Below, one piece after another: positions 1 to 49,121 of a stretch of 49,121 nucleotides of DNA (position 1 is the first letter of the stretch; every line of letters starts with the position of its first letter). The stretch spans positions 1 through 49,121 of the forward strand of contig CALXYN010000011.1 in NCBI GenBank assembly GCA_944392975.1, written 5' to 3'. A program made the position numbers and the translations under genes. Origin of the DNA: an uncultured Spirochaetaceae bacterium (GTDB lineage: Bacteria; Spirochaetota; Spirochaetia; Sphaerochaetales; Sphaerochaetaceae). Below the pieces are notes generated by a model, which searched no databases, was not told the origin of the DNA, and worked only from the letters and a program-made list of their open reading frames with translations.

Positions 1-12
1 AAATAGTTCCAT
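1..12 (-). CDS. possible start of a divergent gene, cut by window edge
   Basis: On the minus strand an ATG (positions 12-10) is preceded by GAGGAAA (29-23) with about 10 nt spacing. It would read Met-Glu-Leu-Phe and leave the window. Only four codons are visible, so this is a weak hint that a gene diverges from the alcohol dehydrogenase. No function can be given. Confidence 0.25.
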
Positions 13-177
13 GATGTCGTTGTTTCCTCACGCTTTTTGTTTATATTGTAATTTAAGTATTTACCTAAATATACTAATCTGAAAATGGAATAAAAATAAA
101 ATTCTAATAATGATGTTGTTTATGAAATCAACAGGTTATATGATAATCCTTGTGATTGTATAAATCAGGAGGTTTAA

Positions 178-1353
178 ATGATAAGCCAGTATTTTGCACC
201 GACCAAAGTGATTTTCGGACAAGGTGCAGAGAATGAAGTTGGAACGCAGCTGGAAGCTTTTGGAGCAAAAAGAGTTCTTCTTGTATATGGAGGCCATTCT
301 GCAGAGAAATCAGGTCTTCTGGGAAAGGTGAGAAATATTCTTAACGAACGCGATATGTATTTTTGTGAGCTTGGTGGTGTAAAACCGAATCCAAGAATCA
401 GCCTGGCCCGTGAAGGTGTGAAGAAGTATGCTGAGGAGAAGCTTGATTTCATACTTGCAGTAGGCGGAGGTTCTGTCATTGATACAGCGAAGGCAATCGG
501 ATATGGTGCGTTCAGTAATTGTGATCCCTGGGATTTCTACTGTGGAAAGAGGGTTCCTTCCGGATCTGCACCAGTTGGTGTGATTCTCACGATGGCGGCA
601 GCCGGAAGCGAGATGAGTGATAGCTCTGTACTCACAAATGAGGAGGGCGGACTCAAGAGAGGTTGCAACAGTGATTATTGCAGAGTCAAGTTTGCCCTTA
701 TGAATCCGGAACTCACATATACTGTTCCTGATTACCAGACATCATGCGGTACCGTTGATATCATCATGCATACCCTTGAAAGATATTTCCATGCTGGAAA
801 AGGACTGGATTTCACTGATAATCTTTCTTTTGCTCTCATTAGATCTGTTATTGAGAATGGAAAGGTTCTTCATAAAAATCCTGAGAATTATGATGCAAGG
901 GCCAATGTCATGTGGGCATCCAGCCTTTCTCACAATGGTCTTATGGCGACAGGCAATCCAAGCAAAGGTGACTGGGCATGTCATCAGCTTGAGCATGAAC
1001 TTTCCGGTATGTTTGATATAGCTCATGGGGCAGGACTTGCCATCGTATTCCCGGCATGGGCAAGCTATGTGGCTTCTACAGATTATTCACGTTTTGCAAA
1101 GCTTGGAAAGAATGTTTTCGGTATTGAGGGCGAAGATGAGAAGGAAGCTGCGGAGAAGACAATTGAATCCTTCGAAAAGTTCTTTGCTTCCCTTGGCATG
1201 CCTGTTTCACTTAGTGAAATCAACATAACACTCAGTGAGGAAAATCTCAGTGAGCTGCTTGATAAAGCAACATTCTATGGAAAGCGTACACTTGGCAATT
1301 TTCGTGTTCTTCAGAGAGAAGACATGGAAGCCGTGTATAGAAGATGCCAGTGA
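178..1353 (+). CDS. iron-containing alcohol dehydrogenase (butanol dehydrogenase-like)
   Basis: NAD(P)H-dependent reduction of an aldehyde to an alcohol (or the reverse), cytoplasmic; the family includes BdhA/YqhD and FucO. The 391 residues match the family length. The NAD-binding GGGS motif is at residues 96-99, followed by VIDTAKA. Metal ligands typical of group III dehydrogenases are visible: Asp194, His198, His269 and His283, with the usual 14-residue gap between the last two. The start has a strong AGGAGG site (167-172). A TTATAT-N17-TATAAA promoter (136-164) lies very close to the start and would give almost no leader, so another promoter may be used. Exact substrate cannot be read from sequence; no diol or fucose genes are nearby. 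Transcribed convergently with the NCS2 permease. Confidence 0.9.
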   Translation: MISQYFAPTKVIFGQGAENEVGTQLEAFGAKRVLLVYGGHSAEKSGLLGKVRNILNERDMYFCELGGVKPNPRISLAREGVKKYAEEKLDFILAVGGGSVIDTAKAIGYGAFSNCDPWDFYCGKRVPSGSAPVGVILTMAAAGSEMSDSSVLTNEEGGLKRGCNSDYCRVKFALMNPELTYTVPDYQTSCGTVDIIMHTLERYFHAGKGLDFTDNLSFALIRSVIENGKVLHKNPENYDARANVMWASSLSHNGLMATGNPSKGDWACHQLEHELSGMFDIAHGAGLAIVFPAWASYVASTDYSRFAKLGKNVFGIEGEDEKEAAEKTIESFEKFFASLGMPVSLSEINITLSEENLSELLDKATFYGKRTLGNFRVLQREDMEAVYRRCQ

Positions 1354-1399
1354 ATTTGCCTTTTGAAGGTTTATCTGTCCAAAAAACGTTTTTTAACAC
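1354..1399. other. short convergent gap with A6CGT6 palindrome
   Basis: The gap between the two convergent genes holds a small CCTT/AAGG hairpin followed by a perfect palindrome AAAAAACGTTTTTT (1381-1394). It could serve as a weak bidirectional terminator, but the stems are short and AT-rich. Confidence 0.3.
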
Positions 1400-2716
1400 T
1401 TAGTTATTAGATTGCGTTTCTTTTGGCAGAATGATATTGAGGATTATCGCAACTATTGCGGAGATTACTACAGGGGAAGAGGCAAATACAAGCGAGACCC
1501 ATTCCGGGAACTGAGCAAGTGATTCGCTTACCATGCTCACACCCATTCCGAGGGCTGCAGATAATCCTACAATAGATGTGTTGCGATAACTCATTGGCTG
1601 CATAGCAACAAGTTTCATTCCTGTCATTGCGATAGAGGCGAATACGGAGACTGTCGCTCCTCCTAATACACATTGAGGTATTGTAGTAAGAATTGCAGAG
1701 AATTTTGGGACAAGCCCTGCTATCAAAAGCATTAATGCGGTTACTCCAAGCACTCTTCTGTTTACGACCTTTGTAGATGAGACAATACCTACATTCTGAG
1801 AGTATGTGGCATTGGGAAGACCTCCGAATATTGCTGAGAAGATATTTGATACACCAAACCCTATGATTCCACCTCTGAGCTCATTTCCTGTCGGTTCTCT
1901 ATTCAATCCTCCTATTGTTGTTGCGGACATATCTCCAATTGCCTGCACTGCATTGATTGCGAACAGAAGAGAAAATGCTAGAGCAGAGGAAAACTCGAAC
2001 TTGATGCCGAATGGCGCTATTTGGGGAAGGGAGAAGAATCCTGATTCTCCTACAGCGGAAAGATCAACCATGCCAAAAAATATGGAGACTACGTATCCTG
2101 CCGCTATTCCCAGAAGGATGGATGCAAGCTTCACCATCCCTTTCCCGAAATGATTCAGGACTGTGACCACTATCAAAGTGAATATGGAAATCATCCAGTT
2201 CTGCCAGGACCCAAAGTTCGGATTGCCGCTTCCTCCTGCCATGTAGCTGATTGCAGTTGGATAAAGGGAAAGACCTATTGTAAAGACAACTGTGCCTGTA
2301 ATGAGAGGTGGAAAGAGCTTTCTGAGCTGTTTTGCGAAAATTCCGATTATGATTGCAACAGCACCTCCTATGAGCTGTGCTCCGAATATCTCTGCAATAC
2401 CCGCTGTCGATGCGACGCTTTGCATTGTTGCCAGATAGGCGAAACTTACACCCATGATCACTGGAAGTCTTGCCCCGCAGATGCCTGAAATCCCGAAAAG
2501 CTGCAAGAGTGTCGAGATAGCTGCACAGACAAGAGACGACTGTATAAGAAGAATCCGCATTGGACTTGATAGCCCTGCTGCTGATGAAATGATGATTGCC
2601 GGAGTCACACAGCCTACTATCATCGCAACCAGATGCTGAAGAGCCATTGGTAATGAATACTTCAATGGCGGGAGTTTTCCATCAATTCCAAAAAGAAGGT
2701 TTCTTCTGTCTTCCAT
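1400..2716 (-). CDS. NCS2 family nucleobase (uracil/xanthine) permease
   Basis: Inner-membrane importer of uracil, xanthine or uric acid, a nucleobase:cation symporter 2 protein. The 438 residues start with LLFGIDGKLPP and LQHLVAMIVG, the entry segment typical of UraA/PbuX-type carriers, and then show 12 or more hydrophobic segments. The QAIGDMSATT and GGLPNATYSQNVG stretches correspond to the conserved substrate-site helices of NCS2 carriers. The ATG at 2716 has AAGGA directly against it, too close to act as a normal ribosome site, and an extended -10 TGATAGAAT ends 6 nt upstream, so the mRNA is probably leaderless. Substrate not determinable; a purine or uracil is most likely. Confidence 0.9.
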   Translation of the reverse strand: MEDRRNLLFGIDGKLPPLKYSLPMALQHLVAMIVGCVTPAIIISSAAGLSSPMRILLIQSSLVCAAISTLLQLFGISGICGARLPVIMGVSFAYLATMQSVASTAGIAEIFGAQLIGGAVAIIIGIFAKQLRKLFPPLITGTVVFTIGLSLYPTAISYMAGGSGNPNFGSWQNWMISIFTLIVVTVLNHFGKGMVKLASILLGIAAGYVVSIFFGMVDLSAVGESGFFSLPQIAPFGIKFEFSSALAFSLLFAINAVQAIGDMSATTIGGLNREPTGNELRGGIIGFGVSNIFSAIFGGLPNATYSQNVGIVSSTKVVNRRVLGVTALMLLIAGLVPKFSAILTTIPQCVLGGATVSVFASIAMTGMKLVAMQPMSYRNTSIVGLSAALGMGVSMVSESLAQFPEWVSLVFASSPVVISAIVAIILNIILPKETQSNN

Positions 2717-2722
2717 TCCTTG

Positions 2723-2731
2723 ATTCTATCA
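2723..2731 (-). promoter_or_regulatory. extended -10 of the NCS2 permease, leaderless arrangement
   Basis: Minus strand reads TGATAGAAT, then 6 nt, then the start codon at 2716. Transcription would begin at or next to the ATG. One of five genes here with identical spacing. Confidence 0.5.
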
Positions 2732-2759
2732 TGGGATTCATTTTCATGTTGGAAAATGC

Positions 2760-4388
2760 TCATAAGAGAATATACAAGGCGTTTGATGCGACAAAAAGCC
2801 AGGAGAAGAGCAAAGCATTGATAGTAGCAGGAAATACGATACCTCCACTGCGCTTTTGTCCCCAGAAATCCAGTAGAGCGAAAAGTGGAGTGAATGGCAG
2901 CATGTATATCATAGGTATTAAAGCAAACCGGCTTTCATAGAACATCAGTTCTCCTTTTATCGGGAAACCGAGGAAGAACAGGAAAATCATGAATACAGGC
3001 CCCAATGTGTAGAAAATGATGAATTTAGCTAATTTATAACGTCCTTTTGCATAGGTGGAAACAAATGAACTGAACCCTATGAAACCAACCAGAAAAAGAG
3101 GGAGGTAGATAATCCATGATAAAGCTTTTCTTCTTGTAAACGGTGAAAGACTAGAAAACAGTATGAAAATGTTACTTTCGGAAAGCCAGATAATTAACAG
3201 ATTTACTAGATAGAGAAATCCGAATATAGCAAAAGCACGTAATACATCTCCCGTAATATTTCTTGAGATTTTATTCATGGTTTGATTTTCTTTGATAAAA
3301 CTTGCCGCAATCATCATGAAACCCGTGAAAACGGACCAGATTACAAGACCATTTGTGTCTGTTTCTGGGAAAATTGCATTTGGCATAAGCAATTTCTTTC
3401 CAATCATGTAAAGTGGAGGAAAGACAGCAAAAACCAGTATCGAGCCTGCTATCAGCATTAATGTTGCTATTTTGCTCTGTTCCGTTTCTTCGTTTTCTGT
3501 TGGTGGATATGCCGACAATGTCAGCAGTACTGCTAATGTGATGAAGAGTACGAGCAACATAATGGATTTAGCCTGAAAAAACAGATTGAGGTTTGGAGAT
3601 GGTTCCTTTTCATAACCGAGAGTCATGCTGAAAAACTCAACTGCATCATTCAGTGCGGCTGATGAAGCCATCAACAGGCTTGTATTAATATCTTCAATAA
3701 TGACAATTGCTTTGTGCTTTCCTTCGCTATAAATAGTTGCTCTTTTTCCAGTTTCATTATTGCTATAGAGTTCAGAAAGCAGAGCTTTGTTTTTTTCGGT
3801 ATTTCCATTCTTCTGATGTTCGTCATAACGGGCCAGGATGAATCCGAGGTTTTCTGTATGATTGAAAAGCCGTTTTAATGAACCTGAGATATCGACATAA
3901 TCAATGTTGAGAACAGCTTTCAGCGGTAGATTTGTTTCTTCAGCAGCAACAGATAGATTATATCCACCCATCGTGTGTCCGATAGCACCAATCCTGTTTT
4001 TGTCAACGAAATCCAAAGAAAAAATATATTTCAGGGCATCGGATGCCCCCATTGATGTTGTTTCTGCAACGTCTGACTGCCCATGGTTATATGGATTGAA
4101 AAGGAGCGCAGTACAACCAGAAGCAGCAAGCTTTGCAGCATATGATTCCATTGCACTGTATTCATTATTTGCACCATGACATATGAGTACGGCTGGGGTG
4201 TTCTCGTTCTTTATAGAAGAGGGTATATAGAGTTTCCCCGTAAGAAGTTTTCCCTCACTGGTCGGTATATTGATACGAAGGCTTCTGTAGCCATAAAAGA
4301 ATCCCATCAAACTGGATGAGGAGACAGCTATTAATAGAAGAGAAATAATAACAAAGACCAATGATTTAAGATTCTTTTTTTCAATCAT
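2760..4388 (-). CDS. membrane alpha/beta hydrolase with Thr at the nucleophile position
   Basis: The protein has 542 residues: an N-terminal membrane anchor (about 10-32), an alpha/beta-hydrolase domain (about 35-260) and a C-terminal half with seven or so hydrophobic segments. The nucleophile elbow reads GHTMGG with Thr139 where serine hydrolases have Ser; the paralogue at 5834-7612 has GHSMGG. The oxyanion-side motif CHGANN and a candidate catalytic His225 (EGKHKA) are kept. Its start ATGA overlaps the stop of the AraC gene, so it is translated as the second gene of an araC-hydrolase operon. The fold says esterase, lipase or peptidase; the Thr suggests weak or lost activity, perhaps a sensing or regulatory role. 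Substrate unknown. Confidence 0.8.
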   Translation of the reverse strand: MIEKKNLKSLVFVIISLLLIAVSSSSLMGFFYGYRSLRINIPTSEGKLLTGKLYIPSSIKNENTPAVLICHGANNEYSAMESYAAKLAASGCTALLFNPYNHGQSDVAETTSMGASDALKYIFSLDFVDKNRIGAIGHTMGGYNLSVAAEETNLPLKAVLNIDYVDISGSLKRLFNHTENLGFILARYDEHQKNGNTEKNKALLSELYSNNETGKRATIYSEGKHKAIVIIEDINTSLLMASSAALNDAVEFFSMTLGYEKEPSPNLNLFFQAKSIMLLVLFITLAVLLTLSAYPPTENEETEQSKIATLMLIAGSILVFAVFPPLYMIGKKLLMPNAIFPETDTNGLVIWSVFTGFMMIAASFIKENQTMNKISRNITGDVLRAFAIFGFLYLVNLLIIWLSESNIFILFSSLSPFTRRKALSWIIYLPLFLVGFIGFSSFVSTYAKGRYKLAKFIIFYTLGPVFMIFLFFLGFPIKGELMFYESRFALIPMIYMLPFTPLFALLDFWGQKRSGGIVFPATINALLFSWLFVASNALYILL

Positions 4389-5653
4389 TTCTGATTCTCC
4401 TTCATTTTCTGTCTGTATTCACCTGGAGAGATGAGATGTCTTTTCCTGAACACTCTATGGAAGTAACTGCTTGAGGAGTATCCTGATTCCATACATATTT
4501 CAGCGATTGTCTTATCTGTATTTGCAAGAAGATCTTCTGCTTTGGAGAGTCTCATTTCAGTAATCGTATCAATGATATTCCTGCCGATTTTCTCTTTGTA
4601 GATTCTGCTGATATAGGCTGATGATAACCCTAGGTCGTCAGCAATTTGCTGTACTCCATAACCGCTGTCTGGAAGATGCATTTGTATCAGTTCTTCAATC
4701 TGTTTTGTATACGACTCCTGCCTGTATTCTGATTTAGCTTCTTTGTCTCTGATAAAACCATGAGCTTTCTCGTTTATGTAATTTTGAAGAGCAGTGAAAG
4801 ATGAGAAATCCCTGATATCCATTGTTCCGGGATGCATTGATGGATTCACAATTAAACGTTGCTGATCCAGAAGTGACGAAATCATGAAGAATGCAAAACG
4901 GCATGCCATGAAATTGCCTTTTGTATTGTCAAGGAGACTCAGTAATGGTCCTGCATCATCCTTTTTGAGGTTTTGCATAGCGGATTCAATATTCTGAAGA
5001 ATCTGTGCATAAGAGATTGTCTCATCTTCTTCATTGTCAGTTTCCAGAATTGATTCAGGTTCAAGGAAGAACAGTTTTTCTGCCGTTCTTACAGTCTTCA
5101 GATATGCTGTGTTCAAGTCTGATAACTCAATGGAATCAGGATAATATGAAATTGAATATGATAAATTTCCTGCTTTTCGGGTTATAGATTCTGCTATTTC
5201 CTTTGGGCTTTTCCTGCTTTCTTTTATGATTACGACCAGTAACCTTCCTGAAGAGTCCTGGAAAAAATGTGGCTCTTTTGCAGTTAGCAGTGCGGATATT
5301 TCAGGTATTAACTCCCGTAAGGGATAAAAACCATTTGGTCGTATGATGAAAAGGTTGTATTTTCCTTCATTGCATGCTGGTTTTGCATCATAAAGACAGA
5401 TTTCTTCAAACAGTTTTGTTTTTTCCCTTTCCTGTGTTTGGGCATCATTTGTTCCTGAGGTGATGAAATAATATATATTAAGAGCCATACCTGCCGTGAA
5501 TCCGATGAGGGCTATGGAGGTTATATAGCTTATATGTATGCCAAAATCCTCATTTCCTGTTGTATTGCTGATACCTGCAGCTAGGACAATGATTGTTATT
5601 AAAGATAATAGTGAAACTGTAAGTGCAGCGTAGAACAGTATTCGCTTTTTCAT
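4385..5653 (-). CDS. membrane-anchored AraC family transcriptional regulator
   Basis: The protein has 422 residues: two N-terminal transmembrane segments (about 6-30 and 42-66), a central cytoplasmic region of about 240 residues that I do not recognise as a standard sensor domain, and a C-terminal AraC/XylS DNA-binding domain (about 315-422). The latter has both helix-turn-helix units, with VQQIADDLGLSSAYISRIYK and IAEICMESGYSSSSYFHRVF. AraC proteins tied to the membrane are uncommon and suggest sensing of an envelope or outside signal. It overlaps the downstream hydrolase by 4 nt and is divergent from the hydrolase paralogue at 5834, which is the obvious target. A TTGTGC-N17-TAGACT promoter (5694-5666) gives a very short leader. 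Confidence 0.85.
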   Translation of the reverse strand: MKKRILFYAALTVSLLSLITIIVLAAGISNTTGNEDFGIHISYITSIALIGFTAGMALNIYYFITSGTNDAQTQEREKTKLFEEICLYDAKPACNEGKYNLFIIRPNGFYPLRELIPEISALLTAKEPHFFQDSSGRLLVVIIKESRKSPKEIAESITRKAGNLSYSISYYPDSIELSDLNTAYLKTVRTAEKLFFLEPESILETDNEEDETISYAQILQNIESAMQNLKKDDAGPLLSLLDNTKGNFMACRFAFFMISSLLDQQRLIVNPSMHPGTMDIRDFSSFTALQNYINEKAHGFIRDKEAKSEYRQESYTKQIEELIQMHLPDSGYGVQQIADDLGLSSAYISRIYKEKIGRNIIDTITEMRLSKAEDLLANTDKTIAEICMESGYSSSSYFHRVFRKRHLISPGEYRQKMKENQK

Positions 5654-5665
5654 TTTTTCTATGAA

Positions 5666-5694
5666 AGTCTATCGCAACAGAATTTCGAGCACAA
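5666..5694 (-). promoter_or_regulatory. promoter of the araC-hydrolase operon
   Basis: On the minus strand, TTGTGC (5694-5689), 17 nt, TAGACT (5671-5666). Transcription would start about 6 nt before the ATG at 5653. Confidence 0.4.
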
Positions 5695-5833
5695 TTGAAC
5701 TTTTCCATTCTTTTTACATTAAATGTCAGAAAAATCCACACTGAATGCCATTAAAAATTCAATAGAAGAAAGAAAATCGCAATGGCGAATTGACTCAGGT
5801 AATCCTACGATTTTTCCATAAAAGGAGAAAATA

Positions 5834-7612
5834 ATGACAGCACAGAAAAAAACAGCCTGGATTGTATTGGCTGTAGCTATTCTGATGATAGTTGTAGGAG
5901 CCATACTCCATGTAGCTATCAATACGGATTTCGGAAATGTTAAAGTTGATCGCCTTACAGTCCTTGATAGTGAAGGTAAGGAAGTCAGTATTCTTGTTTA
6001 TAAACCAAATACAGCTACTGCAGAGACGCCTGCACCTGCTGTTATCACAAATCATGGTGGTGGAAACTCTATAGAGGCTCAAGGTAGTTACAATATGGAG
6101 CTCGCCCGTCGCGGATATGTTGTTGTTTCATGGGATGCAAGCAACAGTGGCATGTCTGAAAAGAGTATGGATCCGACACATGGCGGGGAAGCCGCATACA
6201 GCTTTACGGTTTCTCTTCCTTTCGTTGACAGCTCCAGTATTGCTGCTTCGGGACATTCCATGGGTGGTGTTTATACTTTCATGATTGCGCAGAATCATCC
6301 TGAGAATATAAAGATTGTTATTCCTATAGGAATGAATCCGGGCATGAATGATACAAAATCTCCATTCCTGACAAACTATGCATGTATTATTGGTAGTACA
6401 GATGAGAGTAATCTTGTCAGAAGCAATGGCGATATCCTGAACATGGCTCATAACGAGCAGTATCATGATTTCTTTGCACTTGCGGATGATGAGGTACTGG
6501 AGGTCAATAAGGTTTATGGCAGTTTTGAGGATGGGACAGGCAGAGCTTTCTATATGCCTGATTCATCACATGCTGCGTCAATGATAAACAGCGGTTTGAT
6601 TGCTCTCTATCTTGATATCATTCAGGAAGTCGTTCCGGCTCCGAATCCAATTGATAGTACGAATCAGATCTGGGGATGGAGAGATTTTGGCAGCATCCTT
6701 GAATTCTTCGGCCTGATTCTTTTCTTCTTCGGAATGTCTCTTACGCTTCTTTGTACAGATTATTTCGCCTCATTGCATCTGAGCGCGTTGAAAAAAGTTG
6801 GCTTCTCTGCAGGAACTCTTGCTTGGTTTGTGTGCCTTATCCTGCTCATTTTGATACCTGTTGTGCTTTTCATCCCGACATCAACTATGGCTATGAGGTA
6901 TACGGTTCCATCTTTCATGGGGCTTGATACAACTGCTAATGGGTTTGCTATCTGGTCGTTTATTACAGGTTTAGTGCTTCTTGTATTCTTTCTCGTTTTT
7001 CATTTTGCATTTGGAAAGAATAGAGGAGGAAATGTCAGATCTTATGGGCTTGCTACAGCAGAAAGTGATGGTTTTCATATTTCGTATGTTGCAAAAGCAT
7101 TTCTTTTCGCCCTGCTGGTAACTGGTACGACGTATGTTGTATACATTCTGCTTTTCTATCTTACTTGTGAGGATATGAGGGTATGGCTTGCTGTAATAAG
7201 ACCTGTTCCGACATTCCGTATTAAATATGTTCCGGTCTATTTGCTGATTCAGCTTCCTTTCTTCCTTACAGGAGGTCTTGCAGCCAGAAGTATCAATATG
7301 AATAATGGCGAAAGGTCAAACGGAAAGAGTATGTTCCTTTCTGTTCTCACGAGCGCGTTGATTGGTATGGCTGGTCTTGTTGTCATGTTCCTTGTCTATT
7401 GGGTGACATTCAAGACAACCGGTATTGTCCTGTTCCCGAATGACAGGGGATATATCTTTGCAGGTGCAATTTATTCGATGCTTCCATCCTTCCTGGTTGG
7501 TAACTGTATCAATTGTTATATAACGAATAAGACAAACAGTGTTTATGCTGGTGTATTCTGTGCAGTGCTTTGGGCTACCTGGATCATGGTTGGAGGCAAT
7601 GCCATTGCATAA
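5834..7612 (+). CDS. membrane alpha/beta hydrolase, catalytically intact paralogue
   Basis: The 592 residues have the same layout as the 2760-4388 protein: an N-terminal anchor (about 9-32), an alpha/beta-hydrolase domain (about 40-275) and a C-terminal half of roughly seven membrane segments. The nucleophile elbow GHSMGG carries Ser142, the oxyanion motif reads NHGGGN, and His246 in DSSHAAS is the likely catalytic histidine. The hydrolase domain probably faces the periplasm because it follows a single N-terminal anchor, but topology is inferred. Good AAGGAG site before the ATG. The divergent membrane AraC gene lies 180 nt away. Likely a lipid- or peptide-directed esterase; substrate unknown. 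Confidence 0.82.
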   Translation: MTAQKKTAWIVLAVAILMIVVGAILHVAINTDFGNVKVDRLTVLDSEGKEVSILVYKPNTATAETPAPAVITNHGGGNSIEAQGSYNMELARRGYVVVSWDASNSGMSEKSMDPTHGGEAAYSFTVSLPFVDSSSIAASGHSMGGVYTFMIAQNHPENIKIVIPIGMNPGMNDTKSPFLTNYACIIGSTDESNLVRSNGDILNMAHNEQYHDFFALADDEVLEVNKVYGSFEDGTGRAFYMPDSSHAASMINSGLIALYLDIIQEVVPAPNPIDSTNQIWGWRDFGSILEFFGLILFFFGMSLTLLCTDYFASLHLSALKKVGFSAGTLAWFVCLILLILIPVVLFIPTSTMAMRYTVPSFMGLDTTANGFAIWSFITGLVLLVFFLVFHFAFGKNRGGNVRSYGLATAESDGFHISYVAKAFLFALLVTGTTYVVYILLFYLTCEDMRVWLAVIRPVPTFRIKYVPVYLLIQLPFFLTGGLAARSINMNNGERSNGKSMFLSVLTSALIGMAGLVVMFLVYWVTFKTTGIVLFPNDRGYIFAGAIYSMLPSFLVGNCINCYITNKTNSVYAGVFCAVLWATWIMVGGNAIA

Positions 7613-7619
7613 TCTTTTC

Positions 7620-7644
7620 TTGCCGTCTCTCTCTGAGGCGGCAA
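7620..7644 (+). terminator. 10-bp hairpin after the membrane hydrolase
   Basis: TTGCCGTCTC pairs with GAGGCGGCAA (one G-T wobble) around a 5-nt loop. There is no U-tract after it, so it may protect the mRNA end or terminate only weakly. Confidence 0.4.
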
Positions 7645-7700
7645 TGTAATGTCCTGAAATCCCTGTATCGTTTTAAAAACAATCAATGAGGAATCCTTTG

Positions 7701-7709
7701 TGATAGAAT
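7701..7709 (+). promoter_or_regulatory. extended -10 of the beta-glucuronidase gene
   Basis: TGATAGAAT, identical to the NCS2 box, but here followed by 17 nt that include a strong AAGGAG ribosome site. No convincing -35. Confidence 0.4.
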
Positions 7710-7729
7710 AATCAGGAAAGGAGTCGATG

Positions 7730-9550
7730 ATGCTGGAATATTCATTGCTGTATCCTCTGAATACAGAGACAAGAACTGCTTTAAAACTTGATGGAATGTG
7801 GCGTTTTGCGCTTGATTGGAAAAATGAAGGTGATGAGAAGAACTGGAAAAACCATATTCCAGGGCATGACACAATTCCTGTCCCTGCAAGTTTCCAGGAT
7901 TTCTATACAGATAAGAAGATTCGTGAATTTGCTGGCGATATGTGGTATGAGACTGATGTCCTTGTCCCTGACTATATGAAAGGTTCTTCAGTTTATCTAC
8001 GTTTCGGTGCTGCGACTCATAGGGCAACTGTCTATCTGAACGGAGAAGAGGTTGCTTATCATGAAGGAGGCTTCCTTCCTTTTCTTGCAGATATCACTGA
8101 TAAGGCAAAGTTCGGAGAATCAAACAGAGTTGTTGTCAAAATAAACAATGAGTTAAATGAAACAAATATACCTTGCGGTTTGACTGTTACGCTTTCTGAT
8201 GGAAGGAAGATGGTAAAACCATATTTCGATTTCTATAACTACTCAGGTTTGCAGCGTTCTGTGTATCTTCTCTCAACTCCGGAGAACAGCATTGAAGATA
8301 TTGATCTTTCTTACTCTGTGAATGGTAAAGATGCTTCCATCGATTATGAAGTAAGAGTAAAAGGCGATGATGATGTGAAACTCAGTCTTTATGATGAAGA
8401 AGGCCATTTTGTAACAGAGGCAAAAGGTCGGAAAGGAATAATTATCGTCCCTGATGCAAAACTCTGGCAGGTAAGAGCTTCATACCTTTATACATTGAAA
8501 ATTTCGCTTGTCAGAGGAAATCAGCTTATAGACAGCTACCAGATGCCAATAGGAATCAGGGAAGTCAGGATTAATGGCGAGAATATCCTGATTAATGGAT
8601 CTCCTGTCTACATGAAGGGTTTTGGCAAGCACGAAGATAGTGATATCGTGTGGCGTGGATTCAATATCGGGGTGATGAAGCGCGACTTTGAATTGATGAA
8701 GTGGATTGGCGCAAACTCTTTCAGGACCTCTCATTATCCTTATGATGAAGAGATTTATCGTATGGCCGATAGGGAAGGTTTTTTGATTATCGATGAAGTT
8801 CCAGCTGTCGGGCTTTTTGAAAGCCTTGCTAATTTCTTTGACGCGGGAACTGGGAAAGGAGCTAAATCATTCTTCTCCAAACCTACGATTCCTCAGCTTT
8901 TAAAGGCTCATATGAGAGCATTGGAGGAAATGATAGTCAGGGATAAGAATCATCCAAGTGTCATTGCCTGGAGCATTCTCAATGAGCCTGAATCGACGGA
9001 TGCCAACAGCCTTCCTTATTTTACGGCACTTTTTGAGAAAGCCCATGAACTCGATAAACAGAAGAGGCCAAGAACTTTTGCCATGGAAGTCAATTCCAGT
9101 CCTACGAAGTGCCATTGCTACAAGCTTTGTGATTTCATAGCACTCAACAGGTATTATGGCTGGTATATTCTTGGAGGAAACGAAATAGATGAAGCAGAGA
9201 ATAAATTCAGAGCTGAGATGGATGAATGGAAAGCTCTTCATCTTGGTAAGCCTTTTATTTTCTCTGAATATGGTGCCGATACCCTTCCTTCTGAACATAA
9301 GTTGCCATCTGTAATGTGGTCACAGGAGTATCAGGTAGAAATGCTGGAAATGCTTCACCGTGTATTCGATTCATATGATTTTGTGAAAGGAGAGCAGGTT
9401 TGGGCTTTTGCAGATTTCCAGACAACTGATGGCCTGATGCGTGTCAACGGAAACAAGAAAGGCATCTTCACAAGGCAGAGACAGCCAAAGGATGCAGCAT
9501 TCCTTCTGAGAAAGAGATGGACAAATCTGCCATTGAATTACAAGTGCTGA
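7730..9550 (+). CDS. uidA: beta-glucuronidase (GH2)
   Basis: Hydrolyses beta-D-glucuronides of host metabolites and drugs, releasing glucuronic acid. The 606 residues match Escherichia coli UidA (603). In order: sugar-binding domain, immunoglobulin-like domain, (beta/alpha)8 catalytic domain. The acid/base is Glu419 in LNEPES, the nucleophile Glu513 in SEYGAD. The NRYYGWY stretch, GEQVWAFADF and GNKKGIFTRQRQPK, which carries the Asn-x-Lys pair that recognises the glucuronate carboxylate, are all present, so this is a glucuronidase and not a galactosidase. A loop of roughly the E. coli Loop 1 length lies near residues 355-385. No signal peptide, so cytoplasmic. The ATG at 7730 is preferred over 7727 because AAGGAG (7718-7723) is 6 nt away. 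No glucuronide transporter is next to it. Confidence 0.95.
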   Translation: MLEYSLLYPLNTETRTALKLDGMWRFALDWKNEGDEKNWKNHIPGHDTIPVPASFQDFYTDKKIREFAGDMWYETDVLVPDYMKGSSVYLRFGAATHRATVYLNGEEVAYHEGGFLPFLADITDKAKFGESNRVVVKINNELNETNIPCGLTVTLSDGRKMVKPYFDFYNYSGLQRSVYLLSTPENSIEDIDLSYSVNGKDASIDYEVRVKGDDDVKLSLYDEEGHFVTEAKGRKGIIIVPDAKLWQVRASYLYTLKISLVRGNQLIDSYQMPIGIREVRINGENILINGSPVYMKGFGKHEDSDIVWRGFNIGVMKRDFELMKWIGANSFRTSHYPYDEEIYRMADREGFLIIDEVPAVGLFESLANFFDAGTGKGAKSFFSKPTIPQLLKAHMRALEEMIVRDKNHPSVIAWSILNEPESTDANSLPYFTALFEKAHELDKQKRPRTFAMEVNSSPTKCHCYKLCDFIALNRYYGWYILGGNEIDEAENKFRAEMDEWKALHLGKPFIFSEYGADTLPSEHKLPSVMWSQEYQVEMLEMLHRVFDSYDFVKGEQVWAFADFQTTDGLMRVNGNKKGIFTRQRQPKDAAFLLRKRWTNLPLNYKC

Positions 9551-9557
9551 GGTGTAT

Positions 9558-10082
9558 ATGAAAAAGCTGGTTATCATATTTATGCTGGTTCTGTTCTCTT
9601 TGACTGCTGTTTCTGCTGTCAATGAAGAGGTGGGGGAAGATATAAACCTGTATAAAGGTACACTGGGTATCGGACTCGCTACTGATTTTTCAAGCGATAT
9701 CGCAGTCTCTGTTACAGGAGATCTTGGAAAACTGGAGCTTCTTGGCAGTGCTGGTATCGGATTCGGGCAGTCCTCATTTCATTTTGCGCTTGATGCCGGT
9801 GTGACATATGAAATCATTGATGTGGATTTTGGCCTCGGAGGACATATGCCTATTTCCATTGGTCTTATTATTCCGATGAATTTCAATGTTATATCCAAGA
9901 ATTTCAACTTTGATATCTCATTGTGTCCTGTTTTTGAAATCGAGTACCAGATTCCATCGACACCTCTTTCTTTCAATATCTACGCAGGTCCTTATATAGA
10001 GGTTTCTGGACTAGGACAGCAGGGGAGGACAGCTGTCAGCGGCGGTCTTTATGGAAGAGCAGTAATTAATTACTGGCTTTAG
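9558..10082 (+). CDS. small exported protein, possible outer-membrane beta-barrel
   Basis: The protein has 174 residues with a clear signal peptide (MKKLVIIF... cleaved after AVSA near residue 20). The mature part is made of short alternating hydrophobic/polar beta-strand-like segments rich in Gly, and it ends in Tyr-Trp-Leu, an aromatic C-terminal end as often seen in outer-membrane barrels. I recognise no named family. The ATG at 9558 is chosen over an in-frame GTG at 9552 because AGGTG just upstream can act as ribosome site. It begins 8 nt after the beta-glucuronidase stop, so the two are co-transcribed; it could be an envelope partner for glucuronide uptake, which is inference. Confidence 0.6.
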   Translation: MKKLVIIFMLVLFSLTAVSAVNEEVGEDINLYKGTLGIGLATDFSSDIAVSVTGDLGKLELLGSAGIGFGQSSFHFALDAGVTYEIIDVDFGLGGHMPISIGLIIPMNFNVISKNFNFDISLCPVFEIEYQIPSTPLSFNIYAGPYIEVSGLGQQGRTAVSGGLYGRAVINYWL

Positions 10083-10092
10083 GTGAGTTAAA

Positions 10093-10126
10093 GGGTTTCC
10101 GCTTTTCAGAAGTGGAAATCCTTTTT
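10093..10126 (+). terminator. rho-independent terminator of the uidA operon
   Basis: GGGTTTCCGCTT pairs with AAGTGGAAATCC (G-T wobbles included) around a 5-nt loop and is followed by five T. Confidence 0.85.
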
Positions 10127-10335
10127 CTGTTGCCTTTGAGGCAGATTTTATGGATCGAATTTATGTTTTAGTCCATTTTGTCCACTGTATTTCCATATAT
10201 TCTGAAAAAATAAAAATATTCTAATAATTTATCAAAAAGGGCTATGCAGGGTGGTTAGTATACTCTACTATTGAGGCGTAAATATGGGGCTGTAGTATCA
10301 GTCTGTAGTGGACGCATTGTTTTTAAGGGAGAGCA
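10127..10335. other. AT-rich promoter region of the amino-acid ABC pair
   Basis: About 210 nt without a gene. It contains a possible -10 TATACT (10259-10264) without a clear -35, two CTGTAGT direct repeats (about 10290 and 10304) and the ribosome site AAGGGAGAG before the ATG at 10336. No known riboswitch was recognised. Confidence 0.4.
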
Positions 10336-11448
10336 ATGATAGAGATTAAGCACCTAAGAAAAGTTTTTGACGATGACACAATCCCGCTGAAAGATATTGA
10401 TATCACAATCAATGATGGCGATGTGATATCCGTCATCGGCCCTTCCGGTACAGGTAAATCGACACTTTTAAGATGTATCAACATGCTTACCGAACCCACA
10501 TCCGGAAGTATTATCGTGGACGGCCAGGATATAACGGAAAAAGGCTGTAACCTCAACGAGATAAGAAAGAAGATGGGAATGGTGTTCCAGTCATTCAATC
10601 TCTTTGGACATCTCACGATAATCGAGAACATCATGAATCCTCAGATTACGCTTCTCGGAAGAAGCCGGCAGGAAGCTTATGACAAGGCAATGTATCTGCT
10701 TCAGCAGGTTGGTCTTGCTTCTAAGGTTTTTGCATATCCAGAGGAGCTTTCAGGAGGGCAGCAACAGAGAATCGCTATTGCCCGTACCCTGGCAATGGAT
10801 CCTGATATAATCCTTTTCGATGAACCCACGTCTGCTCTCGACCCATCGATGATTGGAGAAGTACAGTCGGTTATCAAGATGCTGGCAAAGAGCGGCAGAA
10901 CCATGATGATTGTCACCCATGAGATGGATTTTGCAAGGAAGATTTCCAATCGCATCATCTTCATGTATGACGGGTACATCTACGAAGAAGGAACGCCGAA
11001 GCAGATTTTTGAACATCCTCAGAAAGAGATTACCAAACGCTTTATCCAGCGTCTTTCCTCTCTTACTTACAAGATCAGTTCTACTGATTTTGATGTAGAA
11101 GCAATGAATGAGGAGCTTAATGCTTATGGCGAGAAGCTTCTTATTGAGGCAGAACGTCTTAGTAAGCTCATGCTTGCATTTGAAGAAATCTGTATCAATA
11201 ACATTGCCGCTTCAGAAGAGGATATAGATATTCTCGTAAAGGTCGAATATTCAGAAAAACTTGATATCCTTTCGATGCTTATCTGCTATAAAGGAGAAAA
11301 GTTTGACGTGAATTCCTCTGCAAGCAATCTTTTCAGGGATCTTCTTGCCGAGCCTACAACAGAAGTCAAGCAGGATGATATCCACGATGACCCGATGGGA
11401 TACGAACATCTCATCACACTGCGCTTCAGATGGGCTGAGGAGGAATGA
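10336..11448 (+). CDS. amino-acid ABC ATPase fused to an RsbW/GHKL-like domain
   Basis: Residues 1-245 are a polar amino-acid ABC ATPase of the GlnQ class: Walker A GPSGTGKST, Q-loop FQSFNLFGH, signature LSGGQQQR, Walker [13 protein letters not shown]. Ordinary GlnQ proteins stop at about 245 residues; this one has 370. The extra 125 residues do not look like a NIL or TOBE domain. They contain LMLAFEEICINNIAAS, which matches the N-box of RsbW-type GHKL ATPases, then CYKGEKFDVN at the place of the DNGxxFD box, and DDPMGYEHLI at the place of the later glycine box. The GHKL motifs are degenerate, so ATP binding there is doubtful. The stop overlaps the next start (ATGA-type, 4 nt), giving tight coupling to the permuted permease. 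Role of the tail unknown; control of transport or signalling is a guess. Confidence 0.85.
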   Translation: MIEIKHLRKVFDDDTIPLKDIDITINDGDVISVIGPSGTGKSTLLRCINMLTEPTSGSIIVDGQDITEKGCNLNEIRKKMGMVFQSFNLFGHLTIIENIMNPQITLLGRSRQEAYDKAMYLLQQVGLASKVFAYPEELSGGQQQRIAIARTLAMDPDIILFDEPTSALDPSMIGEVQSVIKMLAKSGRTMMIVTHEMDFARKISNRIIFMYDGYIYEEGTPKQIFEHPQKEITKRFIQRLSSLTYKISSTDFDVEAMNEELNAYGEKLLIEAERLSKLMLAFEEICINNIAASEEDIDILVKVEYSEKLDILSMLICYKGEKFDVNSSASNLFRDLLAEPTTEVKQDDIHDDPMGYEHLITLRFRWAEEE

Positions 11449-12950
11449 TGAGACGTATTGCTGTTTTGTTGACTATTCTGGCAGTCCTTTCTGCTTCTGT
11501 CTTCGGCGTGGAGTACAAGACAATAGAGGAGCTTGATGGCAAGAACATCGGTGTTCAGACTGCTGTTCTCTATGAAGAACTCATCATGGACAGGGTTCCT
11601 AATGCTACATTCCAGTACTACACGATGCCGAATGATATGATTCTTGCATTGCAGTCTGGTAAAGTTGACGCTTATCTTATAGAGGAAGTCAGCTTCGGCG
11701 TGCAGAAGAAGAACCACCCAGAGCTTACGGTTATCGAAGAACCTGCCGGATATATCAATGCAACCTGTATTATAGGTAATAACGAGAAACAGGACAGACT
11801 GCTGTCAGAACTCAATGAGTTCATTGCCGAAAGCTGGGATAATGGTCTTCTTGATGAGCTCTATGATTACTGGATTGCAGATTTTGATCCTGTTAATGAC
11901 ACCTGTGATATCACAGGATTTACAGGGGAGAATGGTACAATCTCAGTTGCCGTAGAAGGAGGATATGAGCCATTCTCATTTATCAGTAATGGCAATATCT
12001 CCGGTTTTGATGTTGATTTCATTTGCCGATTCGCACGTGCTTATGGATATACTCCTGAATTCTTTGAGGTGCCTTTTGAAGCTATCGCTCCAGGTGTAGA
12101 AACTGGTAAGTATGACATCGGTATGAATATTGTCGTCAGCGCTGAACGTAATGAGACTGGTACACTTTCCGATGTCTATTACACTACACCAATCCGTCTT
12201 GTAATCATGGGCGAGAGCGAGAATGAACCGACATTCTTTGCCAAGCTTGCAGACAGCTTTTATAAGACATTCATCAGGGAATCAAGATGGGAACTCTTTG
12301 TACAGGGCGCAGGGCTGACAATCCTCATCACTCTTTCGTCCATTATTGCCGGTACAATACTTGGATTCCTTGTCTATATTCTCTGCAGGAAAGGTGGCAA
12401 GATAGCCAATTCCATAACCAATTTCTTTCTGTGGCTTATCCATGGAATGCCTACAGTTCTGTTGTTGATGATTCTATACTACATTGTTTTCGGATCATCT
12501 CGTCTGAGTGGAACATGGGTATCCGTAGTAGGTTTCTCATTGATGTTTGCCTGTTCCATGATTGATATGCTTCGTGTTGGATGCAATGCAATTGGAAAAG
12601 GACAGACAGAGGCCTCCAGAGCACTTGGTTATTCTGAAGGACAGAGCTTCTTCCGCATTATCCTGCCACAGGCTGCACAGCACTTCCTTCCGATTTATCG
12701 TAATGAAGTGGTCACATTGATCAAAGAGACATCCGTCGTCGGATACATTGCAGTTCTCGATCTGACAAAGATAAGTGACCTTGTAAGAAGCCGCACTTAT
12801 GAAGCTTTCTTCCCTCTCATTGTCACAGCTATCATGTACTTCGTGATTTCTGCGGTACTGACTAAGCTTGTATCCCTTGTGGAGCATGCTATTGATCCAA
12901 AGAGGCGTAAAAAAGACAAAATCCTCCGTGGCATAAAGGAGGAGGAATAA
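11445..12950 (+). CDS. amino-acid ABC permease fused to a circularly permuted binding protein
   Basis: The protein has 501 residues: a signal peptide (about 1-21), two half binding-protein segments, then a HisM/GlnP-type permease (about 285-490). Residues 26-148 (TIEELDGKNIGVQTAV to LDELYDYWI) correspond to the second lobe and C-terminal helices of a type II solute-binding protein. Residues 163-258 (ISVAVEGGYEPFSF, GFDVDFICRF, GKYDIGMNIVVSAERNE) correspond to the first lobe. The order is therefore swapped relative to a normal binding protein such as the one at 28516-29271. The permease has the EAA-type loop ASRALGYSEGQSFFRIILPQA. With the upstream ATPase it forms a two-gene importer. Start is the ATG at 11445 or 11448 behind GAGGAGG. 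Substrate unknown; polar amino acid likely. Confidence 0.88.
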   Translation: MMRRIAVLLTILAVLSASVFGVEYKTIEELDGKNIGVQTAVLYEELIMDRVPNATFQYYTMPNDMILALQSGKVDAYLIEEVSFGVQKKNHPELTVIEEPAGYINATCIIGNNEKQDRLLSELNEFIAESWDNGLLDELYDYWIADFDPVNDTCDITGFTGENGTISVAVEGGYEPFSFISNGNISGFDVDFICRFARAYGYTPEFFEVPFEAIAPGVETGKYDIGMNIVVSAERNETGTLSDVYYTTPIRLVIMGESENEPTFFAKLADSFYKTFIRESRWELFVQGAGLTILITLSSIIAGTILGFLVYILCRKGGKIANSITNFFLWLIHGMPTVLLLMILYYIVFGSSRLSGTWVSVVGFSLMFACSMIDMLRVGCNAIGKGQTEASRALGYSEGQSFFRIILPQAAQHFLPIYRNEVVTLIKETSVVGYIAVLDLTKISDLVRSRTYEAFFPLIVTAIMYFVISAVLTKLVSLVEHAIDPKRRKKDKILRGIKEEE

Positions 12951-12952
12951 AC

Positions 12953-12980
12953 GAAGGGCCTTCGGGCCCTTCTTCCTTGT
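12953..12980 (+). terminator. strong terminator after the ABC pair
   Basis: GAAGGGCC, loop TTCG, GGCCCTTC, followed by a T-rich run. Perfect 8-bp stem with a stable UUCG-type tetraloop. Confidence 0.85.
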
Positions 12981-13051
12981 CTGCTATTCCGAAAACTATG
13001 TAGTGGATTTTTCCTGGACCAGTCCATCTTTTGCCACACAGAAGGAGAAAA

Positions 13052-14395
13052 ATGAACGATTCGGGATTCATGAAAACGAAGCCTGTCATTCCGCTTGTGT
13101 TTTCAATGTCTGTGCCAATGGTTGTCTCGATGCTTGTGAATTCCCTTTACAACATCGTAGACAGCTTTTATGTTGCGGCTATCAATGAAGAAGCGATGAC
13201 TGCGCTTTCCTTAGTCTTCCCAATACAGAATCTGATACAGTCCACAGCTGTCGGCTTCGGTGTTGGAATCAATGCAACCATCGCATATTTCTTAGGTGCT
13301 GGAGATAACGATAAAGCCAATAAAGCTGCTTCAACTGGTCTTGTACTGGCTTTTATCCACAGTATTCTTCTCACATTCTTTTCCATAGATGTAATGCCGC
13401 ATTTTCTTTCGATGTTCACTGATTCCGATGTCATCATATCCTATGGCATACGATACTCTGTGATTGCTTTTGCATTTTCTCCAATTAATGTGATTTGCAT
13501 AACATTCGAGAAAATATTCCAGGCTGTGGGAAGAATGAAGGTTTCAATGTTGGCGCTCATGTCCGGCTGCATCACGAACATCATTCTTGATCCAATCATG
13601 ATTTTCGGACTTGGACCTTTTCCCGAAATGGGCATCGACGGAGCGGCTTTGGCAACAGGAATTGGGCAGCTTGTCGCTCTTGTAATCTATTTGCTTGTTG
13701 CACTGAAGCGTCCTCTTTGTGTGAAGATAAAGAGATCTTTTGTTGCTTGGAATGGCTGGCTTGTCAAAAAGCTTTATGCAATCGGGATACCTGCAACTCT
13801 TAACATGGCACTTCCGTCAATCCTTATTTCTGCGCTCAATGCCATTCTTGCAGTATATTCGAGCGTCTATGTTCTTATTCTTGGAATCTACTATAAGCTA
13901 CAGACATTTCTATACCTGCCTGCAAGTGGCTTTGTCCAGGGAATGAGACCGATTATCGGATACAACTATGGAGCTGGCGAAGAGGTTAGGGTAAAGCGCA
14001 TATTCTTCACAGTTCTCGTCATGTGTGTTCTCATAATGTTTCTCGGGACCTTGCTTTCCATAATTTTTCCATCTAAGCTGATTGGTCTTTTCACGGATAA
14101 TCAGGAAACGATAACGAAAGGATCTCTGGCATTGAGAATCATCAGCGGAGGATTCATTATTTCCTCCGTTTCTGTGGCTGCTTCAGGTGCGCTGGAAGGT
14201 CTTGGAAAGGGTTTCCCCTCTCTGGTTATATCTTTACTTCGGTATATTGTCATAATCATTCCACTTGCATATTTTCTGAGTCAAATTCCTTCGCTTGAGG
14301 CAGAAGGTGTGTGGCATGCATTCTGGTTATCAGAGGTCGTGACGGCAGTTTTCTCTTTTATGATTTTAAGGAGTATCTTTCGGAAACGAGTCTGA
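13052..14395 (+). CDS. MATE family multidrug exporter
   Basis: Inner-membrane antiporter that expels drugs or toxic metabolites using Na+ or H+. The 447 residues have 12 hydrophobic segments in two six-helix halves; the start PVIPLVFSMSVPMVVSMLVNSLYNIVDS and the centre GFVQGMRPIIGYNYGA are typical of spirochaete and Firmicute MATE proteins. The ATG at 13052 has GAAGGAG 5 nt upstream; an in-frame TTG at 13031 is not needed. It follows a strong terminator and so has its own promoter. First of four MATE genes in the window. Substrate unknown. Confidence 0.9.
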   Translation: MNDSGFMKTKPVIPLVFSMSVPMVVSMLVNSLYNIVDSFYVAAINEEAMTALSLVFPIQNLIQSTAVGFGVGINATIAYFLGAGDNDKANKAASTGLVLAFIHSILLTFFSIDVMPHFLSMFTDSDVIISYGIRYSVIAFAFSPINVICITFEKIFQAVGRMKVSMLALMSGCITNIILDPIMIFGLGPFPEMGIDGAALATGIGQLVALVIYLLVALKRPLCVKIKRSFVAWNGWLVKKLYAIGIPATLNMALPSILISALNAILAVYSSVYVLILGIYYKLQTFLYLPASGFVQGMRPIIGYNYGAGEEVRVKRIFFTVLVMCVLIMFLGTLLSIIFPSKLIGLFTDNQETITKGSLALRIISGGFIISSVSVAASGALEGLGKGFPSLVISLLRYIVIIIPLAYFLSQIPSLEAEGVWHAFWLSEVVTAVFSFMILRSIFRKRV

Positions 14396-15024
14396 GAATC
14401 GATCTTCCAGCAACCTTGCAAATTGCAGTGCTAGGGGAGAAGAAGACCGGCTGAAGAGGATACTGAACGAGCGTAGGGCCGCGCATTCAGCGTCAAAGTG
14501 CAGAACAGATAGGCTTGACAGGTTCATAGAGAACCACAATGAGAACCTTTCGAGGATAGCGGCAGCCGCGATTGCGGAATACGCCTCCTCAGAGGTAGCC
14601 TCTGTGATAGTAATGGAGCATCTCAATCCGGGAGGCAGGGCCAGAGGTTCAAAGAATGAGCGGCTGCACCTTTGGAGGAAGAGGGATGTCATCAAGCGAA
14701 CGGAAGCCCTTGCGCATAAGCGCGGCATGAGGTTCTCGACTGCATATGTGCCGGGAACATCACTATGTGTTTGATGGATCTGGAAGGGTTGCAAGGGATA
14801 AGGACAACCATTCGCTGTGCACATTCAAGACAGGGAAGAGGTATAATGCGGATCTCTCCGCGTCATACAACATAGGCCGGAGATACCTGATAAGGGAGCT
14901 CCTGAAAGCGTGTCCGGAGACGGAGGCGTCGGAGGCCAGGGCAAAAGTCCCCGGGCTTTCCGCACGGGCCACATGCACCCTGTCCACCTATATCAGTCTC
15001 GTTGCGGTGATGGCTACGGCCTAA
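14396..15024 (+). pseudogene. 5'-truncated, frameshifted TnpB remnant (IS200/IS605 type)
   Basis: From about 14400 one frame gives REEDRLKRILNERRAAH and later VASVIVMEHLNPGG, GFIENHN-type text and ALAHKRGMRFSTAYVPGTS. At about 14763 the frame shifts (equivalent to +1) and continues with YVFDGSGRVARDKDN, CTFKTGKRYNADLSASYNIG and RYLIRELL, ending TAA at 15022-15024. These are the middle and C-terminal parts of TnpB, with the second (Glu in VMEHL) and third (Asp in NADLSASYNIG) RuvC residues. The N-terminal part with the first catalytic Asp is missing and no left end is seen. The stretch is clearly richer in GC than its neighbours, a sign of transfer. It begins directly after the MATE stop codon. 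No TnpA is present. The protein cannot be active. Confidence 0.85.
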
Positions 15025-15156
15025 GCTGAGATGAGGCCGGGCGGTGGAAGGGCAGTCCCCGCTCCCTAAAGGAGCAAGTACGGCAAAGACCGTATAAAGG
15101 GAAGCACCACCTTCTAAGGTGGAGAGGTTCACTGAAAGACGGAATGAACCTTCAAG
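15025..15156 (+). ncRNA. candidate omega RNA (TnpB guide-RNA scaffold)
   Basis: TnpB guide RNAs lie at the 3' end of tnpB and run to the right end of the element. Directly after the remnant's stop there are three consecutive hairpins: GCTCC/GGAGC (15061-15075), TACGG/CCGTA (15079-15094) and CCACCT/AGGTGG (15107-15122). These are followed by a GGTTCA (15126-15131) / TGAACC (15145-15150) inverted repeat. The high GC stops near 15156, so the scaffold probably ends about there and the next bases would be the guide. The position and structure fit an omega RNA; the exact boundary is inferred. Confidence 0.6.
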
Positions 15157-15320
15157 CATGAGAGTAGAAATCTGCTTTCCACACCATTTCGCAATATCGT
15201 TATGTCCAGCCTTGTTGTGAGCAGAATAGAGGTAGTCCCTTCAGTTCATTGATGGTGATTTCAGCAAGGAGGCATATTCCTTTTAATAAACTGTCTTCAT
15301 TTTTCTCTGAGAATCTGTGA
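15157..15320. other. non-coding gap with possible gene debris
   Basis: No intact gene. On the minus strand two overlapping frames give short protein-like runs (AEITINELKGLPLF and DYLYSAHNKAGHNDIAKW at about 15175-15255), each soon broken by stops. This could be the decayed end of a gene interrupted by the element. I cannot assign a family. Confidence 0.3.
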
Positions 15321-15719
15321 TCAGGATTTCTTTGCAAAAATGAAAAAGCGTCCTGCCAGATAGTTACATATTCCCATCGCGATGTTTGAGATGAATTTCC
15401 ACAGAGTATGGTTCCAGTTCATTACATCAACTGCGATGAACATAATGATGATATCCAAAACTCCACTTGCTGCTCTTAATGCATAGAAGTAAAGAAGCTC
15501 TGCAGCAATGGAGTGGCGGTTAGTCTTTCCTCGTTCCCTGAATACGATGTACTTATTGGTGAAAAACGCAAATGTGACAGCCATGAACCATGCCAATGCT
15601 ACCGCAGGTGTATTAGGCAACCCCAGTTTTGCATAGAGAAGTTCATAACTGAGCATATTCACCAGCGTTGCCATTGCTCCGAATATGCAGTAAATAAAGA
15701 AATCCTTTGGCAATTTCAT
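15321..15719 (-). CDS. GtrA family membrane protein
   Basis: The 132 residues have four transmembrane segments, the standard GtrA size. The pattern FFIYCIFGAMATLVNMLSYELLY near the N-terminus, FAFFTNKYIVFRER in the middle and YLAGRFFIFAKK at the end is the GtrA signature. GtrA-like proteins help move lipid-linked sugars across the membrane for polysaccharide or wall glycosylation; here no glycosyltransferase is adjacent, so the pathway is unknown. Divergent from butyrate kinase with 68 nt between. A TGCTAACAT extended -10 lies close to its start. Confidence 0.88.
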   Translation of the reverse strand: MKLPKDFFIYCIFGAMATLVNMLSYELLYAKLGLPNTPAVALAWFMAVTFAFFTNKYIVFRERGKTNRHSIAAELLYFYALRAASGVLDIIIMFIAVDVMNWNHTLWKFISNIAMGICNYLAGRFFIFAKKS

Positions 15720-15770
15720 AGCTTACTCAATGTTAGCACAAAAACACATTATGCATTTTCAGAGAGATGT

Positions 15771-15781
15771 TGCTATAGAAT
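15771..15781 (+). promoter_or_regulatory. -10 region of butyrate kinase, leaderless arrangement
   Basis: TGCTATAGAAT; the TAGAAT ends 6 nt before the ATG at 15788 and there is no Shine-Dalgarno site. Confidence 0.5.
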
Positions 15782-15787
15782 AGTAAC

Positions 15788-16885
15788 ATGAGACTTCTGA
15801 TAATTAATCCAGGTTCTACATCTACAAAGGTCAGTGTTTTTGATGATGACAACAATGTGTTCACTGAAAGTGTTTTTCATGATGCACCTCTTCTGCTATC
15901 TTTTCCTTCGGTCAATGAACAGCTTCCATTCAGAAAGAAGATAGTCCTTAGTCTTCTGTCTGAATACAAAATACGCCTTGAGTCAATTGATGCCTTTGTT
16001 GGCAGAGGAGGCTGCGCATATTCACAGAAAGAAGGTGTAATGCGTATTGATGACAGGCTTTATGAAGATACGCGCGATGACAAAGGTGGAAGCGATCATC
16101 CTGCAAAACTTGGAGTGATGATGGCCTATGAATTTGGTAAGGAGTTTTCAAAGCCTTCATTCACGATTAATCCCACTAATGTAGATGAGTATGAGGATGA
16201 GGCAAGGATAACAGGACTCAAAGGTGTTTATAGAAGGGCACAGTCCCATGTGCTGAATCAGAAGGGTATTGCAAGGCTTCATGCCGCAAAGCTTGGAAAA
16301 CGTTATGAGGATTCTCTTTTCATTGTCTGTCATATTGATGGCGGCATTACAATAGCCGCTCATAAATATGGAAAGATGATAGATGGAACAGAAGGAGCGG
16401 GAGGAGATGGCCCATTCACTCCTACACGTCTTGGTTCAATTCCATTGATGGAAACTGCGCGGTTTTTGGAAACACACAGTCCTGCAGAACTGGAAGCTAT
16501 GTGTTCCCGTTCTGGAGGGTTTGTAAGTCATTTTGGAACATCTGATGCCAATAAGGTCCATGCTCTTGTTGAAAAGGGAGATGAACATGCCGTGCTTGTG
16601 TGGCAGGCAATGGTTTATCAGATAGCAAAATCAATCGGAGCAATGGCAACAGTTCTTGAAGGCCATGTCGATGCAATACTTCTTACCGGAGGACTCGTTC
16701 GATTTGCTGATATTGTTGAAAATATCAGGAAACGTACTGAATGGATTGCCCCTGTTTCTGTTTACCCCGGAGAAGTTGAGCAGGAAGAGATGGCGCATGA
16801 GGTACTGCTCGTTCTTAGTGGGAAAAAGATGGCAAATGTTTATACGGGACGTCCTATATTTGATGGATTTTCGTGGGATAGATGA
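15788..16885 (+). CDS. buk: butyrate kinase
   Basis: Transfers phosphate between butyryl phosphate and ADP, giving butyrate and ATP, or acts on branched-chain acyl phosphates; cytoplasmic ASKHA-fold kinase. The 365 residues fit the Buk length of about 355. The N-terminal phosphate loop NPGSTSTKVSVFDD, the GRGG and SDHPAKLGV segments, HIDGGITIAAH and TGGLVRFADIVENI are all family features. No phosphotransbutyrylase gene is next to it, so its partner must lie elsewhere, or the enzyme works on another acyl phosphate. The start ATG has no ribosome site and sits 6 nt after a TAGAAT box. Confidence 0.92.
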   Translation: MRLLIINPGSTSTKVSVFDDDNNVFTESVFHDAPLLLSFPSVNEQLPFRKKIVLSLLSEYKIRLESIDAFVGRGGCAYSQKEGVMRIDDRLYEDTRDDKGGSDHPAKLGVMMAYEFGKEFSKPSFTINPTNVDEYEDEARITGLKGVYRRAQSHVLNQKGIARLHAAKLGKRYEDSLFIVCHIDGGITIAAHKYGKMIDGTEGAGGDGPFTPTRLGSIPLMETARFLETHSPAELEAMCSRSGGFVSHFGTSDANKVHALVEKGDEHAVLVWQAMVYQIAKSIGAMATVLEGHVDAILLTGGLVRFADIVENIRKRTEWIAPVSVYPGEVEQEEMAHEVLLVLSGKKMANVYTGRPIFDGFSWDR

Positions 16886-16900
16886 AAAAAATCAGCAAAA

Positions 16901-16912
16901 ATTTCCGGAAAT
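16901..16912. repeat. perfect 12-bp palindrome between buk and the BMP importer
   Basis: ATTTCCGGAAAT, 84 nt before the ABC ATPase start. It could be an operator for the importer operon; no regulator is adjacent. Confidence 0.3.
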
Positions 16913-16996
16913 GTCACCTAATGTTGTGATTTGTTGCATTTTGTTCTGGTTTGAATCAAAAGGTGTGTTACACTGAACTCATCGAGGGGTAAGTAT

Positions 16997-18529
16997 TTGG
17001 AAAAGAACTGTGCAATCGAGATGAAAGGAATCACCAAGCGTTTCGGGCAGGTTGTTGCCAATGACAGCATTAACCTCAGCATCAACCGTGGCGAGATACT
17101 TGCGCTTCTTGGTGAGAACGGCAGTGGTAAGACAACTCTCATGAATATGCTTTCCGGAATATACCAGCCGGATGATGGCGAGATCTACAAGGATGGTCAG
17201 CTGATATACATCAGATCACCTCGGGAGGCTTATGAATATGGAATCGGTATGATCCATCAGCATTATAAGCTTGTAGAGGTCTTTACATCCACTCAGAACA
17301 TCATACTTGGACTTAATGATGGGAGAATGAATATCAATGCAGCAGAGGCGAAGGTTAAGGAAATCTGCGACCGGTATGGTTTTGAGATAGATCCCTCAGA
17401 GAAAGTCTATGATATGTCCGTTTCCCAGAAACAGACTGTAGAAATTGTAAAGGTCCTTTATCGCGGAGCAGATATTCTCATTCTCGATGAGCCTACGGCT
17501 GTTCTTACTCCACAGGAAACAAGAAAGCTGTTTGCCGTATTGCAGAATATGAAAGCAGATGGCAAGGCAATCATAATCATTACCCATAAGCTGAATGAGG
17601 TCATGGAGGTTTCGGATAAGGTTACCGTACTCCGAAAAGGCCAGCTCATTGGTACGGTTGAAACAAAGAATACGAATCCGCAGGCTCTTACAGATATGAT
17701 GGTTGGACATGCTGTTTCTCTTAATATTGACAGACCAAAATACCAGTCTCCAAAGAAAAAACTGATAGTTGAGAATCTTACCTGCATTGATGATGAGGGG
17801 ATAAAGAAGCTGGATTCTGTTTCCTTTACAGCAAATACAGGAGAGATTCTTGGTGTGGCTGGTATCTCAGGTTCTGGACAGAAAGAGCTGCTGGAGGCAA
17901 TTACAGGTCTCTATCCTGTCAAAGAGGGAAGTATCCGTTTCATAGCCAAGGATGGATCAGAAGTAGAACTTGTCGGTAAGACTCCGAAGAAGATAAGGGC
18001 TACAGGCGTTGGCATGGCGTTTGTCCCTGAAGACAGGCTTGGTATGGGGCTTGTCGGTTCTATGGGTATGACTGGCAATATGCTTCTCCGTTCATGGAAG
18101 AAAGGAAAGGGCGCTTTGATTCATCGTAAAGAGCCTGAAGCACTGGCAAACAAGGTTCTCGAAGAGCTGGATGTCATCACTCCCGATGTGGATTATCCTG
18201 TACGCCGTCTTTCCGGAGGAAATGTCCAGAAAGTCCTGGTTGGAAGAGAAATCGCAAGTGAACCTGAAGTCCTGATGACAGCTTATGCTGTTCGTGGTCT
18301 TGATATAAACACATCCTATACAATCTACAATCTGCTTACTGAGCAGAAGATGAAAGGTGTTGCAGTCCTTTATGTCGGAGAGGATCTGGATGTTCTTCTG
18401 GAACTTGCTGATAGAATCCTCGTCCTTTGCGGTGGTCAGGTTGCTGGAATTGTTGATGCCCGTACTGCCACAAAAGAGGAAATTGGCTTGTTGATGACAC
18501 AGTTTAACGTAAAGGAGGATGCAGAATGA
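16997..18529 (+). CDS. nucleoside/BMP-type ABC importer, duplicated ATPase subunit
   Basis: Energises import through the permeases encoded next. The 510 residues contain two ABC domains, as in RbsA and the nucleoside ATPase NupO. Domain 1: Walker A GENGSGKTT, signature MSVSQKQTVEIVKVL, Walker B ILILDEPTAVLTPQE. Domain 2: GISGSGQKELLEAI, signature LSGGNVQKVLVGREI, and a degenerate Walker B region LMTAYAVRGLD that lacks the catalytic Glu; this family usually has a degenerate second site too. The start is TTG at 16997 behind GAGGGG with 7 nt spacing; an ATG 21 nt later would cut the first strand. Overlaps the first permease by 4 nt. Confidence 0.9.
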   Translation: MEKNCAIEMKGITKRFGQVVANDSINLSINRGEILALLGENGSGKTTLMNMLSGIYQPDDGEIYKDGQLIYIRSPREAYEYGIGMIHQHYKLVEVFTSTQNIILGLNDGRMNINAAEAKVKEICDRYGFEIDPSEKVYDMSVSQKQTVEIVKVLYRGADILILDEPTAVLTPQETRKLFAVLQNMKADGKAIIIITHKLNEVMEVSDKVTVLRKGQLIGTVETKNTNPQALTDMMVGHAVSLNIDRPKYQSPKKKLIVENLTCIDDEGIKKLDSVSFTANTGEILGVAGISGSGQKELLEAITGLYPVKEGSIRFIAKDGSEVELVGKTPKKIRATGVGMAFVPEDRLGMGLVGSMGMTGNMLLRSWKKGKGALIHRKEPEALANKVLEELDVITPDVDYPVRRLSGGNVQKVLVGREIASEPEVLMTAYAVRGLDINTSYTIYNLLTEQKMKGVAVLYVGEDLDVLLELADRILVLCGGQVAGIVDARTATKEEIGLLMTQFNVKEDAE

Positions 18530-19620
18530 ATACAGCTGAAAATAGAACTCCTCTGATTAGACTTGCAAAACGAACGGAAATGAGTCGCCGCAATATGTGG
18601 CTTATACGCGTGGGTTCAATCATCATAGCTCTCATTCTTGGCTGTATTCCGATGCTCCTTACCGGCAATAATCCATTTGAGGCGTATGGAGTTATTATCC
18701 AGGGATCCGTTTCTCGTCCGGTATATCTGAAACAGACTATCCGTACAGCAATTCCGCTGCTTGGTTGTGCGCTTGCTATAGCCCCATGTTTCAAAATGAA
18801 ATTCTGGAACATCGGAGCAGAAGGCCAGATAACCATGGGTGCTGTCTTTGCCACATATTTCGCGCTTTTCTGGTCTGATAAGATACCGCATGGTCTTTTA
18901 CTTATCATCATGGCTCTTTCAGGGGCTATTGCAGGAGGCCTCTGGGCTGTTATTCCTGCATTTTTCAAAGCCAAGTGGAATACCAATGAAACTCTTTTCA
19001 CGCTCATGATGAATTATATAGCCATAGGCATTGTCGCTTGGCTTCAGGGCGGTCCTTGGGAAGGAAGGAAAGGCTCTCAGCTGATTCCTATGTTCTCCGA
19101 TTCTGCAAGACTTCCGACAGTATTCGGTGTCAACTGTGGCTGGATTATCGTGTTAGTGCTTGTCGTACTCATGTATATCTATATGAATAAGACAAAACAG
19201 GGATATGAGATAGCTGTTATCGGAGACTCTGTGAATACTGCCCGCTATGCAGGTATGAATGTCGGCTGGATTATCGTACGAACGATGTTTATATCCGGTG
19301 CTATCAGTGGTGTTGTTGGTTTCATTATTGTTTCCGGAGCTAACTTCACTCTTTATAGCGGGGTTGCCGATGGGGTCGGTTTTACATCAATCACGGTTGC
19401 CTGGCTTTCTCAGCTCAACTCATTTGCAATGATTGCTATTTCAATGATTCTTGCCATTCTGGAAAAGGGTTCAAACACACTGCAGACAAGAATGGAGGTC
19501 CCTGCATCGATTGCAGATATCATTACAGGTATTCTTCTCTTCTGTATGCTCAGCTGTGAGTTCTTCATTAATTATCGGCTGATTTTCCGCCATAAGGAGA
19601 AGAAGGAGGTGACAGCATGA
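18526..19620 (+). CDS. BMP-type ABC importer permease 1
   Basis: Inner-membrane channel subunit of the importer. The 364 residues have eight to ten hydrophobic segments; the text KFWNIGAEGQITMGAVFATYFAL and the NTARYAGMNV loop are characteristic of the NupP/BmpC branch of BPD_transp_2 permeases. It overlaps both neighbours by 4 nt, so all three are translated as a unit. Pairs with the second permease as a heterodimer. Confidence 0.9.
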   Translation: MNTAENRTPLIRLAKRTEMSRRNMWLIRVGSIIIALILGCIPMLLTGNNPFEAYGVIIQGSVSRPVYLKQTIRTAIPLLGCALAIAPCFKMKFWNIGAEGQITMGAVFATYFALFWSDKIPHGLLLIIMALSGAIAGGLWAVIPAFFKAKWNTNETLFTLMMNYIAIGIVAWLQGGPWEGRKGSQLIPMFSDSARLPTVFGVNCGWIIVLVLVVLMYIYMNKTKQGYEIAVIGDSVNTARYAGMNVGWIIVRTMFISGAISGVVGFIIVSGANFTLYSGVADGVGFTSITVAWLSQLNSFAMIAISMILAILEKGSNTLQTRMEVPASIADIITGILLFCMLSCEFFINYRLIFRHKEKKEVTA

Positions 19621-20600
19621 CAACGCTTATCACACTTATCGTAGCAGCCGTTACTTTTGGAACTGTTCTGATGTATGGCACATTGGGAGAGATTCTCACA
19701 GAGAAATCTGGAAATCTCAATCTTGGTGTCGAAGGCATCATGTATATGGGTGGTACATTTGGTCTTGCTGGTGCGTTCTACTATGAAAAGGCAGCTGGAG
19801 CAGCTGCATCCGGACCGCTTGCTATAATCATTGCAATCATGGCAGCTTTCGCATCTGGCATGGTAGCTTCCGCTATATACAGCTTTTTGACAATCACACT
19901 GCGAGCAAATCAGAATGTCACAGGACTTGCCCTATCTATTTTCGGAACAGGAATCGGGCAGTTCGTCGGTGAGTTCATGAGAGTCAGTGAGGGTGGATAT
20001 GTAGCTCTCAGCAATAATCTCAAGGAATCTTTCTCTGCTGTGATTTTCCCTGATTTCCTTGTTGGCATACCTGTAATAGGAAACATTCTTTTCTCACATA
20101 CGGTGTTTTTCTATTTGGCAATAGTCATTGCTGTTCTTATGTATCTCTTCCTTAAGAAGACACGTTACGGTTTATATCTCTGTGCTGTAGGTGAATCTCC
20201 ATCAACATCTGATGCAGCAGGTATCAACATCGTGAAGTATAAATATCTGGCAACTATTATTGGAGGAGGCATTTCTGCAATCGGAGGTATGGTGTATATC
20301 ATGACCACCGCAGGATGTGTCTGGAATCATGAAGGACTTTCAGGTGTCGGCTGGCTGGCTGTTGCGCTTGTAATCTTCTGTATGTGGCGGCCTTTGAATG
20401 CGATATGGGGTTCTGTGCTTTTTGGTGCGATGATGATTATGTATCTTCGTGTATCCATCCCATTCATACCTACAGAGCTCTACAAGATCCTTCCATATGT
20501 AGTCACGGTAATCGTTCTTGTTCTTACAAGCATGCGTAACAGTCGTGACAAACAGCCGCCGGCTTCTCTTGGTAATAACTACTTCAGAGAAGATCGCTGA
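19617..20600 (+). CDS. BMP-type ABC importer permease 2
   Basis: Second channel subunit, 327 residues, of the NupQ branch. Diagnostic stretches are GEILTEKSGNLNLGVEGIMYMGG, ANQNVTGLALSIFGTGIGQ and GESPSTSDAAGINIVKYKY. About ten hydrophobic segments. The C-terminal tail is charged and cytoplasmic. Followed after 136 nt by the binding protein gene, which has its own promoter. Confidence 0.9.
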   Translation: MTTLITLIVAAVTFGTVLMYGTLGEILTEKSGNLNLGVEGIMYMGGTFGLAGAFYYEKAAGAAASGPLAIIIAIMAAFASGMVASAIYSFLTITLRANQNVTGLALSIFGTGIGQFVGEFMRVSEGGYVALSNNLKESFSAVIFPDFLVGIPVIGNILFSHTVFFYLAIVIAVLMYLFLKKTRYGLYLCAVGESPSTSDAAGINIVKYKYLATIIGGGISAIGGMVYIMTTAGCVWNHEGLSGVGWLAVALVIFCMWRPLNAIWGSVLFGAMMIMYLRVSIPFIPTELYKILPYVVTVIVLVLTSMRNSRDKQPPASLGNNYFREDR

Positions 20601-20664
20601 TTGATATTGTAGAAAAAGGAATACAAAAAGTATGGTTTTGTTTTTCCTCGTAAGGTTAGTTTAA
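20601..20664 (+). other. intercistronic A/T-rich inverted region
   Basis: After the second permease there is an imperfect inverted repeat (AAAAAGGAA ... TTTTTCCT, about 20612-20648) followed by CGTAAGG. It may be a weak terminator separating permease and binding-protein transcription. Low certainty. Confidence 0.3.
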
Positions 20665-20692
20665 TTGCTGAAAGGGGAATTTCTGGTAGAAT
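20665..20692 (+). promoter_or_regulatory. promoter of the BMP binding protein
   Basis: TTGCTG (20665-20670), 16 nt, extended -10 TGGTAGAAT (20684-20692). Leads to a leader of about 38 nt with AAGGAG before the ATG. It lets the binding protein be made in excess over the permease. Confidence 0.55.
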
Positions 20693-20736
20693 ACAATCGA
20701 GGTTTCCGATTATAGAGACCTGGAAAAGGAGAGCAT

Positions 20737-21957
20737 ATGAAAAAATTATCGTTCATTCTTATCGTGCTCATGCTTCTCTCTGGATTCGCTTTTGCAAGCG
20801 GAAGTGGAGAGACTGCTGCAGCAACTGACCCTAATACAGTAAAGGTAGGTCTTTTGTGTATCGGTGATGAAAACGATCAGGGATATACCTACAACTTCAT
20901 CAGGGGCAGAGATGAGGCAACAGAGATGCTCAAGGCAGATGGCATCAACGTCGAGTGGGTAACAAAGTTCAATATCGGCGAAGATGCAACATGTACTGAT
21001 GCCAACATCGAAGCAGCAGAAGAGGGATGCCAGATTATCATCAACAACAGTTATGGATTTGAGCCATTCATGCTTGAGGTTGTAGATGAGTATCCTGAAA
21101 TTGAATTCATCAGCTGTACAAACTGTGCTTCTGCTTTCGATGGCAGGGACAATACCCATAATGCTTTTGCCAATATCTATGAAGGCAGATACATTGCAGG
21201 TGTTGTTGCAGGTATGAAGCTTCAGCAGATGATTGATGAGGGACAGATTGCTCCAGAAGAAGCTATAATCGGATACGTAGGCGCATACTCATTTGCAGAA
21301 GTTATCTCTGGTTTCACATCATATTTCCTCGGTGCTAGGTCTGTATGTCCATCTGTGACAATGAAAGTTTCCTTCGTAGGATCATGGTCAGATGCAACAG
21401 CTGAATCCGACGCTGCTCTTGCTCTTGTTGATCAGGGCTGTGTGATGATTTCTCAGCATTCTGACAACACAACTCCAGCAACAGCTGCTCAGTCTCGTGG
21501 TGTATTCCATACAGGATACAACAATGACATGACAGGTATTGCTCCAAATGCTTCTCTTATCTCCACAAGAATTGACTGGGGTATCTATTTCTACGAAGCA
21601 ATCAAGGCATATGTAAATGGAGAGAAAATTCCACAGGATTGGTGCAAGGGTATGGCTGATGGCGCTGTTGTAATGACTCAGCTCAATGAGGCTATTGCAG
21701 CACCAGGAACTGCAGAGAAGGTTGCAGAAGTTGAAGCAGCTATCGCAGATGGATCTCTTCAGGTATTCGATACAAGCACATTCACAGTTGGTGGTGAAAC
21801 TCTTACTCATGCATTCGCACTTGATACAGATGGAGATTTCACAGCAGATTCTGAAGAAGCTGTATACGATGGTGCATTCCATGAATCAGTATTCCAGTCT
21901 GCTCCATACTTCACAGTGCAGATTGATGGAATCGAGTGGCTTAACGCTGCATATTGA
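20737..21957 (+). CDS. BMP family ABC importer substrate-binding protein
   Basis: Periplasmic or surface solute receptor for the importer upstream, related to PnrA/TmpC and nucleoside-binding BMP proteins. 406 residues. The signal peptide (about 1-21) ends FAFASGSGE and lacks a lipobox cysteine, the form common in Sphaerochaeta-like spirochaetes. The mature part has VKVGLLCIGDENDQGYTYN, the usual BMP opening that contacts ligand, AFANIYEGRYIAGVVAGMK and the ISQHSDNT hinge strand. The family binds purine nucleosides in treponemes, but some members bind other ligands. Codons are biased toward a limited set, fitting high expression. Confidence 0.9.
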   Translation: MKKLSFILIVLMLLSGFAFASGSGETAAATDPNTVKVGLLCIGDENDQGYTYNFIRGRDEATEMLKADGINVEWVTKFNIGEDATCTDANIEAAEEGCQIIINNSYGFEPFMLEVVDEYPEIEFISCTNCASAFDGRDNTHNAFANIYEGRYIAGVVAGMKLQQMIDEGQIAPEEAIIGYVGAYSFAEVISGFTSYFLGARSVCPSVTMKVSFVGSWSDATAESDAALALVDQGCVMISQHSDNTTPATAAQSRGVFHTGYNNDMTGIAPNASLISTRIDWGIYFYEAIKAYVNGEKIPQDWCKGMADGAVVMTQLNEAIAAPGTAEKVAEVEAAIADGSLQVFDTSTFTVGGETLTHAFALDTDGDFTADSEEAVYDGAFHESVFQSAPYFTVQIDGIEWLNAAY

Positions 21958-21978
21958 TTCTTCTTTAGAGCCTTTAAG

Positions 21979-22010
21979 CCAGCTTGGGAAACCAGGCTGG
22001 TTTTCTTTTT
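21979..22010 (+). terminator. strong terminator after the BMP binding protein
   Basis: CCAGCTTGG and CCAGGCTGG form a 9-bp stem closed by a GAAA tetraloop (21988-21991), followed by TTTTCTTTTT. Confidence 0.9.
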
Positions 22011-22045
22011 CTCTCTTGATAGTAGAATAGGCTAACTGCTCTCGC

Positions 22046-22051
22046 TATAAT
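22046..22051 (+). promoter_or_regulatory. -10 box of the feoAB gene
   Basis: A consensus TATAAT 21 nt before the preferred ATG (22073). A CTCT-TCG-AGAG hairpin (22052-22062) directly follows and would lie at the very 5' end of the mRNA. Confidence 0.45.
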
Positions 22052-22072
22052 CTCTTCGAGAGATTGATTGTT

Positions 22073-24427
22073 ATGACTTTAGACAACCTTAAAATAGGTG
22101 AGAGTGCTAAGGTTCTCACCGTTGGCGGAGATGCGGCTCTGCGCCGTCATTTCCTGGATATGGGACTTACCCCTGACACTTTCGTAACCTTGGTTAAGAA
22201 AGCTCCGATGGGAGATCCTCTTGAGATTTTCGTACGTGGCTATGAACTGACATTGAGAAAGGAGGATGCTGCCAGAATCACATGCGAGAAGGCACCTCGA
22301 CCTCTGGAAAGAAAAGTACCTGCTCCTCATAAAATGATCCAACATCCTCATGTAGGAGAGTTTGAGACTCATAAGCCTGGTGATAAACCGCTTATTCCGG
22401 AAACTACGGATATCGTATTTGCACTTGCTGGGAATCAGAATTGTGGGAAAACAACACTTTTCAATCAGCTTACAGGTTCGAATCAGCATGTCGGTAATTT
22501 CCCAGGGGTTACTGTTGACAGCAAATCCGGAAAAATCAGGGGACATGAGGATGCTACAGTAGTGGATCTGCCAGGTATCTATTCCCTTTCTCCATATACT
22601 AATGAGGAAATCGTATCCCGTGATTTCATCCTCAAAGGGAAGCCTGATGGAATAATCAATATTGTAGATGCGACAAATATTGAAAGAAATCTTTACCTTA
22701 CAATGCAGCTTATTGAGCTGGATGTACCTATTGTTATTGCTCTCAACATGATGGATGAAGTCCGTGATAACGGAGGTACTATTGATGTGAACCAGCTTGA
22801 AGAGAGTCTTGGAGTTGCTGTTGTACCTATTTCGGCAGCCAAGAATGAAGGTGTAGAAGAGCTGGTGAAGCATGCTATCCATGTTGCTCGTTTCAAGGAA
22901 TCTCCGGGATTGAAGGATTTCTGTCCAGCAGAGGGAGAACCAAAGGATGTAGCTATTCATCGTTCTCTTCATGCCATCATGCATCTTATTCAGGACCATG
23001 CTGAAAGAGCTGGTATTCCAGTTCGTTTTGCGGCTTCAAAGCTTATTGAAGGGGATGCCCCGATAATGAAATCTCTTTCCCTCGACGAGAATGAGAAAGA
23101 GACTCTTGAGCATATTCTCAAGCAGCTTGAAACTGAAAGCGGTACGGACCGTGATGCTGCGCTTGCAGATGCCAGATTCAGGTTCATTGAGAAAATCTGT
23201 GAGAACAGTGTTGTTAAACCCAATGAATCGAAAGAGAGGAAGAGGTCATTGAAAGCTGACAGATTCCTGACAGGAAAGTACACAGCTATTCCGGCTTTCA
23301 TCCTCATAATGGCTCTCGTATTCTATCTTACATTCGGTCCTGTCGGTTCTTTCCTTTCTGATTTATTGTCACTTGGAATAGATAAGCTTTCAGTTCTGGT
23401 AGATGCTGCTCTGACTTCCTATGGCCTTAATCCGATAGTCCATTCCCTCATAATAGATGGTGTCTTTGCCGGTGTAGGCAGCGTACTTTCGTTCTTGCCG
23501 ATTATCGTTGTCCTGTTTTTCTTCCTTTCAATTCTTGAAGATAGCGGATACATGGCGAGAGTTTCGTTCGTGATGGATAAACTATTGAGGAAAATAGGCC
23601 TTTCTGGCCGGAGTTTTGTTCCGATGCTGATTGGTTTTGGTTGCTCTGTTCCTGCAATCATGGCCACGAGAACGCTCTCATCCGAACGTGACAGGAAGAT
23701 GACAATACTGCTTGTTCCGTTTATGTCATGTTCGGCAAAGCTGCCAATCTATGCAATGTTCACATATGCATTCTTTCCCGATAATGGAGCTTTGGTGATG
23801 ATTCTTCTCTACATTATCGGAATTGTGATGGGCATATTCCTTTCCCTGATTCTCAAGCGTACAGGATTTAAGGGAAATCCTGTTCCTTTCGTCCTTGAGC
23901 TTCCGAATTACAGGATGCCAAGTCCGAGGACTGTAATGCAGCTTATCTGGGAGAAGACAAAGGATTTTGTCACAAGAGCATTTACGATAATCTTCCTTGC
24001 AACACTGATCATCTGGTTCCTGCAGAGCTTTGATATACGTCTTAATCCTGTTGCTGATTCTTCCGACAGCATGCTTGCAGCTATTGGATCAATCATTTCT
24101 CCTGTCTTCAGGCCTCTAGGGTTTGATGACTGGAGAATATCAACAGCACTCATTACAGGATTTTCAGCAAAGGAGAGTGTAGTAAGTACTCTTACTGTTC
24201 TTCTTGGTGGTTCTGCTGCGGTTCTCAGCACGCTATTCACACCATTCACAGCATTTGGTTTCCTGATATTCACACTCCTTTATACCCCTTGTGTGGCCGC
24301 AATTGCGACAGTAAGAAAAGAACTTGGAAGAAGGTGGGCTCTTGGAGTAGTAATCCTGCAGTGTGTAGTTGCATGGCTTGCTTCATTTGCAGTGCATGTA
24401 ATAGGAACGCTTCTTGGCTTGGTCTGA
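22073..24427 (+). CDS. feoB: ferrous iron transporter, FeoA-FeoB fusion
   Basis: Imports Fe2+ across the inner membrane. The 784 residues comprise an SH3-like FeoA domain (1-76, LKIGESAKVLTVGGD and LDMGLTPDTFV), the FeoB G domain (G1 GNQNCGKTT at about 120-128, G3 DLPGIYSLSPYT, G4 NMMD), a helical linker, and a membrane core from about residue 400 with two gates (GFGCSVPAIMATRTL and PFMSCSAKLPIYAMF). FeoA and FeoB are normally separate genes; fusion removes the need for a free FeoA. ATG at 22073 is preferred to the TTG at 22064, which would leave no room for a ribosome site. No FeoC or Fur gene is adjacent. Confidence 0.93.
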   Translation: MTLDNLKIGESAKVLTVGGDAALRRHFLDMGLTPDTFVTLVKKAPMGDPLEIFVRGYELTLRKEDAARITCEKAPRPLERKVPAPHKMIQHPHVGEFETHKPGDKPLIPETTDIVFALAGNQNCGKTTLFNQLTGSNQHVGNFPGVTVDSKSGKIRGHEDATVVDLPGIYSLSPYTNEEIVSRDFILKGKPDGIINIVDATNIERNLYLTMQLIELDVPIVIALNMMDEVRDNGGTIDVNQLEESLGVAVVPISAAKNEGVEELVKHAIHVARFKESPGLKDFCPAEGEPKDVAIHRSLHAIMHLIQDHAERAGIPVRFAASKLIEGDAPIMKSLSLDENEKETLEHILKQLETESGTDRDAALADARFRFIEKICENSVVKPNESKERKRSLKADRFLTGKYTAIPAFILIMALVFYLTFGPVGSFLSDLLSLGIDKLSVLVDAALTSYGLNPIVHSLIIDGVFAGVGSVLSFLPIIVVLFFFLSILEDSGYMARVSFVMDKLLRKIGLSGRSFVPMLIGFGCSVPAIMATRTLSSERDRKMTILLVPFMSCSAKLPIYAMFTYAFFPDNGALVMILLYIIGIVMGIFLSLILKRTGFKGNPVPFVLELPNYRMPSPRTVMQLIWEKTKDFVTRAFTIIFLATLIIWFLQSFDIRLNPVADSSDSMLAAIGSIISPVFRPLGFDDWRISTALITGFSAKESVVSTLTVLLGGSAAVLSTLFTPFTAFGFLIFTLLYTPCVAAIATVRKELGRRWALGVVILQCVVAWLASFAVHVIGTLLGLV

Positions 24428-24445
24428 TTCTGGAATTCATTTGTT

Positions 24446-24481
24446 ATAAAAACAGAGGAACCGCCATTTTCGGCGGTTCCT
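24446..24481 (-). terminator. terminator shared by convergent feoB and the GLUG gene
   Basis: AGGAACCGCC and GGCGGTTCCT pair around a 6-nt loop (24456-24481). The T-run lies on the minus strand (TTTTTAT), so it mainly ends the GLUG gene, but the stem can stop both. Confidence 0.8.
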
Positions 24482-24511
24482 GTTCATAGTACTTCCACAA
24501 TGTTTTTATGG

Positions 24512-26676
<2,165 letters not shown>

Positions 26677-26745
26677 AAATCCCTCCAACAGAGCTATTTT
26701 AACTCAAAAATTGAGAAAAGAAAGATGAGAAGAGCATCAAAAATA

Positions 26746-26780
26746 AAAGAGCTACCGTGTTGATTTTACGATAGCTCTTT
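26746..26780 (-). terminator. bidirectional-looking terminator between the ABC operon and the GLUG gene
   Basis: AAAGAGCTA and TAGCTCTTT form a 9-bp stem extended by CGT/ACG after one mismatch. T-rich runs flank both sides. On the minus strand it follows the ATPase stop and ends the importer operon. Confidence 0.75.
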
Positions 26781-26784
26781 TTGA

Positions 26785-27525
26785 TTACAGGATATGATTC
26801 AAGAAGTCCTGTGTTCTTTCGCTTTCAGGGTTGGAGAACATTTTCTCCGGTGTACCCACCTCGATTATCTCTCCTTTATCCATGAACACGACCTTGTCTG
26901 CTGCAGCTCTTGCAAATCCCATTTCATGGGTTACAAGAAGCATTGTCATGCCATCTTTTGCCAAGGAGAGCATTACGTCCAGAACCTCTTTGATCATCTC
27001 TGGATCAAGGGCCGAGGTAGGTTCATCAAAGAGCATGGCTTTCGGATTCATTGCAAGAGCTCTTGCTATTGCAACCCTCTGCTGCTGCCCACCTGAAAGC
27101 TGTGGTGGATGCACGTCGGCTTTTTCCTCGAGACCAACTCTTTTTAAAAGTTCTCTTGCGAGTTTCTCTGCTTCTTCCTTTTTCATTTTCTTCACCTTTA
27201 TCGGTGCAAGTGTGATGTTGTCCAGAACTGTAAGGTGAGGGAAGAGGTTGAAAGACTGGAATACCATACCGACTTCCTCGCGTATCTTTCTGATATCTGT
27301 AGAAGCAGCTGATGTGTCAACTCCATCAATGAGGATGTGGCCTGATGTAGGAGTCTCAAGGCCGTTCACACAGCGCAGCATCGTTGACTTGCCGGATCCT
27401 GATGGACCAATGATGACGACAACTTCTCCGTCATTGACCGTAAGGGAAGTATTTTTTACGGCATGGAGTATACCATTTGGAGTATCAAAGTCCTTAGACA
27501 GATTCTGTATTTCAATCTTAGCCAT
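26785..27525 (-). CDS. polar amino-acid ABC importer ATPase
   Basis: Drives amino-acid uptake with the permease encoded just upstream. The 246 residues are the standard GlnQ/ArtP length: Walker [20 protein letters not shown], signature LSGGQQQR, Walker [13 protein letters not shown]. The start is set at the ATG 27525, which lies inside the permease stop region (ATGGCTAA), an 8-nt overlap that couples translation; the longer frame from 27558 adds residues that are not part of the family. Unlike the ATPase at 10336 it has no C-terminal extension. Confidence 0.92.
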
Positions 27526-28375
27526 TTTTATGCAGCCTTTCCTCAAGAAGTCCCACAAGGCGTGAGAGAACCAGAGTGATAATGAGATAAATAAGTGCTA
27601 CTACAAGCATAGTCTCAAGTGAAAGGAATGTACGTGAGATATACATTCTTCCACAACGGAGGATATCTTCCAGTGACAGTACAGAGACAAGGGATGAATC
27701 CTTGAGCATGGAGATGAATTCGTTGCCGATTGCCGGAAGAATCACCTTTATTGTCTGTGGCAGGATGATATACCTGAATGCCTGTGCTCTGGACATTCCA
27801 AGTGCAATTGCAGCTTCCATCTGTCCTTTCGGTATTGCCTGAATACCTGCCCTGACAATCTCTCCCATGTAAGCACCAAAACATACAGAGAGGGAGAAGA
27901 TTGCTGCAATCATACCTTCAACATGAAAAAGGGAACCGACTGCGTAGTAAATGAAGATGAGCTGAACAAGAAGTGGGATACCGCGGATGAGCTCTACGTA
28001 TACACCGCAGATCATATTGATCCAGCGCCGTTTGGAAACTGATCCAAGGCCAGTGAATGTTCCGATAATTACAGCTCCGATGATGGAGAATATCGTGACC
28101 TCAAATGTTACTGGGGCTCCTCTCAGACATGTCAGGAATATAAGTCTGTATGGGTCTGGGAAGAAGATGATGAGAACAGCGGAGAGAATTAGGGCTCCAA
28201 AGAATGTGAGACGCCATGATGTGAATACATGCTTTTCTCCTTTCTTCGGAATCAGAACTCCGTCTGTCATGTTGATAGTCGTGCTTTCAGTTTTTGTAGC
28301 ATTCGGGTCAACGGAAATCGTATGCTGTCTGATTGCCTCAGCTTTGATTCTTTCGTTTATTTCCTTGCTGTCCAT
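27518..28375 (-). CDS. polar amino-acid ABC importer permease
   Basis: Inner-membrane channel of the HisM/ArtM type. 285 residues, somewhat longer than usual because of a cytoplasmic N-terminal extension of about 50 residues before the first membrane segment. Five or so transmembrane segments follow, with the [20 protein letters not shown] opening, [17 protein letters not shown], and the EAA loop [20 protein letters not shown] that docks the ATPase. Transcribed from a promoter immediately upstream (28424-28396) and by any read-through from the binding protein gene. Confidence 0.92.
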
Positions 28376-28395
28376 AGTATTTTTCTCGTAAGGTC

Positions 28396-28424
28396 ATAAT
28401 GTATAAACTTGCAGTTTTAGTCAA
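28396..28424 (-). promoter_or_regulatory. promoter of the permease-ATPase pair
   Basis: Minus strand TTGACT (28424-28419), 17 nt, CATTAT (28401-28396). Leader of about 14 nt. Confidence 0.5.
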
Positions 28425-28466
28425 CTAAAATAAGAATACTTATGCAATTCAGATGGTGAATTTGCA

Positions 28467-28499
28467 TAAAAAAAGGTCATCGGCTATTTCCGATGACCT
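28467..28499 (-). terminator. terminator between binding protein and permease
   Basis: On the minus strand AGGTCATCGG, 6-nt loop, CCGATGACCT, then seven T. A perfect 10-bp stem. Confidence 0.9.
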
Positions 28500-28515
28500 C
28501 TGGGTCTGGAATTTA

Positions 28516-29271
28516 TCAGATGATTCCCCACTTTGCTTTGAGGGCATCAAACTCTCCGTTGTCCATGAGAATCTGCAGACCTTCATTGATGAGGTTGAGA
28601 AGTTCTGTATTTCCCTTCTGAACACCGATTGCAATCTCTTCAGATGTGAACGGCTCTCCAGCAACTGTGAGAAGAGAAGAGTAGTTCTCATTCTTGAGCA
28701 CGAAATCAGAAGCAATGAGAGAATCACATACAGCTCCATCAAGGTTGCCATTGAGCATATCCTCGATTGCAAGGCCGATATCGTCATATCTTCTGATCTC
28801 TACCGGGTAGCTCTCAAGAGCAAAGTCTCCAGTTGTTCCAATCTGTACACCAACCTTTGCTCCTTCTGGAAGATCGTCAATAGACTGGATTTCTGCACTC
28901 TTTGCTGCTGGAATGATAAGAACCTGTCCCTGATTATTGATAGGAGTTGAGAAATCGATAGTTGCCTTTCTCTCCTCTGTAATAGTAACACCTGATGCAA
29001 CGCCATCATACTGACCATTTCTGAGACCTGCGAAGATCGTGTCCCATGGAATATTCTGAACAACGAATGTCTTGCCGACAGCCTCTCCAATCATTGGAAC
29101 GAGCTCGACCTCGAAACCTGTGAGGTTGCCTGCCTCATCAATATACTCAAATGGTGGCCATGTAGCGTCTGTTGCGAAAACATACTCGCTCTTTTCCTCA
29201 GTTGCTCCACTTGCGAAAAGTGTGAGAGGGAGAAGTAACAGAGCAATTGCTATAAATGCATATTTTTTCAT
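28516..29271 (-). CDS. polar amino-acid ABC importer binding protein
   Basis: Periplasmic receptor for the importer. The 251 residues begin with a signal peptide ending LFASGATEE without lipobox cysteine. The mature protein has the normal order of a type II binding protein: first lobe FATDATWPPFEYID, GFEVELVPMIG and GQYDGVASGVTITEER, then IDDLPEGAKVGVQIGTT in the second lobe. The ATG at 29271 (MKKYAF) is used, with AAGAGG about 8 nt upstream. A strong terminator separates it from the permease. Ligand not determined. Confidence 0.92.
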   Translation of the reverse strand: MKKYAFIAIALLLLPLTLFASGATEEKSEYVFATDATWPPFEYIDEAGNLTGFEVELVPMIGEAVGKTFVVQNIPWDTIFAGLRNGQYDGVASGVTITEERKATIDFSTPINNQGQVLIIPAAKSAEIQSIDDLPEGAKVGVQIGTTGDFALESYPVEIRRYDDIGLAIEDMLNGNLDGAVCDSLIASDFVLKNENYSSLLTVAGEPFTSEEIAIGVQKGNTELLNLINEGLQILMDNGEFDALKAKWGII

Positions 29272-29294
29272 TTCTTTGCCTCTTTCTGCCGTAA

Positions 29295-29323
29295 ACATTA
29301 ATAATTATGCATACGCATGTCAA
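29295..29323 (-). promoter_or_regulatory. promoter of the amino-acid binding protein
   Basis: Minus strand consensus TTGACA (29323-29318), 17 nt, TAATGT (29300-29295). The spacer contains ATGCGTATGCAT, a near-palindrome that might bind a regulator. Confidence 0.55.
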
Positions 29324-29339
29324 TATTCTTGCAAAACTT

Positions 29340-30701
29340 TTATGCATTTTCTGTAGCAATGGGCTTGATCTTTGTTCTGTATACATAGATATAGAAAAGA
29401 ACAGAGAGAATTAAGCCTACAGCTTCCGCTACAGTAAATGCAAACCATACATTATCCAGAATACCTGTTGCAGCTAATAGCGATGCTACAGGCAGCAGGA
29501 CTGCAAGCTGTCGGACAATGGATACTATCATCGCTGCATATCCAACACCTGTAGCCTGGAAAGCGGAAGTAAGGCTTATTGAGATGGCTGCAGGAATAAA
29601 GCAGATTGATATGATACGGAGTGCAGGGCGTCCGATGCGGAGCATCTCTTCAGAGGCCGCAAAGAATGAAAGGAGAACATCTGGCATAAACTGGAAGAGA
29701 AGGAAACCCAGGGCCATAATCACAACGGCAACAGTGCCTCCAGTTTTTAGCGTTCTCGTCATTCTTGTCTTCTTTCTTGCGCCATAATTGTAAGCGACAA
29801 TAGGTATCATTCCAGCCTGGAGTCCGAATACTGGCATGAATACAAAAGACTGCAGCTTGAAATAGACACCAAGAACAGAGACAGCAGTGGCGCTGAATGC
29901 AATCAGAATCGAATTCAGCGCACTTACCATAACGGTGCTGACACTGTTCATTATGATTGTAGGAACACCGACAGCATATATTTCTTTGATTATCTTTCCC
30001 GATGGTCTGAAACCTTTCAGTGAGAAATGAATCTTCACATATTTGTTTTTGCTGACAAAGTAGAGTGCAGCAATCATGGAGACAATCTGTCCGATAACGG
30101 TTGCAATAGCAGCTCCTTTGACACCCATGTCAAACAAAAAGATGAATACAGGATCGAGAATGATATTTGTAATTGCGCCCAGTGATTGTGTAATCATAGG
30201 GTGAATCGAATCGCCTGTTGCCTGCATTATTCTCTCTGCAGTTATGTCAATGAAGATTCCGAATGAGAAAATGAGACAAATGGAAGCATAGTCATATGAA
30301 AGCTGCAACAGTTCCTGGTCACTCGTGAAGATTGAAAGGAAAGGCCGTGTTCCGATTATTCCAAAAAGTGCAAAGACAAGCCATGTGATAATTGCCAGGA
30401 AAAATCCATTATTGGCTGCCGCCTCAGCTTCATATTGTTTCTTTTCCCCCAGTTTCCTTGCCAGATAGGAATTGACACCGACAGCAGTACCGATACCGAA
30501 TGCAATCATCAGATTCTGCAGTGGATAGGCGAGGGAAACAGCTGTAAGTGAGGCTTCAGATACCCTGGCGACGAAGATGCTGTCTACAATATTGTAGAGT
30601 GCCTGTATCAGCATCGAAAGCATTAATGGAAGGGACAATTTTACAATCAGCTTGGGAATTGACTCATATCCCATTATGTTTTCATTGGTTTCTTTGTTCA
30701 T
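29340..30701 (-). CDS. MATE family multidrug exporter
   Basis: Second MATE gene. The 453 residues have 12 membrane segments; MGYESIPKLIVKLSLPLMLSMLIQALYNIVDSIFV is the family opening, and LQAGMIPIVAYNYGA lies at the start of the second half. The ATG at 30701 is used instead of the upstream TTG (30728), which adds no family sequence. A CATAAT box 12 nt before the ATG suggests a very short leader, and no strong ribosome site is seen. Divergent from the tolC operon with 72 nt between start codons. Confidence 0.88.
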   Translation of the reverse strand: MNKETNENIMGYESIPKLIVKLSLPLMLSMLIQALYNIVDSIFVARVSEASLTAVSLAYPLQNLMIAFGIGTAVGVNSYLARKLGEKKQYEAEAAANNGFFLAIITWLVFALFGIIGTRPFLSIFTSDQELLQLSYDYASICLIFSFGIFIDITAERIMQATGDSIHPMITQSLGAITNIILDPVFIFLFDMGVKGAAIATVIGQIVSMIAALYFVSKNKYVKIHFSLKGFRPSGKIIKEIYAVGVPTIIMNSVSTVMVSALNSILIAFSATAVSVLGVYFKLQSFVFMPVFGLQAGMIPIVAYNYGARKKTRMTRTLKTGGTVAVVIMALGFLLFQFMPDVLLSFFAASEEMLRIGRPALRIISICFIPAAISISLTSAFQATGVGYAAMIVSIVRQLAVLLPVASLLAATGILDNVWFAFTVAEAVGLILSVLFYIYVYRTKIKPIATENA

Positions 30702-30758
30702 AGCGCTAACGAGATTATGGAAAAGCAATTATTTATGCAAGATTACTATTTGTTTTTA

Positions 30759-30767
30759 TGGTATCAT
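30759..30767 (+). promoter_or_regulatory. extended -10 of the tolC-macAB operon, leaderless arrangement
   Basis: TGGTATCAT, then 6 nt, then the ATG at 30774. No Shine-Dalgarno site. Confidence 0.5.
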
Positions 30768-30773
30768 CTTTCC

Positions 30774-32180
30774 ATGAAATACAAGGTCCTGATAGCGATG
30801 CTTCTTACACCATATCTTCTGTTCGCTACTTCTTTTGATACGATAATCGGAAGTGCAGAAGAGAATGGCTATCAAGCAGAGCGGGCAAAACTCCAGTATG
30901 AATCTGGCTTGATAGCGCTGGAACAGGCTGAACTTGAAGATAGGACAGATTACTCCATCTCCTTTCAGTTGGAGCCATTACAGGAGAACAGTAAAATCAT
31001 CTCTGTATCAGATCTTTCGTTCAGTGTAACGCTTCCTGACGATGATACGATAATCTCTGCTTCTCTCCCTTTCAGTACACGTTATGATGCCTCCGGAGCA
31101 CTTATTTCACCATCTGTTTCTGTTGATCATGTCTTTGATTGGGGCATGGATGATGATGGTTTGAAAGAATTGCAGAATGCTTCTTCAAGACTTTCTGTGA
31201 ATCGGGAATATTCATCCGATATGCTTTCCTTGCGTGCAAGTATCATAAATTCCATCTCTTCTCTGCTTTCGAATGAGAAAAGTTTGAAGGAGGAAGAGGA
31301 GAACCTTCGAGATTTGCAGCGTAGCCTATCATCTTCTTTGAAGCTTGGAGATATTTCAGAAGACTCTATTCTCTATATGGAAGCGATGCTTTCGATAAAA
31401 CGCTCTGAAGATACTATAAAGATTCTGAACGATGAGAAGAACGAACTTGAGAAACAGTTCATGAGTCTTACGGGCCTTACATGGGATGGGGTAGAAGATA
31501 TTCCTCAGCCTGTTTTCCCGGATATACTTTCCATTGATACATCTTCTGAACTTGAAGAATCCGATTTATATGCACGCATTGCAGAAGAGGAATATCTTCT
31601 GGAATTATCGCAGCAGAATCCAAAGAAACTCAGTGTTGGAGCTACTGCAGATAGTGACAGGTATTTAGGAGAGGGGCTTAATGTGAATCCCTCATTGGAA
31701 AAGAACAATATTGGAGTTCTTGGTGAGATTGGATGGGAAGGCCGGAATTGGAATCTTGGGCTTTCTGGTGGTGGTACCTGGGACGAGGATTATTCCTTCA
31801 CGCCGGTGCTTACAATCAGCGGAACCTGGCATAGTGATTCATCTTCTGAAAGTGACGAGCTTACACTGCGTTCCTTGCAGAATACTGCTACGCTCAGACG
31901 TGGAGAGTATCTCGATTTAAGACGCTCATTTGAGGAAGAGAGTCTGGATTTCTGGAACAGGATTCTTTCCTGGGAAAGAAGCAGTGCAGAGCTTGATGCG
32001 GAGATGGATTATCAGACAGCACTTCTTGAATATACAAAAGTGCGTTATGAGAGAGGACTCATTCCAGATGAGGATCTTCATGATGCAGAATTTGAGCTTG
32101 AGCTTTTGGAAATTGACCGTTCAGTTCTTCTTCTGGAAGGACTTTCCCTGGAAACGGAAATCAATATGCATATTCTCTGA
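30774..32180 (+). CDS. TolC-like outer-membrane efflux protein
   Basis: Outer-membrane exit duct of a tripartite exporter. 468 residues with a signal peptide (MKYKVLIAMLLTPYLLFATSF). The rest alternates long helices of coiled-coil character, for example about residues 155-220 and 370-445, with acidic beta-strand segments; DAEFELELLEIDRSVLLLEG is a typical last helix. Similarity to TolC is at the level of architecture, as usual for spirochaetes, and the operon context supports it. ATG 30774 replaces an upstream in-frame ATG at 30717 because only the later start gives a clean signal peptide. First gene of a four-gene efflux operon. Confidence 0.8.
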   Translation: MKYKVLIAMLLTPYLLFATSFDTIIGSAEENGYQAERAKLQYESGLIALEQAELEDRTDYSISFQLEPLQENSKIISVSDLSFSVTLPDDDTIISASLPFSTRYDASGALISPSVSVDHVFDWGMDDDGLKELQNASSRLSVNREYSSDMLSLRASIINSISSLLSNEKSLKEEEENLRDLQRSLSSSLKLGDISEDSILYMEAMLSIKRSEDTIKILNDEKNELEKQFMSLTGLTWDGVEDIPQPVFPDILSIDTSSELEESDLYARIAEEEYLLELSQQNPKKLSVGATADSDRYLGEGLNVNPSLEKNNIGVLGEIGWEGRNWNLGLSGGGTWDEDYSFTPVLTISGTWHSDSSSESDELTLRSLQNTATLRRGEYLDLRRSFEEESLDFWNRILSWERSSAELDAEMDYQTALLEYTKVRYERGLIPDEDLHDAEFELELLEIDRSVLLLEGLSLETEINMHIL

Positions 32181-32189
32181 GGTTTAAAA

Positions 32190-33218
32190 ATGGATGACAG
32201 AAGTCTTATAGAAGGACGTAAGCTGAAAAAGAGGAAGAAGAGGAGGAAAATCCTTCTCATTGTAATAATACTTCTACTCCTTGTTGTTTTGGGTATTTTC
32301 TATTTGTTATTGCCAAAAGAAGAGGAAGCGATTTCCGCTCCGATTACAAGGGAGGCTAGGGTAACTTCAAATACATATACGCAGGTTATCGACATCTCTG
32401 GATATGTCGAACCATATGATACGCAGGAGACAAAGTTCCGTTCTACAGGTGCGGTGACCGGTGTCTTTGTCGAAGAGGGCGATAAAGTTAAGAAAGGCGA
32501 TCTTCTTGCTTCCATTGACAACACCCAGCAGCTTGCATCCCTGCAGGATATAAGAGATCAGATAGAAGAGGCCGAGCTTTCCGGATCAGAGCGTGAGCTG
32601 GCTTTACTGAGACTCAGAGAGACAAGTGCTGAAAATTCTCTTGATTATACAAATCTCTATGCTGCATTCGATGGCGAGGTCGCTTCTGTAGATGTTTCCG
32701 AAGAAGATTATTTTGAAGCAGGGGATTCTGTAATAACAATAGTAGACAGGTCCAGGCTGAAAGCTACTGTGGAGATTGATGAGATTGATATGCAGTATGT
32801 AAAGCTTGGGCAGGAAGTGAATCTTGTTTTTGAATCCCGCCCTGATATTGTTGTCACCGGTGTCGTTTCCTATATCCCAATGCTTGGACGTTATACAACA
32901 CAGGGCATTGGTGTGGCAGATGTGGAGATACTTATAGAAGATCCTCCAGAGGGCATCATGCCAGGTTTTACATTTGAAGGAACGCTTGAGGCGGAGGAAG
33001 AGGTCTCCATGCTTCTTATTCCGCAGAATGCCATAACCAGAGGTCGTGGCGGGTCACAGACCGTGAATGTGAAAAGAGATGATGGCAGTATTGAAACAGT
33101 AAGTGTGCGTACGGAATATCTTGGAGAAGGGCTTTCCGAACTTCTTGCCGGCAATCTGAAAGAAGGGGATGTCCTTGTTTATGAAACGCGAAGCCAGCTT
33201 GGGGGATTTTCATTTTGA
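32190..33218 (+). CDS. periplasmic adaptor subunit (MacA/HlyD family)
   Basis: Bridges the inner-membrane MacB-like pump and the outer-membrane duct. 342 residues: a basic cytoplasmic N-terminus, one membrane anchor (ILLIVIILLLLVVLGIFYLLL), a biotinyl-lipoyl-like part (GAVTGVFVEEGDKVKKGDLLASID), a short helical hairpin, and a barrel domain with AAFDGEVASVDVSEEDYFEAGDS. The helical hairpin is much shorter than in E. coli MacA. Begins 9 nt after tolC and overlaps the ATPase gene by 4 nt. Confidence 0.9.
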   Translation: MDDRSLIEGRKLKKRKKRRKILLIVIILLLLVVLGIFYLLLPKEEEAISAPITREARVTSNTYTQVIDISGYVEPYDTQETKFRSTGAVTGVFVEEGDKVKKGDLLASIDNTQQLASLQDIRDQIEEAELSGSERELALLRLRETSAENSLDYTNLYAAFDGEVASVDVSEEDYFEAGDSVITIVDRSRLKATVEIDEIDMQYVKLGQEVNLVFESRPDIVVTGVVSYIPMLGRYTTQGIGVADVEILIEDPPEGIMPGFTFEGTLEAEEEVSMLLIPQNAITRGRGGSQTVNVKRDDGSIETVSVRTEYLGEGLSELLAGNLKEGDVLVYETRSQLGGFSF

Positions 33219-33898
33219 CTAAGGCAGTGATAGAGCTTGAACATGTCAGCAGGTGCTATGTGCTTGGTGATACAGTTGTACGTGCCCTTGATGATGTATC
33301 GTTGGAAATCGAGGATAAATCATTTACTGCCATAATGGGACCTTCCGGGTCTGGAAAATCAACGCTCATGTCGCTTATAGGATGTCTGGATGTACCTACA
33401 TCTGGAATAATCAAGATAGATGGAGAAGAGCTTAGAGGAATGACGGAGGAAGACCTTGCGTACATCCGCAACAGGAAAATCGGATTTGTTTTCCAGCATT
33501 TTTCGCTTCTCCCGAAACTTTCTGCCCTTGATAATGCCGCGCTTCCTCTGCTTTATGCTGGTGTATCTTTAAGGGAACGCAGGGAGAGGGCGGAGGAAAT
33601 GTTATGCCGTGTAGGACTTTCAGACAGGATGAAGCATCGTCCAAGCGAGCTTTCTGGAGGGCAGAAACAGCGTGTTGCCATTGCCAGAGCGCTTGTGAAC
33701 AATCCTTCGATTCTTCTTGCAGATGAACCTACTGGAGCTCTCGATTCCGTTACAGGGCATGAAGTGATGGAACTGTTTCACGCATTGCATGAGGAAGGTC
33801 ATACGATAGTCTTTGTCACACATGACCGATCTCTTGCATCAGAATGTGAGCGAATCATTCCTATAAAAGACGGGAGGATTGCCGATGTTGCTGAGTGA
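33215..33898 (+). CDS. MacB/LolD-type ABC ATPase
   Basis: ATPase of the tripartite exporter. The 227 residues have Walker [11 protein letters not shown]-loop [10 protein letters not shown], signature [16 protein letters not shown] and Walker [13 protein letters not shown]; the DEPTGALD form is typical of MacB and LolD. The start is TTG at 33215, overlapping the adaptor stop (TTGA), with GGGGGA upstream. In MacB proper the ATPase is fused to the permease; here they are separate genes. Confidence 0.92.
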
Positions 33899-35072
33899 GA
33901 ATATCAGGATGGCGTTCTCTTCGCTTTTCGGGAACAGGCTTCGAACGTTTCTGTCGCTGCTTGGTATCATGATTGGTGTAGCTTCTGTCGTTACCATTCT
34001 CAATCTTGGAAGAAGTGCTTCCGAGAGTATTAGTGCTTCATTTGAATCGGGTGGGCTTGATACGGTGAGCATCATGCCTCGCGGATCAGCAAGAGAGACA
34101 ATGGTGTTTTCTGAAGAATTCTCCTACAGCCTGATGGATGAGGTGGATGGCATAATAGAAGTCCTTCCGATGGTTTCTTCTGGTGCGAATATCAGAAATG
34201 GTCAGGAGATTGTAGAAAGTGTAGTTGTTCAGGGCGTGACATCAGGCTTCTTCTCATCTTCGTCTCTAACTCTTTCATCTGGAGAGTTCTTTTCAGCCAT
34301 AGATAATATCAACAGACGCCAGGTTATAGTTCTAGGTTCAGAGCTTGCCGAAGAGCTCTTTCCATCCGGTGATGCCGTTAATCGTTATGTCTCCGTTTTC
34401 CGCAATCAGGCTAAGAGTTTCTTAGTAGTCGGTGTTCTTGAAGAACGTGATTCTACTGTGGGTACAGAGTATAATAATTCTGCGTTCATGCCGTATAACA
34501 CATATGTACAACGATTCAGAAGAACAGATCAGGTTGGAACATATTTTGTCAGAGTGCATGAGGAGGCTGATGCAGTAGCCGTTGCAGAAGATATCGAGGA
34601 CTATCTCAATGAGATTGTAGGTTCTGATTATTTCCGTATTTTCAGTCCTGCAACCATGAAGGAGATGGCTGATTCCGTCACAGGTGTGTTTTCTTCATTT
34701 CTTGCAGCCATCGCAGCCATTTCATTGCTTGTTGGTGGTATTGGAATCATGAACATAATGCTGGTATCCGTTGTTGAGAGGACTGGGGAGATAGGTATCA
34801 GAAAGGCGTTGGGGGCTGCGCCGAGTGCAATCCGGTCACAGTTCCTTGTTGAGTCTGTTTCTCTTTCCGTTACTGGTGGTGTTTTCGGTGTGATAATAGG
34901 TATCCTCATGAGTGGTATTGTTGTGAGTGTTGCAGGCTGGGATTTGCATATTTCTGGTGCTGCAATTCTCATATCCATGCTCTTCTCCTTGGTAATAGGA
35001 GTATTCTTCGGCTGGTATCCAGCAGCGAAAGCTGCCAGACTTGAACCGATGGAAGCTCTTGCCAGAGACTGA
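33885..35072 (+). CDS. MacB-type ABC permease (FtsX fold)
   Basis: Inner-membrane pump subunit. 395 residues: one N-terminal membrane helix (FLSLLGIMIGVASVVTI), a periplasmic MacB core domain (about 50-265) and three C-terminal helices of the FtsX domain, with GGIGIMNIMLVSVVERTGEIGIRKALGA. Four membrane helices is the MacB number. The ATG at 33885 has GGGAGG 7 nt upstream; the TTG at 33879 is not needed. It overlaps the ATPase by 14 nt. Probable exporter of peptides, lipoproteins or drugs; substrate unknown. Confidence 0.92.
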   Translation: MLLSENIRMAFSSLFGNRLRTFLSLLGIMIGVASVVTILNLGRSASESISASFESGGLDTVSIMPRGSARETMVFSEEFSYSLMDEVDGIIEVLPMVSSGANIRNGQEIVESVVVQGVTSGFFSSSSLTLSSGEFFSAIDNINRRQVIVLGSELAEELFPSGDAVNRYVSVFRNQAKSFLVVGVLEERDSTVGTEYNNSAFMPYNTYVQRFRRTDQVGTYFVRVHEEADAVAVAEDIEDYLNEIVGSDYFRIFSPATMKEMADSVTGVFSSFLAAIAAISLLVGGIGIMNIMLVSVVERTGEIGIRKALGAAPSAIRSQFLVESVSLSVTGGVFGVIIGILMSGIVVSVAGWDLHISGAAILISMLFSLVIGVFFGWYPAAKAARLEPMEALARD

Positions 35073-35077
35073 GGCAT

Positions 35078-35106
35078 TGCAAATGGTATATAAAAATCCT
35101 TACAAT
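35078..35106 (+). promoter_or_regulatory. promoter of aspartokinase
   Basis: TTGCAA (35078-35083), 17 nt, TACAAT (35101-35106). Start of transcription near 35113, giving a leader of about 10 nt with GGAGG. Confidence 0.55.
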
Positions 35107-35122
35107 CATGGCGGAGGACATA

Positions 35123-36418
35123 ATGATAGTTTCTAAATTCGGTGGAAGCAGTGTTGCGGATGCAGATCAGATCAGGAAAGTGAAAGCCATTCTCGAAAGC
35201 GATGAGAGACGCATGGTTGCAATTGTCTCCGCTCCGGGCAAGAGAACCAGTGATGATGATAAAATCACGGATCTGCTCTATAAATGTAACAGTCTTGTTC
35301 AGAAGGGCCTTACATGTCGTCCTGTATTTAATGAGATCTCAAAGCGTTTTGTTCAGATAGCACAGAAACTGAAGATTGATGATGTGAAGCTTTCAGAGTG
35401 TCTTGATGATATCCGTTGTAATATCGATGCCGGTCGCGGTGCTGATTACACAGCCTCAAGAGGAGAATATCTCTCTGCTCTCATCATAAGCGAATTTCTT
35501 GGCTGGGAATTTGTGGATGCTGAGGATGTAATAGTCATCAATCAGGATTCCACTGTAAATGAAAAAACCTATAAGAAGCTTCAGGAGAGACTGGAGCCTG
35601 GTAAGCGTTATGTCATTCCTGGTTTCTATGGAGAGACAGAGCAGGGAGTTGTAAAAACCTTTACCCGTGGTGGTTCTGATATCACCGGGTCCATCGTTGC
35701 CAGAGCCGTTAATGCTGAACTCTATGAGAACTGGACAGATGTTTCCGGTATTTACCGTGCTGATCCGAGAATAGTGCCTGAAGCTACTGTAAATACGGAG
35801 CTTTCATATAAAGAGGTAAGGGAACTTTCTGATGTCGGAGCTACTGTGTTCCATGAAGAAGCTATTGCACCTATTTACAACTATGGAATTCCAATCGTAG
35901 TCAAGAATACAAATAAGCCAGAGGATCCTGGTACAAGAATCGTTCCAGAATCCAATGATTTCGGAGCAACAGCTGTCTCTGCACGTTCTGGTCTTTCTCG
36001 CATCAAGCTGAGAAAACTGATGCTTTTCAAGAAGTATGGTGTCCGCCATGCTCTTCTTACTATGCTTCATGTCTTTGGAATCAGGCCTTGCTATTCGCTT
36101 TTTGGTATAGACAGCATTGTCTGGTTCTTTGATTCAAAGATGGCCAGTGATAGCGTTTGCCAGGCAATGTGTGAGCGTCTGACAAAGGAATTTGGTCTTG
36201 ATTCGATTGAAGTAGATCATGGTCATGCAATTCTTGGTGTGGTTGGCGACGGAATGGACTCTTCTGATGCGTATCTTGATGCTGCCATTGCCTTAAAGGA
36301 AAATGGCATCGAGACGACATTTGTCAACTATGGTTCTTCTGATACTTCTGTGCTTTTCGGAGTTAAGGAGGATCAGGCTTCAGAGGCTGTCAGGGTTGTC
36401 TACAAAAAACTTTTCTGA
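35123..36418 (+). CDS. aspartokinase
   Basis: Phosphorylates aspartate, the first step toward lysine, diaminopimelate, threonine and methionine. 431 residues: amino-acid kinase domain (SKFGGSSVADADQIRKV at the N-terminus, FTRGGSDITGSIVARA and YENWTDVSGIYRADPR in the substrate site) and two C-terminal ACT-type segments for feedback control (from about residue 295). It is a stand-alone enzyme, not fused to homoserine dehydrogenase. The ATG at 35123 follows GGAGG (35113-35117) with 5 nt spacing; the ATG at 35108 would include that site in the coding region. No other lysine or threonine genes are adjacent. Confidence 0.92.
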   Translation: MIVSKFGGSSVADADQIRKVKAILESDERRMVAIVSAPGKRTSDDDKITDLLYKCNSLVQKGLTCRPVFNEISKRFVQIAQKLKIDDVKLSECLDDIRCNIDAGRGADYTASRGEYLSALIISEFLGWEFVDAEDVIVINQDSTVNEKTYKKLQERLEPGKRYVIPGFYGETEQGVVKTFTRGGSDITGSIVARAVNAELYENWTDVSGIYRADPRIVPEATVNTELSYKEVRELSDVGATVFHEEAIAPIYNYGIPIVVKNTNKPEDPGTRIVPESNDFGATAVSARSGLSRIKLRKLMLFKKYGVRHALLTMLHVFGIRPCYSLFGIDSIVWFFDSKMASDSVCQAMCERLTKEFGLDSIEVDHGHAILGVVGDGMDSSDAYLDAAIALKENGIETTFVNYGSSDTSVLFGVKEDQASEAVRVVYKKLF

Positions 36419-36878
36419 TTTTCCAGCGGCTCTGAATGAGCCGCTTATTTTTGAACTCGAGAAAATCTCTCCGCAGAAAATATCTTCACTTGTTTCTGTC
36501 TGGTATGAATCCGTGAAGGCCACGCATTCCTTTCTTTCTGAAAGCGAAATTGGCAGAATCATGGAATATGTCCCAGAAGCCATTTCCAGCGTAGAACACC
36601 TTGTTGTCGTATCATGGGGTGGCTCCTTTGTTGCTTTTATGGGAGTGACAGGGCGCAGGCTTGAGATGCTTTTTATTCATCCTGATTTTATGAAAAAAGG
36701 TCTTGGCCGGAAATTAGTTGAAATTGCAATTGCGTGTTTTTCTGCAAGTGAGCTTACTGTCAATGAACAGAATCCAGAGGCAATAGGATTTTACAGACAC
36801 ATGGGCTTCACCACTTACAAACGGACTGAGCTGGATGAAGAGGGTAATCCTTATCCTCTTCTGTATATGAAAAGGTGA
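36396..36878 (+). CDS. GNAT family acetyltransferase, start uncertain
   Basis: Acetyl-CoA-dependent N-acyltransferase of unknown substrate. The body from about 36447 reads IFELEKIS, SVWYESVKATHSFLSE, the acetyl-CoA motif HPDFMKKGLGRKLVEIA, and NPEAIGFYRHMGFTTYKR, a full small GNAT. No ATG precedes it in frame except far inside aspartokinase. Candidates are TTG 36396, which overlaps the aspartokinase end and has AGAGG upstream, CTG 36432 or ATT 36447. A terminator hairpin (36425-36452) lies across the 5' end, so expression may depend on read-through. Confidence 0.75.
   Translation: MSTKNFSDFPAALNEPLIFELEKISPQKISSLVSVWYESVKATHSFLSESEIGRIMEYVPEAISSVEHLVVVSWGGSFVAFMGVTGRRLEMLFIHPDFMKKGLGRKLVEIAIACFSASELTVNEQNPEAIGFYRHMGFTTYKRTELDEEGNPYPLLYMKR
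36425..36452 (+). terminator. terminator after aspartokinase, inside the GNAT 5' end
   Basis: AGCGGCTC, 5-nt loop, GAGCCGCT, then TATTTTT. Perfect 8-bp stem. Confidence 0.75.
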
Positions 36879-36879
36879 C

Positions 36880-36910
36880 AAAAAAAGATGCAGCCGCGAA
36901 CGACTGCATC
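36880..36910 (-). terminator. terminator of the MsmK/UgpC ATPase gene
   Basis: On the minus strand GATGCAG, 10-nt loop, CTGCATC, then seven T. It sits between the convergent GNAT and ATPase genes. Confidence 0.85.
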
Positions 36911-36930
36911 CAGCATATATCTTCCAATCC

Positions 36931-38025
36931 TTAGCGGATCGTTACCTCTGTATCGAGATCGAAGAACTTTGCCTTTTCCATGTTGACGATAAGAGCAACT
37001 GCCTCATCTGGCTCAGGAATAACGGTCGGATCAATCTTTCCAACGACCTTTGCCTTTGATGTGGATACATATACCTGTGTCTCAGAACCAAGTGGTTCAA
37101 CAACGGATACATGTCCATTGATTGTCTTTCCATCAATTGGAGTATGAGAGAATTCAACATCTTCCGGTCTGATACCGAATGTGACTTCCTTGCCGATGTA
37201 TGGAGCAAGTGTCTTAGCCTGCTGAGGAGTTACCTCAAGGCGGAATGTTCCCTCATCAGCATAAACCTTGTCGCCTTCCTTCTTGATTGTGACGACGAGG
37301 AAGTTCATTGGAGGTGATCCAATGAATCCAGCAACAAACTTGTTGTCTGGCTCATTGTAAAGCTCCATTGGTCCACCAATCTGCTGGATTACACCAAGTT
37401 TCATAACAACAATCTTGTCAGCCATTGTGAGAGCTTCAACCTGGTCATGTGTAACGTAGATCATTGTTGCCTTGAGTCTGTTGTGGAGACCTGAAATCTC
37501 AGCTCTCATCTGGACTCTCAGCTTAGCGTCGAGGTTTGAAAGTGGCTCGTCGAAGAGGAAGACCTTTGGCTTTCTAACGATAGCACGACCTACAGCAACA
37601 CGCTGTCTCTGGCCACCAGAAAGAGCCTTTGGCTTTCTGTCGAGAAGCATCTCAATGTCAAGAATCTTTGCAGCTTCCTTAACGCGCTGGTCAATCTGAT
37701 CCTTTGGGAACTTCCTGATCTTAAGACCGAATGCCATGTTGTCATAAACAGTCATGTGAGGATAGAGAGCATAGTTCTGGAATACCATTGCAATGTCTCT
37801 GTCTTTTGGAGGCACGTCGTTCATAAGCTTTCCGTCAATGTAAAGCTCGCCAGAGGAAATATCCTCAAGACCAGCGACCATTCTGAGTGTTGTGGACTTA
37901 CCACAGCCGGAAGGACCTACGAGAACAACGAATTCCTGATCTTTGATATCGATGTTGACGTTGTCTACAGCCTTTACGCCGCCATCGTATATCTTGCAGA
38001 TATTTTTAAGTAATACTTCTGCCAT
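36931..38025 (-). CDS. sugar ABC importer ATPase (MsmK/UgpC family)
   Basis: Powers carbohydrate importers of the CUT1 class. The 364 residues have an ABC domain with Walker A GPSGCGKST, FQNYALYPHMTVYDN, signature LSGGQRQRVAVGRAI and VFLFDEPLSNLDAKLR, followed by a TOBE/OB-fold regulatory part with FGIRPEDVEF. No sugar permease or binding protein is near, so it probably serves several importers encoded elsewhere, as MsmK does in streptococci. Start ATG 38025 has AAGGAG with 6 nt spacing. Divergent from a tetR gene 157 nt away. Codon use is strongly biased, as expected for high expression. Confidence 0.92.
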   Translation of the reverse strand: MAEVLLKNICKIYDGGVKAVDNVNIDIKDQEFVVLVGPSGCGKSTTLRMVAGLEDISSGELYIDGKLMNDVPPKDRDIAMVFQNYALYPHMTVYDNMAFGLKIRKFPKDQIDQRVKEAAKILDIEMLLDRKPKALSGGQRQRVAVGRAIVRKPKVFLFDEPLSNLDAKLRVQMRAEISGLHNRLKATMIYVTHDQVEALTMADKIVVMKLGVIQQIGGPMELYNEPDNKFVAGFIGSPPMNFLVVTIKKEGDKVYADEGTFRLEVTPQQAKTLAPYIGKEVTFGIRPEDVEFSHTPIDGKTINGHVSVVEPLGSETQVYVSTSKAKVVGKIDPTVIPEPDEAVALIVNMEKAKFFDLDTEVTIR

Positions 38026-38097
38026 TCATTGCTCCTTTTTCTTTTCGATAGCTTTATGTTATGAGACCGGATGCGCTCTCGTAAAGGAAAATCTTCA

Positions 38098-38126
38098 TTG
38101 AAAAACCCTTTTTTTAACGATAAAAT
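38098..38126 (+). promoter_or_regulatory. promoter of the tetR gene
   Basis: TTGAAA (38098-38103), 17 nt, TAAAAT (38121-38126). Transcription start near 38133, inside the palindrome that follows. Confidence 0.6.
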
Positions 38127-38129
38127 AGC

Positions 38130-38146
38130 TCAAAACACCGTTTTGA
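38130..38146. promoter_or_regulatory. candidate TetR operator
   Basis: TCAAAACACCGTTTTGA, 7-bp perfect arms around ACC, covering the predicted start point of tetR. A GACTA/TAGTC inverted repeat lies just downstream (about 38148-38169). The position fits autorepression. Confidence 0.55.
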
Positions 38147-38182
38147 TGACTAAATAAATGAAAATAGTCAAAAAGAGGGATG

Positions 38183-38767
38183 ATGCCTAAGATTTATACT
38201 GAAAAAGAAAAAGAAAACATCAGGAAAGCATTGAAACGAGAGGCTGGAAAATGCCTGGCATTATACGGAGTGCGGAAGACTACTGTCGATGAGCTTGTCC
38301 GCCGTGTGGATATTCCTAAGGGAACATTCTATCTTTTCTATGAATCAAAAGAGGCACTCTTCTTTGACCTTCTTGTGACATATGCTGATGAAGTTGAGAG
38401 CGATTATCTTTCAATGCTTCAGGAAATAGATGAGAATCATATCGTTACAAGTCTTACTGATATATTCTATACATTGCTAATCAAATTCTACGATGAGGGG
38501 CTATATCGTTTCCTGGATGGGGCTGAACTGGAACTTGTGCTCAGGAGACTGCCTGATAAATCTTTGCCAGATATTTCGAAGCGGATGTCTGCGGTAATAC
38601 ACAATCTTTTCTCCTATTTCTATATAGATGATAAGGAGGATATCAAATCATTTGAGGCGGGGTATGAAGCACTTCTATACCTGCTTTTATCCGCAGATAG
38701 GCTGAAAGACAAGGAAAAAGCCCTCAGATTGCTTGTCCGAGGGCTTGTTTTGCAGATGGTTGAATGA
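38183..38767 (+). CDS. TetR/AcrR family regulator
   Basis: DNA-binding repressor, 194 residues. The N-terminal helix-turn-helix spans about residues 10-55 (KCLALYGVRKTTVDELVRRVDIPKGTFYLFYESKEALFFDLL). The C-terminal ligand domain is divergent, so the inducer is unknown. ATG 38183 is 3-4 nt after GAGGG; ATG 38180 is too close to it. The coding region ends with a terminator-like hairpin, and its stop codon abuts that of the convergent CorC gene with no base between. Likely targets are itself and possibly the divergent MsmK ATPase. Confidence 0.88.
   Translation: MPKIYTEKEKENIRKALKREAGKCLALYGVRKTTVDELVRRVDIPKGTFYLFYESKEALFFDLLVTYADEVESDYLSMLQEIDENHIVTSLTDIFYTLLIKFYDEGLYRFLDGAELELVLRRLPDKSLPDISKRMSAVIHNLFSYFYIDDKEDIKSFEAGYEALLYLLLSADRLKDKEKALRLLVRGLVLQMVE
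38718..38751 (+). terminator. terminator hairpin inside the end of tetR
   Basis: AAGCCCTC and GAGGGCTT form an 8-bp stem with a 13-nt loop, followed by GTTTTG. It lies within the last 50 nt of the coding region, where no intergenic space exists. Confidence 0.6.
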
Positions 38768-40120
38768 TTATTCGCCTTCTGCCTTTCCTTCTTCTTCATG
38801 CTCCGTTTCTTCGTTGCTATGAGGTTCTGCTTTTTTTACAATTGCTTCCTCGATTCTTCTGTCCTCTATTTTAGTTACATGAATGTCGAGGCCATTTATT
38901 GATACATCGAGCGTTGTTCCTTCTTCTGGAATCTGGGAAAGCGTTGAGAGAACCATTCCTCCAATCGTGTCATAGTCCTCATTCTCTTCAAGCTCGATGC
39001 CCGTCTCGTCAGAGAAGTCGCTGAGGCTCAAAGCGCCGCTTACACGCCATTCATTATCTCCGATTTTCTGTATCTCGCTTTCTTCCTGTGGGTCAAATTC
39101 GTCGTAGATATTGCCTACAATCTCTTCCAGGAGGTCTTCAAGTGTGACAATGCCGACTGTCTGTCCATATTCATCAACAACGATGGCGATATGCGTCTTC
39201 TTATCCTGCATGTCAGAGAAAAGCTTATCCGCATGAATAGAATCCGGCACCATATATGCTGGGCGCAGAAGATCCTTTATATTTTTATGCTCACCAGAGT
39301 TGAGATTAATAAGGAACTCCCTTGCGCTGAGTATGCCGAGAATATCATTGATATCCTCACCATATACAGGGAAGCGGGAGAGGCCGGAGTCCTTGATTGT
39401 ATCCAGAATTTCATTGTCCGGTGTATCAACCTGGAATGAGACGACATCAGGCTCTCTTGTCATGATTTCACTGACGTTGATGTCGTTGAATTCAAATACG
39501 TTCTGTATCCATTCCTTCTCATCTTCTTCGATAGATCCTGATTCTCCACCAGCATCGACCATAAGTTTGATATCATCCTCTGTGATAGCGTCTCTGTCTC
39601 CATCCTCTTTGATTCTGATTATCCTCAATATGAGGTTCGTTGTAGCTGAGAGAAGCCATACTGCAGGTTTCATTATCTTTGCTGTTGCAGAAATGACACC
39701 TGCGGAGAATTTTGCAACTTCAAATGCCTTCTGTTGTGCAACTCTCTTTGGTACAAGCTCTCCAAAAATGAGAGTGAAGAATGAGATAATCAGTGTGATG
39801 ATGATAACCGATACTGTTCCAGAAACTCCCGCCGGAAGTCCTAGATTGATGAAGAATGGTGAAATGTACTGTGCGAGATTATCGGCAGCGAAAGCTGAAC
39901 CAAGGAATCCTGCAAGCGTAATACCAATCTGAATCGTAGAAAGAAATCCCGATGGGTTTTCCGCCATTTTCAGAAGTCTTGGTGCGTATTTATCACCTTC
40001 ATCAGCTAGCTTTTTAAGCTTCGTGGTGTTCAAGGAAATGACTGCAATCTCCGTCGCTGCGAAGAATGCGTTTATTGCTATGAGAATAATCTGCAGTAGT
40101 ATCTGCTGTGCTAATGACAT
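38768..40120 (-). CDS. CorC/HlyC (CNNM) family membrane protein
   Basis: Probable magnesium or cobalt efflux protein, sometimes annotated as a haemolysin. 450 residues: a CNNM/DUF21 domain with four membrane segments (about 1-190), a pair of CBS domains (about 200-330, with MTREPDVVSFQVD and DEYGQTVGIVTLEDLLEEIVGNI), and a C-terminal CorC/HlyC domain (about 345-430), then an acidic tail. Good AAAGGAG ribosome site. The gene is preceded by a long structured leader (40121-40300), and follows a MATE gene in the same direction. Confidence 0.9.
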   Translation of the reverse strand: MSLAQQILLQIILIAINAFFAATEIAVISLNTTKLKKLADEGDKYAPRLLKMAENPSGFLSTIQIGITLAGFLGSAFAADNLAQYISPFFINLGLPAGVSGTVSVIIITLIISFFTLIFGELVPKRVAQQKAFEVAKFSAGVISATAKIMKPAVWLLSATTNLILRIIRIKEDGDRDAITEDDIKLMVDAGGESGSIEEDEKEWIQNVFEFNDINVSEIMTREPDVVSFQVDTPDNEILDTIKDSGLSRFPVYGEDINDILGILSAREFLINLNSGEHKNIKDLLRPAYMVPDSIHADKLFSDMQDKKTHIAIVVDEYGQTVGIVTLEDLLEEIVGNIYDEFDPQEESEIQKIGDNEWRVSGALSLSDFSDETGIELEENEDYDTIGGMVLSTLSQIPEEGTTLDVSINGLDIHVTKIEDRRIEEAIVKKAEPHSNEETEHEEEGKAEGE

Positions 40121-40300
40121 TTTGTGCTCCTTTGTTCTGATTTTCTTGCCGCTTGAAAAGCCACCATCAGAGGAGGAGCTTCATTACTGATCCGGATAAA
40201 TGCGGAGGCACTTCCGGTTCTTCTTTTTTCAAATTACTGCCAGGGCCATCGTCCACTTGCTGTTTTGATCCTTTGCACCTTCTGGTGCGATGTGAATTAA
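40121..40300 (-). promoter_or_regulatory. long structured mRNA leader of the corC gene
   Basis: About 180 nt between the predicted start point and the ATG. On the minus strand it can fold GCACC-AGAA-GGTGC (about 40287-40274), CCGG/CCGG with inner AAGTGC/GCATTT (about 40218-40191), ATCAG/CTGAT, and GCTT-TTC-AAGC. I could not match it to the M-box, yybP-ykoY manganese, fluoride or other riboswitches I know. A cis-acting metal-responsive RNA is plausible because of the downstream gene. Confidence 0.4.
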
Positions 40301-40307
40301 TTTAAAT

Positions 40308-40335
40308 GATATAGAAGTCTATCACCTATCGTCAA
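40308..40335 (-). promoter_or_regulatory. promoter of the corC leader
   Basis: Minus strand TTGACG (40335-40330), 16 nt, TATATC (40313-40308), immediately after the stop of the upstream MATE gene. Confidence 0.5.
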
Positions 40336-40337
40336 TA

Positions 40338-41711
40338 TCAATGTGCTGGGTTCAGGTCAATTTGCTTTTTCTTGTGACCTTCCCAGATAACATAAATAAG
40401 AGTATAGAATGCCATAATTCCGGAAACTGTAGGTGCGATTATTCCTAGTGCTCCGAGATCCGATCCGAAAATCCTGCTGAAAATCCAGACCATCGGAATT
40501 CTAAGTAACAAGGCTCCGAATGTACAGCTTATCATTGTCCACAGTGTTTTTTGCCTGCCGTTGAGGTATCCATTCAGAGTGAAAACGAGTGCTGTCATCA
40601 TATAGTCGTAGCTTGCGGTCCTGAAATATGGGATGCCAGCTTTTATTACATTCTCATCAGTTGTGAATGCTCCAATCATTGTCTCCGGAGAAAGCTGTGC
40701 CCATAACCAGAAAAGGAAAGAGACACCAAGAGCAAACGACAGGGCAAGCCATAGAGATGTCCTTGCTCTTCCTGCCTTGCCCCTTCCGATATTCTGCGCT
40801 GTTATTGCTGCAAGAGCATTTGCCATTGATGTCGCGCTGAGCATTGCAAAGACATCGTACTTCGCACCAATCCCGACTACTGCCGCTCCATATAGTCCTG
40901 CACTGTTCATCATCATTGTGAGGTAGAGAAATGAAATCCTGACAGCAAGTTCCTGGAATGATATTGGTCCCCCGACAGCTCCAAGTTTTCTTGCAATTGC
41001 TGCATCCGGGTGGAAGGAAGACAGTTTGAAATCAAATATGAAATCTTTCCTCTTCAAATAGATTACTGAGATAGCCATGCTCGCGGCCTGTGATATGACA
41101 GTTGCAAGCGCCACTCCGGCAACACCGAATCCCATCATTCCCGTAAGAAGATAATCCAGTGCTATGTTCAACACACATGCAACTGTTATGAAAATCAAAG
41201 GACGGGTAGAGTCTCCATAGCCACGGAGGATTGCAGATATGGCGTTATAAAGACAGATGAAGACATTTCCCAGTGTGCATATTGTGACATACATCATCGT
41301 CTCATCAAAGGATTCCTCAGGTGTTTTCAATACTCTGAGAATCGAGCTGTTAAAGATGAGCATCAAAGCTGTTATGATCAATGCCGTGATTGTGAATATT
41401 GTGAGTGTTGTCCCGATTGTCTTCCTTACTTTTTCATGATTCTTTTCCCCGACAAAAGAACCGATAAGAATAGTCGAGCCAAGAGTAAGCCCTGTCATAA
41501 GGCTGGTTACAATCTGTGTGACCTGTGTTCCTGTCGAGACTGCTGCAACAGCCCTTGCATCGCAGAACTGTCCAACCACAAAAAGATCTACTGCTCCATA
41601 TAGTGATTGAAGTATATTTGCAAGCAGAAAGGGGAGTGCAAACCTGAAAAGTGTTTTTACGACCGATCCCTCTGATAAATCCATTGCATTCATGCTTGGA
41701 TGTGACCACAT
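40338..41711 (-). CDS. MATE family multidrug exporter
   Basis: Third MATE gene. 457 residues in 12 membrane segments. The MDLSEGSVVKTLFRFALPFLLANILQSLYGAVDLFVVGQF opening and the ENVIKAGIPYFRTASYDY segment before helix 10 belong to the NorM/DinF-like branch common in gut anaerobes, which differs from the other three copies. The start is unsure: ATG 41711 follows a CATAGT box by 6 nt, like the leaderless genes, and later ATGs at 41693 and 41684 also lack a ribosome site. Substrate unknown. Confidence 0.88.
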   Translation of the reverse strand: MWSHPSMNAMDLSEGSVVKTLFRFALPFLLANILQSLYGAVDLFVVGQFCDARAVAAVSTGTQVTQIVTSLMTGLTLGSTILIGSFVGEKNHEKVRKTIGTTLTIFTITALIITALMLIFNSSILRVLKTPEESFDETMMYVTICTLGNVFICLYNAISAILRGYGDSTRPLIFITVACVLNIALDYLLTGMMGFGVAGVALATVISQAASMAISVIYLKRKDFIFDFKLSSFHPDAAIARKLGAVGGPISFQELAVRISFLYLTMMMNSAGLYGAAVVGIGAKYDVFAMLSATSMANALAAITAQNIGRGKAGRARTSLWLALSFALGVSFLFWLWAQLSPETMIGAFTTDENVIKAGIPYFRTASYDYMMTALVFTLNGYLNGRQKTLWTMISCTFGALLLRIPMVWIFSRIFGSDLGALGIIAPTVSGIMAFYTLIYVIWEGHKKKQIDLNPAH

Positions 41712-41841
41712 TGGGACACTATGGTCAATAATTTTGCTGCTCTGCTTATTTAATTTTATAAAAATATTCCAATTTCAGATTGAATTAATTTGTTTCTAAT
41801 TGTTATCCACATTCATTTAAAAGGGAGTATTCTGAAAAAGG

Positions 41842-41861
41842 AAAAGGCTCCAAGTGGAGCC
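41842..41861 (-). terminator. terminator of the tRNA-Gly gene
   Basis: Minus strand GGCTCC, loop ACTT, GGAGCC, then TTTTC. Confidence 0.75.
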
Positions 41862-41867
41862 CTTAAA

Positions 41868-41938
41868 GCGACTGAGGGGAATCGGACCCCCTTCTTATGC
41901 TTGGGAAGCATAGGTAATAACCATTATACGACAGTCGC
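41868..41938 (-). tRNA. tRNA-Gly (anticodon CCC)
   Basis: Seventy-one nt on the minus strand. The acceptor stem GCGACTG pairs with CAGTCGC. The anticodon stem ATGC/GCAT closes the loop TTCCCAA, giving anticodon CCC. The T-arm GGGGG-TCCGATT-CCCCT follows. CCA is not encoded. A terminator follows 6 nt after the 3' end. Confidence 0.95.
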
Positions 41939-41996
41939 ATTGATGAAAGTAGAATATACGCTTTTCAATATAAGCGCAAGGAGCTAGGAAACGGAG

Positions 41997-43385
41997 ATGG
42001 ATGAAGCCAAACGTCTGGAACATTATAGAAAAATGACTGAAACACCAGTGCCTCGCCTGATAGGCCGACTTGCTGTGCCAACAATAATAAGCATGCTTGT
42101 ATCATCTATATATAACACAGCTGACACCTTTTTTGTCTCTCAGCTAGGTACAAGTGCTGCTGGTGCCGTCGGTATTGTATTCTCGATAATGGCTATAATC
42201 CAGGCTATAGGATTCACGATTGGAATGGGTGCTGGAAATATCCTTTCCAGAGAACTTGGTGCAAGGAAGGATGAAGATGCAACTGTGACTGCAAGTTCCG
42301 GTTTTGCACTTGCCGTTCTTTTGTCCGTTCTGCTTTCCGTTTTCGGTATTGCATTCCAGCCTCAGCTGATGAGACTGCTTGGAGCTACGGAGACAATCCT
42401 GCCTTATGCGGAGGCATACGCAACATACATCTTCTTTGGCTGTCCTGTGATGTGCTGCTCGTTTGTTATGAATAATTATCTCAGGGCTGAGGGCAAAGCG
42501 GTATATGGCATGGTCGGAATCACTTCTGGAGGACTGCTGAATGTTGTTCTCGATCCTATTTTCATCTTCACTCTTGGCTTTGGCACTGCTGGTGCGGCAA
42601 TGGCCACGGCAATAAGTCAGCTGATATCCTTCCTGATTCTTCTTTCCTTTTTCATCAGAGGAAAGAGCAGCGTTCGTATAAATATAAGAAAAATCTCGCT
42701 GCACTCCTCGATGTACTTCCGTATCATTTTCATAGGACTTCCTACACTTGCACGGCAAGGACTTGCAAGTATAGCATCCGTTTCCCTGAATGTTGCGGCT
42801 GCAGCTTTCGGGGATGCTGCAGTTGCTGCGATGAGTATTTCCGGACGCATAACGATGTTTGCTTTTTCCGCAATGTTAGGTTTTGGGCAGGGATATCAGC
42901 CGGTAGCATCGTTTAATTATGGCGCAAGAAAATTCCGAAGAGTCAGAGAAGCGACAAAGTTTACGGCAATTACGGGTACTGTGATAATGCTCTTCACATC
43001 GCTTGTCTGTTTTATCTTTGCTCCTGCAATCATTGCATCTTTCAGAGGTGACGACGCTGCGGTCATGTCAATGGGAGTTAAAGCACTTCAGATTCAGATG
43101 CTTATGATGCCACTGACAGGTCTTGTAACAGCCACCAACATGGGATTGCAATCAACGGGCAGGGCAGTTCCGGCAACGATTCTTTCCATGGCGAGGCAGG
43201 GAATCTTTTTTATTCCTCTTATTGCTATACTTCCTAGATTGATAGGTATGGACGGGGTGATTGCCGCGCAGCCTGTAAGTGATGCTTTATCATTTCTGAT
43301 GGCAATCTGTCTTTATGCTTCATTCATGAAAGATCTTAGGAGAAAAGAGAAAGGAAGCGGGACTGACAATCTTCCAGCCGTATAA
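41997..43385 (+). CDS. MATE family multidrug exporter
   Basis: Fourth MATE gene. The 462 residues have 12 membrane segments; PVPRLIGRLAVPTIISMLVSSIYNTADTFFV is the opening and FGQGYQPVASFNYGA the start of the second half. Preceded by AAGGAG at 41978-41983, rather far (13 nt) from the ATG, and CGGAG directly next to it; an in-frame ATG 12 codons on (before TETPVPRL) is an alternative. A TAGAAT box at 41950-41955 could be the -10. Substrate unknown. Confidence 0.9.
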   Translation: MDEAKRLEHYRKMTETPVPRLIGRLAVPTIISMLVSSIYNTADTFFVSQLGTSAAGAVGIVFSIMAIIQAIGFTIGMGAGNILSRELGARKDEDATVTASSGFALAVLLSVLLSVFGIAFQPQLMRLLGATETILPYAEAYATYIFFGCPVMCCSFVMNNYLRAEGKAVYGMVGITSGGLLNVVLDPIFIFTLGFGTAGAAMATAISQLISFLILLSFFIRGKSSVRINIRKISLHSSMYFRIIFIGLPTLARQGLASIASVSLNVAAAAFGDAAVAAMSISGRITMFAFSAMLGFGQGYQPVASFNYGARKFRRVREATKFTAITGTVIMLFTSLVCFIFAPAIIASFRGDDAAVMSMGVKALQIQMLMMPLTGLVTATNMGLQSTGRAVPATILSMARQGIFFIPLIAILPRLIGMDGVIAAQPVSDALSFLMAICLYASFMKDLRRKEKGSGTDNLPAV

Positions 43386-43474
43386 TTGCATCATTGAATA
43401 ATTATTTATATTACCTGTAGATATATAATGTTAGTTTGACTTATATACTCTTTTTGGTAATTAATCGTTCTACG

Positions 43475-43483
43475 TGGTATAAT
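43475..43483 (+). promoter_or_regulatory. extended -10 of manA, leaderless arrangement
   Basis: TGGTATAAT with TTGGTA 18 nt upstream (43454-43459). It ends 6 nt before the ATG at 43490, so the mRNA should begin at the start codon. No Shine-Dalgarno site. Confidence 0.6.
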
Positions 43484-43489
43484 CGTGTC

Positions 43490-44656
43490 ATGGAAATAAA
43501 GAAAATAAAAGGCGTTGTTAAGGATTACGCATGGGGAAATAACGATTTTATTCCTTCCTTGATTGGAGGAGCCACAGGCGGCCCACAGGCAGAACTATGG
43601 CTTGGTTCGCACCCGTCAGGAGATGCGGAGGTTTCTGATAACGGACACCTGTCAGATTTCATTCGTGAGAATAAATCTGTTCTGGGAGAGAGAAGCTGGA
43701 ATAAATACAATGGCAGGCTTCCTCTTCTGATGAAGGTCCTTGCTATTGCAAAACCACTCTCACTGCAGTGCCATCCGAATAAATCACAGGCTGAGAAAGG
43801 CTGGGCAAGAGAGGCTGAGGCAAGAGCAAAAGGTGAGGCAGTATCTTATCAGGATGATAATGAGAAGTGTGAGATGATTCTTGCTCTTTCACCTATCACC
43901 GCACTGTGTGGATTCCGGGATATCGAGGTGATGAAGGCTGATCTTGCAGCTGTAGTCCCTTCGGCATTCGGCCGTGTCCTGAGATCTCTTTCAACGGATA
44001 TTGAGAATCTCTTCATGTCTCTTTTCTCGTTGCCCGGAGAGGAAAAGAAAGCTATTCTTGCAGAGTTGAAATCTTCTCTTGAATCTTCGTCTGAGCCATC
44101 ATGGGACGGACTTTTCCTGACAAGAAGCGGCATTTCCAGGGAATGTCTTGTTGAGTATCCTGATGATATCGGATGTCTTTTCCCGTTCCTGATGAATGTA
44201 GTTCACTTGCAGGTCGGGGAAGCTATGCCGATTACCCCAGGAACACTTCATGCATATGTTTTTGGAAACGGTATCGAGGTCATGAATGATTCTGATAATG
44301 TTCTCCGTGGCGGTCTAACTAAAAAAAGAATGGATTTGCCAGAGTTGAGAAGTATCATGAAATTCGCGCCGCTTTCAGTTGCGAAGTGTACTTCAAGTAA
44401 GGATGGCTTTGGCAGAACAGTATTTTCATCTCCGTCTCCAGCTTTCCGTCTGCTCTCTGTTTCCTCTGGAACATACGAAATCAAAGATGATCCTGTAGCT
44501 ATCATTCTTGTAACCGAAGGTTGTGTGCGCTTCTCTGCAAAAGGAGAGAGCCTGATGCTTGAAAAAGGGGAGGCAGCCGTAATTCCTTCTGGACTTGAGT
44601 ATACGATGTCTGTCAGAGGATCTGCATATATTTCAGAGGTCCCAGATGCTGAATAG
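43490..44656 (+). CDS. manA: mannose-6-phosphate isomerase, class I
   Basis: Zinc enzyme that interconverts mannose 6-phosphate and fructose 6-phosphate, for mannose use or for GDP-mannose supply. 388 residues. VKDYAWGNNDFIPSLIG and AELWLGSHPSGDAEV are family features; the zinc ligands are expected in LQCHPNK (Gln and His), the Glu of DDNEKCEM, where most relatives read DxNHKPEM, and the His of PGTLHAYVFG. The active-site stretch SDNVLRGGLTKKR is present. The ATG at 43490 is chosen because residues before it in the longer frame are not conserved and contain the promoter. Its end overlaps the next gene by 11 nt. Confidence 0.93.
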   Translation: MEIKKIKGVVKDYAWGNNDFIPSLIGGATGGPQAELWLGSHPSGDAEVSDNGHLSDFIRENKSVLGERSWNKYNGRLPLLMKVLAIAKPLSLQCHPNKSQAEKGWAREAEARAKGEAVSYQDDNEKCEMILALSPITALCGFRDIEVMKADLAAVVPSAFGRVLRSLSTDIENLFMSLFSLPGEEKKAILAELKSSLESSSEPSWDGLFLTRSGISRECLVEYPDDIGCLFPFLMNVVHLQVGEAMPITPGTLHAYVFGNGIEVMNDSDNVLRGGLTKKRMDLPELRSIMKFAPLSVAKCTSSKDGFGRTVFSSPSPAFRLLSVSSGTYEIKDDPVAIILVTEGCVRFSAKGESLMLEKGEAAVIPSGLEYTMSVRGSAYISEVPDAE

Positions 44657-45926
44657 ACGACGCATTGACCTCATTCTCGAGAAGGAGATCATAGAGGCAA
44701 TGGGTTGTACCGAACCTGCCGCAGCGGCTCTTGCAGGAGCAAAAGCGGCAGAGCTTTTTGGTATGGAGCCTGAATCGGGAGTGGCTGTTGTCTCTCCTAA
44801 CATGATGAAGAATGCCATGAGTGTCACTATCCCCAATTCTGCTCTCCATGGAATTGAGGCTGCTGTTTCCCTTGGCATTGCAATCAGGGATTCTTCTGCA
44901 GGTCTGTCCGTTCTTTCCACGGTAACGGACAAGGAAAGAGCGAAAGCCACGCTTTTCCCATTAGAGGTCAGAATCGATGAGAGTGCACCTTCCCTTTATG
45001 TGAAGGTGACTGTTTACGGTTCTGGGCATTCTGCTTCCGCAGTCATTTCCGGGGAACATGATAGATTTACTTCTTTGGAGCTTGATGGAAGGATGCTTTC
45101 TGAAGTACCCATGTTCTTCCCTGAATGCAGATCATTTTCAGAAGATGACTTTCTTGGAACGCTTACTATCAGCGATGTACTTGAATATGCTTCAGCACTT
45201 TCCCCTGTAATTGTTGATTTGCTTACAAAAGCTGTTGACGAAAACATGGCAATAAGCAAGGCAGGGTTGTCCGGGGACTGGGGCCTTTCGGTTGGAAAGA
45301 TAATGGATGGTCTCATTTCTTCAGAACCAAAGACGCTCGATGAGGCCATGAGGAAAGCTGCAGCTTCCGCAGCTGCAGGTTCAGATGCTAGAATGGCTGG
45401 CTCTGCACTTCCTGTGATGATTAATTCCGGTTCTGGTAATCAGGGGATTACTGTAACTGTCCCGGTTTCTGTAGTCGCTTCCTATCTTGGGAAAAGTCTT
45501 TCCGAGATGATAGGAGCAGTTGCAATAAGTGAGCTTGTAGGTATTATCCTGACCAGTCATAAGGACAGACTTTCAGCTCTCTGCGGTGCTTTCACAGCTT
45601 CAATTGGTACAGCCTGTGCCTATGCTTACCTTCTCGGAGGAGATGCGGAAGTTCTTGATGCGACTATTAATAATATGGTTGGAAATCTTTCCGGGATTAT
45701 CTGCGATGGTGCGAAGGATACCTGTGCGCTGAAAATCTACTCATCGCTTATTGCTGCATCTGTTGCTGTAGAGCTTGCCCTTGTAGGTAAACGGGCTGGA
45801 AGGGAAGCCGGTATCGTAGGTGATGATTCTCTTTCATCCATAAACCATCTTACAAGGATCTCACATGAAGGCATGGAGCAGACTAACCGTACGATTCTCC
45901 AGATAATGCTTGAAAAAGGTAAATGA
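44646..45926 (+). CDS. L-cysteine desulfidase family protein (CyuA/UPF0597)
   Basis: Iron-sulfur enzyme that breaks L-cysteine into pyruvate, ammonia and sulfide. 426 residues. The catalytic Cys21 is in EAMGCTEPAA. Cys residues matching the [4Fe-4S] ligands are in ALCGAF and GIICDGAKDTCALK. GSGNQGITVTVPV is another family hallmark. Begins inside the end of manA with AGAGG 7 nt before the ATG, and overlaps the next gene by 4 nt. Confers sulfide release and cysteine use as an energy or nitrogen source. No cysteine transporter is beside it. Confidence 0.88.
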   Translation: MLNRRRIDLILEKEIIEAMGCTEPAAAALAGAKAAELFGMEPESGVAVVSPNMMKNAMSVTIPNSALHGIEAAVSLGIAIRDSSAGLSVLSTVTDKERAKATLFPLEVRIDESAPSLYVKVTVYGSGHSASAVISGEHDRFTSLELDGRMLSEVPMFFPECRSFSEDDFLGTLTISDVLEYASALSPVIVDLLTKAVDENMAISKAGLSGDWGLSVGKIMDGLISSEPKTLDEAMRKAAASAAAGSDARMAGSALPVMINSGSGNQGITVTVPVSVVASYLGKSLSEMIGAVAISELVGIILTSHKDRLSALCGAFTASIGTACAYAYLLGGDAEVLDATINNMVGNLSGIICDGAKDTCALKIYSSLIAASVAVELALVGKRAGREAGIVGDDSLSSINHLTRISHEGMEQTNRTILQIMLEKGK

Positions 45927-46492
45927 AGTACATTGCTATTGATTTTGAAACTGCTTCCTCTTCACCTGCCAGTGCCTGTTCAGTAGGTTTGGTCAGGATG
46001 GATGAGGAAGGAATGATAGAGGATAAGTTCTATTCACTTATACGGCCGAAGAATCCCGAGTTCGACCCTGTCTGTTTTTCCATTCATCATCTGGATCCGC
46101 TCTCAATTCTGCAAGCACCTACTATGGCAGATATCTGGCCAGAAATGAAGAGCTTTATCGGTTCTTTTCCTCTAGTCGCTCATAATGCTCCCTTTGATAT
46201 AAAAGTACTCAGGGAGACTCTTGCATCCTGGAATATCGAGGTTTTTCATAATCCTTATTATTGTACATTGTCTCTTTCCAGAAAGCTCTGGAAGGGCAGA
46301 CGCTCTTATCGTCTTACAGCACTTGCAGAAGAGATGGGGCTTGAGTATGAGGCACATAATGCTCTGGCAGACAGTGAGGTTTGTGGCCGCTTGTTCTCAA
46401 GACTCTGTGGCAATGCCTTGTTTGATGACGACACTGCCAGACGTTTCTTTCACAGAGTCTATCGCGATGGAAGTTATCCTAAATATGTTTAG
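45923..46492 (+). CDS. DnaQ-like 3'-5' exonuclease (DEDDh)
   Basis: Single-domain exonuclease of 189 residues, similar to the proofreading epsilon subunit and to ExoX-like nucleases. DEDDh residues: Asp7 and Glu9 in AIDFETA, Asp in AHNAPFD, then His and Asp in AHNALADSE. Third gene of the manA operon through a 4-nt ATGA overlap, an unrelated function. Its stop overlaps the stop of the convergent PAP2 gene by 4 nt. Substrate is single-stranded DNA or RNA ends; role in repair is inferred. Confidence 0.88.
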   Translation: MKYIAIDFETASSSPASACSVGLVRMDEEGMIEDKFYSLIRPKNPEFDPVCFSIHHLDPLSILQAPTMADIWPEMKSFIGSFPLVAHNAPFDIKVLRETLASWNIEVFHNPYYCTLSLSRKLWKGRRSYRLTALAEEMGLEYEAHNALADSEVCGRLFSRLCGNALFDDDTARRFFHRVYRDGSYPKYV

Positions 46493-47391
46493 AGTACTGC
46501 TTCCATAAGTCTGGTCTTTACAGCAATAAGAGGGTAGATATATATACACCAGAGACCAATCATGAAATATATTGCAAATGAAGTGAAAGCCTCTGGTGCA
46601 GGTATCAATGAGATCAGAACGACTATCACAAGGGTTGAGATGACACCTATTATAAATCTTGCAATCTTCTTTCCGATACTTCCTTCTTCTGGAATTGAAC
46701 CTACAGTCTTCCTTTCCAGGTAGAATCCTAGAAACATTGATCCAGTGATTGTCACTGTAGACATGAGGTCTTCGAATGCAACAGGATCGATGTCTGTAGT
46801 GGAAAGAAGTATTGTAAGCACAATAGAAGCTATCGTTGCCAGTAATCCGATAATGAATGTGAAGATCAGGAATGGTTTTCTCATGTCATAAAGACGCAGC
46901 ATCAGGTATGTCATCCCGAAACCGGCAATAAGGCCGATTATTGTTCCTACCGTCACATCAAGAGGCCAGTGCACTCCCAGTATCATGCGTGAAACCGGGA
47001 CAAGGATTATCGGTATGATAAAGATTAATGTTGCCCATTTTTTCCAGACAGTCATAATCAGAGCAGAGTAGAATGCTCCTGATGTTGTGCTGTGCCCTGA
47101 TGGAAATGAGTAACCTGTTGCCGTACTGAGCCTTCCACCCCTGATTTTATCAGGGTACACCTGAAATGGGCGAGGAACACGGAATATGGCTTTCAGTGTC
47201 TGAGATACAATGAGTGCTGTCATTAATGATGATGCAATGGCAAATGCCTTTTTCCGGCTGACACACCAGAGAAGAATCATCAGCACAACAAGTGGTACTG
47301 CAATTTCTCCCAGCATTGAGATGATTTCCGCGATTTTTTCTATGACAGGTGTTCTGAATTGCTGGAAGAACATCATTATATCAAGCTGCAT
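46489..47391 (-). CDS. PAP2 family membrane phosphatase
   Basis: Membrane lipid phosphatase, of the type that acts on undecaprenyl pyrophosphate or phosphatidyl-glycerol/phosphatidic lipids. 300 residues with seven to eight membrane segments. The three PAP2 motifs are KAIFRVPRP, YSFPSGHSTTSGA and SRMILGVHWPLDV. The C-terminal third, with four further helices, is extra to the core. Translation is coupled to the upstream EamA gene by an 11-nt overlap. Confidence 0.88.
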   Translation of the reverse strand: MQLDIMMFFQQFRTPVIEKIAEIISMLGEIAVPLVVLMILLWCVSRKKAFAIASSLMTALIVSQTLKAIFRVPRPFQVYPDKIRGGRLSTATGYSFPSGHSTTSGAFYSALIMTVWKKWATLIFIIPIILVPVSRMILGVHWPLDVTVGTIIGLIAGFGMTYLMLRLYDMRKPFLIFTFIIGLLATIASIVLTILLSTTDIDPVAFEDLMSTVTITGSMFLGFYLERKTVGSIPEEGSIGKKIARFIIGVISTLVIVVLISLIPAPEAFTSFAIYFMIGLWCIYIYPLIAVKTRLMEAVL

Positions 47392-48250
47392 TTAGATCCT
47401 CCTTCCTTCCAAGTATGAACATCAGCACAGCCATTGATATTATAATAACATATCCAATGAGGCTGAGTGTGTCCGGAAGCTGGGCGAATACAATCCACCC
47501 TAGAAGAGCTGTGAATACCACCTGCGAATAATCATATACAGATATTTCCTTCGCAGGAGCATATCTGTAGGCTGCCGTGATGGAAAACTGTCCGCCTGCC
47601 GCAGCAAGTCCTGCGAAAAGAAGGATGATCAACTGCAGCGGTGTCATCGGATGGAAGTCAAGAATCAGATAAGGCAGTGTCACAAGGCTTGAGAATGCGG
47701 AGAAGAACAGTACCACAACAGGTCCGCTTACTCCACGTTTTCCGAGCGCACGTACACAGGTGTAAGCACTTCCGGCACCAAGGCCTCCTACAAAGCCGAT
47801 TATTGAAGATGTCAGATCAGCGTTACTGAACGTTGGTTTTATGACAAAAAGTGAGCCTATGAATGCTCCTGCGACTATCAGGATGGTCTTCACCGTCATC
47901 TTCTCTTTTAAAAAAAGCATAGAGAAGATAAGCGTGAAAAAAGGTGACATTTTGTTGAGCATTGTGGCATCGGAGAGTATCAAATGGTCAACTGCATAGA
48001 AGTTGCAAAGTATTCCTACTGTTCCAAGTACTGAACGAAGAATAAGTAGTGGTACATCTTTTCTTTCAATGGAAATCCCGTTCTTGTTGTGAACAACGAT
48101 TATCAATGCTGCAATTGCTGCAATGATATTCCGGAAAAAGCTTTTCTCAATTGAAGGTATATCCCCTGCAAGCCTTACAAACAGATTCATCAAAGCAAAG
48201 CAGAAAGCAGATGAAAGTATACAGAGTATTCCTTTTGCTCGCTGGTTCAT
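47381..48250 (-). CDS. EamA/DMT family transporter
   Basis: Ten-helix drug/metabolite transporter of the RhaT/EamA type, 289 residues, with two five-helix repeats (about 1-140 and 145-285). Conserved pieces are NLFVRLAGDIPSIEKSFFRN, LLFAGLAAAGGQFSITAAYRYAPA and IGYVIIISMAVLMF. Substrate unknown; an exporter of metabolites or amino acids is typical. The ATG at 48250 stands 6 nt after an extended -10 TGCTAGAAT and has no ribosome site. Forms an operon with the PAP2 gene. Confidence 0.88.
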   Translation of the reverse strand: MNQRAKGILCILSSAFCFALMNLFVRLAGDIPSIEKSFFRNIIAAIAALIIVVHNKNGISIERKDVPLLILRSVLGTVGILCNFYAVDHLILSDATMLNKMSPFFTLIFSMLFLKEKMTVKTILIVAGAFIGSLFVIKPTFSNADLTSSIIGFVGGLGAGSAYTCVRALGKRGVSGPVVVLFFSAFSSLVTLPYLILDFHPMTPLQLIILLFAGLAAAGGQFSITAAYRYAPAKEISVYDYSQVVFTALLGWIVFAQLPDTLSLIGYVIIISMAVLMFILGRKEDLNAA

Positions 48251-48256
48251 GCAGAT

Positions 48257-48265
48257 ATTCTAGCA
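48257..48265 (-). promoter_or_regulatory. extended -10 of the eamA-PAP2 operon, leaderless arrangement
   Basis: Minus strand TGCTAGAAT, then 6 nt, then the ATG at 48250. Confidence 0.5.
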
Positions 48266-48360
48266 GAATTGTCAATTCTCGGAAAATGTCTGATTTTCTT
48301 CATTTTTTATTCAAAAAGTGAACCAATGTTCCGTTTTTTTCGTGATATGACAATTTTTAC

Positions 48361-48389
48361 TTGCAACATGAGTATAAAGATAATATAAA
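48361..48389 (+). promoter_or_regulatory. promoter of the TRAP binding protein
   Basis: TTGCAA (48361-48366), 17 nt, TATAAA (48384-48389). The leader of about 74 nt contains a TGGGAG/CTCCCA stem (48407-48431) ahead of the AAAGGAGG ribosome site. Confidence 0.55.
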
Positions 48390-48469
48390 GATAAATTGAA
48401 TATTTGTGGGAGATTAATCTAAGAACTCCCATTAAAGCTTTTGCTTCGTTTTCCACAAAGGAGGAATTC

Positions 48470-49121
48470 ATGAAGAAGTTCGCTGTGCTGCTTTTGATTG
48501 TTGCAGCTATGATGGTGCCACTTTTCGCTGGTGGTAGCTCGGAAAGTGATCAGATTGTTCTTACTCTTTCAGAAGTTCACGCTGAAGGATATCCAACGAC
48601 TCTTGCAGACTATGAGTTTGCACGTCTTGTAGAAGAGAGAACAGAAGGAAGAATCAAGATTGACGTCTATTCTGGCGGTACACTCTATGGCGAAGAGACA
48701 GGTTCTATCGAAGCTCTTCAGATTGGAGACCTTGCATTTGCTCGTGTTTCTGCATCCCCAGTTGCTTCCTATGTTCCAGCTCTTAACGTAATCCAGCTTC
48801 CTTATCTCTATCGCGATGGTGAGCACATGTGGCAGGTTCTTAATGGTGAGATTGGACAGCAGATGCTTGCTGATATCGAGGAATCTGGATCTGGACTCGT
48901 AGGTCTTTGCTACTATGATGCCGGTGCTAGAAACTTCTATACAACAACACCTGTAAATTCTGTAGAGGATATGGCTGGTCTCAAGATCAGACTCCAGAAC
49001 AACCCGATGATGGTTGAGATGGTTCAGCTCCTTGGCGGAAATGGTGTTACAGGTATCGGACCAAACGATGTTTATTCTGCTATCCAGCAGGGAACAATCG
49101 ATGGTGCTGAGAACAACTGGC
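48470..49121 (+). CDS. dctP: TRAP transporter substrate-binding protein (DctP family), partial
   Basis: Periplasmic receptor of a tripartite ATP-independent importer for organic acids or sugar acids; the membrane subunits would follow beyond the window. The first 217 codons are present and the frame is open at the right edge. The signal peptide ends PLFAGGSSES without a lipobox cysteine. Family marks are LVEERTEGRIKIDVYSGGTLYGE, the GLKIRLQNNPMMVEMVQLLGG strand with the ligand-binding Arg, and GPNDVYSAIQQGTIDGAENNW. Start ATG 48470 follows AAAGGAGG. A TRAP importer in a beta-glucuronidase-bearing genome could carry glucuronate, but this is a guess. Confidence 0.92.
   Translation, partial: MKKFAVLLLIVAAMMVPLFAGGSSESDQIVLTLSEVHAEGYPTTLADYEFARLVEERTEGRIKIDVYSGGTLYGEETGSIEALQIGDLAFARVSASPVASYVPALNVIQLPYLYRDGEHMWQVLNGEIGQQMLADIEESGSGLVGLCYYDAGARNFYTTTPVNSVEDMAGLKIRLQNNPMMVEMVQLLGGNGVTGIGPNDVYSAIQQGTIDGAENNW

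Follow-up and report, generated by a model that had tools for sequence, protein, structure and literature searches.

Leaderless gene starts, in which transcription begins on the start codon itself, are an already known kind of bacterial gene start. In Deinococcus radiodurans, nearly a third of genes have a -10 motif 6-7 bp upstream, an arrangement proven with reporters (PMC12340547; PMC3160421). Among spirochaetes, leaderless genes have been predicted in six of 18 genomes, where they make up 1.8-6.9% of genes (Zheng 2011; PMC3160421). Sequencing of 5' ends in Leptospira interrogans places the start point directly on the start codon in 170-184 genes and within 10 nt of it in 430-450 genes (PMC5243855). 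The first-pass annotation of the DNA considered here called such mRNAs little described in spirochaetes, a statement that is only partly right given these predictions and maps. A literature search found no transcription-start study of Sphaerochaeta, Treponema or Brachyspira that treats leaderless mRNAs.

The window, a stretch of 49,121 nt, makes up contig 11 of a spirochaete assembly of 2.07 Mb (109 contigs, 95% complete), and among the spirochaetes sampled predicted leaderless starts are unusually common in its genome. The arrangement resembles that of Deinococcus-Thermus, where a TANNNT -10 box also sits about 6-7 bp upstream of the open reading frame with no Shine-Dalgarno (SD) site and an SD-led class coexists (PMC12340547; PMC3160421); the -35 spacing of 17 bp is consistent there too. 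The two differ in extent (about 30% of open reading frames there, about 11% here), in the box, which is most often TACACT there and an AT-rich extended TGnTATAAT here, and in the evidence, which comes from reporters there and from sequence alone here. L. interrogans is likewise a spirochaete with start points on start codons (PMC5243855), yet it belongs to a different branch of the phylum, its start points were mapped experimentally, and that study reported no sigma-70-like motif, whereas a clear motif is present here. The spirochaetes of Zheng 2011 share the same computational signature (PMC3160421) at lower frequency, although the percentages come from different estimators and are not strictly comparable; the lineage here is known mainly from gut metagenomes. 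What is added is the extent, anatomy, conservation and turnover of the leaderless class in one genus.

Table 1. Promoter boxes and starts in the window
Feature	Position	Strand	Details
manA extended -10 box TGGTATAAT	43475..43483	+	6-nt spacer 43484-43489, ATG 43490
manA coding sequence (mannose-6-phosphate isomerase type I)	43490..44656	+	start codon is the inferred transcription start
tolC-like gene extended -10 box TGGTATCAT	30759..30767	+	ATG 30774
buk -10 box TAGAAT	15776..15781	+	ATG 15788
NCS2 permease extended -10 box TGATAGAAT	2723..2731	-	ATG 2716
eamA extended -10 box TGCTAGAAT	48257..48265	-	ATG 48250
MATE transporter, probable promoter and start	41691..41728	-	TTGACC, 17 nt, TCACAT, 6 nt, ATG 41693

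Five genes in the window (manA, tolC, buk, NCS2 permease and eamA) had been singled out as carrying a -10 box exactly 6 nt before the ATG and no usable SD site. All five boxes lie where claimed (Table 1), and the absence of a usable SD site holds for each gene; the AAGGA of the NCS2 permease abuts the ATG with zero spacing and is therefore unusable. The buk box has TA in front, not TG. The manA product matches the Pfam family PMI_typeI_cat (2e-27). TGnTAnnnT at 6 nt precedes four of the 38 window genes, against about 0.12 expected by chance, an expectation derived from the 3.3 occurrences per 1054 genes at control spacings.

Those control spacings come from a scan that took in the window and a further 1.18 Mb from its genome, 1.23 Mb in all, in which a home-made, hexamer-based gene caller finds 1054 genes covering 89% of the scanned DNA. 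Spacing (k) is counted as the nucleotides between the end of the box and the start codon, and the other spacings from 0 to 30 serve as controls. The genome-wide enrichment at 6 nt anticipated by the first-pass annotation appears once the scan is limited to gene starts: ahead of an in-frame ATG, TGnTAnnnT occurs 37 times with a 6-nt and 16 times with a 7-nt spacer, while the other spacings have a mean of 3.3 and a maximum of 6 (Poisson P 3e-26 for the count at 6 nt). Plain TAnnnT behaves alike, with 119 cases at 6 nt and 54 at 7 nt versus a mean of 29.3, and TANNNT with its first T some 12 bp ahead of the start codon, the signal used by Zheng 2011, exceeds background. A pattern scan that ignores gene starts gives a far smaller excess (34 with a 6-nt spacer versus about 13 in the matching codon phase), and such raw scans are uninformative alone because of the high coding-phase background. 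A control with the reversed pattern (56 versus 7) is too lenient and overstates the enrichment. At GTG and TTG starts, k=6 counts stand close to expectation (8 versus 6.9 and 10 versus 10.6), with low power; SD-led GTG and TTG starts are also rare. The excess over background amounts to about 115 genes, so that about 11% of called genes are predicted to be leaderless, a percentage uncertain by a few points because the gene starts come from an approximate caller.

The spacing is not as constant as first described. The 6-nt spacer is dominant, and a 7-nt spacer forms a regular minority (the 16 TG-type and 54 TAnnnT cases above) in which transcription may start at -1 or +1. Very short leaders of 1-5 nt, with start points scattered around the ATG, might produce such a picture, and many leaders of 0-10 nt exist in Leptospira (PMC5243855). 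TGnTAnnnT is nevertheless unenriched on either side of the peak (0 at k=5 and 4 at k=8). Base -1 is a pyrimidine in 108 of 119 class members (91%), compared with 160 of 379 SD starts (42%), and in 92% of intergenic class members. A pyrimidine followed by A fits initiation on the A in both subclasses, and short scattered leaders are accordingly an improbable account.

Orthologs in the same genus keep the box and its 6-7 nt spacing although their flanks have changed. TAnnnT ends 6 or 7 nt before the ATG in 13 of 13 manA orthologs (56-89% identity) whose upstream DNA is otherwise largely unalike; the boxes are mostly TGnTATAAT or TGnTATACT. In named collections, manA orthologs belong to assemblies of uncultured spirochaetes, among them Candidatus Ornithospirochaeta stercoripullorum (79% identity). 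For the NCS2 permease, and with the window itself left out of the count here and below, the box stands at 6-7 nt in all eight orthologs at or above about 70% identity, while paralogs at about 28-30% identity mostly have SD sites and lack the box. Six of seven buk orthologs (69-79% identity) keep the box at 6-7 nt and the seventh has it at 8 nt; a further relative at 61% identity also retains the arrangement. The figure for eamA is six of ten orthologs. Neighbouring SD genes (36931, 38180, 41997 and 44646) show no box at 6-7 nt in the same relatives. The peak also replicates at non-focal genes in other species of the same genus, where 70 loci from relatives yield 13 TGnTAnnnT boxes at k=6 and six at k=7, with a mean of 0.7 at other spacings.

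The tolC box is kept in three of four close relatives (L106, L107 and L109). The fourth, L108, has a tolC-like ortholog with a strong SD site, AAGGAGG, and no box, which amounts to a switch of initiation mode inside one genus. Switching of this kind offers a natural comparison for how one mode becomes the other.

A second alternative is that the annotated ATGs are wrong and that ordinary promoters with normal leaders feed translation from a downstream codon with an SD site. The start codons are indeed predictions, and one in the window was probably misplaced, as described below. Strong SD sites, however, precede a later in-frame start within 90 nt in just two of 119 class members, compared with 61 of 767 ATG-started genes, and at the class ATGs themselves strong SD sites occur in three of 119 members and weak ones in five. 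Alignments of manA, buk and NCS2 orthologs mostly begin at the N-terminal residue 1 (for manA, in 13 orthologs), and misplaced starts would not produce a fixed spacing of 6-7 nt. Misannotation is thus very unlikely to explain the class.

The probably misplaced start belongs to the MATE transporter gene (window 40338-41728, minus strand), which had been put forward as a weaker sixth case with CATAGT ahead of ATG 41711. That start was dropped: CATAGT is absent in the orthologs, which instead conserve an aligned ATG 41693 and a -35 element TTGACC, with TTGAC 35-37 nt ahead of the aligned ATG in nine of nine. The true start is probably ATG 41693 and not 41711, and the gene is probably likewise leaderless from there, a case made less certain by its weak -10. 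A conserved TGTGgTTCAC-like stretch occupies the expected place of the -10 and is possibly an operator. Gene-start prediction that expects SD sites can misplace starts in such genomes, and the MATE gene is an example.

The anatomy of the class matches that of a sigma-70 promoter. The box preference initially proposed, TGnTAgAAT, is not upheld: the third box position is T in 48% and G in 21%, giving a consensus of TGnTATAAT. TTGACA-like hexamers (at least four of six matches) occur 30 times at 17 bp upstream of the -10 and 17 times at 18 bp, against 6.1 and 5.6 expected from decoy boxes. This enrichment is confined to 17 and 18 bp, within the 17 +/- 1 bp expected of a sigma-70 promoter. Aligned on the ATG, the class reads T64 T47 G39 (percent) at -35 to -33. 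Many members lack a recognisable -35 element.

The class also sits at the heads of transcription units, as expected of any promoter-borne start. Among 274 genes with an upstream neighbour on the opposite strand, TAnnnT is found 71 times at k=6 and 35 times at k=7 (control 8.7 per spacing), compared with 26 and 10 times among 553 genes no more than 60 nt from a same-strand neighbour (control 10.3). About 32% of these divergently oriented operon heads are predicted to be leaderless, while 78 of the 274 (28%) have a strong SD site. That the conserved element is an operator or an A/T-rich ribosome (S1) contact site, parts that a lone box beside a start codon could play, is the least credible alternative of all, given a sigma-70 extended -10 at exact spacing, TTGACA-like boxes specifically at 17-18 bp and the concentration at operon heads.

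Both genes carry the box in 27 of 137 divergent pairs, where 20 would be expected if the two were independent. The median gap in these pairs is 77 bp, compared with 180 bp where neither gene carries a box, and would suit a pair of core promoters, each about 38 bp long, placed back to back. In contigs C3, C7, C20 and C30 of assembly G000, gaps of such pairs cluster near 77 bp, five of them at 76-77 bp.

The promoter reading advanced by the first-pass annotation is therefore supported by the -35 element at 17-18 bp, the -1 pyrimidine, SD avoidance, ortholog conservation and same-genus replication. With high confidence, these elements can be taken as sigma-70 promoters whose start point would coincide with the A of the ATG, so that the mRNAs would be leaderless. 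They would be ordinary housekeeping-sigma promoters that run straight into the coding sequence, with a weak TTGACA at -35 and an extended -10 TGnTATAAT. This layout suggests where transcription begins and how ribosomes bind: RNA polymerase would initiate at that A, with a shift of no more than one base when the spacer is 7, and the mRNA would have neither a 5' leader nor an SD site. If the precedent of other bacteria holds, ribosomes would begin translation right on the 5'-terminal AUG, and later genes of the operon would be served by SD sites. The fixed spacing yields predicted transcription start points, and hence promoters, directly from the DNA of an uncultured lineage.

By inspection, no one pathway is prominent among strict members of the class. 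They include PdxA, NUDIX, aldo/keto reductase, class-V aminotransferase, M3 peptidase and beta-galactosidase genes, along with a histidine kinase, a LysE exporter, HIT, a PfkB kinase, an IS605-type TnpB-like protein and a CarD-like regulator. The gene for the CarD-like RNA-polymerase-binding regulator (L063:12645-13133, minus strand, contig 12) carries TGGTAGAAT, 6 nt and ATG. The IS605-type TnpB-like gene (L068:11692-12936, plus strand, contig 15) opens with TGGTATAAT, 6 nt and ATG.

Across spirochaetes, the class is uneven. Counts of TGnTATAAT-N6-ATG against a phase-matched N12 control are 43 versus 6 in the same genus, 109 versus 24 in family f9, 102 versus 21 in f3, 67 versus 26 in f65, 27 versus 14 in f5, 11 versus 7 in f68 and 6 versus 10 in f2. 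Gene-based spacing histograms from small samples of 200 kb show a clear peak in the window's own genome (23 at k=6 versus 4.6), a moderate one in the sister genus G204 (12 versus 4.0) and a weak one in G197 of family f3 (11 at k=6 and 12 at k=7 versus 5.6); no clear peak is seen in those of G019, G006, G101 and G034. The leaderless class is thus patchy and is strongest here among the genomes sampled by these histograms; family f9 and the same-genus genomes are covered by pattern counts plus individual loci. On balance, and with some reserve, leaderless initiation appears to be a major mode in this gut spirochaete genus near Candidatus Ornithospirochaeta, rivalling strong SD sites at clear operon heads (about 32% versus 28%). 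It would perhaps be confined to AUG and more widespread than in the other spirochaete lineages sampled, with genes that switch between SD-led and leaderless starts between species of one genus.

Genomes of family f5 are small; a sampled one has 29% GC and might, by inference, be Borrelia-like. Most members of f5 share a site resembling TGGTATAATCATnAT-ATG at around 280 kb (for example G076:C1:278449, G106:C1:279812 and G188:C1:279205), which suggests one conserved leaderless gene where the class overall lacks a clear peak.
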